A program made the position numbers and the translations under genes. Positions 1 through 64,000 of a stretch of 64,000 bases of DNA are shown here, in pieces (position 1 is the first letter of the stretch; each line of letters starts with the position of its first letter). This DNA comes from Bacteroidota bacterium (lineage in GTDB: Bacteria > Bacteroidota > Bacteroidia > B-17B0 > Aurantibacillaceae), in NCBI GenBank assembly GCA_021323535.1, contig JAJONO010000011.1, positions 1 to 64,000 of the forward strand, read 5' to 3'. The notes beneath the pieces were generated by a model. That model was not told the origin of the DNA, did no database searches, and saw only the letters and a program-made list of their open reading frames with translations.

Positions 1-22
1 TTAAAAAAGAGAAGTATATAAA

Positions 23-877
23 ATGTCAGCAAGAACCTCATTTAACGAACTACTTGAAACAGGTGCTCACTTTGGCCACCTTAAAAGCAAATGGAATCCG
101 GCAATGGCTCCGTATATTTATGCAGAGAAAAACGGTATTCACATTATCGACCTAAATAAAACCGTAGCGAAAATTGAAGAAGCTGCAATAGCTTTAAAAC
201 AAATCGCCCGTTCAGGCCGTAAAGTATTGTTCGTAGCAACTAAAAAACAAGCTAAGGATATCGTAGCAGAAAAAATCAAAGCATTAAACATGCCTTACGT
301 TACAGAACGTTGGCCAGGTGGAATGTTAACTAACTTCGCTACTATCCGTAAATCGGTTCGTCGTATGACGCAGATCGACAAAATGGCTACCGATGGTACT
401 TTCGAGAACATCTCTAAACGTGAGCGTTTACAGATTTCCCGTGAGCGTGAAAAACTCGAGATCCAGTTCGGTTCTATCGCTGATCTTTCACGTCTTCCGG
501 CTGCATTGTTCATTGTGGATATCACTAAAGAACACATCGCAGTTGCAGAAGCAAAACGTTTAAATATTCCAACATTCGCAATAGTTGATACTAACTCAAA
601 CCCTAATCAGGTTGATTTCGCTATCCCTGCTAATGACGACGCTTCTACTTCAATCGCTTACATTATCGAATTAATGGCTGGCGCTATCCGCGAAGGATTG
701 GCTGATCGTAAAATGGATAAAGAAGCAAATACCGAAGAATTAGACACTAAAGAAGAAAGCATGCACGAAGCTGAAGAGCTTGCTGCAGGAGCTAAAATCA
801 AAGGTGGCAAAGATAGCGGAGAGGAAAAAGGACCTGCTAAAAAAGGACCACGCAAGAGAGTGAGCGCAAAAAAATAA
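23..877 (+). CDS. rpsB: 30S ribosomal protein S2
   Basis: Structural protein of the small ribosomal subunit that helps recruit S1 and forms part of the mRNA exit region. The 284-residue product carries the S2 core, including the conserved stretch ERWPGGMLTNF near residue 95 and the N-terminal GAHFGH motif. After about residue 235 it has a low-complexity charged tail, first acidic then Lys-rich, longer than in many S2 proteins. The ATG lies 22 bases from the window edge after an A-rich leader, so any promoter or upstream ribosomal genes lie outside. It is followed by a terminator and then tsf, the usual rpsB-tsf order. Identity is certain; the role of the tail is unknown. Confidence 0.98.
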   Translation: MSARTSFNELLETGAHFGHLKSKWNPAMAPYIYAEKNGIHIIDLNKTVAKIEEAAIALKQIARSGRKVLFVATKKQAKDIVAEKIKALNMPYVTERWPGGMLTNFATIRKSVRRMTQIDKMATDGTFENISKRERLQISREREKLEIQFGSIADLSRLPAALFIVDITKEHIAVAEAKRLNIPTFAIVDTNSNPNQVDFAIPANDDASTSIAYIIELMAGAIREGLADRKMDKEANTEELDTKEESMHEAEELAAGAKIKGGKDSGEEKGPAKKGPRKRVSAKK

Positions 878-898
878 TTAAGCATTTAATATAAAAAG

Positions 899-932
899 CG
901 GTCATTCTGGAAACAGGCTGACCGTTTTTTTT
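899..932 (+). terminator. Rho-independent terminator after rpsB
   Basis: Six-base stem CGGTCA (899-904) pairs with TGACCG (919-924), followed by eight T residues (925-932). It separates rpsB from tsf, so tsf is probably also transcribed from its own promoter. Confidence 0.8.
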
Positions 933-949
933 GGTTGAAGCAGAACATC

Positions 950-963
950 CCGATAATTATCGG
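950..963. repeat. 14-bp perfect palindrome
   Basis: CCGATAATTATCGG is a perfect palindrome lying between the rpsB terminator and the heptad repeat before tsf. It may be an operator or a fragment of a dispersed repeat; the sequence does not decide. Confidence 0.4.
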
Positions 964-982
964 AACGATTCATTCCTGGACT

Positions 983-1024
983 AACAAAGAACTATAAACT
1001 AATAACATTAAACTATAAACTAAA
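983..1024 (+). repeat. Six in-phase AACnnnn heptad repeats before tsf
   Basis: Six consecutive 7-bp units each begin with AAC: AACAAAG, AACTATA, AACTAAT, AACATTA, AACTATA and AACTAAA. They end one base before the tsf start codon, so they form most of its presumed leader. The same family occurs at 2668-2695, 2748-2775, 44419-44452, 49507-49580 and 61404-61431, and inside several reading frames. Confidence 0.8.
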
Positions 1025-1025
1025 A

Positions 1026-1850
1026 ATGGCTATCACAGCAGCAGACGTAAATAAACTCCGCCAGCAAACAGGTGCGGGGATGATGGATTGTAAAAAAGCA
1101 TTAGAAGAAAGTAACGGCGATTTCGAAGCCGCAGTAGATTACCTTCGTAAAAAAGGTGCAAAAGTAGCCGCTAACCGCCAGGATCGCGACGCTAAAGAAG
1201 GTGTTGTGCTTGCAAAAACTGCAGCTGATAAAAAATCAGCAGTTGTAATCAGTGTTAACTGCGAAACTGATTTCGTTGCTAAAAATGCAGATTTCATTCA
1301 GTTCGCTGAATCAGTAGCAAACATCGCTCTTACAAAACAACCGGCTTCTATCGATGCTTTAAAAGCGCTTCCTTACAACAACGATATCACTGTTGGTGAT
1401 AAGTTTATGGAGCAGGTTGGTAAAATCGGTGAGAAAATCGATATCGGATATTATTCAGTTATTTCGGCTGAGCAGGTTGTTGGTTATATACACCCTGGAA
1501 ACCGTTTAGCTGTAGCTCTTGGATTCAACAAAGCAGTAACTGATGAAGTTGCTAAAAATCTTGCTATGCAGGCTGCCGCTATGGCTCCTGTAGCTATCGA
1601 TAAAGATGATGTTGATGCTGCAACAATTGAACGTGAATTAAACATTGCCCGCGAAACTACACGTGCCGAAGGTAAACCTGAAGATATGGTAGAGAAAATT
1701 GCGCAGGGAAAAATAAACAAGTTCTATAAAGAATCTACTTTACTGAACCAGGAATATTTCATTGATAATAAAATGACGGTTCGCCAATACCTTCAGAGTG
1801 TTGAAAAAGACCTCACGGTATCAGCGTTCAAACGCTTTTCGTTATCATAA
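1026..1850 (+). CDS. tsf: Elongation factor Ts
   Basis: Guanine nucleotide exchange factor that regenerates EF-Tu-GTP in the cytosol. The 274-residue product has the N-terminal UBA-like domain with the conserved TGAGMMDCKKAL motif (residues 16-27) and the core signature NCETDFVAKN. Length is close to the usual 280 or so residues. The ATG at 1026 follows a heptad repeat array. It is preceded by rpsB and followed by a strong terminator, so it is probably monocistronic or expressed by partial read-through from rpsB. Confidence 0.98.
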   Translation: MAITAADVNKLRQQTGAGMMDCKKALEESNGDFEAAVDYLRKKGAKVAANRQDRDAKEGVVLAKTAADKKSAVVISVNCETDFVAKNADFIQFAESVANIALTKQPASIDALKALPYNNDITVGDKFMEQVGKIGEKIDIGYYSVISAEQVVGYIHPGNRLAVALGFNKAVTDEVAKNLAMQAAAMAPVAIDKDDVDAATIERELNIARETTRAEGKPEDMVEKIAQGKINKFYKESTLLNQEYFIDNKMTVRQYLQSVEKDLTVSAFKRFSLS

Positions 1851-1855
1851 CATTC

Positions 1856-1886
1856 AATCCCGACTAAATTAGTCGGGATTTTTTTT
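1856..1886 (+). terminator. Rho-independent terminator after tsf
   Basis: Perfect 10-bp stem AATCCCGACT (1856-1865) and AGTCGGGATT (1871-1880) with loop AAATT, followed by a run of T. A very strong intrinsic terminator five bases after the tsf stop. Confidence 0.92.
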
Positions 1887-1955
1887 GATACTTTGTTCAA
1901 TTAAAAAATTTGCAGTGTCGCTTTAAGTGTTGACATTGCGTCCGTACAGAAAAAT

Positions 1956-2663
1956 ATGAAATACAAACGTATACTTTTAAAATTAAGTGGAGAGGCCCTG
2001 ATGGGGGCAAAGGGTTTTGGAATTGATCAGACCCGTTTAATGGAATATGCACAGGAAATTAAGTCCATTTATGATGCAGGCTGCCAGGTTGCAGTTGTTA
2101 TCGGCGGTGGAAATATCTTCCGTGGAATCCAGGCAGAAAAAGGCGGAATGGACCGCGTACATGGCGATTATATGGGCATGCTGGCAACAGTTATCAATAG
2201 CATGGCTATTCAGAGTGCGCTTGAAGGATTAGGTGTGCAGACACGTTTACAAAGCGCTATTAAGATGGAACAGATCTGCGAACCATTCATTCGTCGTAAA
2301 GCTGTAAGACATTTAGAAAAGGGCAGGGTAGTGATCTTCGGAGCAGGAACCGGGAATCCTTATTTTACAACAGATACAGCCGCAACACTTCGCGCTATTG
2401 AAATTGAAGCCAATGTGATCCTCAAAGGAACACGTGTCGATGGTATTTATACAGCAGATCCTGAAAAAGATCCTAAAGCAACAAAATACGAAACCATTAA
2501 GTTCGAAGAGGTTTATGAAAAAGGATTAGAAGTAATGGACATGACCGCTTTCACACTTTGTAAAGAAAATAAACTTTCTATCATTGTATTCGACATGAAC
2601 AAAAAAGGAAATTTGAATAATCTTGTGAAAGGCGATAAGGTGGGAACGCTAGTAGAAGTATAA
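1956..2663 (+). CDS. pyrH: UMP kinase
   Basis: Phosphorylates UMP to UDP with ATP in pyrimidine nucleotide synthesis; bacterial UMP kinases are hexamers of the amino acid kinase fold. The 235-residue product shows the N-terminal [11 protein letters not shown] phosphate-binding stretch, the GGGNIFRG loop and the [13 protein letters not shown] segment typical of PyrH. Length is normal. It follows tsf after a terminator and is closed by another terminator, so it appears to be a single-gene unit. The rpsB-tsf-pyrH order is common in bacteria. Confidence 0.97.
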
Positions 2664-2667
2664 ATTA

Positions 2668-2775
2668 GTTTATAGTTGATGGTTTATAGTTTATAGACTT
2701 AAACCTATTAAAAATTAAAAGCCCGATATCCTCGGGCTTTTTCTATTGACTATAAACTATTAACTATAGACTAAA
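2668..2775. repeat. Inverted heptad-repeat element in convergent gap
   Basis: Left arm 2668-2695 has four in-phase units (GTTTATA, GTTGATG, GTTTATA, GTTTATA). Right arm 2748-2775 has the complementary type (GACTATA, AACTATT, AACTATA, GACTAAA). Over 27 positions (2665-2691 against the reverse complement of 2748-2774) the arms match at 23. The element fills the gap from just after the pyrH stop to inside the TAG stop of the convergent gene, and encloses the terminator. A close relative fills the convergent gap at 49507-49580. Confidence 0.8.
2718..2742. terminator. Bidirectional terminator between pyrH and the START-like gene
   Basis: Perfect stem AAAGCCCGA (2718-2726) and TCGGGCTTT (2732-2740) with a short loop, A-rich on the left and T-rich on the right, so it can serve both convergent genes. 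Confidence 0.85.
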
Positions 2776-3715
2776 ATATCGATCCGATAATATGCATCAA
2801 TTTTTCAACCTGGCTCTGCCATAAACGTTTTGAGGATTCTCTCTCAGAAACTGTTTCGGCAAAATCGGTAATGATCAATGAAATATCATTGGTAAGATCG
2901 TCTTTCTGAATGCGAAACTCAAAATAACTTCCGTCGGTTTTATCTACCCATTGAAAACGTACTAACTGATCATCAACTGTTTTAAGTAAACGTGCCTGCT
3001 GTAATTGTCCATCCCATATGAATGTATAAATTCCATTCCGAATATTAACATCATCGCAAAACCATTCGCTTAATCCGCTTGGTGTAGAAAGAAATTCGAA
3101 AAGCATCTCAGGTGATGAACGCACCACCAGTTCAAGTTCAAACTTTCCATTCGGTTCTTTTTCAGGTTTAATAGAATAAGAATCGTTCTTCTTAATTGGA
3201 TTTGTAATAGAACTTGAAATAGAAGCTATCTTATTAGCTGAAATCGCTTTTACTTCGGCTTTAGGAATTGTATTGGTAATAGCAAGTACTTTTGAAGGTT
3301 CCGCTTTTGATTCGCTCTTAGCACTCGTCTTTTCAACTGGTTTTTCTACCTTAGGTGAAACCACTTCTTTTTTAGGAAGCGACTTTATTTCGGGCTTAGA
3401 TGCAACCGGAGTTTTTGCAGCTTTAACTTCTTTTTTAGCGGCAACTTTCTGAGGCGCTTTAACAACTGCTTTTTTTAATTCAGGTTTTGCTGTTTTTTTA
3501 ACAGGTTTCTTTGGCGCGGCTTTTTTCGCTGGTTTTTGGGCAGGTTTAGGCTTCTTAGCCACAACCTTTTTAGCTGGCTTTTTTGGTGCCGGTTTTTTAG
3601 CGGACTTAGGAGCTTTTTTTGCTCCTTTTTTAGAGGCTGAGTTTTTAACAGGCTTCGTCCCTTTGTTTTTTTTATCCTTCTTTTTACCTGACGAACCTTT
3701 ACTTTTTTTCGACAT
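2771..3715 (-). CDS. START-like domain protein with Lys/Ala/Pro-rich histone-H1-like N-terminus
   Basis: Two parts are visible in 314 residues. Roughly residues 1-130 are almost only Lys, Ala, Pro, Ser and Val, with repeated PKKP, AKK and PAKK motifs like histone H1 tails. Residues about 185-314 form a START/AHSA1-like domain (FELELVVRSSPEMLFEFLS, then GLSEWFCDDV), a family common in Bacteroidota with a hydrophobic ligand pocket. No signal peptide is seen, so it is probably cytosolic. The basic tail suggests nucleic-acid or nucleoid binding, which is inference. It is monocistronic, convergent with pyrH and divergent from nothing close. The upstream region contains TACATTTC, a near match to the -7 box, about 20 bases before the ATG. 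Ligand and function are unknown. Confidence 0.8.
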   Translation of the reverse strand: MSKKSKGSSGKKKDKKNKGTKPVKNSASKKGAKKAPKSAKKPAPKKPAKKVVAKKPKPAQKPAKKAAPKKPVKKTAKPELKKAVVKAPQKVAAKKEVKAAKTPVASKPEIKSLPKKEVVSPKVEKPVEKTSAKSESKAEPSKVLAITNTIPKAEVKAISANKIASISSSITNPIKKNDSYSIKPEKEPNGKFELELVVRSSPEMLFEFLSTPSGLSEWFCDDVNIRNGIYTFIWDGQLQQARLLKTVDDQLVRFQWVDKTDGSYFEFRIQKDDLTNDISLIITDFAETVSERESSKRLWQSQVEKLMHIIGSIF

Positions 3716-3957
3716 ATCCCAAAAATTTTCAGAAATGTATTAAATTTTATTTACAAACCAAATAAAAAAACAAAATATATTTCTGCCAAGGCAATACTCT
3801 AATCAATTAAGGCTGAGAAATAGAGCTATTTCATGTTTTGACATCTCGAAATCGTAAAATGAAATTTAACTCTTTAAAAGCGGTCATTTATCAAAATAGT
3901 CTGAAAACCAGTATATTGACAATGAAAAACAGATTCGCATGACCTGATTTATGAAAA
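3716..3957. other. AT-rich intergenic region without a supported gene
   Basis: Leader and promoter region of the START-like gene (which reads leftward), then AT-rich sequence up to the tRNA terminator. Only a 27-codon ORF from 3858 is present, with no supporting signal. I see no further feature. Confidence 0.5.
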
Positions 3958-3960
3958 TAA

Positions 3961-3990
3961 AAAAAGTCCCTCGACTTTTAGGGACTTTTT
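3961..3990. terminator. Terminator downstream of tRNA-CAU
   Basis: Perfect 11-bp stem AAAAAGTCCCT (3961-3971) and AGGGACTTTTT (3980-3990). Transcription of the tRNA runs leftward into it, with a T-rich run on that strand. Confidence 0.85.
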
Positions 3991-3993
3991 TAG

Positions 3994-4067
3994 TAGCGGA
4001 GACGGGAGTTGAACCCGTGACCTCAGGGTTATGAATCCTGCGCTCTAACCATCTGAGCTACCCCGCC
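3994..4067 (-). tRNA. tRNA with CAU anticodon, probably elongator tRNA-Met
   Basis: On the minus strand a 74-base cloverleaf runs from GGCGGGG to CTCCGCT plus discriminator A. The anticodon loop reads TTCATAA, giving CAU. The T arm has GGTTCAA and the D arm AGCTCAGATGGTTAGAGC. No CCA is encoded. The last anticodon-stem pair (A next to the loop against C) is a mismatch. The CAU anticodon also occurs in tRNA-Ile2 and initiator tRNA; the pairing and the arm sequences resemble Bacteroidota elongator tRNA-Met, but a covariance model is needed to exclude tRNA-Ile2. Confidence 0.9.
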
Positions 4068-4166
4068 ATTTTAGGGCTGCAAATATAGCTACTATTAGTC
4101 AATAATTACAAATTAAAATTCAAAAAGATAAAATGGGGTTGAAAAGGACTTTGGCGAAGTCTCTAA

Positions 4167-7100
4167 TTACCTCCCATTCAAAACAAAGGCACCCCAGAAA
4201 TACGGCTCAGGATAAACCTTTTTTACTTCCATTTGTGCGTCGCGGAATGAATTGTAAAGATCACCGCTAACTGACCATTTTTCGTAGAACGTGGTCATTA
4301 ATTTCATAGTGGCATCATCGCTCACCGGCCACAACGACATGATCACCGATTTTGCACCGGCCATTTTAAAGGCGCGCTGCAATCCGAAAACACCTTCGCC
4401 GTTCTTCACTTTTCCTAAACCTGTTTCGCAGGCGCTAAGCACAACTAACTCCGTACTGTCGAGTTCAAGATTCATGGCTTCATAAGAGGTGAGGGTGCCA
4501 TCTTCAAACTCTTTAATACGGTTCATATTGGTTGTGTTTAAAGAGTAGGTATTATTGGCGCCGCTAAAAAATATTCCGGAGCGAACCATCGGGTTTTTAT
4601 AATAAGACTGCTCTGTTTGTGATAGGGCCGACATGGTTTCATCATCAAAGTCCTCCATAAAAAATCCGTGTGTTGCAAAGTGTAATACGGTTGGATTTTT
4701 CAATCGTTTTACTTCCGCTTCATTTGCTTTTTCTTCGGTGAGCAGAATTGTATTTATTGATTTTTTTACGAGCTGACCTTTAATTGTTTCTACTTCTGTT
4801 TTTGTTCCAGGAAGTTCGGTGAGCATAAACCCAAAAGATCCACGTACAGCCAACGCGCTTCCAAAATTATCTTTGTTCTCTTTTAATTTACTGAGATCAT
4901 AACCAAAAGAAGGATTTCCAACAAGAACAGCATCTTTAGGCTCCTTGAATTTGCTTGTTTTTACAGAAGGAAGATCGGCCAGGGTGACCAGGTAATGCAA
5001 TTTCTTTTCTTCGATCACATATTTTTTTGTTTCAGCATTGAAAATAGTATTCAGATTAACCTGGTTATAAATTCCATCGGGCGAAATATACACCGTATGA
5101 ATATCCTTAAGCATCTTATCTAAACCCGACCAAAGCGCAAGATAAAGATCCGCATCTTCCTTCCTCGAATTAATAAAGGTTCTGTATTTAGAAAGTATAT
5201 TCGATTCCCATTTTAAGGATCTGTCTTTATAAAAAAATACTGGATTACCCGTATTCTTCACAACCATATAGGTATAGTTAACGCCACCACTGTCATTTTG
5301 GTAAATAAGATTGGCCTGCAGTATCTCAATGGCGCATTCTCCCGGCGCCAATTGTTTCTGGATGTCTTTCCATGAAAGTTTTTTCTGATCAATTAAATTC
5401 GCTGTTGAAACTTTTAATGAAATATCTTTTTCTAATTGATCCGCTTCTTTCTTTAATGCTGCTACTTCGCTTAGGGCCGCAGGATATTCGTCGGTGTTTA
5501 GCGACATTAATTTTGAAATATTTTCCCTGTTCAGTTTCATGTTTTCAAATTTCTGATTCAGTTCCGGATCATTTAATTTGTTAACGCCTCGTTTTATTTT
5601 ACTGATATTATTTAGGAGAATTCCTTTTGTACGAATTCTGAAATCGAGAAGCATTTGAATAAGATCGGGACGTTTATCCAGAAAGTTCGTAATGGTTGTT
5701 ACAAATTCCTTTACATTTTGTTCAAGACTTTCGAGGTACTGAAGCTTTTCCATTTCTGTCATGTAAGAAAAATTGTTTTCAATCTCGGCATACTTCATGT
5801 CCATGTATTTTTTGAAATATTCCATTGCAGCATCTATTTTATTGAGCATGGCTGAGATCTGCGCTTTTTGTAAATACAGATCGGTAATCTCTTTTTGATT
5901 GGTAACCTTTTTCGATTGTACCATTTTTAAAGCCTGATCTATTAAAGGCTCGGCCTGTTTAGGCTGGCCAAAACGATTAAGCATCACCGCGTAATTTCTA
6001 AGAAGGGTAAAGGACTCAGCCACATTCACTTTCACATTTCCATCCAGTATTTTCTGAACTTTCTTAACAGAGTTTAAAGCGTCCTCGTATTTTTTTTCTT
6101 CCCAATAGAGTACGCTGAGAGCAATGTACATTTGTCCCATTAAAATATTATCGTCGCCATAAATGCTCTTCGAGTAATTAAGCGCGTCGTTGTAATAATT
6201 CCTGGCTTTGATATACATCTTATTTTCGCTGTACCACATCGCCAGATTTTGTGCAAAATCCATACGTTTCAATGTATCCTGAAATTTTGGATTTACCATT
6301 CCTTTCTCCAGTTCGTCTATCAATTCTGTAGCTTCCTGTTTTCTTCCAACTGAATGATAAAAAAAGATCAGGTTATTAAGCGCGTTCAGATAATTTTCGA
6401 TTCTCACACCGGGATTTGCTTTTTTAATTTCCAGCGCTTTTGTATAAAATTGTTCGGTTTCCGTTAATCGCCCGGTTTTTTCATAGGTATATCCAAGGTT
6501 ATTTAAGATGCCAGCATACTCCAATGATTTTTCCCCGAACAATTTCTGATACAAAGCTTTTGAACGAAGCAGGATGGGGAGGGCCTTTTCGTATTGATAC
6601 GTATTGGTAAGAAAAGTCCCGTAATCCATCAGAAAAGCGGCGTATTGTACCACGGCAGTATCTTTAACCGAAACAAAAATACTCTCGGCCTTTTTATAAT
6701 TTTCGAGAGCCTTGGTTTCAAAGAACATGTCCACATACAACAAAGCAATATTGGAATGAAAGAACGCATAATCAGAAGTGTTCTTAAGATTTTCTTTTTC
6801 GCAATACGAGATGGCTTCTTTAAATAAAATTTCAGCATCCTGGAAACGGAACAGGTATTGGTTGCACTCAGCGTATGACGCAATGATGAGCGCCACATCT
6901 TTTTTTTCGTAAGAAGTGGTTTTGCATAATTCATAGGTACGCTTGAATTGTGGAAGAGCGTCGGCATACAATCCCATATTTTTAAGAACGGCCCCAAACT
7001 GAAAACGCACATAAATTTCGGTAGAAGTCTTTATGGCCCTGGTTTCTATCTCCGAAATAATTCCGGCGAGAGCAGTAATGCCTTCATCTACTTTATTGTT

Positions 7101-7325
7101 AAACACTGAATACACCGAATGATCAGCTTTTATTTTATAAACATCGTCACGCTCTGCTTTTTTATCTGCTTCAACAGCCCTTAAAGCCTTAGTCGCCAAT
7201 TGCAAGGCAGCTTCGAAATTAGAATTATCAAATTCTTTTTCGGCCTGTTCTTTCAGGCTTTTATAATTCTGTGAAAATGCGGCAAGACAAAGAAATGTGA
7301 ATAAAAAAATGAAGGTATATTTCAT
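4167..7325 (-). CDS. Secreted TPR-CHAT domain protein
   Basis: A 1052-residue protein starting at the ATG at 7325, whose product begins MKYTFIFLFTFLCLAAFSQ, a clear signal peptide. A longer frame adds 12 residues that would spoil it. Residues about 25-520 are tetratricopeptide repeats (for example LNNLGYTYEKTGRLTETEQFYTKALEI). The C-terminal third is a CHAT domain, a caspase/separase-like cysteine protease fold, with the catalytic His in LHFATHGFF (about 883) and Cys in LSACETGLG (about 963). The signal peptide places it in the periplasm or on the surface, unlike the cytosolic TPR-CHAT proteases of CRISPR and gasdermin systems. It stands alone between a tRNA and a beta-barrel gene. Substrate and trigger are unknown. 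An A/T palindrome TCAAATTTGA lies just upstream of the start. Confidence 0.88.
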   Translation of the reverse strand: MKYTFIFLFTFLCLAAFSQNYKSLKEQAEKEFDNSNFEAALQLATKALRAVEADKKAERDDVYKIKADHSVYSVFNNKVDEGITALAGIISEIETRAIKTSTEIYVRFQFGAVLKNMGLYADALPQFKRTYELCKTTSYEKKDVALIIASYAECNQYLFRFQDAEILFKEAISYCEKENLKNTSDYAFFHSNIALLYVDMFFETKALENYKKAESIFVSVKDTAVVQYAAFLMDYGTFLTNTYQYEKALPILLRSKALYQKLFGEKSLEYAGILNNLGYTYEKTGRLTETEQFYTKALEIKKANPGVRIENYLNALNNLIFFYHSVGRKQEATELIDELEKGMVNPKFQDTLKRMDFAQNLAMWYSENKMYIKARNYYNDALNYSKSIYGDDNILMGQMYIALSVLYWEEKKYEDALNSVKKVQKILDGNVKVNVAESFTLLRNYAVMLNRFGQPKQAEPLIDQALKMVQSKKVTNQKEITDLYLQKAQISAMLNKIDAAMEYFKKYMDMKYAEIENNFSYMTEMEKLQYLESLEQNVKEFVTTITNFLDKRPDLIQMLLDFRIRTKGILLNNISKIKRGVNKLNDPELNQKFENMKLNRENISKLMSLNTDEYPAALSEVAALKKEADQLEKDISLKVSTANLIDQKKLSWKDIQKQLAPGECAIEILQANLIYQNDSGGVNYTYMVVKNTGNPVFFYKDRSLKWESNILSKYRTFINSRKEDADLYLALWSGLDKMLKDIHTVYISPDGIYNQVNLNTIFNAETKKYVIEEKKLHYLVTLADLPSVKTSKFKEPKDAVLVGNPSFGYDLSKLKENKDNFGSALAVRGSFGFMLTELPGTKTEVETIKGQLVKKSINTILLTEEKANEAEVKRLKNPTVLHFATHGFFMEDFDDETMSALSQTEQSYYKNPMVRSGIFFSGANNTYSLNTTNMNRIKEFEDGTLTSYEAMNLELDSTELVVLSACETGLGKVKNGEGVFGLQRAFKMAGAKSVIMSLWPVSDDATMKLMTTFYEKWSVSGDLYNSFRDAQMEVKKVYPEPYFWGAFVLNGR

Positions 7326-7520
7326 AACTATCAAATTTGACAGTATTTGTCCTGCAATCAAATACGAAGAAGTACGTATGTATTAATGGAACGTGGCAGA
7401 AGGCGGCGTGCCATAGCCGTTTAATCATGCTGTGATGCATTTCGGGAATACGCGAAAATAAATGGCCATACGCTTTTAAGTTGTTGAAGAAATAAAGAAC
7501 ATATGAGGTGCGAAAAATAA

Positions 7521-7556
7521 AAAATGGCAAATGGAGAGATTCGCATTTGCCATTTT
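7521..7556. terminator. Terminator after the beta-barrel gene
   Basis: Perfect 13-bp inverted repeat AAAATGGCAAATG (7521-7533) and CATTTGCCATTTT (7544-7556), T-rich on the minus strand downstream. It ends the transcript of the leftward gene at 7574-8353. Confidence 0.85.
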
Positions 7557-7573
7557 GTATCTTATATTCTCCA

Positions 7574-8353
7574 TTAATTTGTAGTTGGCAGTTTTCTTCT
7601 TTTACCGTATGCAATCCCAATATTGATACTGGTTTTAAAATGAGGAATGGGAGCTTTTAAACCAAGTTCAACTTTTGTAGGTTCAACTGTTTTAGTGAGT
7701 GGCAGAAATTTCTCGGCGTTGAGCGTTGCAGCCTTAATATCTTCGCTGTAATTATTAAAATTAAAATTACCAGAAGTGTTCGTAGCTTCAATTCCACCTG
7801 TAACGCTAAGCATATTAAATCCGATTCCAAGAATGGTCCAGTCAATAGCTACAACATCTTTAATAAGCCCTTGAACACCGATCTGGAGCCCACCGCCGCC
7901 GGTACTTACTTTTACAAATTGTACCACATCAGCGTTGTATGCCACTTTGTTTTCATCATGAAAAGTAGCCGCAAAAGGACCCGCTTCTAATTTATAATAC
8001 ATGAAATTAAGATATGGCCCCCAATAGAAACCTTTAAAAGATTGTTTTTCTTTACCGTAAATGCGTAGTTCGGTGGTATTTCCAATACCAAAAAGTTTTG
8101 CGTTCGAGAATGGATCGTAAGTTCCGTCGCCATATTTTATAGTATTGGGAAACTTAAATTTTGTGGGAGGCATTGTTTTAACTGTTGTGTTTAAAGTCAG
8201 GCGATCTGTCAGCACCATTTCTTGTCCCACAGAAAAAACACGGTTCAATGGCCCGGGAAGTAACGTGATTTTAGAGATGTACTTTTTTTCTGATTGGGAA
8301 AAAATGCTGGTTCCACCAACAAGGAGAGTCATTAAAAAAAAGAATTGTTTCAT
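7574..8353 (-). CDS. Predicted outer-membrane beta-barrel protein
   Basis: The 259-residue product has a signal peptide (MKQFFFLMTLLVGGTSIFSQ) and then alternating polar and aromatic strands with Gly-rich turns, such as GFYWGPYLNFMYYKLEAGPF, typical of small Bacteroidota outer-membrane barrels (DUF3575-like in appearance). It ends in a Lys-rich segment rather than a canonical C-terminal Phe. It is monocistronic with its own terminator, and diverges from the ECF sigma gene 200 bases away. Function is unknown. Confidence 0.65.
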   Translation of the reverse strand: MKQFFFLMTLLVGGTSIFSQSEKKYISKITLLPGPLNRVFSVGQEMVLTDRLTLNTTVKTMPPTKFKFPNTIKYGDGTYDPFSNAKLFGIGNTTELRIYGKEKQSFKGFYWGPYLNFMYYKLEAGPFAATFHDENKVAYNADVVQFVKVSTGGGGLQIGVQGLIKDVVAIDWTILGIGFNMLSVTGGIEATNTSGNFNFNNYSEDIKAATLNAEKFLPLTKTVEPTKVELGLKAPIPHFKTSINIGIAYGKRRKLPTTN

Positions 8354-8519
8354 AGTTTATGGGTTATGTGTAAAACAAATATTCTAAAAAAATCGATAAA
8401 AAGCAATCCCTATTTCTTTGGAGCAGATCTTCGGTAAATACGTACCTGTAAACAGGGATATAAATTAAGCGATGTTTTTAATTTGTTGATTGTCAGTGTA
8501 TTTAAAATAAAAAAACACT

Positions 8520-8544
8520 GTAACTTTTTACCAGTACCTTCGTC
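8520..8544 (+). promoter_or_regulatory. Putative ECF-type promoter of the sigma factor gene
   Basis: GTAAC (8520-8524) and CGTC (8541-8544) are separated by 16 bases, like -35 and -10 elements of ECF sigma factors. A matching pair, GTAACTTTT then CGTCTTA, precedes the GIN gene at 10321-10346. Transcription would begin near 8550, about ten bases before the TTG start, suggesting autoregulation. Confidence 0.6.
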
Positions 8545-8559
8545 TTATGATCATACAAA

Positions 8560-9045
8560 TTGGAACTAGCCGATTATAATAATTGTGTAGAAAATCACGC
8601 CGATGGTGCTTACCGTTTTGTGTTAAAACACATTAGGGATAAGGATGCCGCAAAGGATATTGTACAGGATTCATTCGAAAAAATGTGGCGGAAAATAGAT
8701 TCGATCGATGCCGCCAAGGCAAAGACCTATCTTTTTACTACAGCCTATCATACCATGATCGATTACACCAGGAAAGAATCGAAAAAAACGAAACTTACGG
8801 AAGTTGATCATAATTCGCACTCACACTCTAAACAATACAGCGATCTTAAAGAGGTACTGAATCAAGGATTGGAACAACTTCCTGAAATTCAGAAAACGGT
8901 TTTGTTGCTACGCGACTATGAAGGCTATGATTACGCCGAAATTGGGAGCATTACCAATCTGAATGAGAGCCAGGTAAAAGTTTACATTTTCAGGGCACGT
9001 ACATTTTTGAAAAATTATATTGGTAAGGTGGAGACGGTAATATGA
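8560..9045 (+). CDS. ECF-type RNA polymerase sigma factor
   Basis: The 161-residue protein directs RNA polymerase to a specific promoter set. Region 2 is visible as DAAKDIVQDSFEKMWRKI (about residues 29-46) and region 4 as a helix-turn-helix in DYAEIGSITNLNESQVKVYIFRAR (residues about 127-150). The only start in frame after the upstream stop (8548-8550) is TTG at 8560; the ATG at 8547 is out of frame. Its stop overlaps the start of the anti-sigma-like gene by four bases (ATGA), implying translational coupling. It probably recognises the GTAAC/CGTC promoters here, including its own. Confidence 0.92.
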   Translation: MELADYNNCVENHADGAYRFVLKHIRDKDAAKDIVQDSFEKMWRKIDSIDAAKAKTYLFTTAYHTMIDYTRKESKKTKLTEVDHNSHSHSKQYSDLKEVLNQGLEQLPEIQKTVLLLRDYEGYDYAEIGSITNLNESQVKVYIFRARTFLKNYIGKVETVI

Positions 9046-10274
9046 GCAGGATCAATTTAAATAATTACGAAGCATTTTTGCTCGATCATATCGAAGGAAA
9101 TCTTTCAGAAGAACTCACAGTGGAGCTAAAAGCCTTTGCTATGGGACATCCTGAACTTGAGATAGACCTTGACGATAAGGACCTTCCTGTTTTTACAAAA
9201 GAAGAAATTTATCCTGATTTTAAAAATGACCTTCTTAAAACAGAGAACGATCTGCCCAATGAAGATCTCTTAAATTATATTGAAGGAAATCTTTCAGTTA
9301 CCGATAAACTCGATTTTGAGAATAAACTATCATCTGATGCTGAACTGGCAAAGGATGTAGATGCTTTAAAAAAAACTATACTTTCGCCTGAGGCTGATCA
9401 GGTATTTGCGGACAAGCAGAAACTAAAGAAAAACGAAGATGAACATGTTCTGAACTCTGTTGTTATTTCTTATTCGGAAGGACTTCTTTCAGGAAAAGAA
9501 AAATCGGAATTTGAAGCACAATTATCTTCCGATAAAAAATTACAGAAAGAACTTTCGTTAATACAAAAAACAAAATTGGTTGCCGACACATCCATTGTTC
9601 ATCCTGATAAAGAAAGCCTGAAAAAAGAAGAAGCAAAAGTCATTGTTCTTTTCAACTTCAGAGTAGTTGCCGCCATTGCCGCCGCGGTTCTATTACTGGT
9701 AGGATTAGTGATCATTTTCAGAAACGGAACAAATTCGCCGGTAGTTACTCCTCAAATTGCCAATAAGACACAAGACACAAGAAACAAGAGACAAGAGACA
9801 AGAAACAAGAGACAAGAGACAGGAGACAAGAAGCAGGAAATCACACCTGAAACCAATAACAACTTTGTTGCTGATAAAACTTCTTTAAACCAAAAAACCA
9901 ACGTCGTAAAAAAAGATTCTTCATTCTCTGAGAAAAAACAAGAAGTAAATATTGCAAACAATATACCTGTAAACGAAAATAAAAATAACACACCGGTTGA
10001 AATTATTAAACCTGATACAACTGCCTTAGCCACCAACACAACACCTGCCGAAAATAAAACCGGTGTTATCCGTTACACTAACATGAATGCCCTGGCTGTG
10101 GCAACCGATGAAGAAGAAAAACCGGTGGCCCCTGAAAAAAACACATTCTGGAAACGTGCTGTGCGTTTTGCTAAAAACGTAAACGGACTAGGATTAAAAG
10201 CTGTGAAAGGTGAAGAAAAACAAAATGACAATTATTCATTAACGTTTAACGCTTTAAACATTGAAAGAAAATAG
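9042..10274 (+). CDS. Membrane-anchored anti-sigma-like protein with repeat linker
   Basis: A 410-residue single-pass protein. The cytosolic part has three copies of a short helical repeat: LLDHIEGNLSEELTVELKAF near residue 13, LLNYIEGNLSVTDKLDFENK near 77 and VISYSEGLLSGKEKSEFEAQ near 142. They resemble the first helices of anti-sigma domains but lack zinc-finger Cys/His ligands. A transmembrane helix lies at about 208-228 (VVAAIAAAVLLLVGLVIIF). After it comes a low-complexity periplasmic region with a peptide repeat, TRNKRQE twice then TGDKKQE, produced by a 7-bp DNA repeat. The four-base overlap with the ECF gene supports a role in binding and releasing that sigma factor, which is inference. 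Confidence 0.75.
   Translation: MSRINLNNYEAFLLDHIEGNLSEELTVELKAFAMGHPELEIDLDDKDLPVFTKEEIYPDFKNDLLKTENDLPNEDLLNYIEGNLSVTDKLDFENKLSSDAELAKDVDALKKTILSPEADQVFADKQKLKKNEDEHVLNSVVISYSEGLLSGKEKSEFEAQLSSDKKLQKELSLIQKTKLVADTSIVHPDKESLKKEEAKVIVLFNFRVVAAIAAAVLLLVGLVIIFRNGTNSPVVTPQIANKTQDTRNKRQETRNKRQETGDKKQEITPETNNNFVADKTSLNQKTNVVKKDSSFSEKKQEVNIANNIPVNENKNNTPVEIIKPDTTALATNTTPAENKTGVIRYTNMNALAVATDEEEKPVAPEKNTFWKRAVRFAKNVNGLGLKAVKGEEKQNDNYSLTFNALNIERK
9770..9832 (+). repeat. Nine-copy 7-bp tandem repeat inside a coding sequence
   Basis: Nine in-phase units of the type ACAAGRN (eight ACAAGNN, one ACAGGAG). Because seven is not a multiple of three, the frame cycles every 21 bases and encodes a seven-residue repeat, TRNKRQE. 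The reverse complement of the same unit (CTTGNNT) occurs four times in an intergenic gap at 22026-22053. Confidence 0.9.
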
Positions 10275-10320
10275 GGTATAACCCCGAAGTGAATTTTTTT
10301 AAAAATTTCTACTTCAGGGT

Positions 10321-10346
10321 GTAACTTTTCAGATAGCATCCACGTC
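10321..10346 (+). promoter_or_regulatory. Putative ECF-type promoter of the GIN-domain gene
   Basis: GTAAC (10321-10325) and CGTC (10343-10346) with a 17-base spacer, flanked by the same bases (GTAACTTTT and CGTCTTA) as the promoter of the sigma factor gene at 8520-8544. It would give a leader of about 60 bases before the ATG at 10414. Confidence 0.6.
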
Positions 10347-10413
10347 TTACTCTCAAATAACAACAAGCAAAATCGTGATAGCTATCGATCGCTTCTATAA
10401 AAGAAATAAAAAA

Positions 10414-11859
10414 ATGAAAACACAAATATTATCAATCCTGTTACTTGGTTCGGTTCTGAGCTTTAATGCACAAACGTCCCAATCCCGTTCTGTTGGCGCT
10501 TACAACAAAATTATTGTAACCGACGCCGTAAATGTATTTTACACCAGCTCCGATTCGCTCGAGGCAAAAGTAAATGGCAACGAAAACGAAATTCAGAATG
10601 TAGAATTAAAAGTCGAAAATTCAACTCTTATTATTTCAGCGAAAGGAAAATTTTACAATCCTGTAAATGTATATCTTAAAAACAACCGGCTCACCGAAGT
10701 GTTCTGCAGTGGTGCCAGCGAATTCCGCACCAGGGGTCTTGTAAAAGCAGATACAATTTTGTTCAGTATTTCGGGAGCTTCACACGCTCACGCTACCATT
10801 GAATCAAAAAATGTTTCGGTAAAAGAAGCAGGTGCCAGTGAACTTATCCTCAAGGGAAGCACAGATCTTTTAAACGCCGAAATTTCAGGGGCCGCGGTTA
10901 TGAAAGCCTACGATCTTATTGCTAAAAACGCAAACGTAACTACGAGTGGGGCCTCTACCGCTAAGCTTTTTATTGTAGAAAAACTTACGGCCGGAGCCAG
11001 CGGAGCCAGTAACATTAAAGTAAAAGGCGAAGCAAAAGATATAAGTGCCGAAACTTCAGGAGCCGCAAGTATAACCCGCATTATTGAAGAAAAAAAATAC
11101 AATGGCAAAGACTCTACGTCCTTTGAATGGAAAGGCAGAAAAATTATTGTGATTGGAGGCGACAAAGATAACCGTACTCACGACACTACTATTCACATCG
11201 GAAAATACAGATATTCGTCTGCGTTTCAGCACTGGACCGGGTTTTCGGTTGGTGTAAACGGATTACTTACTCCGGGCGGAGCATTCAACCAGCCAAATAA
11301 ATACAATTATCTTGATCTTAATTACTCACGCTGCATCAATTTTCAACTGAATATTTTTCAGCACAACTTCCACATCTATAAAAATTATGTGAACGTGGTT
11401 ACAGGATTCGGATTAGAGTGGAGGAGATACATGCTCGATAATAAGGTTACCTTAGATCCTGACAGTTCCTTTACACATGGTGTAATTGATTCAAGCAATA
11501 CCTTTGCTTACAATAAAAACCTTTTCAAGTCTACTATGATCCAGGTTCCTTTACTTCTTGAATTTAACACGCACCGCAAAAACAGCAAATCTTTTCACAT
11601 TGCAGTGGGAGCAATTGGCCAATTTATGATCAATAGTAAAACAAAACAGATCCTTGAACTGAAGGGTGATGAATATACCAAGATCCGTAAAGACAATTAT
11701 AACATGAGTCCGTTCCAGGTTAAAGCACATGCCTCTATTGGTTATTCCGATTTCACCGTATTTGGAGAATATAACATAACACCGTTATTTGAATCAGGTA
11801 AGGGAGCCGAAGTTTACCCTTTTGTTGTGGGAGTAAGGCTTGTACCTTTTACCGACTGA
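10414..11859 (+). CDS. GIN-domain (DUF2807) protein with C-terminal beta-barrel
   Basis: The ATG at 10414 gives MKTQILSILLLGSVLSFNAQ, a good signal peptide; a 13-residue extension would mask it. Residues about 25-225 show the GIN/DUF2807 right-handed beta-helix pattern, with recurring SGAS, AGAS and SGAA turns (for example FSISGASHAHATIESKN, EISGAAVMKAYDLIAKN). The rest (about 270-481) looks like an outer-membrane barrel of the PorT/OMP_b-brl type, with aromatic-rich strands and YPFVVGVRLVPF near the end. So a surface-exposed or periplasmic beta-helix may be tethered to a barrel. It follows the ECF/anti-sigma pair and shares an ECF-type promoter, so it is a likely target of that sigma factor. 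Confidence 0.82.
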   Translation: MKTQILSILLLGSVLSFNAQTSQSRSVGAYNKIIVTDAVNVFYTSSDSLEAKVNGNENEIQNVELKVENSTLIISAKGKFYNPVNVYLKNNRLTEVFCSGASEFRTRGLVKADTILFSISGASHAHATIESKNVSVKEAGASELILKGSTDLLNAEISGAAVMKAYDLIAKNANVTTSGASTAKLFIVEKLTAGASGASNIKVKGEAKDISAETSGAASITRIIEEKKYNGKDSTSFEWKGRKIIVIGGDKDNRTHDTTIHIGKYRYSSAFQHWTGFSVGVNGLLTPGGAFNQPNKYNYLDLNYSRCINFQLNIFQHNFHIYKNYVNVVTGFGLEWRRYMLDNKVTLDPDSSFTHGVIDSSNTFAYNKNLFKSTMIQVPLLLEFNTHRKNSKSFHIAVGAIGQFMINSKTKQILELKGDEYTKIRKDNYNMSPFQVKAHASIGYSDFTVFGEYNITPLFESGKGAEVYPFVVGVRLVPFTD

Positions 11860-11980
11860 TTACTATGAAACATACATGGACAAGCTCCCTCAACAGGGGG
11901 GCTTTTCGTGTTTTAAGCGATTTAGGTCGTATTTAACAACACCTCCGACTTATTTCCCGAAAAGGTGTTCTTATTTAATG

Positions 11981-11988
11981 TACATTTG
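11981..11988 (+). promoter_or_regulatory. -7 promoter box of the 99-residue protein gene
   Basis: TACATTTG matches the Bacteroidota -7 consensus TAnnTTTG. It lies 13 bases before the ATG at 12002, which places the start downstream and excludes the 54-codon upstream extension of the frame. Confidence 0.6.
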
Positions 11989-12001
11989 TATATACCCTAA
12001 A

Positions 12002-12301
12002 ATGAAAGACGTTTATCTCGTTCATATTACCTTACCGGATGTGTTTACACCAAGATTTTACAGTCTTATTCCGGCCCAGCGTAATCTCATTAACGATCTT
12101 CTTGAAAAACGTGTTATCCTCAGTTACTCTTTAGATATGGACCGTAAAAATATATGGGCCTTTATTGAAGCGGTAAGCGAGCAGGAGGTTATGGATATTC
12201 TCAGTACTTTCCCAATCATTAAAGAAGTAAAAGTCAGCATCCACGAACTGGCATTCTTTGATAGCGCTCCTATCAGTTTACCGGATGTGATCCTTAATTA
12301 A
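12002..12301 (+). CDS. Small protein resembling muconolactone delta-isomerase/YciI fold
   Basis: A 99-residue cytosolic protein. The start at 12002 is set by a perfect -7 box 13 bases upstream; the longer frame would include Cys- and Pro-rich non-conserved residues. The pattern YLVHITLPDVFTPRFYSLIP, then RNIWAFIEAVSEQEVMDILS and IIKEVKVSIHELAFFD, is that of a ferredoxin-like alpha-beta fold as in muconolactone isomerase-like or YciI-like proteins. No catalytic residue can be named. It is monocistronic, convergent with the next gene across an inverted repeat. Confidence 0.7.
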   Translation: MKDVYLVHITLPDVFTPRFYSLIPAQRNLINDLLEKRVILSYSLDMDRKNIWAFIEAVSEQEVMDILSTFPIIKEVKVSIHELAFFDSAPISLPDVILN

Positions 12302-12327
12302 AATTCCCTTTTTACTTCACTTTTTTT

Positions 12328-12407
12328 GCCACAGATTCCGCGGATTTCGCAGATTAATTTATTTAATAATTAAGGATCGATCTGTGGGAATCTGTGAAAT
12401 CTGTGGC
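12328..12407. repeat. CACAGATT-type inverted repeat in convergent gap
   Basis: Left arm starts GCCACAGATTCCGCGGATTT and continues to CGCAGATT; right arm ends AATCTGTGAAATCTGTGGC, its near reverse complement. Each arm holds about three copies of a 9-10 bp unit around AGATT. A related piece, CACAGATTAACACGGATT, lies at 63816-63833. It may act as a bidirectional terminator for the two convergent genes. Confidence 0.7.
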
Positions 12408-12424
12408 TCCAAAAACATGGATGA

Positions 12425-13171
12425 TCAGAATTTATAACTCAATCCATTCTTCAAAATATACGTCAGCTCCGGAATTCCTGGCGGTTGTCTTGTATCGTAT
12501 AAAAGATTGAATCCTACTTTGAAATTAAGGTTCTTATTAATAGGAAGATCCAGAGATGAATCGTTAGCTATACGGTGATCGTTAAAATCGGCCATATTAG
12601 GTTGAAAAAAAGTGGTGCTCGTAAATTCCAGTTTATTAAATCCTATACTTAAAGTCACATACGCGCTTAACCGATGATTATATTGTTCAATGGAATCGGT
12701 GTTTTGGCTCTGGTATTCGTACATGTAAAGACAGGCCGTGTACATTTTGACATTCTCCTTTTTTAGAACACGAAAGCGCGGACCGGTACCTGCCAGGTAA
12801 CGCCTGTCGAGCAATAATACCTTGTTATACTGCGCCTGCACAAAAGCTTCCCAAGTTAGCACACTCATTATCTTATAATTATAACGCATATGCTGATAGC
12901 CCGCGTTTACAAAATCCTTATCGCCCGCTTTAATAAAACCAATATCGCTGATAGCAAGAAGGCGATGACGATTATACTTGTATTGAATATGCTGATTAAG
13001 TCCGAACGTTAACACCTGCTGCGTATTCTGATTTATATTGAAATTAGCGCTGATTGTTCCTACAAAACCGTTAGTATCTTTAAGGAAACGCTTGCTCTCA
13101 ATATTTATGATCTGAGAAAACAGAGTAGAAGCAAGGCCCATAAGGAAAACTATGATCAGTTTTTTTTTCAA
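12425..13171 (-). CDS. DUF481-like outer-membrane protein
   Basis: A 248-residue protein. I place the start at TTG 13171, giving MKKKLIIVFLMGLASTLFSQ, a standard signal peptide. The ATG frames at 13198 and 13192 overlap a perfect -7 box (TACATTTG, 13181-13188 on the minus strand), so they would not be in the transcript. The body alternates strands with features of the DUF481/YdiY family: QQVLTFGLNQHIQYKY, RRYLAGTGPRFRV and a final Phe (LSYKF), typical of a barrel end. It probably sits in the outer membrane. Function is unknown. Confidence 0.65.
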   Translation of the reverse strand: MKKKLIIVFLMGLASTLFSQIINIESKRFLKDTNGFVGTISANFNINQNTQQVLTFGLNQHIQYKYNRHRLLAISDIGFIKAGDKDFVNAGYQHMRYNYKIMSVLTWEAFVQAQYNKVLLLDRRYLAGTGPRFRVLKKENVKMYTACLYMYEYQSQNTDSIEQYNHRLSAYVTLSIGFNKLEFTSTTFFQPNMADFNDHRIANDSSLDLPINKNLNFKVGFNLLYDTRQPPGIPELTYILKNGLSYKF

Positions 13172-13180
13172 AATGTGATG

Positions 13181-13188
13181 CAAATGTA
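13181..13188 (-). promoter_or_regulatory. -7 promoter box of the DUF481-like gene
   Basis: On the minus strand TACATTTG (followed by C) matches TAnnTTTG perfectly. It lies inside the longer reading frame, about nine bases before TTG 13171, which implies a nearly leaderless mRNA and decides the start. Confidence 0.6.
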
Positions 13189-13281
13189 GCATTCCCAATA
13201 GTATATTGTAAAAAGGTTTTTAATATTCCGTTTTTTAATGCGATATTTAGATTGTAGAAAATTATAAAAAGTTTAAGCTTT

Positions 13282-14265
13282 ATGAGAACTCTGAGTATTA
13301 TTTGCCTTTTTCTATTATCGGGACTTTTATCGGTTGCCCAGGTGACAGTTCAAACCAATCTTCCGGCCAGCCTGGCTCCAAACACGAACATTCTTTTCGA
13401 AGTCAAGATTACTAAAGGATCGATTTCTAACTTTTCAAAATACCAGGTAGATGTACCAGCAGGCGTAACCGTAACTGAAGGAGATAGTAAAACCGGGAAC
13501 TTTACATTTGAAGACAATCGTGCTAAAATAGTTTGGGTTAGTATTCCTGCCGAAGCAGAATTTGTTGTTACATTTAAAGTAAACACTGGCGGTGCTTCAG
13601 GTGCGGGGGTTTTTAACCAGAAATTTTATTTCCTCGATAACGGTTCTAAAAAAGAAGTAGAATTTGAACCTGTAAACGTTACATTCGATCCTTCGGGAGC
13701 TACATCAGTGGCCAGTCTTGGAGGTACAGCCGGAAACCCATCAACTTCTTCAGAACCAAAAGGAAGTGTTACTTCTACAGAAAGTACCGGCTCAAATACA
13801 ACCACTACACCGGCCTCATCAACTACATCAGAAACTCCGGTTGCAACCACTACCGAAACCAAAACAAACACGTCAACACCTTCTTCTACCGAAACAAAAA
13901 CCACTAGCACAACTAGTACTTCAGGTTCTGCTTCAACTGAACCCGCAGTTACAAAAACTACTCCAACCGAGACCAAAACTACCGAATCAACAAGTAGCAG
14001 TTCTGCATCCACGGCTAAAACAACAAATACGAGCGCAACAGGTTTAGTATTTAAAGTTCAGCTTTCGGCTTCAGCAAACGATCCTGGAAAGGCTAAGTTT
14101 GCAAATGCAGGAAAGGTGACCATTAGTTTTGAGGACGGCCTTTATAAAGTATTGGTAGGTAGTTTCAGTACAAAAGAAGAAGCTATAGAAAAAATGAACC
14201 AGCTAAAAGGTTCGGGCTTCAACGGGTTTGTGGTGAGGTACCAGAACGGAACCCGCGTTAAATAA
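13282..14265 (+). CDS. Secreted SPOR-domain protein with Ser/Thr-rich linker
   Basis: The 327-residue product has a signal peptide (MRTLSIICLFLLSGLLSVAQ), an N-terminal beta-sandwich-like domain (residues about 22-140), a long linker of almost only Ser, Thr, Glu and Lys (about 145-255), and a C-terminal SPOR domain (about 257-327; VFKVQLSAS, then LYKVLVGSFSTKEEA). SPOR domains bind denuded glycan strands of peptidoglycan at division sites, so the protein is probably periplasmic and wall-bound. The linker is encoded by ACT/ACA/TCA-rich DNA that also leaves a long antisense frame without meaning. Confidence 0.82.
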   Translation: MRTLSIICLFLLSGLLSVAQVTVQTNLPASLAPNTNILFEVKITKGSISNFSKYQVDVPAGVTVTEGDSKTGNFTFEDNRAKIVWVSIPAEAEFVVTFKVNTGGASGAGVFNQKFYFLDNGSKKEVEFEPVNVTFDPSGATSVASLGGTAGNPSTSSEPKGSVTSTESTGSNTTTTPASSTTSETPVATTTETKTNTSTPSSTETKTTSTTSTSGSASTEPAVTKTTPTETKTTESTSSSSASTAKTTNTSATGLVFKVQLSASANDPGKAKFANAGKVTISFEDGLYKVLVGSFSTKEEAIEKMNQLKGSGFNGFVVRYQNGTRVK

Positions 14266-14307
14266 ATTCCTTCAGAAACTTTCTTTGAAATTCACTATCT
14301 TTATGTA

Positions 14308-15021
14308 GTGAAAAAATTACTTCTTATACTCTTTCCCGTTCTTATTGTACTTTCATGTACTAAGAAGAAGGTCCCTGAAAATGAATCTTTATTAGGATTA
14401 GATTATTATCCAACCAACCAGGGCAAATACGTTATTTACGATGTGGATAGCACTGTTTATGGAGATCTTAATAAAGATACTACCCAGGCAAAATACCGCA
14501 TCAAGGAAAAAATTGCAGATAGCTTTACAGATAACGAAGGCAAACCAGCCATCCGGCTCGAACGTTACGTAAAAATGTTTAACCCTAACAAACCTTACGA
14601 CAGCATTCCCTGGACGATGAAAGAAGTATGGATGTTAAACGCCGATAAAAAAAGCATACAACTTTCGGAAGGAAACACCCGTTTCACCAAACTTGTTTTC
14701 CCGGTACAGAAAGATGCAACGTGGAACGGAAATGCCCGCAATACAATAGGTGAGTGGATGTACATGTATGATTACATTGACAAAAAAGAAACTGTTAATG
14801 GCATTAATCTTTCAGAAGTGCTTTACGTGAAACAACGTTATTTCAGAACTGAGATCTCATTCGAAAACTATTATGAAAAATACGCCAAAGGGGTAGGACT
14901 TGTTTACAGGCAGATCACCGACGTGTATTCACAAAATGTAGTGAGCGGTGTTCCGGTTGAGAACCGAATCGTTCATGGCACCATTTACAAACAAACTTTA
15001 GTAAGCTACGGATATGAATAA
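14308..15021 (+). CDS. Lipoprotein of unknown function
   Basis: A 237-residue protein starting at GTG, MKKLLLILFPVLIVLSC; Cys17 is a lipobox cysteine (VLSC), so it is a lipoprotein. The mature part is a beta-rich domain with YYPTNQGKYVIYDVDSTVYG near the N-terminus and many Tyr/Trp. The GTG lies five bases after TATCTTTA (14296-14303), a near match to the -7 box, which would make the mRNA leaderless. It overlaps the next gene, a T9SS-exported subtilase, by eight bases, so the two are co-translated and may work together. Confidence 0.7.
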   Translation: MKKLLLILFPVLIVLSCTKKKVPENESLLGLDYYPTNQGKYVIYDVDSTVYGDLNKDTTQAKYRIKEKIADSFTDNEGKPAIRLERYVKMFNPNKPYDSIPWTMKEVWMLNADKKSIQLSEGNTRFTKLVFPVQKDATWNGNARNTIGEWMYMYDYIDKKETVNGINLSEVLYVKQRYFRTEISFENYYEKYAKGVGLVYRQITDVYSQNVVSGVPVENRIVHGTIYKQTLVSYGYE

Positions 15022-16669
15022 AAAATTAGTTCTTACAGCTCTTGTCCTTGTTGCAACGGCATTCACTTTTAAGTTAAAGGCCCAACAAATTAAATACTGG
15101 GTAAAATTCAAAGACAAAAACGGAACGCCTTACTCGGTGAGTACGCCTACAGCGTTTCTTACTCCAAAATCGGTTTTAAGAAGAACAACTTATAGCATTG
15201 CGGTAGATCAAACCGATCTTCCTGTAACACCTTCTTATGTTTCAACAGTGGATGGTGTAAGCGGCGTAACGGTTCTCTACGCTTCAAAATGGATGAATGG
15301 TGTGGTTGTAGCTATGACAAACACAGCCGCTGTGGCAACTATCAATTCGTTTTCATTTGTTCTAAGCAGCGCCCCCGTAAACAAAGTTAAACTCAATATG
15401 CCCGACCTTACAAAAACAGAGAATATTTCGGTCAATAAAACTGCGGCAGTTTCTTCGGCAACGTTTAACTATGGAGGTTCTTACTGGCAAACCAAGCAAA
15501 TGGGCCTCGACTGTTACCATAAAGATGGTTACCGCGGACAGGGAATGACCATTGCCGTTTTGGACGCAGGCTTCCAGAGTGCTAATACCAATCCGCTTTT
15601 TGATAGTTTGTTTAACAGGGGAGGGGTTTTAGGAACCAGGGATTTTGTTGCTGGAGGAACCAATGTGTATGACGATGATTCGCATGGCGAAATGGTATTA
15701 TCATGCATGGCCGCTGTAAAACCCGGAGTAATTATGGGATCGGCTCCAATGGCCGATTACTGGTTATTAAGAACAGAAGACAATGCTTCGCCTAATCCGT
15801 TCAACGAATCTCCTGTAGAAGAATACAACTGGATAAGAGGAGCCGAATTTGCCGACAGTGTTGGTGTAGATATTCTTACAACATCACTTGGATACACCAC
15901 ATTCAACAAATCACAATACGACCACACCTTCGCGCAACTTGATGGAAAAACCATTGACATGAGTATTGCATCCACCATGGCGGCACGTAAAGGCATGTTC
16001 GTACTCAATTCTGCTGGAAACGGCGGAGGAAGCGCCTGGCCAAAAATTGGTTTTCCTGCCGATGCCGACAGTATCTGCACTGTTGGCGCCATTGACAGTT
16101 TATCTAATGTAGCCTTTTTTAGTTCGCAGGGACCAACAGCCGACGGACGTATTAAACCTGATCTGGTAGCGAGAGGACAAGGTTCATGGGTAAGTAACCC
16201 TAACGGAACAACTACGCAACAGAACGGAACGTCGTTCTCTTGTCCGATTTTAGCTGGAGCCGTGGCTTGTTTCTGGCAGGCGCATAAAACCTGGAACAAC
16301 ATTAAGATATTGGATACATTAAGAAAAACGGCTACGAATGCGGCTTCTCCAAATAATTCGAGAGGATGGGGCACTCCGAACCTATGCTCGATTGCTTCCG
16401 GCGTAAAAGAGTTTGCAAACAACAATAATCAGCTTATTATCGCACCCAATCCTTTCGCGACAATTTTCAGTATTAAACTAGGAAATTATCCTTCAAGTGA
16501 TGCTTCAATGAAAATTTATAACAGCCTGGGAGCCATTGTAAAAATCATGCAATTAGAAGGAAGTAAATTAACGTATGAGTGTAATCTCTCAGAAATGAGC
16601 GATGGGGTATATTTCGTGAAATATTATAATGGAGAAACATCCATCATTAAAAAAATTGTGAAACAGTAA
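15014..16669 (+). CDS. S8 family (subtilisin-like) serine protease with T9SS sorting domain
   Basis: A 551-residue secreted protease. A signal peptide (to about residue 23) is followed by a propeptide and the catalytic domain with Asp in IAVLDAGFQ (about 184), His in DDDSHGEMV (about 224) and Ser in NGTSFSCPILAG (about 407). The last 80 residues (from IAPNPFATIFSIKL to YFVKYYNGETSIIKKIVKQ) match a type A T9SS C-terminal sorting domain, so it should pass the outer membrane by type IX secretion and be anchored or released. It overlaps the upstream lipoprotein gene by eight bases. Substrate is unknown. Confidence 0.92.
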   Translation: MNKKLVLTALVLVATAFTFKLKAQQIKYWVKFKDKNGTPYSVSTPTAFLTPKSVLRRTTYSIAVDQTDLPVTPSYVSTVDGVSGVTVLYASKWMNGVVVAMTNTAAVATINSFSFVLSSAPVNKVKLNMPDLTKTENISVNKTAAVSSATFNYGGSYWQTKQMGLDCYHKDGYRGQGMTIAVLDAGFQSANTNPLFDSLFNRGGVLGTRDFVAGGTNVYDDDSHGEMVLSCMAAVKPGVIMGSAPMADYWLLRTEDNASPNPFNESPVEEYNWIRGAEFADSVGVDILTTSLGYTTFNKSQYDHTFAQLDGKTIDMSIASTMAARKGMFVLNSAGNGGGSAWPKIGFPADADSICTVGAIDSLSNVAFFSSQGPTADGRIKPDLVARGQGSWVSNPNGTTTQQNGTSFSCPILAGAVACFWQAHKTWNNIKILDTLRKTATNAASPNNSRGWGTPNLCSIASGVKEFANNNNQLIIAPNPFATIFSIKLGNYPSSDASMKIYNSLGAIVKIMQLEGSKLTYECNLSEMSDGVYFVKYYNGETSIIKKIVKQ

Positions 16670-16672
16670 TTT

Positions 16673-17926
16673 ATGAACTCCCCGTCACGCTCCTCCTTAA
16701 ACAAATTAATTATTGTTGCGGCCCTCGGTTATTTTGTAGACATCTACGATCTTGTTTTATTCAGTGTTGAGAGAAAAGACAGTCTCACCGAAATTCTAGG
16801 GTCGGGCGCAACTCCTGAATCTTTAAAAAATATTGGCATCAATCTCCTTAACTGGCAAATGGGCGGTATGCTTGTGGGCGGTTTGTTCTGGGGGATTCTA
16901 GGAGATAAGAAAGGACGATTATCAGTTCTCTTCGGGTCCATTTTAATGTATTCCATTGCTAATATTCTCAACGGAATGGTAACAAATGTAGAGTGGTATG
17001 CAGCGTTACGATTCATTTCAGGGTTTGGACTTGCAGGCGAACTCGGAGCAGGAATTACACTTGTTAGCGAAAGTATGAGTAAGGAAAAGAGAGGAATAGG
17101 AACCATGATTGTGGCCACGGTGGGCGTGTTTGGCGCTGTAGTGGCGGGTTTCATGGGCGATATAATTCCTAACTGGCGATGGAGTTTTTACATTGGCGGA
17201 GGAATGGGATTGGTGTTATTGATCTTGCGTATTGGCGTTTTTGAATCGGGGATGTTTGAAAACGTAAAAAAAAGTACAGTCAGTAAAGGAAACTTTTTCG
17301 ATCTCTTTAAAACGCGACACCGGGCATTTCAATACCTGAGTATTATTATGATTGCTGTTCCTGTTTGGTACGTTATGGGAATTTTAATTACGTTTTCACC
17401 TGAAATTTATGCTTCAATAGACGTTAAACATTTTAAACCTGATGCTGGAAAGTCCATCATGTGGGCCTATCTTGGAATTACAGCCGGAGATTTGGCAAGC
17501 GGTGTTATCAGTCAACTGTTAAAGAGCAGGAAAAAAGCCTTAGGACTTTTTCTAGTAATGACATTCGCCTCGGTATTCCTTTATTTTAAAGTGGGTACTA
17601 TTTCCGAAACGTATTATTATATAGTGATAAGCATTATTGGTTTTGCAACAGGTTACTGGGCCGTTTTTATGAGTACAGCCGCAGAATTATTCGGAACAAA
17701 CATAAGAGCAACGGCAACCACTACGGCTCCTAATTTTGTAAGGGGATCGGTTATCTTTTTAAGCTTAGGGTTCAGATATTTTGAAACCCTTTTCAAAACA
17801 GATGAAGGGAAGCCCGATTCCCAAATGGCAGCAATTGCAGTTGGCACCATAGTTGCTGTTTTATCCATAGCATCTCTCATTAACATTAAGGAAACCTTTC
17901 ACAAGGACCTTGACTATACAGAATAA
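16673..17926 (+). CDS. MFS transporter
   Basis: A 417-residue inner-membrane carrier with about 12 hydrophobic helices. The loop between helices 2 and 3 has the MFS motif A form GILGDKKGRLSVLFG (about residues 74-88). The N-terminal FVDIYDLVLFSV and the ELGAGITLVSESMSKEKRG segment suit the metabolite:proton symporter type. The start follows the protease stop by three bases and the next gene follows by three bases, so all may be one operon. Substrate cannot be named. Confidence 0.87.
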   Translation: MNSPSRSSLNKLIIVAALGYFVDIYDLVLFSVERKDSLTEILGSGATPESLKNIGINLLNWQMGGMLVGGLFWGILGDKKGRLSVLFGSILMYSIANILNGMVTNVEWYAALRFISGFGLAGELGAGITLVSESMSKEKRGIGTMIVATVGVFGAVVAGFMGDIIPNWRWSFYIGGGMGLVLLILRIGVFESGMFENVKKSTVSKGNFFDLFKTRHRAFQYLSIIMIAVPVWYVMGILITFSPEIYASIDVKHFKPDAGKSIMWAYLGITAGDLASGVISQLLKSRKKALGLFLVMTFASVFLYFKVGTISETYYYIVISIIGFATGYWAVFMSTAAELFGTNIRATATTTAPNFVRGSVIFLSLGFRYFETLFKTDEGKPDSQMAAIAVGTIVAVLSIASLINIKETFHKDLDYTE

Positions 17927-17929
17927 ACC

Positions 17930-18292
17930 ATGGATAAACCAACAGTAGTCATAGGCGCATCGCCCGATCCTTCGCGATACAGTTACAAGGCCATCAGAAG
18001 TCTGCAGGATCACAGGCACACCGTTTACGGAGTAAGTATTAAAGAAGGAACCGTAAACGGACTTGTCATAGAGACAAAAAAATCGCATTACCAGAACATT
18101 GATACGGTAACATTATACGTAGCTCCCAGGAACCAGGATTACTGGATCGATTACATACTTAGTCTTGAACCAAAACGGATTATTTTTAATCCCGGAACCG
18201 AGAACCCTGATTTTATTAAGAAAGCAGAGGACAAAGGGATTGAATGTGTGATTGGTTGTACGCTTGTGATGTTAGGCATTGGAGCCTATTAA
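17930..18292 (+). CDS. CoA-binding domain protein (YccU type)
   Basis: A 120-residue Rossmann-fold protein of the succinyl-CoA-synthetase-like CoA-binding family. The nucleotide-binding start VVIGASPDPSRYSYKAIRSL (residues 5-24) and the end IECVIGCTLVMLGIGAY fit the family, as does its length. Members are thought to bind CoA, but their reaction is not settled. It lies three bases after the MFS transporter gene. Confidence 0.85.
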   Translation: MDKPTVVIGASPDPSRYSYKAIRSLQDHRHTVYGVSIKEGTVNGLVIETKKSHYQNIDTVTLYVAPRNQDYWIDYILSLEPKRIIFNPGTENPDFIKKAEDKGIECVIGCTLVMLGIGAY

Positions 18293-18463
18293 CAAAACAC
18301 CACTACCTGTTTATAGGGATTAAAAACCCGGGAGATGTTAAAGTTTTCGAAAACAACACTGCTTAAAGCGTAACTTCAAGTAAAACTTTAATTATAGAGT
18401 TATAATGGCATGTTATTTGATAAAATGTCATTAAAAGCATTTAAATATATTGCATAATTTTAA

Positions 18464-18471
18464 TAAATTTG
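18464..18471 (+). promoter_or_regulatory. -7 promoter box, nearly leaderless
   Basis: TAAATTTG matches TAnnTTTG and ends nine bases before the ATG at 18480, so the transcript should start at or just before the start codon. Confidence 0.55.
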
Positions 18472-18479
18472 ATATATAA

Positions 18480-19220
18480 ATGATTCTTTGCAGAAAATAT
18501 AGCTTTTTATTCTTATTCAGTTTAATTACCGGAATAGGTTTTGCGCAGCGTTTTTCTGATCAGGTACCGCAGATACGCCGTTATAATCAGATGGATATTG
18601 TTGACAGTCTTGATGGAATCAAAATGTACAACAAACTTCTGGAGGCGATCGGGGGAGATTCTATCACTTACAATAAAGCAGGTTACAATTTACAAGGCTG
18701 GAACGAAGATTATTACTTAAGCGGAAAACTTCTGCACAGAGGATATTATATTGACGGAAAAGCAATCGTATTTAAAAACTTCTTTGAGAATGGACAATGC
18801 GAACGTACTGTAATAAATCCTGATCCGCTTCATTGTAACATTGATATTTATTTTGAAGACGGAAAACAAAGAAGACAGGTGAATTACTACAATGGCCAGC
18901 CTCAGAAGCGTTACGACTTTTACGTAAACGGTTTACCAAAGTATGCCGAAGAGAATGAAAAGGAAATGAAGTATCTCACCTTAAAGAAAAGCTGGTACAG
19001 TAATGGTCAGATGCAAAACATAATGGAGCTTACTGATCCTAAAAGCAAAAAATATACGGCCAAAACCTTTTACACAAACGGACAGGTAAAAGAAGAAGGA
19101 AATATGGTTTTACAGGCCGACGGAACATACGCTAAGGATGGAACCTGGTACTCATACGATAATAACGGAAAAAACAAAAAAACAGAAAAGCATAACGCTG
19201 CAAAGCTGACCGCTAATTGA
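18480..19220 (+). CDS. Secreted MORN-variant repeat protein (YwqK-like)
   Basis: The 246-residue product has a signal peptide (to GIGFAQ, residue about 23) and then repeated MORN-variant units (toxin-antitoxin YwqK-like): YYLSGKLLHRGYYIDGK, FFENGQCERT, FEDGKQRRQVNYYNGQPQK, YSNGQMQNIME and FYTNGQVKEEGNM. Such repeats form beta-rich extended sheets. It is likely periplasmic or surface exposed. The ATG is nine bases after a perfect -7 box. Function is unknown. Confidence 0.78.
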   Translation: MILCRKYSFLFLFSLITGIGFAQRFSDQVPQIRRYNQMDIVDSLDGIKMYNKLLEAIGGDSITYNKAGYNLQGWNEDYYLSGKLLHRGYYIDGKAIVFKNFFENGQCERTVINPDPLHCNIDIYFEDGKQRRQVNYYNGQPQKRYDFYVNGLPKYAEENEKEMKYLTLKKSWYSNGQMQNIMELTDPKSKKYTAKTFYTNGQVKEEGNMVLQADGTYAKDGTWYSYDNNGKNKKTEKHNAAKLTAN

Positions 19221-19307
19221 ACGGCTTATTAACATTTGTGGCTGTTTTTTGTTATTAAAAGAAGTATGAAACCTGTGATTTAATAGATAAACAAATGAAA
19301 ATTTAAT

Positions 19308-19315
19308 TATATTTA
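19308..19315 (+). promoter_or_regulatory. -7-like box before the small lipoprotein
   Basis: TATATTTA differs at one base from TAnnTTTG and lies 18 bases before the ATG at 19334. Confidence 0.35.
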
Positions 19316-19333
19316 CAACCTATTATAACAAAC

Positions 19334-19459
19334 ATGAAAAAGTTAATCGCATTATCAATCGCAGTTATTTTTGCCTCAGGAGTTTTAGTATCATGCAAGA
19401 GCCATGAAAAATGTCCTGCTTATTCAAAGGCAGATAAAACGGCTAAAGCACGTATTTAA
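19334..19459 (+). CDS. 41-residue lipoprotein
   Basis: A very small gene with strong signals: MKKLIALSIAVIFASG leads to the lipobox LVSC with Cys21, and the mature part is only 21 residues, CKSHEKCPAYSKADKTAKAR plus Ile. It has a -7-like box 18 bases upstream and a terminator about 80 bases downstream. Tiny Bacteroidota lipoproteins with a CPAYS-like stretch seem familiar to me, but I cannot name a family. The second Cys could pair or bind metal. Function is unknown. Confidence 0.7.
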   Translation: MKKLIALSIAVIFASGVLVSCKSHEKCPAYSKADKTAKARI

Positions 19460-19920
19460 TCTGGCGGCATCGTATGATGCAGTCTTATAACATATTGTTT
19501 CATAACTGAGAACTTCTGTTGTCTCGTTGGAAATTTAAGCGGCTTCTGGTCGCTTTTTTGTTTTGCAAGGAATTCATTTTTCTCTTAATACTTTCAATAA
19601 ATCGCACATAATTTTAGTGCGCTTTTGGAGTGATTTTTTTACTGATCCAATAAACAACCAGCAGTATGAGTATAGATAGAATCTTCTTCAATATAGAGTG
19701 AATTGAATGATTTAATTAATTGATATACAATATAATAGTACTTAACATAATGTTAATTATGTTTAAAATAGAATCTTTAGAATATACTAATCTCATATGA
19801 ATAATCTTTTCAGAACACAGAAAAAAAAGCCAGGTTTGAAAAGAAAATCAATAGTTATGAAATCATTTAACGAAAAGATATTTTTACCTGAATTAAGCTT
19901 AGTTTTACACCAAAATCCCT
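19460..19920. other. 461-bp AT-rich intergenic region
   Basis: Holds the terminator at 19537-19558 and then AT-rich sequence leading to the bestrophin gene. A 46-codon ORF from 19797 overlaps the bestrophin start and has no support. No other structure was recognised. Confidence 0.5.
19537..19559 (+). terminator. Terminator after the small lipoprotein
   Basis: Stem AAGCG (19537-19541) and CGCTT (19551-19555), loop of nine bases, then a T run. Short but with a proper T tract. Confidence 0.6.
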
Positions 19921-20943
19921 ATGCACGCCGGCAAGAATTTTTCTTTTAAAGAAGTCGTTCTCTGGACAAGACGCGATATTTATGTCCTTCTTTTAATCTC
20001 CTTCGTTCCCACTTTTTGTTATGAAGTTCTTGGCTATAAATGGCTGGCCATTCCCTGGTTACCCATTGCCCTTTTAGGTACCGCTGTAGCTTTTATTGTT
20101 GGTTTTAAGAACAACGCATCCTACGACCGCATGTGGGAGGCCCGCCGTGTTTGGGGCTCTATTGTAAACGCCAGCCGTTCCTGGGGCATTATGGTAAAGG
20201 ATTACATTTCAAACACCAATGCACCCCGACAATACAGCGATGAGGAAATCCGGAAATTCCAATACAAACTACTTAATTACCATTTTGCCTGGCTCGCCGC
20301 ACTTCGCTTCGCCCTGCGTGAAAAACGCGTTTGGGAAGGCATCAATAAACCACATAACACTGAGTATAGAAACAAATGGTTCAAAGTAGCCGAACACAAT
20401 AGCAAACTGGAACACGAACTTCAGAAATATCTTTCGGAAGATGATATACAACGGATTCTTTCCAAATCCAATAAGGCCTCGTATATCATGGGTCTGCAGT
20501 CTGCACACCTAAAAGAATTACGCGAACTTGGATTGATCGACGATTTCCGTCATGTTGAACTCGAAAAAATGCTGACCGAATTTCTGACCCAGCAAGGCGC
20601 TTCTGAACGTATTAAAAACTTTCCTTACCCGCGTCAATACGCAACACTTAATCTGTATTTCATACGAATTTTTGTTTTTCTTGTTCCTCTTGGAATGTTA
20701 CAGGAATTTGCCAAGCTTGGCGGCTGCATGATATGGTTCGCTGTGCCGTTCAGCGCGCTTTCTTCCTGGATTTTTACCACACTCGAAAAAATTGGTGAAG
20801 CCACCGAAAGTCCTTTTGAAGGCAGCGCCAACGATGTGCCTATTACCGCCATCAGTCGCACCATTGAAATCGACCTTCGTGAAATGTTCGATCAAACCGA
20901 TATCCCTGAAGCAATTCATCCTGAAAACAATATCTTAATATAA
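19921..20943 (+). CDS. Bestrophin family anion channel
   Basis: A 340-residue membrane protein of the bestrophin/UPF0187 family, pentameric channels for chloride and bicarbonate (bacterial members can also pass cations). The family pattern is visible in the N-terminal helices (YVLLLISFVPTFCYEVLG), GFKNNASYDRMWEARRVWG (about residues 61-79) and the later WIFTTLEKIGEATESPFEG (about 283-301). It is followed after two bases by a beta-carbonic anhydrase gene, which suggests linked bicarbonate movement and CO2 hydration. Confidence 0.9.
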   Translation: MHAGKNFSFKEVVLWTRRDIYVLLLISFVPTFCYEVLGYKWLAIPWLPIALLGTAVAFIVGFKNNASYDRMWEARRVWGSIVNASRSWGIMVKDYISNTNAPRQYSDEEIRKFQYKLLNYHFAWLAALRFALREKRVWEGINKPHNTEYRNKWFKVAEHNSKLEHELQKYLSEDDIQRILSKSNKASYIMGLQSAHLKELRELGLIDDFRHVELEKMLTEFLTQQGASERIKNFPYPRQYATLNLYFIRIFVFLVPLGMLQEFAKLGGCMIWFAVPFSALSSWIFTTLEKIGEATESPFEGSANDVPITAISRTIEIDLREMFDQTDIPEAIHPENNILI

Positions 20944-20945
20944 TT

Positions 20946-21572
20946 ATGAAAATAGAACAAGTTTTTAAAAACAACCAGAAATGGATCGAAGAAAAACTGA
21001 GTGTTAACCAAAACTATTTTAATGACCTTTCTAAAGGACAAGCGCCAGAGTTTCTTTATATAGGTTGTTCCGACAGCCGTGTAACCGCCGAAGACATTAT
21101 GGGCGTTCAGCCGGGTGAAGTTTTTGTGCACAGGAACATCGCTAATGTTGTAAACAATATCGATCTTAATGTACATTCAGTGATCAATTACGCAGTACAG
21201 CATTTAGAAGTAAAACATGTTGTTATATGTGGCCATTATTACTGTGGTGGCGTTAAAGCTGCCATGCAACCAACCGACATGGGAATTCTGAATCCATGGC
21301 TCAGGAATATCCGCGATGTTTACCGTTTACATAAAGAAGAGCTAAACTGCATTAAAGATGAAGATGCCCGTTATAACCGCCTCATTGAATTAAATGTACA
21401 GGAGCAATGTATTAATCTTATAAAGATCAAAGCCATTCAAAAGGCGCACGCCGAAAGAAACCTGCTCGTTCATGGCTGGGTGTTTGATGTTAAAACCGGA
21501 AAACTCATTGATCTGAAAATTGATTTCAAAAAAATATTAAAAGGTATTATGGACATCTATAAATTGACCTGA
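20946..21572 (+). CDS. Beta-class carbonic anhydrase
   Basis: Interconverts CO2 and bicarbonate using zinc. The 208-residue cytosolic protein has CSDSR (Cys41, Asp43, Arg45) and HxxC (His97, Cys100) with CGHYYCGG, giving all zinc ligands and the Asp-Arg dyad. It begins two bases after the bestrophin stop, so they form an operon in which the channel could carry bicarbonate for or from this enzyme. Confidence 0.95.
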   Translation: MKIEQVFKNNQKWIEEKLSVNQNYFNDLSKGQAPEFLYIGCSDSRVTAEDIMGVQPGEVFVHRNIANVVNNIDLNVHSVINYAVQHLEVKHVVICGHYYCGGVKAAMQPTDMGILNPWLRNIRDVYRLHKEELNCIKDEDARYNRLIELNVQEQCINLIKIKAIQKAHAERNLLVHGWVFDVKTGKLIDLKIDFKKILKGIMDIYKLT

Positions 21573-21635
21573 CAGAATGTTAAAGCCCTATGACCTTTCG
21601 TTTTTTTTACTATTTTAGCTAACCAAACATTTTTA

Positions 21636-21992
21636 ATGAGAAAGCTGTTATTTCTTCTTGCATTTTTGCCGGTTCTGGGTTTTGCCCAGCATTACGAACT
21701 TAAATTTAAAAAGCTTGTTACCACCCGTGCCGAAGACTTCCGCGAGCCTTTATCTGAAAAAAGACTTTCGGGATGTATGATCAGTATTGATACGCAACAA
21801 GGAAAAATGATCATTAAAGAAGGTGAAAAAGAAACCGAAGTAAAGATCAAACAAGCTATTATAAACGAAGAAGATGTTTTAAATATCACCTTCGAACACG
21901 AATTATATATCAAAGGTTTTCTGTCAAAGATCAATGGTAAATATTCTCTTATTCTCACCATTAAAGACTATACCTTTTATTACTACGTATAG
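21636..21992 (+). CDS. Small secreted protein of unknown function
   Basis: A 118-residue protein with a signal peptide (MRKLLFLLAFLPVLGFAQ). The mature part of about 100 residues looks beta-rich and ends LILTIKDYTFYYYV. It is 63 bases after the carbonic anhydrase gene. I do not recognise a family. Confidence 0.6.
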   Translation: MRKLLFLLAFLPVLGFAQHYELKFKKLVTTRAEDFREPLSEKRLSGCMISIDTQQGKMIIKEGEKETEVKIKQAIINEEDVLNITFEHELYIKGFLSKINGKYSLILTIKDYTFYYYV

Positions 21993-22025
21993 GCACATTT
22001 TTTTACGCTTATATTCTAACAGCAT

Positions 22026-22077
22026 CTTGTTTCTTGATTCTTGTATCTTGACTCCGGAACCAGAACAAGATACAAGA
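22026..22077. repeat. CTTGNNT heptads with 12-bp inverted repeat
   Basis: Four in-phase 7-bp units (CTTGTTT, CTTGATT, CTTGTAT, CTTGACT) at 22026-22053, with a perfect 12-bp inverted repeat: TCTTGTATCTTG (22039-22050) and CAAGATACAAGA (22066-22077). It can fold as a hairpin. The unit is the complement of the repeat within the anti-sigma-like gene at 9770-9832. Confidence 0.8.
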
Positions 22078-22102
22078 GTTAAGACGCGCTTAAAATTACA
22101 CG

Positions 22103-22366
22103 ATGTTAACCAGCAATATACTCGATGAAATAAACGATCTCCGCGCAGAACCCACTCACAGGGCTGCTCTCAGGATATACAATCTTCTTGAACACAATAA
22201 AGATTTTTTCGTGAAGAGTTTCGATGATGATTTCTACAATTATATTTTCAGGAATTTTGAAGCACTCGCCAATTACAGGGCCATTGATACCACTACTTCT
22301 GAATTTAAAGAAGAATACAATAAAATTTACCAGATGCTGTCGTATCGGATCGATAAACTCATTTGA
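22103..22366 (+). CDS. Small cytosolic protein of unknown function
   Basis: An 87-residue helical protein without signal peptide (MLTSNILDEINDLRAEPTHR...). It reads as three or four amphipathic helices, with SFDDDFYNYIFRNFEALANY in the middle. It lies 25 bases after the heptad hairpin. No family recognised; codon use looks like its neighbours, so it is probably real. Confidence 0.5.
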   Translation: MLTSNILDEINDLRAEPTHRAALRIYNLLEHNKDFFVKSFDDDFYNYIFRNFEALANYRAIDTTTSEFKEEYNKIYQMLSYRIDKLI

Positions 22367-22481
22367 AAGGATTAATGATTAATCCAATAAAATTGTATTG
22401 TATTCAAAAAAAATGTCAAAAAAAGCGATTTATCGTGTTTCAAATGAGGTGTTTTCCAGAAACAAACCTATTTTTACCTTC

Positions 22482-23069
22482 ATGAATTCATTTAAAAAAC
22501 CGGCGCTCATCGCTATCCTCCTTTCTTGTTTTGCTTTTGGTTACTCACAAAAACAAGCTTATATAAGTCTCGATTCATTAGTATCAACAATGCCTGAAAC
22601 AAAAGTGGCACAGAAGGTCCTTACCGATTTTCGTACGGTTCTTGAACAGGAAGTTATTGCCATGCAGGCCGAGTTTGATGCCAAATACAAAGATTATCTC
22701 GAAAAGAAAGATTCGTATAGTGAAGCCGTTCGTGTTAACAAGGAAACTGAATTACAACAACTCAATAAACGCATCGAAGATTTTAAAGTAAAAGCTAATG
22801 AAGATATTCAAAGAAAATATGCTGAGTTAAGCGGACCAATTGTTGCAAAAGCCAAGAAAGGAATTGCTACTGTTGCAAAAGAACTTGGTTACAAATCCGT
22901 TCTCGATTCAACACCCGGAAATGTTCTTTATATGGATCCTTCCGACAATATTTTTACTCAGGTAAAGAAAAAACTGGACTCCATGCCTGCTGCCGAAATT
23001 CCTGGCGCGCCTAAAGACACAAAAGGCCCGGAGAAAAACCCCGAGCCTTCAAAAGGTAAAAAACAATAA
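22482..23069 (+). CDS. OmpH/Skp-family periplasmic chaperone
   Basis: A 195-residue protein. The ATG at 22482 gives a signal peptide (MNSFKKPALIAILLSCFAFG, then YSQ), whereas the longer frame would add 28 unrelated residues. The mature part starts AYISLDSLVSTMPETKVAQK, like Skp/OmpH, then has a long charged coiled coil (about residues 50-120), and ends with a Pro/Lys-rich tail. Skp binds unfolded outer-membrane proteins in the periplasm. It is convergent with the degenerate receiver gene six bases away. Confidence 0.85.
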   Translation: MNSFKKPALIAILLSCFAFGYSQKQAYISLDSLVSTMPETKVAQKVLTDFRTVLEQEVIAMQAEFDAKYKDYLEKKDSYSEAVRVNKETELQQLNKRIEDFKVKANEDIQRKYAELSGPIVAKAKKGIATVAKELGYKSVLDSTPGNVLYMDPSDNIFTQVKKKLDSMPAAEIPGAPKDTKGPEKNPEPSKGKKQ

Positions 23070-23074
23070 TATGT

Positions 23075-23515
23075 TTAAGCTGTAGCGGCCACCATTTTTG
23101 GTCCCGATAGTTCAGCTACTCCAAACCAGTAATCGAGAAAGAGATTAATTTTTTTCGACTCTTCTTCCCCCGAAAATGGTTTATTGATGAATGTATTGGC
23201 GCCTTCTGAATAACAACGTTTCACCATTTCCTCATGCGTGTTTTCACCAAGAATAACCACCGGAATGTGATTAAAATAATCGCTGTACTTAATTTCCTGC
23301 AATACGAACAAACCTGTTTCAGGCGCCGAATGCAGACTCAGAATAATAACTTTAGGTAAGGCCTGATTATCGATCAGTTTCCTGTTCAGAAAAGTCATTA
23401 CCTCGTTACTGTAATTTAAAAAATCGTGTGAGATCTTACGTGCCTTAAAATATTCGCTACTAAGTTCCCTGTCCTGGGCATCAGCCTCAAGCATTAAAAT
23501 GTACCCGTTTTCCAT
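23075..23515 (-). CDS. Degenerate receiver (pseudo-receiver) protein
   Basis: A 146-residue protein with the fold pattern of a response regulator receiver domain and no output domain. The strand that normally ends in the phospho-accepting Asp reads VIILS (Ser60), so the acceptor is missing. Acidic pocket residues are partly present (Glu10, Asp12) and the conserved Lys remains in INKPF (Lys112). It therefore should not be phosphorylated in the usual way and may act as a docking or constitutive partner. It lies near the STAS-like/kinase/regulator operon but reads the other way. Confidence 0.75.
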   Translation of the reverse strand: MENGYILMLEADAQDRELSSEYFKARKISHDFLNYSNEVMTFLNRKLIDNQALPKVIILSLHSAPETGLFVLQEIKYSDYFNHIPVVILGENTHEEMVKRCYSEGANTFINKPFSGEEESKKINLFLDYWFGVAELSGPKMVAATA

Positions 23516-23663
23516 TTGAAGTGTGTGTGTTTGTTAATAGATTCCACCAAATATAGCCATCTAAATCGATCTACCTAAGGATTCCGTCGAAGAACCAACG
23601 AATTTAACATTTCATTTCAGGTTGAAAAATATATCAGAAATTTTTAGTTAATTAGGGTCGTAC

Positions 23664-24062
23664 ATGGAAACAATAACTCCCCCACCCTATGCAACTGAGA
23701 CCGGAAATTTTTTCACATGGATGGGTACCGACGGTATATGTCGCACCATTACAAAACCCGCCGCGGAAATAGATCTTGAAAGCGCTGTTGAAAATTCGAA
23801 CATTGTTACAGCTCTTTACAAAAACAAAAAGTTCCCTCTTCTGGTCGATTCCAGGAATATACGCTCCATGACCAAAGAGGCCCGTAGACATTTTTCCACC
23901 AACGGCCGTGATACCAAGATAACCAGTATGGCCATTCTTGTAAAATCACCACTGAGTCGCGTGATAGGTAATTTTTTCATGGGTATCAACAAACCACAGG
24001 TTCCAACACGCTTATTTGATAGCGAATCGGAAGCTGCACAATGGCTCAAACAATATCTCTGA
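23664..24062 (+). CDS. STAS-like (DUF7793-type) protein
   Basis: A 132-residue cytosolic protein with an alternating alpha-beta pattern like SpoIIAA/STAS proteins of Bacteroidota. The segment [20 protein letters not shown] corresponds to the strand and turn where classical STAS antagonists carry the phospho-Ser; Ser68 and Thr70 sit there. SpoIIE-type phosphatases act on such proteins, and eight are encoded downstream, so this is a candidate partner (inference). Its stop overlaps the following kinase start (TGATG), and a regulator follows that. Confidence 0.7.
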
Positions 24063-24853
24063 TGATATTATCGGGCGACAACATATCTCCTGAAAATTCT
24101 GAACGGATAAGTACCATTCTTGACGTTATCATGTCCTATGCCCGGCTCGATTTTTCGAGAAAGACCTTTATCTCCGGAAACGGCGATTCCATTGACGCTT
24201 TGTGTGCCGGTGTTAATATGCTTGGCGAAGAACTTGAATCCTCTACTCTCTCTTTACGTGAAAAAGAACAGTTACTGAAAGAGATTCATCACCGGGTAAA
24301 AAATAATCTTCAAATTGTTTCAAGTCTTCTTAATCTTCAATCCGAAAACATTAAAGATCCTGCCTATTTAAACATGATAGTTGCAAGTCGTAACCGCATT
24401 AATTCAATGGCCCTGGTTCATGAGATGCTTTATGCCTCGAGGGATCTCACAAAAATTGAGATCGGTGAATACATTAAACGGCTCAGTAATAACATCTATC
24501 TTTCGCTTTCAAAACCCGACGCCTCTATTCATTTTGTTTATAATATAGAGAAGAGTTATTATTTTGAAATTGATAAAATGATCCCGCTTGGGCTCATCAT
24601 CAACGAAGTGATCACCAACTCCATGAAATACGCTTTTCCGGATAACAAAGGCAGTATTGGGATCGGGATTTCAGACTCAGACGGTACAACTACACTTTTA
24701 ATTTCAGATTCAGGTGTTGGCTTTCCGAAAGGATTTAATCTTGAGAAAGACTCTAATCTGGGACTTCAGCTCATAAAAATGCTAACCGAACAACTCAGTG
24801 GCAAATTAAATATTAATTTTGAGGGCGGAACATCTTACAATATCGCTTTCTGA
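24062..24853 (+). CDS. HisKA_2-type sensor histidine kinase, soluble
   Basis: A 263-residue kinase. I use ATG 24062, which overlaps the STAS-like stop as TGATG; a frame from 24041 would overlap by 22 bases. The dimerisation/phosphorylation motif is [14 protein letters not shown] (His76-77) and the ATPase domain has [12 protein letters not shown] (N box) and ISDSGVGF (G1). There is no transmembrane helix and only a short N-terminal region, so its input probably comes from the coupled STAS-like protein. The OmpR-type regulator follows directly. Confidence 0.88.
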
Positions 24854-24855
24854 TA

Positions 24856-25545
24856 ATGCCCATGCAACAAATACTGATCGTGGAAGACGAGCTAACACTC
24901 GCCAACACGCTCGCGCTTAATCTTCGTCTCGAAAAATATGAAGTATTAGTGTCGCATACGGGCAGCGATGCTCTCGCTAAATTCATTGAACACTCCTCTT
25001 CTATCGGCCTGGTGTTGCTGGATGTGATGCTTCCCGAGATCAACGGCTTTGATCTTTTTAAAGAGTTCAAAAAAATTGATCCCTTGGTTCCGGTTATTTT
25101 TTTAACGGCCAAAGGACAATCATCCGATAAAATTTCGGGGCTGAAATTAGGTGCCGATGATTACATTGTTAAACCTTTTGAACTGGAAGAATTATTGTTA
25201 AGGATCAAAAATGTGTTGAAGAGAAATGCTACTCCGGAATCCTCTCTTTTTACGTTTGGCAGCAGCAGTATTAATTTTGATACGTTTGAAGTGAAAGATG
25301 TAAATGGGAAAACCATTAGTTTATCGCGCCGGGAAATAGGCTTGCTTAAATTGCTTACATCAAAAGAAAATAAAGTCATTTCGCGCGACGAAATACTGGA
25401 AGCTTTATGGGAACCCAATGAGAATGCTTCTTCGCGCACCATAGACAATTATATTCTTTCTTTCAGAAAATATTTCGAAAAAAATCCGAAGGACCCCCAA
25501 CATTTTCATTCCGTGAGGGGTGTTGGTTATAAGTTCACGCTTTAG
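24856..25545 (+). CDS. OmpR/PhoB-type response regulator
   Basis: A 229-residue DNA-binding regulator. The receiver has the acidic pair Glu10-Asp11, phospho-acceptor Asp56 in VLLDVMLPEING and Lys in VKPFE (about 108). The C-terminal winged helix ends SRTIDNYILSFRKYFEKNP and VRGVGYKF. It begins two bases after the kinase, its probable partner. Its stop overlaps the stop of the convergent DUF4476 gene by four bases. Confidence 0.95.
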   Translation: MPMQQILIVEDELTLANTLALNLRLEKYEVLVSHTGSDALAKFIEHSSSIGLVLLDVMLPEINGFDLFKEFKKIDPLVPVIFLTAKGQSSDKISGLKLGADDYIVKPFELEELLLRIKNVLKRNATPESSLFTFGSSSINFDTFEVKDVNGKTISLSRREIGLLKLLTSKENKVISRDEILEALWEPNENASSRTIDNYILSFRKYFEKNPKDPQHFHSVRGVGYKFTL

Positions 25546-26276
25546 TCTTTAGGCTGTTCTCTTATAAACTTGCTCAATTCATTTTTTGAACTACTGAAAC
25601 TGAGGTTATCATTTACTTTATAGAAATTCTTTTTATCAATTGTGTTTTTATATGCCCATTTGGCGAAAGACACTTTATGATCTTCAAATGAAAACGTTTT
25701 CATAACATCGCTCACCTGCTGGCTCGAAAAATATTCATCGGCAAAAACATCTTTACAACGAACAAGTTTATCCTTGTCAAAACTTTCTTTTTTGATGGCG
25801 CTTAACCTGTTTCCAAAATCTTCAGGTGTCATACAACTATAAGTGTAAGTAGTAGCAACGGTTGCCACCGGAACAACTACTACCGTGTTGGTAGGAATAT
25901 TGACAACCGTTGTTGGAGTTGTAACAACATCTTCCGATACAAGAAGTGATTTACTTTCCAGGATAAGAGAATAATTTCCGTAATTATCTTTATTTAAAAT
26001 ATACTTCGAAATGTAGTTGGGTTCGCTGGCCAGTACGAAAGATAAAACCTGTGTTGAACCAGCCTGTAAAATTTTTATCCTGTACTTTTGTTCATCAAGA
26101 TAATTAAACGACACCGTTGTGTTGTAATCGTTATTAAGCCGGATTCCATTCAGAGAGGCTATAAACTTAGGGTTGGTGTTTGCTCCATTCCTTATTACCA
26201 CTTTACCAAAATCCTGCGCCATTATTCCGGAAAGGAAAGAAATTGCGATTATGAATTGTAAAAATATCTTTTTCAT
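25542..26276 (-). CDS. Secreted DUF4476 protein
   Basis: A 244-residue protein. The ATG at 26276 gives MKKIFLQFIIAISFLSGIMA, a signal peptide; the longer frame reads through a repeat-rich gap. The C-terminal 95 or so residues (MTPEDFGNRLSAIKKESFDK to LSFSSSKNELSKFIREQ) match the helical DUF4476 domain of Bacteroidota exported proteins. A Val/Thr-rich linker (about 135-155) separates it from a beta-rich N-terminal part. Function is unknown. It lies downstream of the leftward TPR-SpoIIE gene and may be co-transcribed. Confidence 0.8.
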   Translation of the reverse strand: MKKIFLQFIIAISFLSGIMAQDFGKVVIRNGANTNPKFIASLNGIRLNNDYNTTVSFNYLDEQKYRIKILQAGSTQVLSFVLASEPNYISKYILNKDNYGNYSLILESKSLLVSEDVVTTPTTVVNIPTNTVVVVPVATVATTYTYSCMTPEDFGNRLSAIKKESFDKDKLVRCKDVFADEYFSSQQVSDVMKTFSFEDHKVSFAKWAYKNTIDKKNFYKVNDNLSFSSSKNELSKFIREQPKD

Positions 26277-26283
26277 ACGGTAA

Positions 26284-26370
26284 AAATAACTGTAAATAGT
26301 TTGAAGTAGTTCAAATAGTTTAAAACCTTTAACTCTGAATAGCTTTAATCCTTTAATCAAATTTAAACTA
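26284..26370. repeat. GTTTAAA-type inverted repeat between genes
   Basis: Repeated TAGTTTGAAG, TAGTTCAAA and TAGTTTAAAA on the left and TTTAATC, TTTAATCAAA, TTTAAACTA on the right, forming an imperfect inverted repeat with a 9-10 base spacing. Its words recur inside the coding sequences of two TPR-SpoIIE genes at 31881-31963 and 42587-42662. Confidence 0.6.
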
Positions 26371-26382
26371 TTTTTAATTACA

Positions 26383-28353
26383 TCATGTAAATCGTATCCC
26401 TATAACACACATATCATCTACCTGCTCCAGGTTGCCCATCCATTCTTTCATCTCGTCGTCCAGCTTTTTCTTTTGTTCATCAATTCCGAGTTGGTGTATT
26501 TTAAACAACAGATCTTTTAATCTCTTGCTTGAAAATTTCTTTCCGTTCTCACCCCCAAACTGATCATGATAACCGTCGGTAAAAAAGTAAAGTATATCGC
26601 CTGCCTGGTAATTGATACTTATTTCTTCAAAGTTTTTTTCGCCTGAAGTTTTCATTCCTCCTAAAGAGAAACGGCTTCCTTTCATATCTCTTACTTCGTT
26701 ATTGCGGATAAATAACACCGGCCGTTTTGCGCTGGTTATTACAATTTCTTTCTTTGCTTTATTCACCCTTAACAGCGAAATATCCATCCCGTCCTGCACT
26801 CCGTGGAAGGCATCAGCATTTTGTTTCAATGTCATGTTAAGAAGCTTATCTACTTCAAGAAGAATAGCGGCAGGTTTATCTATTTTATTATCAATTACTG
26901 TTTGATTTAAAAGATTACTGCAGATCACCGTCATTAGAGCGCCAGGCACACCATGTCCCGTACAATCGGCGCATACCAGTATATAATTGTCTTTATCAAT
27001 TTCATGGAACCAATAAAAATCGCCGCTCACAATATCTTTTGGTTTGTAAAAAATAAATGAAGCTGGTGCCGAACGGAAGATCGTTTCGGTATTGGGAAGA
27101 ACGGCATTCTGAATTTTCCTGGCGTAATTTATACTGTCGGTTACATCTTTATTTCTTGATTCCAGTTCTGTACTTTTTATTTCAAGTTCGTGTTTAGCAA
27201 GAACAATTTCTCCAAGATATTTTTTCTTGTTCAGGTAGCCTCTCAAAATAAAAAATACAAGAATTAACACAAGCGATAATCCCGCAACCAACATGTACAA
27301 CAAAGTACTTTTCTTTTCAGAGGTCGATTTTTCTGAAATAAGTTCCTTATCTTTTTTTGCCGATTCATACTTTGCTTCAAGGTCGGTCATTTGTTTCATA
27401 CGTGACTCAGACATAAGCGAATCGTGAACCTCAATATATTTGGTTAAATATTTATAGGCTTTATCATATTTGCCCCAGCTGTTATAAAGACGGGCAATAA
27501 CGTGGTAGTTGGCTTGCCGTCCTTCCAGGGTACCAAGTTTTTCAGCCAATTCAATCGCCATTAATGAATAACGTTCCGACTCCGGATAATTTTTTCTGCC
27601 GTAACTGATCTGCGCAATATTTCCGAGCGAAGTAAACAACTGGTAAGCGTTTCCTGACAAACGTGAATAGTGTTCGCCAAGTAAACTGTATTTCATGGCG
27701 CTGTTGGTGTCTCCTTTTAAAAGATAAACTCCGCCCATGTTTCCATATCCATCGGCGAGACCAACTGTATCTTTATCTTCTTCCGAAATTTTAAGCGACA
27801 TGTGAAGATACGCGATAGCAGAATCGTATTGTTTCTGTTCGGTAAAAACCCCTCCCATGTTGTTGAGGTTTGAACACTCGTTAGCCCTCCGACCCAATTT
27901 ACGTGTAATGCCGAGAGATTTTCTGAGATATTTTAAAGACTGGTTGTATTGTTTTTGTTGCCAGAACGCAATTCCCAAACTACCATAACAGCTTCCAATC
28001 TGCGCATCATCTTTTCCTTTTTCAAATACAGGGAGAACCTGCAGATAAAGTACAATGGAGGTATCATAATTTCCAATTTTACGGTATGAAATAGCAAGAT
28101 TAAAAAGTGCTCTTGCCCTGGCGTTTTCATTGTTCGTGCGCCTACTCAGTTCATAGGCTTCCCAACAGGAAGCCATCGCCTTTGCCGGATCATTTAAACG
28201 ATATATTTTGATTCTTTCGTTAAGATTATCAAATTTCGCACTGTCTGTTTTTAAATTTAGATAGGCCGTCTCCATGGAGTCCAGCGACCGCACTTTCTGG
28301 GCGCTTGAAGCGAAAAATATAAAACAAAATATGAGAACGACGTTAAAACGCAT
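26383..28353 (-). CDS. TPR-SpoIIE family protein phosphatase, paralogue 1
   Basis: A 656-residue membrane-anchored PP2C-type Ser/Thr phosphatase. Signal peptide (to residue about 18), TPRs about 40-320, one transmembrane helix at about 351-370 (LYMLVAGLSLVLILVFFIL), linker helix ending DSINYARKIQ, then the SpoIIE domain. Metal-site motifs are all present: SGDFYWF, ADCTGHGVPGAL, QDGMDI, FTDGYHDQFGG and EQVDDMCVIGI. It belongs with paralogues 4 and 8 (ADCTGHG, KDGMDI). The TPRs should lie in the periplasm and the phosphatase in the cytosol. It has no loop insertion between motifs 1 and 2. It diverges from paaZ. Confidence 0.9.
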   Translation of the reverse strand: MRFNVVLIFCFIFFASSAQKVRSLDSMETAYLNLKTDSAKFDNLNERIKIYRLNDPAKAMASCWEAYELSRRTNNENARARALFNLAISYRKIGNYDTSIVLYLQVLPVFEKGKDDAQIGSCYGSLGIAFWQQKQYNQSLKYLRKSLGITRKLGRRANECSNLNNMGGVFTEQKQYDSAIAYLHMSLKISEEDKDTVGLADGYGNMGGVYLLKGDTNSAMKYSLLGEHYSRLSGNAYQLFTSLGNIAQISYGRKNYPESERYSLMAIELAEKLGTLEGRQANYHVIARLYNSWGKYDKAYKYLTKYIEVHDSLMSESRMKQMTDLEAKYESAKKDKELISEKSTSEKKSTLLYMLVAGLSLVLILVFFILRGYLNKKKYLGEIVLAKHELEIKSTELESRNKDVTDSINYARKIQNAVLPNTETIFRSAPASFIFYKPKDIVSGDFYWFHEIDKDNYILVCADCTGHGVPGALMTVICSNLLNQTVIDNKIDKPAAILLEVDKLLNMTLKQNADAFHGVQDGMDISLLRVNKAKKEIVITSAKRPVLFIRNNEVRDMKGSRFSLGGMKTSGEKNFEEISINYQAGDILYFFTDGYHDQFGGENGKKFSSKRLKDLLFKIHQLGIDEQKKKLDDEMKEWMGNLEQVDDMCVIGIRFT

Positions 28354-28491
28354 GAAATGGGTAGAGTAAAATTTTAATGGAAATAAAGATAATATTTTTC
28401 CTTAAACTGCTCTTTAAATTTTTATTAATCCAATCGGCGATTCAGATACATTTTCCTATATTTATATCCCTCGATTAAAGACTAAATAACA

Positions 28492-30582
28492 ATGAATACA
28501 CTCAATAATTACGCTTGCGGCCAATGGGTTGCAGGCTCTGAAAAAGGACAGGAACTATTTAATGCCATTACAGGCGAAACCATTGCCACTACCAGCAGTA
28601 AAGGACTTGATTTTGCAAGAATGTGTGATTACGCAAGAACTGTTGGCGGACCAAAACTCCGAAAAATGACTTTCCAGGAACGTGGACTTATGCTTAAAGC
28701 ACTGGCCATGCATCTTCTCAATAAAAAAGAAGAATTTTATAAAGTAAGCTGGGCCACCGGCGCCACACGTGCCGATAGCTGGGTGGATATTGAAGGTGGT
28801 ATCGGAAATTTATTTGCATACGCGTCGCTTCGTCGCCAGTTTCCAAACGAAACATTTTGTTACGACGGCGACACTGCGCGACTTAGTAAAAACAATACGT
28901 TTATTGGTCACCACATTTGTGTTCCCAAAGAAGGAGTTGCAATACACATTAACGCTTTCAACTTTCCTGTATGGGGAATGTTGGAAAAAGTTGCGGTGAA
29001 CTGGCTTGCAGGGGTTCCTGCTATTGTTAAGCCCGCCACGGTAACATCGTTTCTTACCGAAGCTGTGGTGAAAGAAATTATAGCCAGTAAAATTCTTCCT
29101 GAAGGTGCATTGCAGCTTATTTGCGGAAGCGCCAGTGGAATTCTTGACCATGTTATCAACCAGGACGTTGTTACGTTTACGGGTTCCGCTTCAACTGGAA
29201 AAATGCTGAAATCACATCCGCGCCTGCTCGAAGAATCGGTTCACTTTAATATGGAAGCCGATTCATTGAATTGCTGTGTTCTCGGAAGTGACGTTACTCC
29301 TTCCATGCCTGAGTTTGATATTTTTATTAAAGAAGTTTCAAGAGAGATCACTACTAAAGCAGGACAAAAATGTACAGCCATACGCCGCATCATTGTTCCT
29401 GAAAACATGGTAGAAGATGTTCATATTGCTTTAGGAAAACGTTTATCACAAACTATTATTGGTGACCCGAGTGTGGAAGGTGTGAGAATGGGGTCACTTG
29501 CAGGACAATCACAACTTAAAGAAGTAAAAGAAAAAGTAGAAATACTCAGTAAAACACAAAAGATCATTATTGGTGATTTTGAAAAATTTGAAGTAAAAGG
29601 TGCCGACAAACATAAAGGAGCCTTTATGCCACCGATCATTTTCCTCAATGAAAATCCGTTCAAAAATATAGATTGCCATAACATCGAAGCATTTGGTCCT
29701 GTTAGTACCATAATGCCTTACAAAAACATTGACGAAGCTATTCAGCTAAGTAAAATGGGCAAGGGTTCGCTCGTTAGTTCTATTGTAACCGCCGATGATA
29801 AAATTGCAAGAATGTATGTTATTGGCGCGGCGTGTATGCACGGACGTATTCTTGTTCTTAATAACGAATGTGCTAAAGAAAGTACAGGACATGGTTCACC
29901 AATGCCAATGCTGGTTCATGGTGGTCCGGGACGTGCCGGCGGCGGCGAAGAAATGGGAGGGAAACGAGGTGTGTTCCATTATTTACAACGAACAGCTATA
30001 CAGGGTTCTCCGACAACCATCACCAACATTTTAAATAATTACCAATACGGAGGAAAATATATTGAGAAAGGAATTCATCCATTCAGACAACATTTCGAAG
30101 ATCTTGAAGTTGGAGAAACGCTTATAACTCCAACTCATCTCGTAACAGAAGATGATATTATCAACTTTGCGAATCTTAGCGGAGATAAATTCTACGCGCA
30201 CATGGACCCAAATTCTCTCGATGGAACAATCTTCAAACGCACTGTTGCTCACGGATACTTTATTTTATCAAGAGCAGCGGGATTATTTGTTGATCCGCCA
30301 AAAGGCCCGGTTCTTTTAAATTACGGGATTGACGAGTGCCGTTTTACGAAACCAATTTATCCGGGAATGACCATTGGGGTTCGTTTCACTTGTAAAGAAA
30401 AAATCGATCAGGAGAAAAAGAATGCAGAAGATATCGCAAAAGGAATTGTGAAATGGGTAGTTGATGTTTATGATGCAAGTCCGCAGGAAGTTCGCGATAA
30501 ATATGGCCTCGAAGGAAACACCGGCGATACCGCAGCTATTGCTACCATTTTAACAATGGTGAAAAAGAAAAATCAGAATTAA
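28492..30582 (+). CDS. paaZ: Bifunctional oxepin-CoA hydrolase / 3-oxo-5,6-dehydrosuberyl-CoA semialdehyde dehydrogenase
   Basis: Ring-opening enzyme of aerobic phenylacetate degradation. The 696-residue protein has an aldehyde dehydrogenase part (about 1-520) with the catalytic Cys in AGQKCTAIRR (about 294) and the substrate/NADP region PAIVKPATVTSFL, and a C-terminal MaoC hot-dog hydratase (about 540-690) with GDKFYAHMD. Length matches the 681 residues of E. coli PaaZ. No other paa genes are in the window. It diverges from paralogue 1 and is followed after 34 bases by the tandem TPR-SpoIIE genes. TATATTTA (28457-28464) is a near -7 box. Confidence 0.93.
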   Translation: MNTLNNYACGQWVAGSEKGQELFNAITGETIATTSSKGLDFARMCDYARTVGGPKLRKMTFQERGLMLKALAMHLLNKKEEFYKVSWATGATRADSWVDIEGGIGNLFAYASLRRQFPNETFCYDGDTARLSKNNTFIGHHICVPKEGVAIHINAFNFPVWGMLEKVAVNWLAGVPAIVKPATVTSFLTEAVVKEIIASKILPEGALQLICGSASGILDHVINQDVVTFTGSASTGKMLKSHPRLLEESVHFNMEADSLNCCVLGSDVTPSMPEFDIFIKEVSREITTKAGQKCTAIRRIIVPENMVEDVHIALGKRLSQTIIGDPSVEGVRMGSLAGQSQLKEVKEKVEILSKTQKIIIGDFEKFEVKGADKHKGAFMPPIIFLNENPFKNIDCHNIEAFGPVSTIMPYKNIDEAIQLSKMGKGSLVSSIVTADDKIARMYVIGAACMHGRILVLNNECAKESTGHGSPMPMLVHGGPGRAGGGEEMGGKRGVFHYLQRTAIQGSPTTITNILNNYQYGGKYIEKGIHPFRQHFEDLEVGETLITPTHLVTEDDIINFANLSGDKFYAHMDPNSLDGTIFKRTVAHGYFILSRAAGLFVDPPKGPVLLNYGIDECRFTKPIYPGMTIGVRFTCKEKIDQEKKNAEDIAKGIVKWVVDVYDASPQEVRDKYGLEGNTGDTAAIATILTMVKKKNQN

Positions 30583-30616
30583 AAAAACACGACCTGTTTC
30601 GCATACCCATTCTCAA

Positions 30617-32545
30617 TTGGCAGAAAGTAGTTTAGATAAAGAAGATATTATTAAGTGGATCGATGAGTCTAACGACAAACTATGGAACCTTCGTTCTTCA
30701 CCTGAAGTGGATTACGATCCTATTAAACTTGGCGTTGAAACACTTGAGAAATCAATCCAATTAAATTATCGTTTTGGAATTGCGCGTGGACTTCTCAATA
30801 AAGGAATGGCGGCATTTATTATAGATCATAAAGCATCTGACGCTATTCATATAAGCTCCCAGGCCCTTGAAATTTTTAAAGAACTTGATGATAAAAAATG
30901 GATCGCGAATGTGTTGCTCACACAAGCTATTCTTTATACAAGTACGGGAAGAGCTGAAACAGCTTTGTATAATGCGTTGAAAGGAATTCCATACTACGAA
31001 GAGAACAAAGATGATCCCAAAGATGCTGTCATGGCATTTTACGTAACCGGCACCGTATTTAAAGACCTTAAAAAGTATGATGAAGCGGAGTCATATTATC
31101 TTAAAGGCATTAAAGTTGCCGATCATCTCAGCTGGAGCGGAAGAATTTTCACAGGGCTTTCAAACATTTACAGTGAGCGTGGAAACAACGAAGAGGCTCT
31201 TGAGCTTGCATTAAAAAGTCTGGACATACTTAAAACAGAAAAAAATCTGGTTGGCGTAAGCCGCGCACTTACCGACATTGGTGGTATTCATAAAAAAATG
31301 AACCATCCGGATATCGCATTAAACTATTTTTTCGAGGCACTAAAAATCCGTGAAGACAAAAACATGCGTCATTTTATACTCGGCAGCTATATCGAAATTG
31401 CCGGCGCATACGAAGAAACCAGTGATACAAAAAACGCGATAGATTATTTCATTAAGGCCGAAAACCTTGCAAAAGAAATTTCGCACGAAGTACGACTATC
31501 AATCGCGTATCTCAAACTCGCAGGTCTTTACAAGCGAACCAATAACCTTTCCCAATCCATTGATTATTTCGAAAAGTATATTGCACTTTCGGGAGAACTC
31601 AACAGAAAGGAAAGAGAAAATAAAGTCGCCACCTTACAAAACGCTTTGCTTCTTGAAAAAGAACAGGAAATCGAACGTTTAAAAAATGTAGAATTAAAAA
31701 ACGCTAACACTCTTATCTCTGAAAAGAATAAAGAAATCACTGACAGTATTCATTACGCCAAACGCATTCAGAAGGCTTTGATGGCCTCTGATTTTATTCT
31801 GAAAGAAAATCTCGCCGAATATTTTGTCCTTTACAAACCTAAAGATATTGTGAGTGGGGATTTCTATTGGGCAACCAACATCGTTCAAAATGGTTTAAAT
31901 AGTTTAAAAATTGATCAAAGCTCTACTCCTGATGATTTAAACAATCTTAAACAACCTTTAAACCTTTTTTATCTCGCCGTCTGCGACTCCACCGGTCATG
32001 GTGTTCCAGGAGCGTTTATGAGCTTGCTTAACATCACCTTTCTGAATGAAGCTATTAACGAGAAAAAAATTACAGAGCCCAATGAAGTGTTCAATCATGT
32101 AAGAGAACGGCTGATCAATGCTGTATCACAGGACGGAGCCCGCGATGGAATGGATGGGATTCTTGTTTGTTTTGATAAAGAAAAAAACACTCTCACCTAC
32201 TCTGCCGCCAACAATGGCCCTATTTTAAAAACAAAAAAATCCCTGGAACTACTTCCCGCAGATAAGATGCCTGTTGGGAAAGATGAAAAGACGGCTCCTT
32301 TTACTTTACATACTATAAAAGCCGAACCTGGCGATACTCTTTATTTAATCACAGACGGTTATGCCGATCAGTTTGGAGGACCTAAAGGAAAAAAATTCAG
32401 ATATAAACAACTCGAAGAAACGATTTGCAATATAGATTCACTCCCGCTTCACGAACAGGAAAAAGCGCTCGATAAAAAATTTGAAGAATGGAAAGGCGAG
32501 CTGGAACAGGTGGACGATGTTCTTATAATAGGAATTAAACTTTAA
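30617..32545 (+). CDS. TPR-SpoIIE phosphatase, paralogue 2, apparently cytosolic
   Basis: A 642-residue paralogue with no signal peptide and no transmembrane helix. It starts at TTG 30617 with MAESSLDKEDIIKWIDESND; no ATG exists for about 60 codons. TPRs span about 70-330, followed directly by a charged coiled coil (LLLEKEQEIERLKNVELKNA) where the others have their membrane helix, and the linker KEITDSIHYAKRIQ. The SpoIIE domain is complete: SGDFYWA, CDSTGHGVPGAFMSLLN, RDGMDGI, ITDGYADQFGG, EQVDDVLIIGI. Between motifs 1 and 2 sits an insertion of about 28 residues encoded by repeat DNA (31881-31963). It may be the soluble member of the set. Confidence 0.9.
   Translation: MAESSLDKEDIIKWIDESNDKLWNLRSSPEVDYDPIKLGVETLEKSIQLNYRFGIARGLLNKGMAAFIIDHKASDAIHISSQALEIFKELDDKKWIANVLLTQAILYTSTGRAETALYNALKGIPYYEENKDDPKDAVMAFYVTGTVFKDLKKYDEAESYYLKGIKVADHLSWSGRIFTGLSNIYSERGNNEEALELALKSLDILKTEKNLVGVSRALTDIGGIHKKMNHPDIALNYFFEALKIREDKNMRHFILGSYIEIAGAYEETSDTKNAIDYFIKAENLAKEISHEVRLSIAYLKLAGLYKRTNNLSQSIDYFEKYIALSGELNRKERENKVATLQNALLLEKEQEIERLKNVELKNANTLISEKNKEITDSIHYAKRIQKALMASDFILKENLAEYFVLYKPKDIVSGDFYWATNIVQNGLNSLKIDQSSTPDDLNNLKQPLNLFYLAVCDSTGHGVPGAFMSLLNITFLNEAINEKKITEPNEVFNHVRERLINAVSQDGARDGMDGILVCFDKEKNTLTYSAANNGPILKTKKSLELLPADKMPVGKDEKTAPFTLHTIKAEPGDTLYLITDGYADQFGGPKGKKFRYKQLEETICNIDSLPLHEQEKALDKKFEEWKGELEQVDDVLIIGIKL
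31881..31963 (+). repeat. Repeat insertion inside SpoIIE domain of paralogue 2
   Basis: GTTCAAAAT, GTTTAAA and AGTTTAAAAATTGATCAAAG on the left; TTTAAAC, AATCTTA, AACAACC and TTTAAAC on the right. The right half keeps a 7-base phase, with TTTAAAC recurring after 21 bases. Most of the left arm is identical to the insertion at the same place in paralogue 7 (42587-42662). Confidence 0.75.
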
Positions 32546-32556
32546 AACAGAATAAT

Positions 32557-34719
32557 ATGAGTTTTTCCCGTTCTCTTCCGGTTGTTTTGTTGATTTTGTT
32601 TTCAGTTTTTGGTTTTTCACAAACAAAATTTAAAAAAATTGACTCGCTTCAGGCAGTTGTACTAAAAGCTCCGGAAGACACAAATAAAGTACTCCTGCTA
32701 AATAAACTGTGTGCTTCCATTTCCAGACTCAATGGTGTTGACAGCGCCAGTTATTTTAAATATTTCAGAGAATCGATTGATCTGTCAAAAAAATCAGGAT
32801 ATTACCGTGGTGAGATAGAGGCACGAATCGCAGCCGGAGGATATTGTACTACAATTGGTAAATACAGCTATGGTAGAAATATTCTCAATTCAGGACTTGC
32901 AAAAGCTGAACAGATGCGTGACTCTTCCAACATACTGGCAACTCTGACACGAATCGGCACTCTTTACTGGCAGGAAGGTTATTACTCTATCGCGGCTGAA
33001 TATCAATACAAAGCTCTTGTTTATGCTGAAGCTTTAAAAGATAAGAGCAGATTATCGAGTGTTTACAATGTGCTCGGTAATATTTATATCGACCAGAAAG
33101 ATTGCAGGAAAGCAGTATTGTATCACATCAAGGCGTTGGATATCCGTACCGGATTAAAGGATTCTCTGAGAATATCTCATAGCTATGTCAACCTCGGAAT
33201 ATCTTATTGCATTTGTCACCGTTATGATTCGGCCACGTTTTATTACAGCAACGCTCTGGCAATTCAGACAAAAAAAAGAAATAAAATCGGACAGGCCTAC
33301 AGTTACGACGGACTTGGAAACTGTTATCTTTTAAAAGGTGATTACCAATCGGCCATTCCATATTTTAAGAGAGCTTATGTTGTTTTAAAGGAAAGTGACG
33401 ATATAAACGAACGCATCACTAACCTGAACTTTCTTGGAAAATCAAATCTTAAACTTGGAAATCCTGATGAAGCATTGCCTTATTACGAAGAAGCAAAAAC
33501 AATGGCTGAAAGCTCCAATAAGTTAATTGAGTTGAAAGAATCCTATGTTGGGTTGTCGGAATTGTACGAGCTAAAAAATGATTTCAAAGAAGCGCATAAA
33601 TACCATAAGCTTTATACTGCTATTAATGATACGATAAACAATAAAGAAACGATCAGGAAAGTATCATCGCTTGAATACAACAGGCAGATTGAACAGGAAG
33701 AAAAGATACGCACCCTTGAAACTGAAAAAACAAGAATAGCGCATGAGGCCGAAGTAAAAAAACAAAGAATGATTATCTGGCTGGTTTCTATTGTGGTGGT
33801 CATGGTTCTGATACTTTCTCTTTTCATTTATCGCGAATACAAAGCCAAAAAATCAGCTAACGAAATTATCACCTTGCAAAAACAGGAAGTCGAAAACCAG
33901 AAACAGATAATAGAAGAAAAACAAAAGGAAATCCTGGATTCTATTAATTATGCGAAACAGATCCAGAATGCTTTGCTTGCTCATCATGATTTTGTGGATG
34001 AACATCTCCCGGAAAACTTTATTCTCTTCAAACCAAAAGACATTGTAAGTGGAGATTTTTACTGGGCAACGGAGGTTAAAAGCTATTCGTTAGACGTTCA
34101 AGCTTCTGAACCTATAACTAATAACCCACAACTTTTTTACCTCGCCTGCTGCGATTCCACTGGTCACGGTGTCCCTGGCGCGTTCATGAGTTTGCTCAAC
34201 ATTGGTTTTATGAGTGAAGCTATTAACGAAAAAGGGATCATTTCTCCTGAACTTGTGTTCAATTACGTAAGAGGTCGTCTCATTAGCTCCATCAGTCGTG
34301 ACAACCAGAAAGATGGTTTTGATGGTATTCTGATGAGATTTGAATTCGGACAGGATAAAATTATTGTGGAATATGCCGCCGCAAATAATGCTCCATTACT
34401 GATTTCTGATGGAAAATTAATTGAACTGGAAAAAGATAAAATGCCTGTGGGTAAAGGCGAAAAAACTGAATCGTTTAAGCTGCATAAGGTTAATCTTAAA
34501 AAAGGCGATATGCTTTATTTGTACACCGATGGGTACGCCGATCAGTTTGGTGGAAGTAAAGGAAAAAAGTTTAAGTATAAACCATTAAATGACCTTCTGT
34601 TAGAAATCCATTTATTATCTTTAAAGGAGCAATCATTGATCCTGAACCAAAGATTTGAAGAATGGAAGGGCGAGTTGGAACAGGTTGACGACGTTTGCGT
34701 AATCGGCATACGTGTATAA
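32557..34719 (+). CDS. TPR-SpoIIE phosphatase, paralogue 3
   Basis: A 720-residue membrane-anchored paralogue starting 11 bases after paralogue 2. Signal peptide MSFSRSLPVVLLILFSVFGF, TPRs about 60-370, transmembrane helix about 404-426 (MIIWLVSIVVVMVLILSLFI), coiled linker QKQIIEEKQKEILDSINYAK to about 465. SpoIIE motifs: SGDFYWA (about 498), CDSTGHGVPGAFMSLLNIGF (about 532), KDGFDGI, YTDGYADQFGG, EQVDDVCVIGI. A repeat-derived insertion (34085-34136) lies between motifs 1 and 2. Its stop overlaps the next paralogue by eight bases. Confidence 0.92.
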   Translation: MSFSRSLPVVLLILFSVFGFSQTKFKKIDSLQAVVLKAPEDTNKVLLLNKLCASISRLNGVDSASYFKYFRESIDLSKKSGYYRGEIEARIAAGGYCTTIGKYSYGRNILNSGLAKAEQMRDSSNILATLTRIGTLYWQEGYYSIAAEYQYKALVYAEALKDKSRLSSVYNVLGNIYIDQKDCRKAVLYHIKALDIRTGLKDSLRISHSYVNLGISYCICHRYDSATFYYSNALAIQTKKRNKIGQAYSYDGLGNCYLLKGDYQSAIPYFKRAYVVLKESDDINERITNLNFLGKSNLKLGNPDEALPYYEEAKTMAESSNKLIELKESYVGLSELYELKNDFKEAHKYHKLYTAINDTINNKETIRKVSSLEYNRQIEQEEKIRTLETEKTRIAHEAEVKKQRMIIWLVSIVVVMVLILSLFIYREYKAKKSANEIITLQKQEVENQKQIIEEKQKEILDSINYAKQIQNALLAHHDFVDEHLPENFILFKPKDIVSGDFYWATEVKSYSLDVQASEPITNNPQLFYLACCDSTGHGVPGAFMSLLNIGFMSEAINEKGIISPELVFNYVRGRLISSISRDNQKDGFDGILMRFEFGQDKIIVEYAAANNAPLLISDGKLIELEKDKMPVGKGEKTESFKLHKVNLKKGDMLYLYTDGYADQFGGSKGKKFKYKPLNDLLLEIHLLSLKEQSLILNQRFEEWKGELEQVDDVCVIGIRV
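34085..34136 (+). repeat. Heptad repeat insertion inside SpoIIE domain of paralogue 3
   Basis: Four in-phase AAC units, AACCTAT, AACTAAT, AACCCAC and AACTTTT (34109-34136), preceded by CGTTAGA and CGTTCAA. The same arrangement, GTT-type units followed by AAC-type units, occurs at the same domain position in paralogue 8 (48849-48920). Confidence 0.8.
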
Positions 34720-36835
34720 ACTTCTTAAATATGGATGTTATATCCTGTCGTTTTTTTTAATGACAGTTAACACCTGTTTCGCCAATAAAAGTGATTCTCT
34801 TCTTAAAGTTCTTGAGAAATTTCCTCAGGAAGATTCTATCCGTGCACGAATACTTTACCGGGTGGGTTCGGCCTTCATTCAGGAAGATAATTATACATCT
34901 TCCATCGACTATCTTAACATGGCCAACAAACTTGCACGAAAGCTCAATTTAAAAATGCTGGAAGGTTTATCGTACAATAAACTTGGAGATGTTTACTCGG
35001 CCATTGATGAAAATGAAAAAGCGAAAGAGTATTATTTAAAAAACATGGTGGCTTTTAAGAGTATTAATCATGCTCACGGAATTGCCCTCACCTATAACGA
35101 CCTGGGAAATCTGGAAGAAGTAGAAGGAAATTATAACAGCGCTCTCAAACATTTTTTCGATTATCTGAATTACGCCGAAAAAATACACAGCGAATCAGAT
35201 ATGGCTATTGCCTATAACAACATAGCCATTATCTACTCCGACATGAAAGATTTCAAAATGGAACAGGCTTATAATTTTAAAGCTCTGAAGATCCGTGAAA
35301 AACTAAATGAACCCTGGCAACTGGCAGCGTCCTATAACAATATCGGCGTAGCATACCAAACTGTGAACAACTGGAATTCGTCCATTCTCTATTACAACAA
35401 AGCTTTAAAGATCAGAACCGAACTCAATGATATAGATGGTATTGCCGCCTCTTATCATAATCTTGCCATCTGTTACAAACATCTTGGCGATTTTAAACTG
35501 TCAGAAGAGTACTATCTTAAAGCCTTGAAAATTCAATTGGACCTGAATACGAAGGCGGATATTGCACTTACTTCGATTAATCTTGGTAAATTTTATTTTG
35601 ATACTAAACAACATAAAAAGTCATTTGACTATCTGAATAATGCTCTTAAAATAAGTAATGAATTAAACCTGATAGAATACAGAACAGATGTGCATATGGC
35701 CTTATATGAGATTTATAACGAATTGAAGCAATCCGACAAGGCACTTATACATTACAGGAAATACGTTGAACTCCGCGATTCGGTAAGTAATGTTGAACAG
35801 AGCAAAGAGTTCACAAGAATTGAAATGCAGAATAAGTTCGACAAAGAGCTTTCGGAGCGCCAACTGGAACAGACAAAAAAAGATGCTATAGCAAAACAGC
35901 AGCAGAAACAACAACGCATTGTCACCATCTCGGTAAGTGTTCTTCTTTTAATCATTACTGTATTTTTATTTTTTGTGTACCGTAGTTATAAGCAGAAACA
36001 GCAAGCCAATGTTATTATCACAAACCAGAAAAAGGAAGTAGAGAGCCAGAAACACCTGATCGAAGAAAAACAGAAAGAAATCATTGATTCTATTAATTAC
36101 GCTAAACGTATCCAAAGCGCTATTCTAGCAAAGGAAGAAGACATTCGGGTTCACTTTCCACACAGTTTTCTTTATTATAATCCGAAGGATATTGTGGCAG
36201 GTGACTTTTATTTTTTCGAAACTACAAAGAATCATGTGTTTTACGCTGCAGCAGATTGTACCGGTCACGGCGTTCCGGGAGCCCTTGTAAGTGTGGTTTG
36301 CTCAAATGCTCTTAGTCGTTGTGTAAAGGAATTTAATCTTAGCGACCCTGGAAAAATCCTCGATAAAACGAGAGAACTCGTATTAGAAACTTTCAAAAAA
36401 AGCGGACAGGATGTGAAAGACGGAATGGATATTTCTTTAATAAGTATCAATTTGTCAATTCAAAATTCAAAAGGGAAGCTTATTCAATGGAGTGGCGCAA
36501 ATAACCCATTATGGTATGTTCAGAATAACGAACTCAAAGAAATAACGGCAAACAAACAACCGATTGGACAAGTGGACTCTCCTACTCCATTTACAACTCA
36601 CGAAATAAAACTGAGCGAGGGCGACAGTGTATATTTATTCACCGACGGTTATGCTGATCAGTTTGGCGGGGCAGCAGGTAAAAAATTCAAATACAAACAA
36701 TTTTCAGAACTACTATTAGCAACAAATAATATGGATCCTGAAAGTCAGAAAGAAAAAATCGTAAAAACATTCGAAAACTGGAAAGGAACTCTTGAACAGG
36801 TAGACGATGTTTTGTTAATTGGAATTAAAATTTAG
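34712..36835 (+). CDS. TPR-SpoIIE phosphatase, paralogue 4
   Basis: A 707-residue paralogue starting at GTG 34712, eight bases inside the previous gene; the nearby ATG at 34731 is out of frame. Hydrophobic N-terminus (LLKYGCYILSFFLMTVNTCF), TPRs about 45-360, transmembrane helix about 402-422 (IVTISVSVLLLIITVFLFFV), linker LIEEKQKEIIDSINYAKRIQ. SpoIIE motifs: AGDFYFF, ADCTGHGVPGALVSVVC, KDGMDI, FTDGYADQFGG, EQVDDVLLIGI. It groups with paralogues 1 and 8. It has no insertion between motifs 1 and 2, but TCAATTCAAAATTCAAAA (36455-36472) encodes a short extra stretch (IQNSKGK) in a later loop. Confidence 0.92.
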   Translation: MYKLLKYGCYILSFFLMTVNTCFANKSDSLLKVLEKFPQEDSIRARILYRVGSAFIQEDNYTSSIDYLNMANKLARKLNLKMLEGLSYNKLGDVYSAIDENEKAKEYYLKNMVAFKSINHAHGIALTYNDLGNLEEVEGNYNSALKHFFDYLNYAEKIHSESDMAIAYNNIAIIYSDMKDFKMEQAYNFKALKIREKLNEPWQLAASYNNIGVAYQTVNNWNSSILYYNKALKIRTELNDIDGIAASYHNLAICYKHLGDFKLSEEYYLKALKIQLDLNTKADIALTSINLGKFYFDTKQHKKSFDYLNNALKISNELNLIEYRTDVHMALYEIYNELKQSDKALIHYRKYVELRDSVSNVEQSKEFTRIEMQNKFDKELSERQLEQTKKDAIAKQQQKQQRIVTISVSVLLLIITVFLFFVYRSYKQKQQANVIITNQKKEVESQKHLIEEKQKEIIDSINYAKRIQSAILAKEEDIRVHFPHSFLYYNPKDIVAGDFYFFETTKNHVFYAAADCTGHGVPGALVSVVCSNALSRCVKEFNLSDPGKILDKTRELVLETFKKSGQDVKDGMDISLISINLSIQNSKGKLIQWSGANNPLWYVQNNELKEITANKQPIGQVDSPTPFTTHEIKLSEGDSVYLFTDGYADQFGGAAGKKFKYKQFSELLLATNNMDPESQKEKIVKTFENWKGTLEQVDDVLLIGIKI

Positions 36836-36839
36836 AACC

Positions 36840-38924
36840 GTGCGCAGAACTTTACAAAATATTTTCATTTTATTATTCGTGTTTTCTCTTTTAAAACTCG
36901 GGGCTCAATCCGTACAACGTATCGACAGTTTTCTGAAACTATTACAGAAAGGCGGTCATGATACAGTTCGTGCGAAGCTTCTTAACAGGATTGCTGGTAA
37001 TTACGAAAATCTGGGTCTTTACGACTCAACTTACAAATACGCGAAGATGAGCCACGCCATCTCTAACCGTGTTAATTATATAAATGGAATTACAAATTCT
37101 TCTAATCTCATGGCGCATTACTTCATCTCTAATGGTTCGTATGATTCCGCATATCGTTATTACGACATCTGTATGTATCATTACAAACTCGCAAACGACA
37201 AGGAAGGAATGGCAGGGCTTTATAATAACCTTGGCGTGTTGTATAAGAGAAAAGGAAACACTTCTAAGGCGCTTGATTACTACTACAAATCACTCAAACT
37301 AAAAGAAGAGATCGGCGATTCTTTAGGTATGGGTAATTCCTGCTCTAACCTTGGAAGCCTGTATGTTGATAACGGAGATACTGTTAATGGACTTAAATAT
37401 AACCTCCGTGCTCTTCGTATAAGGGAACAGATCAGGGACAGATCAGGAATGGCAAGTTCCTACATGGCCCTGGGATTATATTACTCAAAGCTTCCCGATT
37501 TTATTAATGCCGAAATTAATTTCAGGAAAGCGTTAAGAATTGAAGAGGAACTTGGTGATGAAGAGGGAATTGCTATTGCAAGCTATAATATCGGTGGATT
37601 TTATTTTAAACAAAAGAAATTTACAGAAGCGGAAAAACTGTTTCAACGGGCCCTTGATATATCAATTAAAAATTCGGATCCCGAAGGACTAGCTGTTTGT
37701 TACAAAAGTCTGGGTGAAATAAAATATCTCAAAGGCATGAAAAAGGAAGCGCTTCAGTATTATGAAAACTCCTACAAAGCCGCGAGAGAATCTAACTCCA
37801 TAGAAATTATATACCCCGCTGCTGAAGAATTGAGCAAGCTTTATGAGGAACTGGGTGATTATAAAAAAGCGCTGGCCATGCAAAGGGAAAGTATCCTTTT
37901 AAAAGATAGTGTCTTTAATACCGAGAATCTGAAAAAACTGGCAAGTACCGAATTAAAATATCAGCACGAAAAAGAAACTCTCCTACTACAGAATGAACAA
38001 CAAAAGAGGGAGGCTTTAGCCGAGGCTGAAAACCATAAGAAGAATATCATCATTATTTGTTCTGCCTTGTTTCTTATAGCGGTTGGATTTTTTGCTTTTA
38101 TCCTATATAAACGACTGCAGGAAAATAAAAAACAAAAATACGTCATTGAACAACAGAATAAAGAAATTGTAGATTCAATTAAATACGCTCAAAGGATACA
38201 GAACACTTTACTTACCGGCGAATCATTTATCAGCGAACACGTTTCTGAGAATTTCATTCTATTTAAACCAAAAGATATTGTTAGTGGCGATTTTTATTGG
38301 GGCACAGTCTCACAGCATCCTACACTAAACACTCAACTCTTCTATTTAGCCGTGTGTGATTCTACGGGTCACGGGGTGCCGGGAGCATTCATGAGTTTAT
38401 TAAATATTGGTTTTCTTAACGAGGCCGTCAACGAAAAATCAATCAGCGATCCTGATAAGGTCTTTAACTATACACGCGAAAAACTAATCAATAGCATTAG
38501 TAAAGAGGGTCAGAAAGACGGATTTGACGGCATTCTTTTACGGATAGAAAAAAACAATGATGGCGCTAAGGTACATTATGCTGCCGCTAATAATAAATCT
38601 ATTGTTATTTCTGATGGAAAACTGGTTGAATTGAAAAACGACCGTATGCCTGTTGGAAAGGGAGAAAAAGAAGATTCATTCTCTCTTTATGAAATAAGTT
38701 TAAAGAAAGGCGACATCATTTATATGTTCACCGATGGTTTCGCGGATCAGTTCGGAGGGTTAGAAGGAAAAAAGTTCAAGTATAAACAACTGAATGAATT
38801 ACTTCTCCATTGCAGCAGGGAAGAAATGAGCAAACAGAAAAATATGCTTGAAACAGAGTTTACTATCTGGAAAAATAACCTTGAACAGGTAGACGACGTA
38901 TGCGTTATTGGAATCAAGGTTTAA
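36840..38924 (+). CDS. TPR-SpoIIE phosphatase, paralogue 5
   Basis: A 694-residue paralogue. I choose GTG 36840, four bases after the previous stop, giving MRRTLQNIFILLFVFSLLKL and GAQ as a signal peptide; a TTG at 36819 would add seven residues and overlap. TPRs about 35-370, transmembrane helix about 401-421 (NIIIICSALFLIAVGFFAFI), linker IEQQNKEIVDSIKYAQRIQ. SpoIIE motifs: SGDFYWG, CDSTGHGVPGAFMSLLNIGF, KDGFDGI, FTDGFADQFGG, EQVDDVCVIGI. A short insertion (SQHPTLNT, about 38307-38336) lies between motifs 1 and 2. Last gene of the first tightly packed block. Confidence 0.92.
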   Translation: MRRTLQNIFILLFVFSLLKLGAQSVQRIDSFLKLLQKGGHDTVRAKLLNRIAGNYENLGLYDSTYKYAKMSHAISNRVNYINGITNSSNLMAHYFISNGSYDSAYRYYDICMYHYKLANDKEGMAGLYNNLGVLYKRKGNTSKALDYYYKSLKLKEEIGDSLGMGNSCSNLGSLYVDNGDTVNGLKYNLRALRIREQIRDRSGMASSYMALGLYYSKLPDFINAEINFRKALRIEEELGDEEGIAIASYNIGGFYFKQKKFTEAEKLFQRALDISIKNSDPEGLAVCYKSLGEIKYLKGMKKEALQYYENSYKAARESNSIEIIYPAAEELSKLYEELGDYKKALAMQRESILLKDSVFNTENLKKLASTELKYQHEKETLLLQNEQQKREALAEAENHKKNIIIICSALFLIAVGFFAFILYKRLQENKKQKYVIEQQNKEIVDSIKYAQRIQNTLLTGESFISEHVSENFILFKPKDIVSGDFYWGTVSQHPTLNTQLFYLAVCDSTGHGVPGAFMSLLNIGFLNEAVNEKSISDPDKVFNYTREKLINSISKEGQKDGFDGILLRIEKNNDGAKVHYAAANNKSIVISDGKLVELKNDRMPVGKGEKEDSFSLYEISLKKGDIIYMFTDGFADQFGGLEGKKFKYKQLNELLLHCSREEMSKQKNMLETEFTIWKNNLEQVDDVCVIGIKV

Positions 38925-39102
38925 TAACCCCAATAGTGATTGGTGAGCTGCTTTCCTGATAAATTTTACGTTACGAAGGAACATACAGCTCCAGAAACCT
39001 CCAGGTTCTTATTTTTGATCCCTGAACAAATTCTATTCAAATTGATATAAATTCCTGGCCAATACAACAAAAATTAAGTTATATTAGTAAGATATAATTT
39101 AA

Positions 39103-41091
39103 TTGAGGTCCAGGTTTGTCATATTGATTTCCCTATTTTTTTTGTATGGTAATTTTTTTGCTATCAATAAAGATTCACTTATTAAAATTATCAATAATAC
39201 TAATGCGCCCGATACAACACGATTCAGCGCGTATTATGAACTTGGCTGGGAAATGATATACACCAGCTCCGATTCAACGTATCTTCTCGCAAAAAAAGCT
39301 TTTGTCATTGCCAGAGCCTCTAAATTAAAAATTCATCAAACCAAAGTGCTCAATCTCATGGGAGCATATTTTCAGATAAAGGCCGATTATTTACAGGCCA
39401 TCGATTATTATCAGAAATCATTGAAGATAGGTGAAGAGATTAATAACGTTGACGCTGTACTTGTAGCTAATGGCAATATAGGCGCGCTTTACCTTTTGCT
39501 TGGTCAGCATAAAAAAGGACTGGAATACCAGATGAAAAGCCTGGCACTTGCCGAGAAAAGCGGAAAAAAACAAAAACTTGGTTCCATCTATAACAATCTT
39601 TGCCTTGCTTATTTCAATTTCGGTGAATTACAAAAAAGTGTTGAGTTTGGATTAAAAAGTCTTGAGAATTATAAAGAGTTCTCAGATAAGAACGGCATCT
39701 GTTCGGCCACGGGTAATCTTGGTAATGCTTATACTGGTTTGAAGGAATACGATAAAGCTCTTGAAAATTTCATGACCTGTTATACACTCGCTAAAGAGAT
39801 CAGTAACACTTATGAGCAAAGTCGCGCCGCTCTCGATATAGGCTATATTTACATTGAGGAAAAAAAATACCAGGAAGCGATCCGTTTTTTTACAGAGGCG
39901 CAAAAACTGGCATCTGATAATGAAGATGAAGTAAACACCCGTGATTCCCACCTCGGTCTTTACAAATCCTACAAAGCCATGGGCGACAATAAAAAATCGC
40001 TCGAGTGTTACGAAAAGTACAACGAACTTAATGCAGCTATTAACAAGGAAGAAAAAGAAGAGGCCGTTAACCGCAAGGAAATGGAGTTTGAATTCAACAA
40101 ACGCACCGTTCGCGACAGTATTAAAAATGCTGAAGAAAGAAAAGTGCAGGACGTTTTACTAGAGGCTAACAAAGCGCAGATCGAAAAAGACAAGATCCTT
40201 AAAATTGTTCTTACTGTTGGGTTAATTCTTGTGATCGGCTTCGGTATTCTTATTTTTAACCGTTTCCGTATTACGCGCAAACAAAAGATCATTATCGAAT
40301 TAAAAAACAAACAAACCGAAGAACAAAAGGAGATCATTGAAAACAAGAATAAAGAAATTCTCGATTCTATTAACTATGCGAAAAGGATACAGTATACTCT
40401 TTTGGCACACGCAGAATTTTTAAGGGAAAATCTTCCGGAACATTTTGTGCTGTTCCGGCCAAAAGATATTGTCAGCGGAGATTATTACTGGGCCGTAAAA
40501 AAAGATCATTTGTTTTATCTGGCCTGCTGCGATAGTACAGGTCATGGGGTTCCGGGCGCATTCATGAGTTTGCTCAATATCGGATTTCTTAGTGAAGCCA
40601 TTAATGAAAAAAATATACTTGATCCTGATAAAGTATTCAATTACGTGCGGGACAGGCTAATTAATTCTATAAGCAAGGAAGAACAGAAAGATGGCTTCGA
40701 TGGAATACTTATGTGTTTCAATAAAAAAACAAACAGGGTTACTTACGTTGGCGCCAATAGCGAACCGGTCTTTGTTTCAAATGGAGGGCTTGTGGAACTT
40801 CCGTGCGACAAAATGCCTGTAGGAAAAGGTGAGCTTGAAAAAAGCTTCAGCCTTCATGAAATTAATGTGAAACCAGGCGACAGCATTTATCTCTTCACCG
40901 ATGGTTACGCCGATCAGTTTGGCGGACCAAAAGGAAAAAAATTCAAATACAAACAACTCGAAGAGTTATTACTCAACTGCCATACACTTTCAGTTGATGA
41001 GCAGAAAGAAAAAATTGATACAGCTTTTCTTTCATGGAAAGGCGATCTTGAGCAGATTGACGATGTTTGTGTTATAGGAATAAAATTCTGA
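39103..41091 (+). CDS. TPR-SpoIIE phosphatase, paralogue 6
   Basis: A 662-residue paralogue that starts at TTG 39103 directly after an in-frame TAA, giving the signal peptide MRSRFVILISLFFLYGNFFA. TPRs about 50-310, transmembrane helix about 366-386 (KIVLTVGLILVIGFGILIFN), linker IIENKNKEILDSINYAKRIQ. SpoIIE motifs: SGDYYWA, CDSTGHGVPGAFMSLLNIGF, KDGFDGI, FTDGYADQFGG, EQIDDVCVIGI. It has the shortest motif 1-2 loop, with no repeat insertion (KKDHLFYLAC). The 178-base gap before it suggests its own promoter; it overlaps paralogue 7 by TGATG. Confidence 0.92.
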   Translation: MRSRFVILISLFFLYGNFFAINKDSLIKIINNTNAPDTTRFSAYYELGWEMIYTSSDSTYLLAKKAFVIARASKLKIHQTKVLNLMGAYFQIKADYLQAIDYYQKSLKIGEEINNVDAVLVANGNIGALYLLLGQHKKGLEYQMKSLALAEKSGKKQKLGSIYNNLCLAYFNFGELQKSVEFGLKSLENYKEFSDKNGICSATGNLGNAYTGLKEYDKALENFMTCYTLAKEISNTYEQSRAALDIGYIYIEEKKYQEAIRFFTEAQKLASDNEDEVNTRDSHLGLYKSYKAMGDNKKSLECYEKYNELNAAINKEEKEEAVNRKEMEFEFNKRTVRDSIKNAEERKVQDVLLEANKAQIEKDKILKIVLTVGLILVIGFGILIFNRFRITRKQKIIIELKNKQTEEQKEIIENKNKEILDSINYAKRIQYTLLAHAEFLRENLPEHFVLFRPKDIVSGDYYWAVKKDHLFYLACCDSTGHGVPGAFMSLLNIGFLSEAINEKNILDPDKVFNYVRDRLINSISKEEQKDGFDGILMCFNKKTNRVTYVGANSEPVFVSNGGLVELPCDKMPVGKGELEKSFSLHEINVKPGDSIYLFTDGYADQFGGPKGKKFKYKQLEELLLNCHTLSVDEQKEKIDTAFLSWKGDLEQIDDVCVIGIKF

Positions 41092-43265
41092 TGAGAACAA
41101 TTATACTGATATACTTTACCTTCTTTTGTTTGTCAGTATTCTCACAATCACGTAAATCAGATTCCTTATATTCCATTTATAAAAACACATCACTTGCCGA
41201 TACAACACGGTTAAGGGCCCTTCAGGATCTCGGCTGGTCATTCGGTAAAAGAAATCCCGACTCTGCCATTACTCTTACCAAAATACTTCTGAAAGAGACC
41301 CGGGATAAAAAGCTCATTCGTTATGAAGCCGCCGCGCTGAGTAATCTTGGCGTTTTTTACAAAAATAAAAATGAATATTCCATAGCAAAGGATTATATGG
41401 AAAAGGCGCTCGATATTCGCATGAAGCGAAATGATCGTAAAGGAATTGCAGCCTCCTATAATGGGCTAGGTAATTTATATTCCCGCATGCTCGACTTTCC
41501 AAAGGCCATCGATTATTTTCTGAAGAACATTCAAATCTACGAATCCCTTAACGAACCCGAACAACAGGCCATGGCCCAGGGAAATATAGGAAACATTTAT
41601 TTCAGACTTAAGGATTACCGCCAGGCTGTGAATTATCACCTTAAATCGCTCCTTATTAAAAAAATGTCCGGCCTCGATCAATCGGCTTCAACCAATTATA
41701 TTAACATCAGCTCGGCCTATTATGGTTTATCAAAATTTGATTCTGCCATGTATTATGTAAAAAAAGCAATAACCATTAACAAGAAAGAAAATAACGAACG
41801 CGACCTGGGGCTCTGTTATCAGAATATGGGTGATATTTATTATTCCCTGCGACAATACGATTCGGCTTTGTTTTATTTCGAAAAAACACTGGCGTATAGC
41901 AAAAAAAGTAAAGACATTGATAACGAAGCCCGAACACTGATCAGTCTTGGTGATTTATACTATGTACTCGATAAACCAGTTCTGGCTAAACAAAAAGTTG
42001 AAGAGGCTCTTGTTATATTTAAAAAAATTGAAGATAAAATAATGATACAGGGTTGTTATGAATTTCTTTACCAGCTCTATAAGAAACAAAACAATCATAA
42101 AGAAGCTCTGAAGTATCATGAACTATATATAGGCACACGTGATAGCATGCGCACCGAAGAGAACGAAAAAGCGGTATTGCAAAGATCGTTTCAATATGAA
42201 TTTGAGAAAAAATCACTCGCTGATAGTCTCTTATTAACTGAAGAAAAAAAATTAGGTCAGGCAAAGCTCGAACAGGAAAAAACAAAGCAATGGGCTCTTT
42301 ATGGAGGATTAGGATTATTTGCTCTTTTCGCCGGATTCATGTTTAACCGTTATCGTGTTACTCAAAAGCAAAAGAAGATCATTGAAGCCAAAGAAAAAGA
42401 AACACATCGTCAGAAAGAAATAATCGAAGAGAAACAAACCGAGATCCTTGACTCCATGATATATGCTAAACGTATCCAGGGGTCATTAATGGCAGGTAAA
42501 AAAATAATGGATGAACATCTGAATGATTATTTCATTTACTTCAGACCAAAAGATATTGTTAGCGGTGATTTTTACTGGAGTACGATTGTTCAAAATAGTT
42601 TAAAAATTGATCAAAGCGACACAACTGTTACTTTAAACAACTTTAAATCACCTTTAAACAATGACAAATTATTCTATTTGGCAGTATGTGATAGTACCGG
42701 TCACGGCGTTCCCGGGGCCATGATGAGCATGCTCAATATTTCCTGTCTGAATGAAGCTGTTAATGAAAGAAAACTAACCAACCCGGCTGAAATATTAAAT
42801 TACGCGCGAACAAAAATTATTTCTTCGCTGGCCGGAGACGGAAGCGATGACGGAGGAAAAGATGGAATGGATGGTGTGGTGTGTTGTTTTGATAAAGAAA
42901 AAAAGACGCTCACCTACTCTGCTGCCAACAATTCGTTTTACATTATAAGAAAAGGAAACCTTTTAGTGTTCAAGGCTGATAAAATGCCCGTTGGTAAATC
43001 ACCAAAAGAAAGCCAATCGTTTACAAGCCATACGATTGAACTTGAGACGGGCGACATGATTTATATTTTCACCGATGGTTATGCCGATCAGTTTGGCGGA
43101 CCAGGAGGTAAAAAATTCAAATACAAGCAAATGGAAGAACTATTGGTAAAACATCACACTTTGCCCCTCGCCGAACAAAAGAACAAAATTGAGGAGGTAT
43201 TTAATAACTGGAAAGGTAATCTGGAGCAGGTAGACGACATTTGCGTAATAGGAATACAGATTTAA
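41091..43265 (+). CDS. TPR-SpoIIE phosphatase, paralogue 7
   Basis: A 724-residue paralogue; the ATG at 41091 overlaps the previous stop (TGATG) and gives the signal peptide MRTIILIYFTFFCLSVFSQ. TPRs about 45-350, transmembrane helix about 400-417 (WALYGGLGLFALFAGFMF), linker IIEEKQTEILDSMIYAKRIQ. SpoIIE motifs: SGDFYWS, CDSTGHGVPGAMMSMLN, KDGMDGV, FTDGYADQFGG, EQVDDICVIGI. A repeat-derived insertion (42587-42662) of about 27 residues sits between motifs 1 and 2, nearly identical in DNA to that of paralogue 2. Last of the tandem series. Confidence 0.92.
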   Translation: MRTIILIYFTFFCLSVFSQSRKSDSLYSIYKNTSLADTTRLRALQDLGWSFGKRNPDSAITLTKILLKETRDKKLIRYEAAALSNLGVFYKNKNEYSIAKDYMEKALDIRMKRNDRKGIAASYNGLGNLYSRMLDFPKAIDYFLKNIQIYESLNEPEQQAMAQGNIGNIYFRLKDYRQAVNYHLKSLLIKKMSGLDQSASTNYINISSAYYGLSKFDSAMYYVKKAITINKKENNERDLGLCYQNMGDIYYSLRQYDSALFYFEKTLAYSKKSKDIDNEARTLISLGDLYYVLDKPVLAKQKVEEALVIFKKIEDKIMIQGCYEFLYQLYKKQNNHKEALKYHELYIGTRDSMRTEENEKAVLQRSFQYEFEKKSLADSLLLTEEKKLGQAKLEQEKTKQWALYGGLGLFALFAGFMFNRYRVTQKQKKIIEAKEKETHRQKEIIEEKQTEILDSMIYAKRIQGSLMAGKKIMDEHLNDYFIYFRPKDIVSGDFYWSTIVQNSLKIDQSDTTVTLNNFKSPLNNDKLFYLAVCDSTGHGVPGAMMSMLNISCLNEAVNERKLTNPAEILNYARTKIISSLAGDGSDDGGKDGMDGVVCCFDKEKKTLTYSAANNSFYIIRKGNLLVFKADKMPVGKSPKESQSFTSHTIELETGDMIYIFTDGYADQFGGPGGKKFKYKQMEELLVKHHTLPLAEQKNKIEEVFNNWKGNLEQVDDICVIGIQI
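42587..42662 (+). repeat. Repeat insertion inside SpoIIE domain of paralogue 7
   Basis: GTTCAAAAT then AGTTTAAAAATTGATCAAAG, as in paralogue 2 apart from a missing nine-base unit, and on the right TTTAAAC, AACTTTA, AATCACC and TTTAAAC in 7-base phase. The flanking coding DNA is clearly more diverged between the two genes than this insert. Confidence 0.75.
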
Positions 43266-43471
43266 TTTGCAAACAAAGTGGCTTTCCTGCCTATAAGAAA
43301 TATTTGGCTTATCAGAATAAAGATATTAACAGGTCAGGTATTTTCGAAAACCGGGAATTTGAACCTTTTTTTGACATCCCGGCAAAAATTCGTCGAAAAG
43401 TTGCTACCTAAACGATGTCTTATCTTTAAACGCTTAAAACGTTTGCCAGAATCGGAATTCAAATCTTTGCT

Positions 43472-43479
43472 TATATTTG
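43472..43479 (+). promoter_or_regulatory. -7 promoter box of ridA
   Basis: TATATTTG matches TAnnTTTG and lies 55 bases before the ridA ATG. It also falls in a 269-base gap with no credible gene. Confidence 0.55.
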
Positions 43480-43534
43480 TTATGCTTAACAATTCATTCA
43501 GAATCAAGCCCTAACTAAACAAAACATAAACAGC

Positions 43535-43915
43535 ATGAAAAAGATCATTAACACACCAGACGCACCGGCACCCATTGGCCCTTATAATCAGGCAGTTATA
43601 GTGGGAGACTCGATGTACATCAGTGGAACCATTGCTATGGACTTACAAAGCAAGCAGTTAGTAAAAACAACTATCAAAGAAGAAACTAAAATGGTAATGG
43701 ATTATATCGGCGCCATTTTAAAAGCCGGAGGGTGTAATTTTGAAAATGTGGTTAAAAGTACCATATTCCTTAATGACATGAACAATTTTGTACATGTGAA
43801 TGAGGTTTACGCTTCCTATTTTAAGGCCGATTTTCCGTCGAGAGCTACAATTCAGGCGACGAGACTACCAAAAGATGCCAACGTAGAGATTTCTGTAGAG
43901 GCCAAAATATTTTAG
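43535..43915 (+). CDS. ridA: RidA family imine/enamine deaminase
   Basis: Hydrolyses reactive enamine/imine intermediates released by PLP enzymes, protecting them in the cytosol. The 126-residue protein has the family signature from GPYNQAV (about residue 16) through YISGTIAMD to FPSRATIQATRLPKDANVEI, including the conserved Arg (in SRAT, about 103) that binds the substrate carboxylate. It forms trimers in known members. It is preceded by a perfect -7 box and is probably monocistronic. Confidence 0.93.
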   Translation: MKKIINTPDAPAPIGPYNQAVIVGDSMYISGTIAMDLQSKQLVKTTIKEETKMVMDYIGAILKAGGCNFENVVKSTIFLNDMNNFVHVNEVYASYFKADFPSRATIQATRLPKDANVEISVEAKIF

Positions 43916-43974
43916 ATTTTATTTGGAAACTTAATTATTTTGTCTAATTTTACTCTAATTTCTAAAAAATAATT

Positions 43975-44247
43975 ATGAACATTTTTGTTAGTAACATCAG
44001 TTTTAAAGTAAGAGAACAGGCACTTAGTGAACTTTTTTCGCAGTATGGTGAAGTATCGAGCGTGAGAATCATTAAGGACAAGGAAACCCGTCGCAGTAAA
44101 GGTTACGGTTTTGTTGAAATGCCTAACGACAATGAGGCTAACGCAGCGATTAACGCCCTTAACGGCAGCAATCACTACGAGCGTAACATTGTTGTTGCTG
44201 AAGCCAAGGGCCGTAAGGAACCTTCTGGTAACGCTTCCGAAGCTTAA
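43975..44247 (+). CDS. RNA-binding protein with one RRM domain
   Basis: A 90-residue single RRM. RNP2 is IFVSNI (residues 3-8) and RNP1 is KGYGFVEM (42-49). A short polar tail (KGRKEPSGNASEA) follows. Such small RRM proteins occur in Bacteroidota and cyanobacteria, and some respond to cold, but no specific role is shown here. TAATTTTA about 30 bases upstream is a near -7 box. A strong terminator ends the gene. Confidence 0.95.
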   Translation: MNIFVSNISFKVREQALSELFSQYGEVSSVRIIKDKETRRSKGYGFVEMPNDNEANAAINALNGSNHYERNIVVAEAKGRKEPSGNASEA

Positions 44248-44286
44248 CTGATTAACATAGAGTAAAACACTCCCAGACTTATATAC

Positions 44287-44314
44287 CCCGGAACCAAAAG
44301 TTCCGGGTTTTTTA
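44287..44314 (+). terminator. Terminator after the RRM gene
   Basis: Perfect 8-bp stem CCCGGAAC (44287-44294) and GTTCCGGG (44300-44307), loop of five bases, then a T tract. Confidence 0.9.
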
Positions 44315-44375
44315 TTTTTAACAATTCATAGGCTTTAGTCAATATCTTTTGCTTTAAAAACCCTTGCTTTCGTCG

Positions 44376-44383
44376 TATCTTTG
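44376..44383 (+). promoter_or_regulatory. -7 promoter box of carB
   Basis: TATCTTTG (followed by C) matches TAnnTTTG. A TTG lies 24 bases upstream at 44349-44351 as a possible -33 element. The leader to the carB ATG would be about 65 bases and contains the heptad repeat. Confidence 0.55.
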
Positions 44384-44418
44384 CCGAGTTTGTTTTTTTG
44401 GATCGTAATCCTCTGACG

Positions 44419-44452
44419 AACTTTGAACTTTAACCTTAAACTTTGAACTAAT
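44419..44452 (+). repeat. AAC-type heptad repeat in carB leader
   Basis: AACTTTG, AACTTT, AACCTTA, AACTTTG and AACTAAT follow each other, all but one of seven bases, ending six bases before the carB start codon, much as the array before tsf does. Confidence 0.75.
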
Positions 44453-44457
44453 TCGGT

Positions 44458-47274
44458 ATGCCTAAAGATACATCCATAAAATCAGTCCTCATTATCGGCT
44501 CAGGTCCAATCATCATTGGCCAGGCCTGCGAATTCGATTACTCCGGCTCACAGGCCGCGAAGAGCCTTCGTGAAGAAGGAATCGAGGTCACACTCATTAA
44601 CAGCAACCCGGCAACCATTATGACCGATAAGGTAACCGCCGATAACATTTATCTTCTTCCCCTCGAAGTAAAATCGATCGTAAAAATTCTTGAAGAAAGA
44701 AAAATTGACGCTGTGCTTCCAACTATGGGCGGACAAACAGCTTTAAACCTGGCCTTAAAATGCGAGGATCTTGGTATCTGGAAAAAGTATGGTATCCGGA
44801 TGATAGGCGTTGACATCGATGCCATAAAAGTAACCGAGGACCGTGATCTTTTTCGTGCACGCATGGTAGAGATCGGGGTGAATATGGCCCCTTCAAAAAT
44901 TGCCAAATCCTTTCTCGAAGGAAAAAGTATTGCCCAGGAATTTGGTTTTCCATTGGTGATCCGTCCTTCGTTCACACTTGGCGGAAGTGGCGGCTCGGTT
45001 GTTTACGAAAAAGAAAATTTTGACGCGCTGTTAAATCGCGGATTACAAACTTCACCTATTCACGAAGTATTGATTGATAAAGCGGTTCTTGGATGGAAGG
45101 AGTTTGAACTCGAACTTCTCCGTGATAAAAATGATAATGTAGCCATTATCTGTTCCATTGAGAACTTTGATCCGATGGGTGTCCACACCGGCGATAGTAT
45201 CACTGTTGCACCGGCAATGACACTCAGCGATTCAACTTACCAGCGCATGCGGACCCTGGCCATAAAAATGATGCGCAGCATTGGGAATTTCGCTGGAGGA
45301 TGTAACGTTCAGTTCGCGGTAAGCAACGACGATAAAGAAGAGATCATTGCTATTGAAATTAATCCACGCGTATCACGTTCTTCTGCTCTTGCCAGTAAGG
45401 CAACAGGGTATCCAATCGCCCGCATCGCAAGTAAACTGGCAATAGGTTATCAGCTCGACGAACTCATTAACCAGATCACAAAATCAACATCGGCTTATTT
45501 TGAGCCAACACTCGACTACGTTATCGTAAAAATTCCACGCTGGAACTTTGATAAGTTCAAAGGCTGTAACCGCGAATTGGGTTTCCAGATGAAATCGGTT
45601 GGCGAGGTAATGGCAATTGGACGTTGTTTCCAGGAAGCTCTGCAAAAAGCATGTCAGAGTCTCGAGATCAAACGTAATGGTTTGGGTGCCGACGGAAAAG
45701 AAATTACGAACCAGCAGGAATTACTTGCAGCGCTTGAGCGCCCGAGCTGGAACAGGTTATTCATGATCTACGATGCCATGAAACTGGGCATCTCCATCAA
45801 AACCATTCAGAAACTCACGAAAATTGACATGTGGTTCCTTGAACAGATCGAAGAACTTATCGCTCTTGAGAATGAAATTTCAAAATACAATTTAAGCTCA
45901 CTTCCCAAAGATATTTTATACGAAGCAAAACAAAAAGGTTATGCCGACAGGCAGATTGCACACCTGGTTCGTTGCCTCGAAAGCGAAGTGTACGCAAAAC
46001 GAAACGACCTTGGAATTAAACGCGTGTATAAATTAGTGGACACCTGCGCGGCTGAGTTTGAAGCAAAAACACCTTACTACTACTCTACTTTTGAAGATGA
46101 AAACGAAAGTGTTCGCTCTGATAAAAAGAAAGTGGTGATCCTTGGAAGCGGTCCTAACCGTATTGGCCAGGGAATTGAATTCGATTACAGTTGCGTTCAT
46201 GGTGTGTTGGCTGCGAAAGAATGTGGTTACGAAACCATTATGATCAACTGCAACCCGGAAACCGTTAGTACAGATTTCAGCACGGCCGACAAATTATATT
46301 TTGAACCTGTGTTCTGGGAGCACATTTACGATATCATTCTTCACGAAAAACCGGAGGGCGTTATTGTTCAGCTGGGCGGGCAAACAGCTTTAAAACTTGC
46401 AGAGAAACTCGAGAAATACGGTATTAAAATTATTGGTACAGATTTCAAATCGCTGGATCTTGCCGAGGATCGCGGAAGCTTCTCTACCCTTTTAAAAGAA
46501 AACAATATTCCATACCCTAAATTCGGAGTGATACAGGATGCCGAAGAAGCCATCGCTTTATCAAAAGAATTAGGATTTCCTTTACTTGTTCGTCCGAGTT
46601 ACGTATTGGGCGGACAAAGCATGAAGATTGTGATCAACGAACAGGAGCTGGAAACACATGTTGTGAAATTACTGAACGATCTTCCGGATAATAAAGTTCT
46701 TCTCGATCACTTCCTCGACGGAGCGATTGAAGCCGAGGCCGACGCCATTTGCGACGGAAAAGACGTTTACATTGTTGGAATAATGGAACACATTGAACCG
46801 GCCGGAATTCACAGCGGCGACAGTTACGCGGTTCTTCCACCATTCGACCTCAGTGAAAATGTGATCCGCCAGATCGAAGAACACACTAAAACCATTGCCC
46901 TTGCTTTAAAGACTGTGGGATTGATTAACATCCAGTTCGCTGTAAAAAACGAAACTGTTTATATCATTGAAGCCAATCCACGCGCCAGCCGTACGGTTCC
47001 TTTTATTGCAAAAGCTTATGATGAGCCTTACGTGAACTACGCAACAAAAGTAATGCTGCGCGAAAAAATGGTGAAGGATTTCAAATTCAATCCACGCAAA
47101 AAAGGATACGCTATCAAAGTTCCTGTGTTCAGCTACGAAAAATTCCCTGAAATACAGAAAGAACTTGGTCCTGAAATGAAAAGCACAGGCGAAGCCATTT
47201 ATTTTATTGATGATCTTTACGACGAGTACTTCCAGAACGTTTACAGCGAACGGAACCTTTACCTGAGTAAATAA
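44458..47274 (+). CDS. carB: Carbamoyl phosphate synthase large subunit, without allosteric domain
   Basis: Makes carbamoyl phosphate for pyrimidines and arginine from bicarbonate, ATP and ammonia supplied by CarA. The 938-residue protein has both ATP-grasp halves: N-terminal IGSGPIIIGQACEFDYSG (about residue 12) and ILGSGPNRIGQGIEFDYS in the second half (about 560). It ends at GEAIYFIDDLYDEYFQNVYS, about 135 residues short of the E. coli protein (1073), so the C-terminal MGS-like domain that binds UMP and ornithine is absent. As far as I recall similarly short CarB proteins are usual in Bacteroidota, so this is not a truncation by mutation. The next gene, a TPR-SpoIIE phosphatase, starts six bases later. 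Confidence 0.95.
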   Translation: MPKDTSIKSVLIIGSGPIIIGQACEFDYSGSQAAKSLREEGIEVTLINSNPATIMTDKVTADNIYLLPLEVKSIVKILEERKIDAVLPTMGGQTALNLALKCEDLGIWKKYGIRMIGVDIDAIKVTEDRDLFRARMVEIGVNMAPSKIAKSFLEGKSIAQEFGFPLVIRPSFTLGGSGGSVVYEKENFDALLNRGLQTSPIHEVLIDKAVLGWKEFELELLRDKNDNVAIICSIENFDPMGVHTGDSITVAPAMTLSDSTYQRMRTLAIKMMRSIGNFAGGCNVQFAVSNDDKEEIIAIEINPRVSRSSALASKATGYPIARIASKLAIGYQLDELINQITKSTSAYFEPTLDYVIVKIPRWNFDKFKGCNRELGFQMKSVGEVMAIGRCFQEALQKACQSLEIKRNGLGADGKEITNQQELLAALERPSWNRLFMIYDAMKLGISIKTIQKLTKIDMWFLEQIEELIALENEISKYNLSSLPKDILYEAKQKGYADRQIAHLVRCLESEVYAKRNDLGIKRVYKLVDTCAAEFEAKTPYYYSTFEDENESVRSDKKKVVILGSGPNRIGQGIEFDYSCVHGVLAAKECGYETIMINCNPETVSTDFSTADKLYFEPVFWEHIYDIILHEKPEGVIVQLGGQTALKLAEKLEKYGIKIIGTDFKSLDLAEDRGSFSTLLKENNIPYPKFGVIQDAEEAIALSKELGFPLLVRPSYVLGGQSMKIVINEQELETHVVKLLNDLPDNKVLLDHFLDGAIEAEADAICDGKDVYIVGIMEHIEPAGIHSGDSYAVLPPFDLSENVIRQIEEHTKTIALALKTVGLINIQFAVKNETVYIIEANPRASRTVPFIAKAYDEPYVNYATKVMLREKMVKDFKFNPRKKGYAIKVPVFSYEKFPEIQKELGPEMKSTGEAIYFIDDLYDEYFQNVYSERNLYLSK

Positions 47275-47280
47275 TCGTTG

Positions 47281-49506
47281 ATGAGAAATTACTTAATTGT
47301 TTTTTCTTTATTCATTCCTTTTTTTGGTTTCGGCCAGCGGGAGAGGCTTGATTCGTTGTTAAGAACCGAGAGGTTCATCAAAGAAGATACAAACGGCGCA
47401 AAACACCTTCTTATAACAGGAAAGCTCTTCAAGAAAATAAATCCCGACAGTTCATCACTTTATCTCGACCATTCATTCAGGCTTTCAAGTAAAATTAACA
47501 GCCACCCTTATATTTTAAAAACATATTTTGAACGGGTGAGCCTGATAAGAGCATCTGGCGACATTAAAAAGCTTGTCGACACCCTTAAAGTTGCTCACCA
47601 GCTGGCTTTGAAATACAATGAAAGTCTGTTTATTTCAAGATTCAGTCTCGACCTTGGTGTTGCTTACCGGCGAATAGGCGATTACAATAAATCCATCCGG
47701 CATCTTCTTGAAGCGCTTGAAATAGCACAGAAAAACAATTATAGAACCGATGTTTACAATTCATTAAATAGTCTTGCCAACACCTATTCCCAGGCCGGTC
47801 TCATAAAAAAATCGCCAGTGGATCTGAACCGCGCCCTTGAATATTACGAAAAAGCTTACCAGGTTGTGGATAAGACCAATAAAGGAGTTGTTGCTATGGT
47901 TCAGAATAACCAGGGTGTAACGTATTATAATCTCGGCCAGATAAAAAAAGATTCGAACGATACTAAAAAATCGATCGAGTATTATAAAAAAGCGTTGCAG
48001 CTCAGATCTGAAGTAAATGATTCGAGCGGAGTAGCATCTGACTATAATAACATTGGAAGCGCTTATCATGATCTTTGTGAAAATTTTAAGAGCTACCAAT
48101 ACCTTGACGACGCACTTGAAAACTATCAGAAGGCTGTTGACATTGATAAAAAAATAAACTCTCCTGATAAATATTCCAACCTCGCCAATTATGCAGGGCA
48201 TCTTGCTTACGTAGGTAAGTTCAGGAACGATAAAAAGATGATCCAGAACGGTGTAATCCTCTTAAAGGAAGCGCTGCAAACATCTTTACAAAACCGGGAT
48301 CTCCATATTACCATGACCATTTATGAAAGCCTTAATTATTGTTTTGAGGCTCTTAAAATTCCCGACAGCGCTTTGGTTTATCTTCACAATTACATCATGG
48401 TAAAAGACACTTTACTTACAGATGAAAACAAACAAGTAGCAGAAGAACTTGCCACAAAATATGAATCAGATCTTAAGGATACAGAGAACAAAAATTTAAA
48501 ACAACAGGCTGATCTGAGAGAAGAAGTTATTTCAAGAAAATCAAACACTATTAAGATCATGATTGCCGCTTCAGTAATTATGCTTATTCTGATCGTTATG
48601 GTTTTTATTTCGAGGCAAAAAATTACAAAATCACGCGAACTGATTAAAAAGCAGAAGCAGGAAACCGAAGAACAGAAATTACTCATCGAAGAAAAACAAA
48701 AAGAGATACTCGATTCTATAAATTATTCAAAACGTCTACAGGACGCTGCTATTCCTTCAACCGATTATTTTAAATCCTTATTACCTGAATCATTTATTTA
48801 TTACAAACCAAAAGACATTGTTGCAGGAGACTTTTATTGGATACATGCCGTTAAACGCGATTCGTTAAACGTTAAAGGTTCAGAACCAATAACCACCCCG
48901 ATAACTAACGGCCCCCAACTTATCCTGGTTGCCGCCGCCGATTGCACAGGCCATGGTGTTCCGGGCGCATTGGTGAGTATTGTGTGCCTAAATGCATTAA
49001 ATCGCTGTATCGATGAATTCAATCTCAGCGAACCTTCAAAAATACTGGATAAAGCAGCGGAGATCATCCAGCAATCTTTCAGGCAAAGTGAAAACGATGT
49101 AAAAGACGGAATGGATATTGCACTCTGTCTTCTTGATCTCGAAAATAAAAAAGGATTTTTCTCAGGGGCCAACAATCCGGTTTGGATCTTAAGCGGAACC
49201 CATGTAAAAGAAATAAAAGGTGATAATCAACCTGTAGGGCAGCAACACATTCCCAAACCTTTTAGTGAGCATGAATTTGAATTACACGCCGGAGATACCA
49301 TTCTGTTGTGTACCGACGGTTACGCCGACCAGTTCGGTGGTCCGAACGGGAAGAAACTCAAAACAAAAAACTTCAAGGAAATATTTCCTGAAATGAATTC
49401 GAAACCTATTACCGACGTCCACAAAAAAATTGAAACCTTTTTTATTGATTGGAAAGGAACCCATGAGCAAGTGGACGATGTGTTAGTGATTGGAATACGT
49501 ATATAA
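47281..49506 (+). CDS. TPR-SpoIIE phosphatase, paralogue 8
   Basis: A 741-residue paralogue separated from the tandem series and placed six bases after carB. The ATG at 47281 gives MRNYLIVFSLFIPFFGFGQ as signal peptide. TPRs about 60-380, transmembrane helix about 423-443 (IKIMIAASVIMLILIVMVFI), linker LIEEKQKEILDSINYSKRLQ. SpoIIE motifs: AGDFYWI, ADCTGHGVPGALVSIVC, KDGMDI, CTDGYADQFGG, EQVDDVLVIGI; it groups with paralogues 1 and 4. A heptad-repeat insertion (48849-48920) lies between motifs 1 and 2. The position after carB suggests it was moved here and uses the carB promoter. Confidence 0.92.
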   Translation: MRNYLIVFSLFIPFFGFGQRERLDSLLRTERFIKEDTNGAKHLLITGKLFKKINPDSSSLYLDHSFRLSSKINSHPYILKTYFERVSLIRASGDIKKLVDTLKVAHQLALKYNESLFISRFSLDLGVAYRRIGDYNKSIRHLLEALEIAQKNNYRTDVYNSLNSLANTYSQAGLIKKSPVDLNRALEYYEKAYQVVDKTNKGVVAMVQNNQGVTYYNLGQIKKDSNDTKKSIEYYKKALQLRSEVNDSSGVASDYNNIGSAYHDLCENFKSYQYLDDALENYQKAVDIDKKINSPDKYSNLANYAGHLAYVGKFRNDKKMIQNGVILLKEALQTSLQNRDLHITMTIYESLNYCFEALKIPDSALVYLHNYIMVKDTLLTDENKQVAEELATKYESDLKDTENKNLKQQADLREEVISRKSNTIKIMIAASVIMLILIVMVFISRQKITKSRELIKKQKQETEEQKLLIEEKQKEILDSINYSKRLQDAAIPSTDYFKSLLPESFIYYKPKDIVAGDFYWIHAVKRDSLNVKGSEPITTPITNGPQLILVAAADCTGHGVPGALVSIVCLNALNRCIDEFNLSEPSKILDKAAEIIQQSFRQSENDVKDGMDIALCLLDLENKKGFFSGANNPVWILSGTHVKEIKGDNQPVGQQHIPKPFSEHEFELHAGDTILLCTDGYADQFGGPNGKKLKTKNFKEIFPEMNSKPITDVHKKIETFFIDWKGTHEQVDDVLVIGIRI
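48849..48920 (+). repeat. Heptad repeat insertion inside SpoIIE domain of paralogue 8
   Basis: Seven in-phase 7-bp units from 48849: CGTTAAA, CGCGATT, CGTTAAA, CGTTAAA, GGTTCAG, AACCAAT and AACCACC, then CCGAT, AACTAAC, GGCCCCC and AACT. GTT units precede AAC units, so the element is an imperfect inverted repeat read as protein. Confidence 0.8.
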
Positions 49507-49580
49507 GTTTATAGCTTATAATCAATAGTTAATAGACTGTGATGCCTGCTATAAACTATAAACCATCGACTATAGACTAC
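49507..49580. repeat. Inverted heptad-repeat element in second convergent gap
   Basis: Left arm GTTTATA, GCTTATA, ATCAATA, GTTAATA (49507-49534); right arm AACTATA, AACCATC, GACTATA, GACTACT (49554-49581). The reverse complement of 49549-49580 matches 2665-2696 at 29 of 32 bases. As in the first element, it starts right after one stop codon and its other end contributes the TAG stop of the opposing gene. Confidence 0.85.
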
Positions 49581-50200
49581 TTAAGTAAGTCCGAACTGTA
49601 CATGTCCCCCGGCGAAATCATTTTTTCATCATAGGGAATATTATTTCCGTAACGCTTTTTCATGATCTCTTTTACGATCGGCGACGTAAGATCAAAATCT
49701 TTCATGGGGCGAAGTTTTCCTATTTCGAGTTTTGTATGCCTTTGATAAAGTTTCCAAACAAATTCACTACAGTATAATTCATTATCCTTCCAGTTAAAAT
49801 AAATATCGTAATGCGTACCAACGTGACTTTTAGCTTCCTTTAGCATGGAAGCAACCACTTCTTTTGTAAGAACAGTATCGTTTTTTAATCGGCGTATTTG
49901 ATACTTGCCGTCGGCGCTCATACTTACAAATTCTTCAACCGTATTAACACTAACGGGTTCAACCGCATGATACACTTTTGCTTTTCCATTCTCATGAAAA
50001 ATAATTCCTACATGTGTGAACTTACTCTTTGTGGCCAGCTGAATGGCCTTTCCCTGCCCTGAAGTACTAACAATAAAAATAATATCTCCGTCTTTAAACG
50101 ACGATGTCTGCGAGGATTTTTTTGTAAAACCGGGAGCCGCGAAATGGGCAAAAATAAGGGTACTCGCTAAAATACTGAACAGGATGAGTAATTTTTTCAT
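49577..50200 (-). CDS. YiiX/NlpC-P60-like cysteine hydrolase, secreted
   Basis: A 207-residue protein; ATG 50200 gives MKKLLILFSILASTLIFAHF as signal peptide, and the longer frame adds ten residues before it. The permuted papain-like (YiiX/YebB) pattern is visible: GDIIFIVS, FTHVGIIF with His63, and ELYCSEFVWKLY with Cys144. Such enzymes cleave amide or ester bonds in peptidoglycan or lipids. It probably acts in the periplasm. It is monocistronic and convergent with paralogue 8 across the repeat element. Confidence 0.85.
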   Translation of the reverse strand: MKKLLILFSILASTLIFAHFAAPGFTKKSSQTSSFKDGDIIFIVSTSGQGKAIQLATKSKFTHVGIIFHENGKAKVYHAVEPVSVNTVEEFVSMSADGKYQIRRLKNDTVLTKEVVASMLKEAKSHVGTHYDIYFNWKDNELYCSEFVWKLYQRHTKLEIGKLRPMKDFDLTSPIVKEIMKKRYGNNIPYDEKMISPGDMYSSDLLK

Positions 50201-50359
50201 GATATTGTGTTTGTTTTTTAAAAGTATCACGGAACATTCATTCTGAATATTTCACAGTGATTGTTTTTGTAATACAAGATAGAAGATTAGATACTTTTTA
50301 GATTCAAAAAAAATGTGAAATTGAAATTTGTCATTACTAAAAAACCTTAATATTGCTTT

Positions 50360-50722
50360 ATGACAAAACAAATTACCCTCTTTGCAGCAGTTGCCGTTAT
50401 AAGCATCGCCGCTTGTAAAACATCTTCAAAAACCACAGCATCATCAGCTACAGCGGAAATCAGCCAGGAACAAGTCGACATCTCTAAAAAAAGATGGAGC
50501 GAGAGCAGCCTGGAAAAATTAACCCAGGGGAAATCTATTTTCACGGGACAATGTACCAATTGCCATAAAGCTTATAGAATAGAGTCGTTCGGTGAAAAAA
50601 AATGGCTGCATGAAATTGACGACATGAGTCCAAAGGCGAAACTCACAGCGGAAGAAAAACAGAACCTTACTTATTACATTTTATCGTACCGTGATATGAA
50701 AGCGGGACCAACAGTAAAATAA
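50360..50722 (+). CDS. Small c-type cytochrome lipoprotein
   Basis: A 120-residue lipoprotein: the lipobox ends at Cys19 (ISIAAC). The heme attachment motif is CTNCH (Cys65, Cys68, His69), and Met89 in DDMSP is a possible axial ligand. A Ser/Thr/Ala-rich tether of about 25 residues precedes the domain. It is likely a periplasmic electron carrier. No redox partner gene is adjacent. Confidence 0.88.
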   Translation: MTKQITLFAAVAVISIAACKTSSKTTASSATAEISQEQVDISKKRWSESSLEKLTQGKSIFTGQCTNCHKAYRIESFGEKKWLHEIDDMSPKAKLTAEEKQNLTYYILSYRDMKAGPTVK

Positions 50723-50884
50723 AGGTTTACCTAAGGATTCACCTAGGTGCCGCTTCGCTTCTGTATCGCATTTGTTCGGAAACTCGCAGAATAATAATTA
50801 ATTTTAACAGTATCCCACATCGTTTGTGAGGTTAATACGATTGCGCAACAGCACAATTAGAGTTAATTTTGTACGCTCAAAAAA

Positions 50885-52288
50885 ATGGACAGAAACAGAA
50901 TAAATGTTTTATACATCGACGATGAACCCAATAACCTGATAAGTTTCAGGGCCAACTTCAGAACGATGTACAATGTTTACACCGCTCAGTCGGGTGAAGA
51001 AGGCAAAAAGGTATTGGACAATATTGATATTAACGTTGTAATCACCGATCAGAGGATGCCTAACATTACCGGTGTCCAGTTTCTTGAATCTATTATCAAA
51101 GATTATCCCTATCCTGTAAGAATAATCCTTACCGGTTATTCAGATATTGAAACAGTTATTGAGGCCATTAACAAAGGACAGGTTTACCGCTACATTCTTA
51201 AGCCATTCGATGCCCAGGAACTGAAACTCATTATCGAAAATGCCTACGACCTTTATCTCTTCAGGAAAAACAGTAAAGAAGCTTTAAACAAATACCATCA
51301 TCTTTTCGAAAATTCCAACGACACTATTTTTATTCTCGATGTTCACGGTCGTTTTAAAGAGATGAACTCAAGTGGTTCTAACCTTTTTAAGATACGCAAA
51401 GAAGATGTTCCTGAAACTGATCTTATTTCCCTTTTCATAAACCGTGATGAATACAAAAAACTTTACGGTAGCCTTGTAGTAAGTGAATCAGTGATTGACC
51501 GCCCGGTTAAACTCAAGAACATGAACAAGGAAGTTCTTGAATGCTTGTTCTCTGCTTCAAAGATCGTGGAAAACGGCATTGTAACAGGTTACCACGGAAT
51601 GATACGCGACATTACCAAACAAAAAGAAATTGAGAACCTGGTGATAAGAACCATTATTGAAACCCAGGAAACAGAACGTACGCGCTTCGGAAAAAATCTT
51701 CACGATGGTGTTGGCTCCATGCTGGCATCCATCAAAGTAATGTTGCATAAACTCACTATTAAGGATGAGCAGCTAAAAGAAAATCCCCAGCTGAAAAACA
51801 TTTTTAACGCGCTTACATCAACGATTGTGGAAATGAGGAACGTGTGTTTTAATATTATGCCACCGTCTCTGCAGTATCTTGGTCTCACCTCTTCTATTGT
51901 TGATCTGTGTATGCAATACGAGGCCTCAATGTCTGTTAAATTCGATGTCAATATTCCAAATGATTTTCCGAGATTGAACGCCCACCTGGAGTTGGCTATT
52001 TTCAGAATTGCGCAGGAATTTATTAACAATTCACTCCGACACGGAAAAGCAACCAACATTAAGCTCGACTTTTCTAATCATAAAGATAAGATCCACATTG
52101 TTTTAAGAGATAATGGAAAAGGATTTAACGTGAATTCGTATCCGCTGGGTCTTGGAATTAAAAATATTAAATCGAGGATACAATCCTATAACGGCGAAAT
52201 AAAGATCAACAGTACGCCTACTGTTGGAACCGAATTTGAAATAACCTTACCAAAGTTAAACCCGATAGAAGTTACCCTCATGAACTGA
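50885..52288 (+). CDS. REC-PAS-HisKA_3 hybrid sensor kinase
   Basis: A 467-residue soluble protein. Receiver at 1-125 with the DDE acidic pocket, acceptor Asp in VVITDQRMP (about 56) and LKPF Lys (about 107); PAS about 137-255 (HHLFENSNDTIFILDVHGRF); HisKA_3 dimerisation domain with His in FGKNLHDGVGSML (about 272); NarX-type ATPase with NNSLRHG, DNGKGF and GLGIKNIKSRI. It should receive a phosphate or signal through its own receiver. The receiver is close to that of the small gene at 57545. It converges with the 7TMR-DISM kinase and overlaps it by 33 bases. Confidence 0.9.
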   Translation: MDRNRINVLYIDDEPNNLISFRANFRTMYNVYTAQSGEEGKKVLDNIDINVVITDQRMPNITGVQFLESIIKDYPYPVRIILTGYSDIETVIEAINKGQVYRYILKPFDAQELKLIIENAYDLYLFRKNSKEALNKYHHLFENSNDTIFILDVHGRFKEMNSSGSNLFKIRKEDVPETDLISLFINRDEYKKLYGSLVVSESVIDRPVKLKNMNKEVLECLFSASKIVENGIVTGYHGMIRDITKQKEIENLVIRTIIETQETERTRFGKNLHDGVGSMLASIKVMLHKLTIKDEQLKENPQLKNIFNALTSTIVEMRNVCFNIMPPSLQYLGLTSSIVDLCMQYEASMSVKFDVNIPNDFPRLNAHLELAIFRIAQEFINNSLRHGKATNIKLDFSNHKDKIHIVLRDNGKGFNVNSYPLGLGIKNIKSRIQSYNGEIKINSTPTVGTEFEITLPKLNPIEVTLMN

Positions 52289-54400
52289 GGACGGCGGTGT
52301 AAATGGTAATTTAATGATGAATTCAGCGCCCATTCCCTCTTCAGAAATTATGGTTATCTCGCCACCATGGCTCTTGATAATACCATAAACAATGGAGAGC
52401 CCCAATCCTGTTCCCATTCCAACTTCTTTTGTTGTAAAGAAAGGTTCAAATACCTTAGATTGATTGGCCTTTGAAATACCTATACCATTATCTTTAATGC
52501 TTACCTGAACACCATGCTCCATTACCGAAGTGGTAATAATGATCTCTCCTTCACCTTGTGTATATTGTTTTGACCCAATGGCGTGAACGGAGTTACTGAG
52601 CAGGTTCATAAACACCTGGTTGAGTTTACCAGGATAACATTCAATCTGTGGAAGTTTACCATATTTCTTGGTTACTTTGATTTTTTCGCCCACAATATGA
52701 TTGTTGAGAATGGAAATTGTTACATCCATTCCTTCATGAATGTCGCATATTGAATGTGATATTTCATCTGACCTCGAAAAATTTTTCAGCCCCTTTACAA
52801 TTTCCGCAGTACGATTGGCTCCCTCATCAATACCCTTTAAAAGCATATTTATCTCTTCAATAACGTAATCCAGATCCAGTTTATCTTTCAGTTCTTTAAT
52901 AACCTCCAGTTTCTGTTCAAGGTTTTCGCCGCTTTTTATCTCACCGTATTTATCCATTACCTCCAGAATTTCGTCAATGTCGCGCTTTAATGGTTTTACA
53001 TTGGCAAGAACAAAGTTGATAGGGTTGTTGATCTCGTGAGAAATACCCGCGGTAAGCTGCCCGAGCGACGCCATTTTTTCAACATTAACAAGATGCGCCT
53101 CCGCCTCTTTTAAGCTCCGGTTCGTAGCCTCAAGTTCGGCCGTGCGTTCTTTTACTTTTAGTTCCAATACATGAGCCTGTTCGCGAATGATGCGTTCGTT
53201 TTCCTGTAAAAGACTGAGTGATTTTAGTTGTGATTCTTCTTTCTCTTTGGTTAATACATTTATTTTATCGGCAAGCGCGAAAGAAATAAGAGCCGCTTCA
53301 ATAGCTGAACCCACCGGCATAAGATAAACTGTGTAAGTATTATAAGGCAAAATACCCACATCCTTAAGCGCGTAAACAAAAACCCCAACCAGGAAAATGG
53401 ACCAGGCATACAAAAAGAATTTGGCTGAACGGTTTCCTTTTTTTCTGATTTTATTGGCAACAAAAAGCATATAAAAAGAAAGGATCATGGCGCAACCCTG
53501 AATTACATTATAAAAAACCGCGGAAAGATTTATAATATCAAGAATGATATACAGAATATAAATAGCAGTGAGTATATGAAATCCTTTGTGCAGCGAAGGC
53601 ACGTATTTTTTTGTATCAAGAAATACTTTTATAAATTCGATAGCCGCCAGTCCAATAAGGGCGCTCAGAATATAAAGACTATGTTTTGCCAGCCAGGTGG
53701 ACCCGGGCCAGAAAAACTGGAACGTATATCCTAACAAACAAAGCTGAACCAGGCCCACGACCAGAATATACCCAACGTAATAAAGATATACCCTGTCTTT
53801 TACCGTAAAATAAATAAAGATGTTGTAGAGAAACATGATCAGTATTAGTCCGATGTAAATCCCCACGAAAAGATTTTCGCGGCGCGTACTTTCAAGAACT
53901 GCCTTTTCATTACCAATATAAAGCGGCGCCATGATCTGTCCCCCACTTCTTATTTTCATAAGGTAGGTGCCCGACATTTCTTTCTTAAGATTAAGATCAA
54001 AAATGTAGCCGGGATCGTTGTGGTTTCTTTCAAAAAACTTCTCGTTCTTTCCTGTGGAAGATAACAGATGAATTTCGGAGGTAACCTCGTAAAGCTCCAC
54101 TTCATCCAGATTGGGATATGCGAGCTTTAAGAACATATTCTCTTCATTTACATTTCTTACCGAAAATTTTAACCAGAATACAGATGCGCTTACTCCAAGA
54201 TTGGGAGTTACTTTTTCGTTGACTTTAAACTGCCTGCTAAGAACATCTGTAACACTAAGCGAACCGCTTTCATCTTCAAAGACCTGAATGGTTGGTCCTC
54301 CCAACTGAATGAGTTCATTGGATTTTTTTCGTTTTGCAACTCCATCTGCCAGGCATAAGACCGGAAACAGTATTGCCAGAAGAAGCGTAAGTTTTTTCAT
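52256..54400 (-). CDS. 7TMR-DISM sensor histidine kinase
   Basis: A 714-residue receptor kinase. Signal peptide (MKKLTLLLAILFPVLCLADG), extracellular 7TMR-DISMED2 domain about 35-165 (VSASVFWLKFSVRNV, a typical sequence), seven transmembrane helices about 175-385, a coiled coil, HisKA with phospho-His in LTAGISHEINNPINF (about 454), and HATPase with NLLSNSVHAIG, DNGIGI and GTGLGLSIVYGI. 7TMR-DISM proteins sense small diffusible ligands such as sugars. It is the last gene of an operon with the ThiF-nitroreductase and acyl-synthase-like genes; five bases separate it from the latter. Confidence 0.93.
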   Translation of the reverse strand: MKKLTLLLAILFPVLCLADGVAKRKKSNELIQLGGPTIQVFEDESGSLSVTDVLSRQFKVNEKVTPNLGVSASVFWLKFSVRNVNEENMFLKLAYPNLDEVELYEVTSEIHLLSSTGKNEKFFERNHNDPGYIFDLNLKKEMSGTYLMKIRSGGQIMAPLYIGNEKAVLESTRRENLFVGIYIGLILIMFLYNIFIYFTVKDRVYLYYVGYILVVGLVQLCLLGYTFQFFWPGSTWLAKHSLYILSALIGLAAIEFIKVFLDTKKYVPSLHKGFHILTAIYILYIILDIINLSAVFYNVIQGCAMILSFYMLFVANKIRKKGNRSAKFFLYAWSIFLVGVFVYALKDVGILPYNTYTVYLMPVGSAIEAALISFALADKINVLTKEKEESQLKSLSLLQENERIIREQAHVLELKVKERTAELEATNRSLKEAEAHLVNVEKMASLGQLTAGISHEINNPINFVLANVKPLKRDIDEILEVMDKYGEIKSGENLEQKLEVIKELKDKLDLDYVIEEINMLLKGIDEGANRTAEIVKGLKNFSRSDEISHSICDIHEGMDVTISILNNHIVGEKIKVTKKYGKLPQIECYPGKLNQVFMNLLSNSVHAIGSKQYTQGEGEIIITTSVMEHGVQVSIKDNGIGISKANQSKVFEPFFTTKEVGMGTGLGLSIVYGIIKSHGGEITIISEEGMGAEFIIKLPFTPPSSVHEGNFYRV

Positions 54401-54405
54401 ATCAG

Positions 54406-55134
54406 CTAACTTTTATAAGTGAGATCGTCTACATCGGTTAAAACCAGATCGTATTCAACTTCAACATCACCTCTCGTTCCGTGTTCTGTTCTTGTTTGTA
54501 TCGGATTTTCTCTCAGACCGAGTATCCTTTCCCTGTCGTAAGGTTTAGCCGAACTGAGTGTTTTCGCATTTAAAATACCAAGCGCCCTGGTAATATATCT
54601 TTCGTCCGGATAGGGAAATTGTCCGTTTTCGCCTAAGGTATCATTTATTTCAAAACCAACATCTGTAAACATTTTCAAAGTATATTCGGCGCAAATGCCA
54701 ACCATGGTTCTGAATTTTAACTGGTTCACAATGGAAATGGCTGCTCTTGTAAGAAAAAAGCTGACACCTACTCCTTTTACACTCTTAGAGTTCCAGAGTC
54801 CGCAAAGTTCGCCAACACCGCCATCTATTGCATAACGTTTCACAAGATCGAATGTTCTGTCATCCAATCCACCAATGGCGGTTTCAATAGGTAACGGATA
54901 TAATCCTTTCGCTACTTCAACACGAATGGCGCCAACCATCTCACCTGTGGTTGTATCCTGCGCTGCAATAACATAAGCAGAAGGGTTGTAGGTCCACTTG
55001 TCGTTATACGAAGTTACTTTCATAACCTTATAATCAACCAGCACCTGCATGTGCCCCTTCATATACTCTTTACATTTTTCCCTGTTGGTTATTGCTCTGA
55101 AAGCAGTTATTTTTATTTTATTATTTTCTTCCAA
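54406..55134 (-). CDS. GNAT-fold N-acyl amino acid synthase-like protein (FeeM/LuxI-like)
   Basis: A 242-residue cytosolic protein starting at TTG 55134, immediately after the stop of the upstream gene. The pattern YVIAAQDTTTGEMVGAIRVE (about 54-73), then GELCGLWNSKSVKGVGVSFF and MVGICAEYTLKMFTDVGFEI, fits the acyl-transfer fold shared by GNAT enzymes, FeeM N-acyl amino acid synthases and LuxI autoinducer synthases. These use acyl carrier protein or acyl-CoA to acylate an amino acid or derivative. Assignment rests on fold pattern, so substrate is unknown. Sandwiched between a ThiF-nitroreductase fusion and a receptor kinase, it may make a signal. Confidence 0.65.
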   Translation of the reverse strand: MEENNKIKITAFRAITNREKCKEYMKGHMQVLVDYKVMKVTSYNDKWTYNPSAYVIAAQDTTTGEMVGAIRVEVAKGLYPLPIETAIGGLDDRTFDLVKRYAIDGGVGELCGLWNSKSVKGVGVSFFLTRAAISIVNQLKFRTMVGICAEYTLKMFTDVGFEINDTLGENGQFPYPDERYITRALGILNAKTLSSAKPYDRERILGLRENPIQTRTEHGTRGDVEVEYDLVLTDVDDLTYKS

Positions 55135-57459
55135 TTATAAAAATTTTAGTACTTGTTCTACCGGGTATCTTACCGATCTTGATTTTGGAGGGTTATCAAT
55201 AAAAAAACGGAACAAAATTACTTCACCTTTATCTTCTTTTATGGAGAATAGTTCTTCGAATTTTTTTCTCATACTCAATGCTTCCTGTCTCATTTCTTCC
55301 GGAAACAGGTTTTTGTCTCCGTGTAATAAGTTGTTAAAGATAAGAACAGAAAGCGATGCCGGATGCACAGAGATATTATCTTTATTAGCAGCGAGCCATA
55401 TTCTCTGAAAAGCCCTTCCCCCGGTATAAAAATCATTGCAGCTGAAATGCGGTACGGTTAACAGGCCAACAGCCGAAGACGCAGCTATGCTTTTTCTCTG
55501 AATTTTTTCGAGTGCTTTTCCAACCTTCCATTCATTAAGGTATTGTACCACGTTCCAATCCTTTAAGACCCTCCACCCGGCGAGTTCGGATGGCGTAAGG
55601 TCAACGGTTCCAATAAGATCAACACCATTTCCCATTTCCCTGGCCTGTTCAGGCGTCCATCTTATTTCGGCCAGAAAATCTTTATGGCCACCTTTATGCG
55701 TTACGCGAATTCTGTCCATAACCGCGGTAACTTCCCTGATCTCGTCCAGAATTTTTTCATCGGATATGATCTGCATATCGGCGCCGGGAATGGTTTGCGC
55801 TATTTTTTTTAGTTTCAGTAATCTTTCTTCATCAATTTTTACTCTTTTTCCAATGTTACGGTTTGTTAACCTCAAGGGGATTGTGGATACAAGTTCATCA
55901 CAAATATGATCTTCGGTTTTCCACATTAATTCATTATTTTTTTCTTTAAAGAAGCGATAAACCGAAATTAATTTACTGTTTTTATCCAGCTCCTGTTTTT
56001 CAGCAATGACTTCTAATTTTAATTCGTGTGCTTTTAAAACAAGATTTTCGGTGGCCGCTCCCAATCCCACAAACGATGTTGTATTACCACAATCGAGCAA
56101 ACCGGCCGAATAACGGTCGTCGAAAAATAAATACAGATGTTTATTGTGCCAGATCCATTTCCATGGCTGAATGTTTGCCCCGGTTGGCGCCATGGTTGCA
56201 TACTTTACGAGTTCCGTCACCGTGTTTTTATCAAGATCGAGTTGCGATACCAGCGCTTTATCATTTCTCTTTTTAATGATCGAAAGCATTTCTTCTTGGC
56301 TGATCTCAGGTCTTAAAATGAATCTGTGATGGTCGTCTTCTATTGGTTCTTTTTTATCGGCAACAATTTCTTCGAGGTCAACAAAATATCTTCCCGAATC
56401 ATGAAACTGATCCAGTAAAATCCTACGGCATACATCGGCTCCGAGCCCACCTCCCAATACTACCGACGAAGCCAGCTGCGGCCAGGTGGTAATGGTTTGT
56501 TCTATCTCCAACATGGAAGCTTTCATGCGTGTTGAAACTGTATCGAGGCCCAACATGGGTAACAGGTAAGGAACTTTTTCTTCGTTGGTTTTGGCTTCTT
56601 TTACTTTATTAATATCCAGATGATCGATAAAACCGTGAAGGATAGGTCGTTTCGGATCCAGGTCAAAACGTTCTACATCTAACATACCGCGGTCTGCCGT
56701 ATCCATTACAACAGGAACACCCAATTCCCGTGCTTTCTGGCGGCAAAGAATTTTCACAAGAAGTCCATCGCATTCATCTACAAGAATATTTAGCTTTCCG
56801 CCTTTGGTGATAAAATCTCCGATGTTTTCTTCCGAGGCTCCTTCATGGAAACACGTTACCTTAAAATACGGATCCATTTCGGCTATCTCCCGTGCTACAG
56901 CAACGGTCTTGGCAATGCCGAGGTTGTGAATTCCTGTCCTTATTCTGTTAAGATTGCTGAGTTCAAGAATATCAAAGTCGGCGAGCCTTAATTCGCCACA
57001 GCTACGTTCCATGGCAATGGTAAGAGCAATGGATTGTCCGACAGAGAGTCCGATGATCCCGATTTTTTTCTCAGCCAGTATTTTTTTTTCTTCCGGTGTG
57101 ATCTTATACTGATTACGATTGGTTCTTACTTCTATAAATTCTTCTTCATCAAGTGTATGCACCAAACGGTTGCTCCAGGGATAAAACACCCATACACCAT
57201 ATTCTTCATGTGGTATTTCGCCTATGTGTTTTTTCGCGGCTTCGGTAAGATCTGCTTTACTGAAAACTTTTGTAGGGTTTTTTGACTTTACATATTCCTC
57301 AACCTGCCCAAGTATTTCGTCGAATACCTGTGTTGTGTCTGAAATCACCGATTCCATCGCTGCCCTGTCGGTTGCTGCTTTCAAACGGAAAAGTAAGGGA
57401 CGGTGAGAAGTAGCATTTTCCCTGCTTTTAATTGTTAGTGCATTTAGTATTGATTTCAT
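55135..57459 (-). CDS. ThiF-nitroreductase fusion protein (Rv1355c-like family)
   Basis: A 774-residue protein; ATG 57459 (MKSILNALTIKS) is preferred over a frame start 45 codons earlier, which would overlap the divergent receiver gene. Residues about 130-390 form an E1/ThiF adenylyltransferase domain with the nucleotide loop IGLSVGQSIA (about 135) and ADFDILELSNLNR, the canonical adenylation motif. Residues about 395-700 form a nitroreductase-like FMN domain with MAPTGANIQPWKW (about 420). No CxxC zinc pairs are obvious. The fusion resembles the family named after mycobacterial Rv1355c, of unknown reaction. It leads the operon with the acyl synthase-like gene and the 7TMR-DISM kinase, without any gap to the former. 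Confidence 0.82.
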   Translation of the reverse strand: MKSILNALTIKSRENATSHRPLLFRLKAATDRAAMESVISDTTQVFDEILGQVEEYVKSKNPTKVFSKADLTEAAKKHIGEIPHEEYGVWVFYPWSNRLVHTLDEEEFIEVRTNRNQYKITPEEKKILAEKKIGIIGLSVGQSIALTIAMERSCGELRLADFDILELSNLNRIRTGIHNLGIAKTVAVAREIAEMDPYFKVTCFHEGASEENIGDFITKGGKLNILVDECDGLLVKILCRQKARELGVPVVMDTADRGMLDVERFDLDPKRPILHGFIDHLDINKVKEAKTNEEKVPYLLPMLGLDTVSTRMKASMLEIEQTITTWPQLASSVVLGGGLGADVCRRILLDQFHDSGRYFVDLEEIVADKKEPIEDDHHRFILRPEISQEEMLSIIKKRNDKALVSQLDLDKNTVTELVKYATMAPTGANIQPWKWIWHNKHLYLFFDDRYSAGLLDCGNTTSFVGLGAATENLVLKAHELKLEVIAEKQELDKNSKLISVYRFFKEKNNELMWKTEDHICDELVSTIPLRLTNRNIGKRVKIDEERLLKLKKIAQTIPGADMQIISDEKILDEIREVTAVMDRIRVTHKGGHKDFLAEIRWTPEQAREMGNGVDLIGTVDLTPSELAGWRVLKDWNVVQYLNEWKVGKALEKIQRKSIAASSAVGLLTVPHFSCNDFYTGGRAFQRIWLAANKDNISVHPASLSVLIFNNLLHGDKNLFPEEMRQEALSMRKKFEELFSIKEDKGEVILFRFFIDNPPKSRSVRYPVEQVLKFL

Positions 57460-57483
57460 GGTATTAATATATTTAAAAAAGCT

Positions 57484-57491
57484 TAACTTTG
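57484..57491 (+). promoter_or_regulatory. -7 promoter box of the single-receiver gene
   Basis: TAACTTTG matches TAnnTTTG. It lies downstream of the ATG at 57458, so that ATG cannot be used from this promoter; the next in-frame start is TTG 57545. Confidence 0.55.
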
Positions 57492-57544
57492 TAAAAGAAA
57501 AGCACTCAAAATTAAAGCCTGAATATTTAACCCCCAACTTAACC

Positions 57545-58009
57545 TTGAAAGGAAAAGAATTAAATATTTTATATGTTGACGACGAAGTAAACAACCTCGT
57601 GGCTTTTAAAGCTAACTTTAGAAAAGACTATAAAGTTTTTACTGCGGAATCGGCCGCTGAAGGTTTTGAGATCCTCAGGAAAAACACCATACAGGTTATT
57701 ATCACCGATCAGAAAATGCCTAACATGACAGGCGTTGAATTTCTTGCCTCTCTTATCACGGAGTTTCCTGATCCATTCAGAATGATTCTTACAGGTTTCG
57801 CTGATATTAAAACGATCATTGATGCTATCAATATGGGGAAAGTAGACCGTTACTTTCTTAAACCATTCAATAAAGAGGAGCTTAAAAAAACAATCGACGA
57901 CGCATTCGAGATTTATTATCTGCGTGAAGAAAAAAAGAAACTTGTTGAAAAACTGATGGAGGTAAATGATCAGCTGGAGTTTATCCTCAGACAGAAGTTG
58001 CTGTCTTAA
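57545..58009 (+). CDS. Single-domain response regulator
   Basis: A 154-residue receiver starting at TTG 57545 (MKGKELNILYVDDE...). An ATG at 57458 overlaps the divergent gene start and precedes the -7 box, so I reject it. It has the acidic pair in YVDDE, acceptor Asp in VIITDQKMP, and LKPF Lys. A helical tail of about 30 residues follows (LREEKKKLVEKLMEVNDQLE). The receiver is closely similar to that of the REC-PAS kinase at 50885 (shared ITDQ-MPN-TGV-FL pattern). It is divergent from the ThiF-nitroreductase operon and could link it to the kinases. Confidence 0.88.
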   Translation: MKGKELNILYVDDEVNNLVAFKANFRKDYKVFTAESAAEGFEILRKNTIQVIITDQKMPNMTGVEFLASLITEFPDPFRMILTGFADIKTIIDAINMGKVDRYFLKPFNKEELKKTIDDAFEIYYLREEKKKLVEKLMEVNDQLEFILRQKLLS

Positions 58010-58012
58010 TTA

Positions 58013-59413
58013 TTATTCTTTTCGGAGCAATTCTTTTAAAGCCGACTTAAGAACTCCAAAATTCTTAACCACTACTATTAACACTGCAAGTACAATAAGC
58101 CAGTTAATCCTGGCCTGGTAACGTTCTGAGGGGGCACTGATACCCGCGGTAAAAAAAGCGTTGAATAAAACGGCAATTCCAAACATACCAAGCAGTTTTA
58201 CAGATAACAGATCCATTCTTTTATAAATTCCGGAAAAGGCAATTAAAAGTAGACCGAAGAGTGAACAAATGTTGATCCAAAAATTAAATTTATTGATTTC
58301 GTTCAGATATGCTCTGAGATACTGTGTATTTTGTCGCGAATTTTCATAATCATTCAATTCATTTTTAAACCTCCAGGATATTTGTCCATATTGCTCGGTT
58401 CCTTTTGGAAAAGGAATTAATCCGCTACCAATATCGTTTCTCGTGAGTTGCGTTCCCGAATACAATAGTGATTTATACATGTTGAAAAAAATGTATTTTG
58501 GTTTACTTTTAATGCCATTGATTATTTTAGTGTATTCTTCTTTTGAATTTTCCCAACCGCCGGTTTTATAAAAAACGCTGTTTGCCTCCCATAAAAAACT
58601 ATTAAGGTTTGTTGGAAGACTGTCTTTATACTGGCATAATTTACAATTTCTGTATTCCTCTTTATCACAATTTTCATTCAGGAATTTCTTTAAGGTGCCA
58701 TTGTCTGCAAAATGTGCCATAAGAAAAACATGGGAACCTTTAGATAATTCATATTTATTGCCAATCATATAATTCATTGACGGTATAATTATCCAGGAAA
58801 TAAGCACCACAAAAACCGCGATTATTATGTTTCTGCGTTTTATTTCCAGGTAAAAAACAGTCTTTTTCTTATAATTCCAGAATTCAAATATCACAATGAA
58901 GAATATAACAGATGACGCAATTAATAAATGGGATAAATGAATTGAATTTGAGAGGAGAATAATCAGTGAATAAACAATTTGTTTGATAATACTCACACTT
59001 GGCGAATACACCATAAGAAATAGTACCATGGCAATGATAGGCGCTGAAAAATCAGGCATGATCTGGTTCGTATACCATGCTATACTGGTAAAAAATGTAA
59101 GAAAAGCCGTAATAATTATAAAATAAAAAGGAGCCCTCTTTGAAGAAAAAAACAATAGACAAACCTCCAGAAGAAGCCATGATTGAATCAGGTTCTGAAT
59201 CAGGATAACAGTCCATAAAGAATAGTTCAATGAAAAAAGCCGCACAAATAAACCGTAAAATATGGGTCTGTCCCGGGGAATAAAAAAATCAAAGCCGGAA
59301 TGAATATACGTTGCGCTATCCGGGTAAATAAGGGCATAACCATTAAATAACCCAACAGAAAATAAAATAAGTGCCCCTATGAGAATAATGTAAAGTTTAT
59401 AAGATGTTTTCAT
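58013..59413 (-). CDS. Multi-pass membrane protein, GT-C glycosyltransferase-like
   Basis: A 466-residue protein with about ten hydrophobic helices. The first periplasmic loop has YPDSATYIHSGFDFFIPRDR, with an acidic residue after helix 1 as in GT-C/PMT-type glycosyltransferases, which use lipid-linked sugars. A soluble segment of about 150 residues (about 230-375) with CDKEEYRNCKLC contains paired Cys. Substrate is unknown and the GT-C assignment is tentative. It is four bases downstream of the OmpA-like gene, so it is probably in the PorP operon. Confidence 0.6.
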   Translation of the reverse strand: MKTSYKLYIILIGALILFSVGLFNGYALIYPDSATYIHSGFDFFIPRDRPIFYGLFVRLFSLNYSLWTVILIQNLIQSWLLLEVCLLFFSSKRAPFYFIIITAFLTFFTSIAWYTNQIMPDFSAPIIAMVLFLMVYSPSVSIIKQIVYSLIILLSNSIHLSHLLIASSVIFFIVIFEFWNYKKKTVFYLEIKRRNIIIAVFVVLISWIIIPSMNYMIGNKYELSKGSHVFLMAHFADNGTLKKFLNENCDKEEYRNCKLCQYKDSLPTNLNSFLWEANSVFYKTGGWENSKEEYTKIINGIKSKPKYIFFNMYKSLLYSGTQLTRNDIGSGLIPFPKGTEQYGQISWRFKNELNDYENSRQNTQYLRAYLNEINKFNFWINICSLFGLLLIAFSGIYKRMDLLSVKLLGMFGIAVLFNAFFTAGISAPSERYQARINWLIVLAVLIVVVKNFGVLKSALKELLRKE

Positions 59414-59417
59414 AGTA

Positions 59418-61370
59418 TTAATTTCCGAAACTTACAGCAATGATCTGGATCTTCCTTTCCTGTGCTGCAAAAGGGCTATAGACGGAGTTACGTTTATCTT
59501 TTAAATCGTCGCTGACTTTGCTCATTGGTAATTCGCCAATGTCTACATCTTCATAAATAATTTTTCCTTCGCCCGGTGCCTGATTGTTAATATACTTTAC
59601 AAACCAGCCATTTTTGGTCTCACTGAAATAATTCCGCAGACTGCTGATCCTTCTTTTTGCAAGATTAACGTTATAGTCGGTACTGGCTAGCGGACTGCAA
59701 TATCCTTTCATTGTAATTTTTACGGTTTCACCTTTCTCCAATACTTTCTGAAGAAGATCGGAGAATTTACGAAGGTCGTCCATACCTGCATCTACGCTAT
59801 CAGAGAAGAAGTTCTCAACTCTGTTGAGTGCAGCTTCTTTCTGGTCGCCTTCTGCTCCTTTAGGATACTCTTTCTGATAATCGGGCACCAGAACTTTATA
59901 CTCGTTGTAAGTTGTTTCGTAATTTTTTGAGGTGGTAATATTTTTTGTTTTAGGATCAGGTTCATCGTTATGAAAATACAATGTAAGAGGAACCAGTAAT
60001 TTGATCTGTTCCGTCATCATTTTCAAGGTATCAATAGGTTTTTGAGGAATACTTAATGGTTCAATATTGAAACGGTAAATATCATTACAGCAATTGAGCT
60101 TATTCTCAAAGAAAGAGCCAACACGATTACTTGACAGATAGGCACGGTCGCGGCTCTTGTTCACCGAATAATAAATATCGTTGTAGCTGCTGTTGATCGG
60201 GTATCCTGCATTTTGTGGTTCGTTGAATTCGTTGTTTTTGTATTCGCTTTTAAAAATATCAAAACCTCCCAATCCTTTGTGATAGGTACTGCTGAAGAAC
60301 AATGTATTTCTTTCATTTACAAACCAGGGCGTGATCTCGTCGTCGGGTGTATTCACTTTCTTTCCGCAGTTAACAGGTGTTTCAAAAGTTCCATCGGCAT
60401 TTCTGATGGTGTACCAGATATCAAGTCCACCCTCCCCTCCTGCCCTGTTACTGGCAAAAAATAATGCGGTTTTCCCTTCTATCACTCCAAAGCTTGGCTG
60501 TGATGTGTTTGCTCCTTTTACGTTTACAGGTTCAGGCATGCGCTCGAGGGCTTGCCATTTATTGTTGACATAATTACTCTGAAACAATTCGCATGCATAT
60601 TCAGTAGCGTTTTTTGCCGTACAACGCGACACGATCATTTGTTTATAATCGTCGCTGAAACAGGTATTGGCGTTATGAAGATAAGTAGCATTGATATTTG
60701 TATCGAGGGCTTTTACGCGCTGCCATTTCAGATTTTTCATTTCGGAGCGGTAAATTTTATTGAAGCTGACTTCATTGGCATCTTTCCTAGAAGAATTTTT
60801 CAAAGAAGAAAAATACAGGATACTGTCGCTTTCAAAAGCGGCGTATTCGCTCACTTTACTATTGATGGTTGTATCAAGATGTTCCAGCTTTTCGCTTACA
60901 GGAGATTTAATAAGGATCATGGCCAGGTCGCAGGCCTCTACTTCAAGCTTTGATTTAGCGATGAAATAATCGTAATTGAATTTGGTTCCTTTTGTTTTTT
61001 TTGTTTTGGCAAACTTCGCGAAATATTTTTTTGCTTCTTTGTATTGACCTTTATTCTTAAGGATTTGTCCCATCCAGTAAAAACATAAAGGATATTTTTT
61101 TCCGTTGTCGAATAAGGACACTTTATAATATAATCTGTAAGCGAGATCGAGATCAAAATTAAGGCGACTGGCTTCGGCGTAACTGTACTGCAGATTCATT
61201 TCACTGCTATCACGATTATACAATCTGTTATAATATTGAGCCGCGCTGAACCAGTCCTTGCTTGCCATGGCCTGATCGCCCTGAACCATGAGCTGGCGGT
61301 TACTTTGGGCGCACACGAACTGAACACTGAAAAAGAACAGAATAATATTAAACAGTTTACAGATTCTCAC
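59418..61370 (-). CDS. OmpA-family protein with TPR and beta-propeller (T9SS-associated type)
   Basis: A 650-residue protein starting at GTG 61370 with signal peptide MRICKLFNIILFFFSVQFVC and AQ. TPR-like helices about 25-130, PD40/WD40-like repeats about 165-420 (YFSSLKNSSRKDANEV, LFFASNRAGGEGGLDIWYTI, LFFSSTYHKGLGGFDIF), and a C-terminal OmpA-like peptidoglycan-binding domain about 530-650 with TMKGYCSPLASTDYNVNLAK. This architecture resembles PorE-type proteins paired with PorP/SprF in type IX secretion. It would link the outer-membrane ring to the wall. It follows the PorP gene by 61 bases that include a heptad repeat. Confidence 0.85.
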   Translation of the reverse strand: MRICKLFNIILFFFSVQFVCAQSNRQLMVQGDQAMASKDWFSAAQYYNRLYNRDSSEMNLQYSYAEASRLNFDLDLAYRLYYKVSLFDNGKKYPLCFYWMGQILKNKGQYKEAKKYFAKFAKTKKTKGTKFNYDYFIAKSKLEVEACDLAMILIKSPVSEKLEHLDTTINSKVSEYAAFESDSILYFSSLKNSSRKDANEVSFNKIYRSEMKNLKWQRVKALDTNINATYLHNANTCFSDDYKQMIVSRCTAKNATEYACELFQSNYVNNKWQALERMPEPVNVKGANTSQPSFGVIEGKTALFFASNRAGGEGGLDIWYTIRNADGTFETPVNCGKKVNTPDDEITPWFVNERNTLFFSSTYHKGLGGFDIFKSEYKNNEFNEPQNAGYPINSSYNDIYYSVNKSRDRAYLSSNRVGSFFENKLNCCNDIYRFNIEPLSIPQKPIDTLKMMTEQIKLLVPLTLYFHNDEPDPKTKNITTSKNYETTYNEYKVLVPDYQKEYPKGAEGDQKEAALNRVENFFSDSVDAGMDDLRKFSDLLQKVLEKGETVKITMKGYCSPLASTDYNVNLAKRRISSLRNYFSETKNGWFVKYINNQAPGEGKIIYEDVDIGELPMSKVSDDLKDKRNSVYSPFAAQERKIQIIAVSFGN

Positions 61371-61403
61371 AAATAATTTCTATTTCTTTAATTTTGTACT
61401 TTA

Positions 61404-61431
61404 AACATTCAACGTTCATCTTTCAACTTTC
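61404..61431 (+). repeat. AAC-type heptad repeat after the PorP gene
   Basis: Four in-phase units AACATTC, AACGTTC, ATCTTTC and AACTTTC, ending exactly one base before the PorP stop codon (61432). Another case of the element abutting a stop. Confidence 0.75.
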
Positions 61432-62412
61432 CTACATAAACACCGGACAAACACGCTTCTTGGCAACGTAGCTTGGTTCTTTTTTAATGATGTAGTTTAT
61501 AAAAATTTCGAAAGCCCCGCGGCGATTGGTGGCCGCAATGAATTTACTTGTATTAATATCGTAAGCAATACCACTGTTCATAGTTTTGTAAGTGTAACCC
61601 ACTCTGAAGATCACAGCGTCTCTCGCTCTCCAGCAGGCTCCTGCAAGAACGGCTTTATTATCATCTCTGTTTAAATAATATTTTACCGAGCCGTGTGGAA
61701 TAACTTCGTAATATTTTCCCTGTTTGTTGAACAAAGCTTCTCCAATAACATCTGCTTTTGCGCTAACCGGAGTAACCACTCTTACATAATTACCGATCTT
61801 CATATCAAGCCGGCTCACAAAATTTCCCTGATAGCTAATAACAGGGGTTGTTAAGTGAAGTAGAGAAAAACCGTATGTTACATTCAACGATCGGTTGATA
61901 CGGTATTGGGCCGCGAGTCCGAAATTAATATCGGCGTAATTGTATTTTGTCCAGGTAAAACGTTCGCCCGAGGCAAGTGTCGGATTATATTGCAGGCCAT
62001 CGAACTGGTTATCGAAAGTCATACGTTCGTAGTCAAAACCAACCTGGCACCAGCCCACATTTAATCCAGCGGAAACCAGAAGAGAGCTATCGGCTGTAGC
62101 GGAATGTAAATACGTTCCACTTAAATATAAATGTGTGGTACCGTAACGTGTGTCACCTGCTTTATCACTGTTAAATAACACACCGGCACCAATCATATCT
62201 TTGGCGAATGAAGGTGGTTTAAACCGCGCCTCGCCATTCATACTGAATGTAGAATAAGGCACCGGTACGGCCTGCCACTGACTCCGGTAAATGGCTCCAA
62301 CCCTGTAATCGCCGTTGAACATACCTGTAAAGGCAGGAGAATGATTGAGCAGCGAACCGTCGTATTGTGAAAAATGAATATCCTGCCCGCTAACTGAGCC
62401 ACACAGGAGCAA
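61432..62412 (-). CDS. PorP/SprF family type IX secretion outer-membrane protein
   Basis: A 326-residue reading from TTG 62412 (MLLCGSVSGQDIHFSQYDGS). The mature start DIHFSQYDGSLLNHSPAFTG is the hallmark of PorP/SprF, and the rest is a barrel (AAQYRINRSLNVTYGFSLLH, RARDAVIFRVGYTYK). The TTG start leaves only half a signal peptide. Upstream in frame there is no ATG, GTG or TTG, but ATT 62445 would give a full one, KHSLKYFTSLLLLCGSVSGQ after the initiator. The gene may therefore start at ATT. It leads the operon with the OmpA/propeller and membrane protein genes and is divergent from gcdH. Confidence 0.9.
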   Translation of the reverse strand: MLLCGSVSGQDIHFSQYDGSLLNHSPAFTGMFNGDYRVGAIYRSQWQAVPVPYSTFSMNGEARFKPPSFAKDMIGAGVLFNSDKAGDTRYGTTHLYLSGTYLHSATADSSLLVSAGLNVGWCQVGFDYERMTFDNQFDGLQYNPTLASGERFTWTKYNYADINFGLAAQYRINRSLNVTYGFSLLHLTTPVISYQGNFVSRLDMKIGNYVRVVTPVSAKADVIGEALFNKQGKYYEVIPHGSVKYYLNRDDNKAVLAGACWRARDAVIFRVGYTYKTMNSGIAYDINTSKFIAATNRRGAFEIFINYIIKKEPSYVAKKRVCPVFM

Positions 62413-62459
62413 AAGAGATGTAAAATATTTTAGAGAATGTTTAATAACCTGTTCCTGTT

Positions 62460-62467
62460 TAAAGATA
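62460..62467 (-). promoter_or_regulatory. -7-like box of the PorP operon
   Basis: On the minus strand TATCTTTA (one mismatch to TAnnTTTG) lies 14 bases before ATT 62445 and 47 bases before TTG 62412. Confidence 0.4.
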
Positions 62468-62525
62468 CTGAATTTTGCAATGAAAACAAAGCTTTATAAA
62501 CCGTACACTAATCCCGGAATAATAC

Positions 62526-62533
62526 TAAATTTG
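62526..62533 (+). promoter_or_regulatory. -7 promoter box of gcdH
   Basis: TAAATTTG matches TAnnTTTG and lies 17 bases before the ATG at 62551. Confidence 0.6.
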
Positions 62534-62550
62534 TACCTCAATTTTAAACT

Positions 62551-63735
62551 ATGGCAACCGATAATTTCCAGGCTCACGATTATTATTTAATGGATGAGCT
62601 TTTAAGCGACGAACATAAATTAATTCGTGAAACAGCCCGCGCATGGGTGAAAAAAGAAGTAACTCCTATTGTTGAAGAGGCTTGTCAGACTACAAAATTC
62701 CCTAAACAATGGATCAAAGGTTTAGCCGAAATAGGCGCCTTCGGACCTTATATCCCGGCCGAATATGGCGGACCAGGACTTGACCAGATCTCTTACGGAC
62801 TCATTATGCAGGAACTGGAGCGTGGCGATAGTGGTCTCCGCTCTACAGCTTCGGTTCAGAGTTCACTCGTTATGTTCCCGATCTTTACTTACGGAAGCGA
62901 AGAACAAAAACGTAAATATTTACCAAAGCTGGCAACCGGCGATTTAATGGGTTGTTTCGGATTAACCGAGCCGGATCATGGAAGTAATCCTGCAGGAATG
63001 ATCACCAATTTTAAAGATGCCGGTGATGGAAAACACGTGATCCTTAACGGCGCAAAAATGTGGATCAGTAATTCTCCTTTCGCCGACATTGCCGTTGTTT
63101 GGGCAAAAGACGAAGCCGGAGATATTCGCGGTTTAGTTGTTGAACGCGGTATGGCCGGATTCACTACTCCTGAAACTCATGGCAAATGGAGCTTGCGCGC
63201 AAGTGCTACCGGAGAACTTGTTTTTGATAATGTAAAAGTTCCTAAAGAAAATATTTTCCCTAACATCAAAGGATTAAAAGGTCCTTTAGGTTGCCTTAAC
63301 AGTGCGCGTTACGGAATTGCATGGGGTGTTATTGGCGCAGCAATGGATTGTTACGACAGCGCTTTGCGTTACAGCAAGGAACGCGTTCAGTTCGGAAAAC
63401 CAATTGGCGCTTTCCAGTTAACACAAAAGAAATTAGCCGAGATGATCACCGAGATCACTAAAGCACAATTACTCACCTGGCGTTTAGGTGTTCTTAAAAA
63501 TGAGCACAGAGCTTCTCCATCACAGATCAGTATGGCAAAACGTAACAACGTTCACATGGCTTTGACCATTGCACGCGAAGCACGCCAGATCCATGGCGGT
63601 ATGGGAATTACAGGAGAATATCCTATCATGCGCCATATGATGAACCTTGAAAGTGTTATCACTTACGAAGGAACACATGACATTCACCTGTTGATTACAG
63701 GAATGGATGTTACGGGGTTTAATGCGTTTGGGTAG
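62551..63735 (+). CDS. gcdH: Glutaryl-CoA dehydrogenase
   Basis: FAD enzyme that oxidises and decarboxylates glutaryl-CoA to crotonyl-CoA in lysine and tryptophan breakdown. The 394-residue protein has the acyl-CoA dehydrogenase fold with the glutaryl-specific stretch GDSGLRSTASVQSSL (Arg about 98) and GCFGLTEPDHGSNP, the FAD region KWSLRASATGELVFDNV, the segment RQIHGGMGITGEYPI and the catalytic Glu in TYEGTHDIH (about 371). Length is normal. It is monocistronic with a perfect -7 box. The Arg-containing motif makes it more likely than a general acyl-CoA dehydrogenase. Confidence 0.92.
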   Translation: MATDNFQAHDYYLMDELLSDEHKLIRETARAWVKKEVTPIVEEACQTTKFPKQWIKGLAEIGAFGPYIPAEYGGPGLDQISYGLIMQELERGDSGLRSTASVQSSLVMFPIFTYGSEEQKRKYLPKLATGDLMGCFGLTEPDHGSNPAGMITNFKDAGDGKHVILNGAKMWISNSPFADIAVVWAKDEAGDIRGLVVERGMAGFTTPETHGKWSLRASATGELVFDNVKVPKENIFPNIKGLKGPLGCLNSARYGIAWGVIGAAMDCYDSALRYSKERVQFGKPIGAFQLTQKKLAEMITEITKAQLLTWRLGVLKNEHRASPSQISMAKRNNVHMALTIAREARQIHGGMGITGEYPIMRHMMNLESVITYEGTHDIHLLITGMDVTGFNAFG

Positions 63736-63757
63736 CGCTTCGACTCCGCTAAGCGTG

Positions 63758-63834
63758 ACGGCCACACTGTCATCCTGACGAAGGAAGGATCTCACTCAAA
63801 ACTCTAAAAGACAAACACAGATTAACACGGATTA
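63758..63834. repeat. Dispersed-repeat fragments after gcdH
   Basis: Contains GTCATCCTGACGAAGGAAGG (63769-63788) followed by ATCTCAC, a string I associate with repeats found in many Bacteroidota genomes, then CACAGATTAACACGGATT, two 10-bp copies related to the arms of the element at 12328-12407. Only the second similarity can be shown within this window. Confidence 0.45.
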
Positions 63835-63839
63835 AAAAT

Positions 63840-63866
63840 CCCCTTCGGGTAGAAGGGGGGTTTGTT
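63840..63866. terminator. Hairpin between gcdH and the metallophosphoesterase
   Basis: Stem CCCCTTC (63840-63846) and GAAGGGG (63852-63858), A-rich before and T-rich after; a plausible bidirectional terminator for the two convergent genes. Confidence 0.6.
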
Positions 63867-64000
63867 TAAGCCTTTAAATGAAATACAGCAATTTCTGATC
63901 TTGCCATAAATCGAATGGGGAGAATACTTGTCCCTATTCCTTTTAATACATACATGTTCCTTTTGTCGTCTTTATACCAACCTTTTAAATAATCGCCGCT
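63866..64000 (-). CDS. Metallophosphoesterase, C-terminal fragment (cut by window edge)
   Basis: The last 44 residues and stop of a leftward gene that continues beyond the window. The pattern SGDYLKGWYKDDKRNMYVLK, then GIGTSILPIRFMARSEIAVF, matches the C-terminus of YkuE/LpxG-like metallophosphoesterases (usual form: RGIGT...PIRF...PEI). The catalytic motifs lie outside. Family assignment is from this end alone. Confidence 0.65.
   Translation of the reverse strand, partial: SGDYLKGWYKDDKRNMYVLKGIGTSILPIRFMARSEIAVFHLKA

Follow-up and report, generated by a model that had tools for sequence, protein, structure and literature searches.

The locus described here raises the question of whether a membrane sensor kinase detects the small molecule made by the two enzymes encoded next to it. 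It lies in a stretch of 64,000 nucleotides from a Bacteroidota bacterium (the window), for which the initial annotation had proposed an undescribed signalling system, with two enzymes making a modified acyl signal and the kinase sensing it. The ORF coordinates agree with the layout given there: three leftward ORFs follow one another at distances of 0 and 5 bases, with a REC-PAS-kinase gene at 50885 on one side and a divergent single receiver at 57545 on the other, and the close likeness claimed for the two flanking receivers amounts to 50% identity over 151 residues. The features are:

50885-52288, plus strand: REC-PAS-HisKA_3-HATPase hybrid, presumed relay (Pfam; REC-kinase in related loci)
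52256-54400, minus strand: 7TMR-DISM histidine kinase, 714 aa, presumed receptor (Pfam, invariant catalytic residues, linkage to the synthase)
54406-55134, minus strand: oxzA/trzA-like N-acyl amino acid synthase, 242 aa, TTG start (AF2 model, fold comparison)
55135-57459, minus strand: oxzB/trzS-like ThiF cyclase-flavin oxidase fusion, 774 aa (NF005901, ThiF and Nitroreductase Pfam)
57460-57544, no strand: 85-base divergent intergenic region, presumed from the coordinates to hold both promoters
57545-58009, plus strand: single receiver (REC) of 154 aa, transcribed away from the operon (Response_reg match of 70.8 bits to the longer ORF)

The fusion starts at an ATG at 57459, while the ORF of the single receiver is open from 57458, its TTG start at 57545 suiting many homologues of 153-160 aa. 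At the other end, the REC-PAS-kinase gene is convergent with the sensor kinase gene and overlaps its 3' end by 33 bases. The divergent intergenic region contains a single sigma-70-like match (minus strand, 57495-57466); promoter-like matches, at 7 vs 14.3 in shuffles, are no commoner than chance. Terminator-like matches number 11 vs 4.6 in shuffles, and one of them (52226-52207) lies just beyond the stop of the kinase gene.

A probable enzyme pair of the oxazolone type

By sequence comparison, the product of 55135-57459 joins a ThiF and a nitroreductase domain and belongs to the Rv1355c/TrzS family, scoring 779.2 bits against the Rv1355c family model NF005901 (cut-off 476) and matching the Pfam families ThiF (51.0 bits) and Nitroreductase (25.2 bits). 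R172, K184 and D231 of the ThiF site, as well as R530 and R534 of the oxidase domain, are invariant among the 21 sequences compared; in TrzS, the catalytic residues are D217 and R540.

No Pfam family, Autoind_synth included, matches the middle protein above cut-off, and a sub-threshold Scabin-like match (E 0.14) was considered a chance hit. The synthase profile gave only four matches to PDB sequences (E 0.15-0.74), two of them GNATs, which made a comparison of folds necessary. The nearest folds to the AF2 model (pLDDT 94.3) are FeeM (Z 17.6), LasI (16.2) and BjaI (15.8). The initial annotation had supposed a FeeM/LuxI-like enzyme and named structure prediction as the check in advance; the predicted model shows the acyl-synthase fold. 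We conclude that the middle protein is, as judged from its predicted fold, an N-acyltransferase closest to FeeM and the LuxI-type synthases. FeeM and BjaI are also the closest structures to TyzA (PMC10404671).

OxzAB/TrzAS constitute a published pathway to N-acyl oxazolones (PMC12856293, PMC10404671), compounds that are destroyed by acid and methanol (PMC12856293). In the TrzAS (Rv1356c-Rv1355c), OxzAB and TyzACB clusters, as in the window, the ThiF-flavin oxidase has an N-acyltransferase of FeeM fold as its neighbour. The fusion and the synthase match the OxzAB/TrzAS pathway in sequence and in modelled fold, respectively, which makes the chemistry predicted for them already known, and the enzyme half of the supposedly undescribed system does not stand as new. 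In contrast to the window with its 7TMR-DISM kinase, however, no kinase is mentioned with those clusters, and the word "kinase" occurs 0 times in three oxazolone-cluster papers (PMC12856293, PMC10404671, PMC12479983). In M. tuberculosis, trzAS adjoins cyclic-di-GMP genes (PMC12856293). The acyltransferase profile A1 gave zero matches in four plasmid loci that come from other phyla and carry ThiF or oxidase relatives. LuxI/LuxR systems share the synthase fold, and the product here would similarly be an uncharged acyl lipid carrying a small ring; the window differs from them in lacking the Autoind_synth match and in that sensing would fall to a membrane kinase in place of a LuxR-type receptor.

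Conservation of the synthase-kinase linkage

Linkage was surveyed in 125 loci, 45 drawn by the synthase and 80 by the ThiF-nitroreductase, counted over all ORFs at profile thresholds of our own choice (60 bits for synthase, ThiF and REC; 250 bits for the sensor). The kinase adjoins the synthase in 43/45 and 73/80 of these, respectively, and six of the nine loci missing the pair are cut contigs. The pairing, recurring in 116/125 loci, exceeds chance, and the adjacency on which the initial annotation had staked its proposal holds, the three genes being nearly always neighbours in other genomes carrying the synthase. Genomes with the module encode only 1-4 7TMR-DISM proteins (24 sampled), and module-type sensors (at least 377 bits) were found 43/43 in synthase-bearing genomes and 0 times in 201 genomes without synthase. 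From the counts for linkage, for 7TMR-DISM proteins per genome and for sensor distribution we rejected the idea that the kinase is a chance neighbour. No synthase, ThiF-oxidase or REC occurs among the neighbours listed for 20 loci of next-best 7TMR-DISM proteins. In the literature searched we found no published account of the kinase-synthase linkage, and nothing on 7TMR-DISM together with Bacteroidetes.

Genes may also travel together through operon inertia or block transfer, with kinase and enzymes functionally uncoupled. The patchy presence of the synthase (46/247 genomes of the class, 13/395 in the phylum draw), including its absence from five genus mates and two family mates in the class draw, is consistent with this. 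However, the linkage persists at 26-55% synthase identity and 37-50% kinase identity, and it outlasts both altered gene order, seen in 30/125 loci with the kinase retained, and exchange of the tailoring genes, so that we consider such uncoupled co-travel very improbable. Exceptions are L083, a related pair without kinase, and L119 and L131, ThiF-oxidases without synthase and kinase. One flanking family, present at four loci (L057, L058, L059 and L071), resembles an ABC transporter by eye.

In the exchanges, which leave synthase and kinase in place, the ThiF-oxidase gives way to ThiF alone or to a methyltransferase, of which there are three kinds; one exchange falls within a single genus code (G005/G089). 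On 40 common rows, the tailoring label has to change 7 times on the 7TM tree, 8 times on that of the whole sensor, 9 times on that of the ectodomain, 10 times on both the synthase and the REC trees and 11 times on that of the kinase core. With larger sets, the sensor tree (49 rows) calls for 9 changes and the synthase tree (50 rows) for 13. In AU tests, grouping the three methyltransferase rows was not rejected (p 0.358 for kinase, 0.28 for synthase, 0.507 for REC), and synthase tree distances correlate with REC at 0.75 vs 0.55 with the sensor. Because the AU tests were non-significant and the synthase tracks REC better, we do not claim that sensor and tailoring enzyme have co-evolved.

The sensor kinase and its presumed relay

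The window kinase has all the parts expected of a sensor of this class, namely 7TMR-DISM_7TM (173.8 bits), 7TMR-DISMED2 (90.6), HisKA (29.1) and HATPase_c (87.8) with the catalytic residues; H455, N599, D637, G639, G641, G663 and G665 are invariant in 42 module kinases. Residues specific to the module (49 module vs 20 sister sensors) are mostly found in the last helix and the linker, and we claim no ligand site from them.

A REC-kinase hybrid was found in 36/45 synthase-drawn and 63/80 ThiF-nitroreductase-drawn loci; in most related loci it is co-directional and behind the sensor kinase, unlike in the window. A single REC on the opposite strand occurs in 38/45 and 66/80, respectively. The top NCBIfam model for both receivers of the window is of NosR type, yet the scores are far below its cut-off. 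DNA-binding output is rare in the module, with a NarL type behind the REC-kinase in 2/21 and 3/56 cases. In layout, which alone was compared, the window resembles Ralstonia phcBSRQ, a quorum-sensing operon that likewise combines an enzyme for a small molecule with a sensor kinase, a receiver-kinase hybrid and a receiver lacking a DNA-binding domain (PMC8578825). The phc signal maker PhcB is a SAM methyltransferase, and a methyltransferase is present in some related loci only; the window has instead a FeeM-like synthase and a ThiF-oxidase, and its sensor is a 7TMR-DISM protein.

The kinase could respond to some other cue, such as antibiotic, oxidative or envelope stress, and time oxazolone production, the product being an effector and not a ligand. 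This would fit the shared operon of enzymes and kinase, the reported induction of proteobacterial oxazolones by subinhibitory antibiotics (PMC12856293) and the 7TMR-DISM kinase LadS, which is reported to bind calcium (PMC7695008); LadS and RetS share the 7TMR-DISM and DISMED2 domains with the window kinase, but the latter is tied to a small-molecule synthase. The rarity of a DNA-binding regulator in the module itself speaks against it, however, and a sensor of such a cue need not stay with the synthase once the tailoring chemistry has been replaced, making this explanation rather unlikely in our judgement. We give still less credence to a product acting as membrane lipid or antibiotic, with the kinase guarding the envelope or the immunity of the producing cell. 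Antimicrobial activity is known from related N-acyl tyrosines (PMC12856293), and 7TMR receptors are membrane-located; nevertheless, no recurring resistance gene appears in the families listed for 354 grouped flanking proteins, and we hold the idea to be improbable.

A candidate capped-lipid signal

Linkage, the exchanged tailoring enzymes and the Phc-like layout suggest that the kinase senses the product, and to this extent the second half of the initial proposal is retained. We lean slightly towards a self-contained module of Bacteroidota whose 7TMR-DISM kinase senses the capped N-acyl amino acid made by the module, in this case probably an oxazolone. The observed gene order, folds, family membership, recurrent linkage and tailoring-enzyme exchange form its basis; we infer the rest, from the product in this organism and its release to kinase binding, phosphate route and output, as follows. 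The ThiF domain would adenylate the carboxylate and then close the oxazolone ring, which the flavin domain would desaturate, giving an AHL-like lipid that carries no charge. This product, whether from the same cell or from a neighbour, would be recognised by the 7TMR-DISM kinase, which would pass phosphate to two receivers, that of the REC-kinase hybrid and the single one; these may in turn act on output regulators, presumably encoded elsewhere in most loci.

In favour of the module we counted the Rv1355c-family fusion, the published TrzAS chemistry, the fold, the linkage, the sensor distribution, the exchange, the phcBSRQ layout and the shuffled gene order with the kinase kept. Against it stand the non-significant AU tests and the closer tracking of REC than of the sensor by the synthase, which leave co-evolution of signal and receptor without support, the rare DNA-binding output, the location of TrzAS products mainly inside cells (PMC12856293), and L083, L119 and L131.

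More tentatively, and with somewhat less confidence than in the module itself, we propose an undescribed quorum-type signal family in Bacteroidota, composed of N-acyl amino acids whose carboxylate is capped, either by an oxazolone ring or as a methyl ester. Each would have a dedicated 7TMR-DISM kinase, and lineages may alter the signal by swapping the capping enzyme while retaining synthase, receptor and relay. The 2025 TrzAS paper, in its discussion, describes the physiological role of N-acyl oxazolones in bacteria as a "major unresolved question" (PMC12856293); if the capped-signal reading is true, oxazolones would be signals, a lipid-type ligand would be suggested for 7TMR-DISM receptors, and Bacteroidota would have a quorum-type system. 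A synthase-linked kinase that is kept across many Bacteroidota despite changes in tailoring allows a direct test of the oxazolone signal hypothesis in strains available in culture; the module is present in Pedobacter steynii DSM 19110 (L103), P. caeni DSM 16990 (L156), P. metabolipauper DSM 19035 (L129) and Daejeonella lutea DSM 22385 (L153).

Genes of the module and predicted fold of the synthase

The initial annotation described an operon of three leftward genes with 0 and 5 bases between them, flanked by two closely alike receivers. The ORF coordinates bear out the spacing, and the flanking receivers share 50% identity. The genes are as follows.

55135-57459, leftward: ThiF-oxidase, with ThiF and nitroreductase domains (Pfam) and an Rv1355c family match (NCBIfam) of 779 bits against a cut-off of 476
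54406-55134, leftward: synthase, no Pfam or NCBIfam match over cut-off
52256-54400, leftward: 7TMR-DISM kinase with a complete domain set (Pfam, NCBIfam)
from 50885, convergent with the leftward genes: REC-PAS-HisKA_3-HATPase protein (REC-kinase)
start 57545, divergent: single receiver (REC), its start agreeing with the lengths of homologues

Residues R172, K184 and D231 are invariant in the ThiF domain of the ThiF-oxidase family (21 sequences), and the oxidase part of the family profile aligns with the Acg structure 2ymv (E 1.2e-20). Further out, a 466-aa protein (58013-59413) has no Pfam match at E ≤1, and a TPR-SpoIIE phosphatase-like protein (47278-49506) is encoded ~1.4 kb from the REC-kinase gene.

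The synthase had been likened to FeeM/LuxI-type enzymes, and structure prediction finds the acyl-synthase fold. An AlphaFold2 model built with a 41-sequence alignment (A1; mean pLDDT 94.3) has the AHL synthases MesI and BjaI, then FeeM, at the top Foldseek ranks, while a second look (VIA) places FeeM best (Z 17.6, rmsd 2.5, 179 residues). Plain GNATs score nearly as high (1xeb, Z 16.4), yet their alignments span only ~145 residues, compared with 169-200 residues for LasI, BjaI, RpaI and TofI. FeeM and BjaI are also the nearest named structures of TyzA, a tyrazolone-pathway acyltransferase (PMC10404671).

According to PMC12856293, TrzA (Rv1356c) N-acylates tryptophan and TrzS (Rv1355c), a ThiF-oxidase fusion, performs ATP-dependent cyclisation and then O2 desaturation to N-acyl tryptazolone; papers citing the work on OxzAB of Pseudoalteromonas rubra (e.g. 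PMC12856293) assign it tyrazolones and phenazolones. Judged by the family of the ThiF-oxidase and the fold of the synthase, the module enzymes match this known pathway, with a putative product in the window. The proposal of an undescribed signalling system therefore falls for the enzymes, which are of TrzAS/OxzAB type, and is kept as a proposal for the putative signalling role and receptor, which would be new. In the open-licence literature no paper was found that treats acyl-oxazolones together with a histidine kinase, or an N-acyl amino acid synthase together with a histidine kinase and signalling in Bacteroidota, and on oxazolones and ThiF in Bacteroidota it gave the already known papers; within that scope these results are not proof of novelty. 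The word 'kinase' is absent from the main texts of PMC12856293, PMC10404671 and PMC12479983.

Linkage of synthase, ThiF-oxidase and kinase

The module is real and strongly conserved, and the adjacency of the three genes, proposed from the window alone, recurs in other genomes. Of 247 genomes surveyed in the class, 46 have a synthase match, and all 45 non-window loci were retrieved (set A); set B comprises the best 80 of at least 557 confirmed candidates, selected by ThiF-oxidase alone. The sets overlap slightly (121 synthases, 115 clusters at 95% identity). At 43 of the 45 set A loci a kinase is encoded no more than 3.5 kb away and on the same strand. The two exceptions are L078, where the contig stops at the synthase, and L083, itself a distant homologue (74 bits) adjoining a ThiF gene. 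ThiF proteins (37/45), REC-kinases (36/45) and single opposite-strand RECs (38/45) accompany set A synthases. Among the 80 best candidates of set B we found the synthase at 76, the kinase at 73, the REC-kinase at 63 and the opposite-strand REC at 66; five of their seven kinase-less loci leave the contig (L089, L091, L151, L155, L165), and L119 (Blastocatellia record) and L131 are not cut by a contig end. The ThiF-oxidases of these two (L119:2829-5153, L131:513-2828) have no synthase- or sensor-profile match nearby. In a separate phylum draw 13 of 395 genomes were positive, and all five added loci have the kinase adjoining the synthase or one gene away.

By chance, the two genes would be adjacent in well under one percent of genomes, given the thousands of genes per genome that genome size suggests. 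A sample of 24 of the 46 module genomes holds 49 PF07695 matches (1-4 each); the module kinase is the best match in all 24 and the sole one in eight. With the sensor profile A4, all 43 matches of ≥377 bits lie in synthase-bearing genomes, and the 201 synthase-less genomes reach at most 315.8 bits, a gap to non-module sensors widened by building A4 from 34 module kinases; the module kinase of one genome (G127) reaches only 313.7 bits. For comparison, 20 loci of next-best 7TMR-DISM proteins were taken, including the window genome's paralogue on C4. No synthase, ThiF-oxidase or REC was matched among the up to eight neighbours listed at each, using single-sequence queries that a distant REC could escape; L179 and L187 have a kinase-like neighbour, and L173 is a short contig.

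The synthase is absent from five genus mates and two family mates of the window genome in the class draw, and the system is therefore accessory.

Exchange of tailoring genes and gene order

A census of 51 loci (window, set A and phylum draw; L064 and L194 classed from fragments) gave ThiF-oxidase as the tailoring gene in 25 and ThiF alone in 17, including the kinase-less L083. Methyltransferases take this place elsewhere: Methyltransf_11/25-type SAM enzymes in four loci (L051, L061, L070, L071), a Methyltransf_2 O-methyltransferase in L062, and isoprenylcysteine-methyltransferase-like proteins in L192 and L193 (95-98 bits, below the curated cut-off of 160). Two loci have none, one of them the cut contig L078. 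Genomes G005 and G089 share a genus code and are adjacent on both the sensor and the synthase tree (support 96 and 100, respectively), yet one carries a ThiF-oxidase and the other an O-methyltransferase. Whether by ring closure or by carboxyl methylation, the free carboxylate would be lost; we infer that the methyltransferases act on this group. Sensor type follows tailoring enzyme as a tendency without statistical support.

The ThiF-oxidase gene lies between the synthase and kinase genes in 4/45 set A loci and 26/80 set B loci (best 80 of at least 557). The gap between the kinase gene and the biosynthetic gene preceding it has a median of 2 bases and is ≤60 bases in 99 of 116 loci, on mechanically assigned starts. 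At L090:4025-7045 a single 1006-aa frame fuses ThiF-oxidase and synthase, which supports a shared pathway. L098 and L130 each have two synthase genes adjoining one kinase, possibly reflecting two acyl or amino acid specificities. The kinase of L141 (Arachidicoccus ginsenosidivorans) occupies two frames (551 and 162 aa), a frameshift or sequencing error.

Presumed relay genes and related layouts

We counted co-directional genes ≤60 bases behind the REC-kinase. In set A, 14 of 21 such genes encode another REC and 2 a NarL-type regulator; in set B (again the best 80 of at least 557 loci) the figures are 52 and 3 of 56. Seven kinase-bearing set A loci lack a REC-kinase, L048 and L051 of these near contig ends. 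Among 354 flanking proteins of set A the second REC, present at 14 loci, is the commonest family. Those that rank after it (8, 7, 6 and 6 loci) come mostly from genomes whose family codes show them to be related; a family seen at four loci resembles an ABC transporter by eye.

The same layout of small-molecule enzyme, kinase, receiver-kinase and receiver lacking a DNA-binding domain is described for Ralstonia phcBSRQ, in which PhcB produces the fatty acid methyl ester that PhcS detects (PMC8578825, PMC11960443). By analogy of layout only, the module would work in a similar manner. Unlike the Phc operon, the window has no methyltransferase, and because of this, with the likeness known from layout only, we do not class the module as a Phc member.

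Among 18 records, four plasmid loci from other phyla carry ThiF or oxidase relatives, with no synthase- or sensor-profile match at any of the four; at one a GGDEF gene lies close by. L169 (Streptomyces plasmid) has an annotated sensor protein and response regulator ~5 kb from ThiF. Its stand-alone ThiF gene (L169:6917-8715) overlaps a GNAT gene, with no profile A1 match at the locus, and L169 is a candidate oxazolone or acyl-amino-acid cluster. L170:5174-8098 (Nitratidesulfovibrio plasmid), annotated as ThiF family, matches both ThiF and oxidase profiles and lies among PEP-CTERM genes.
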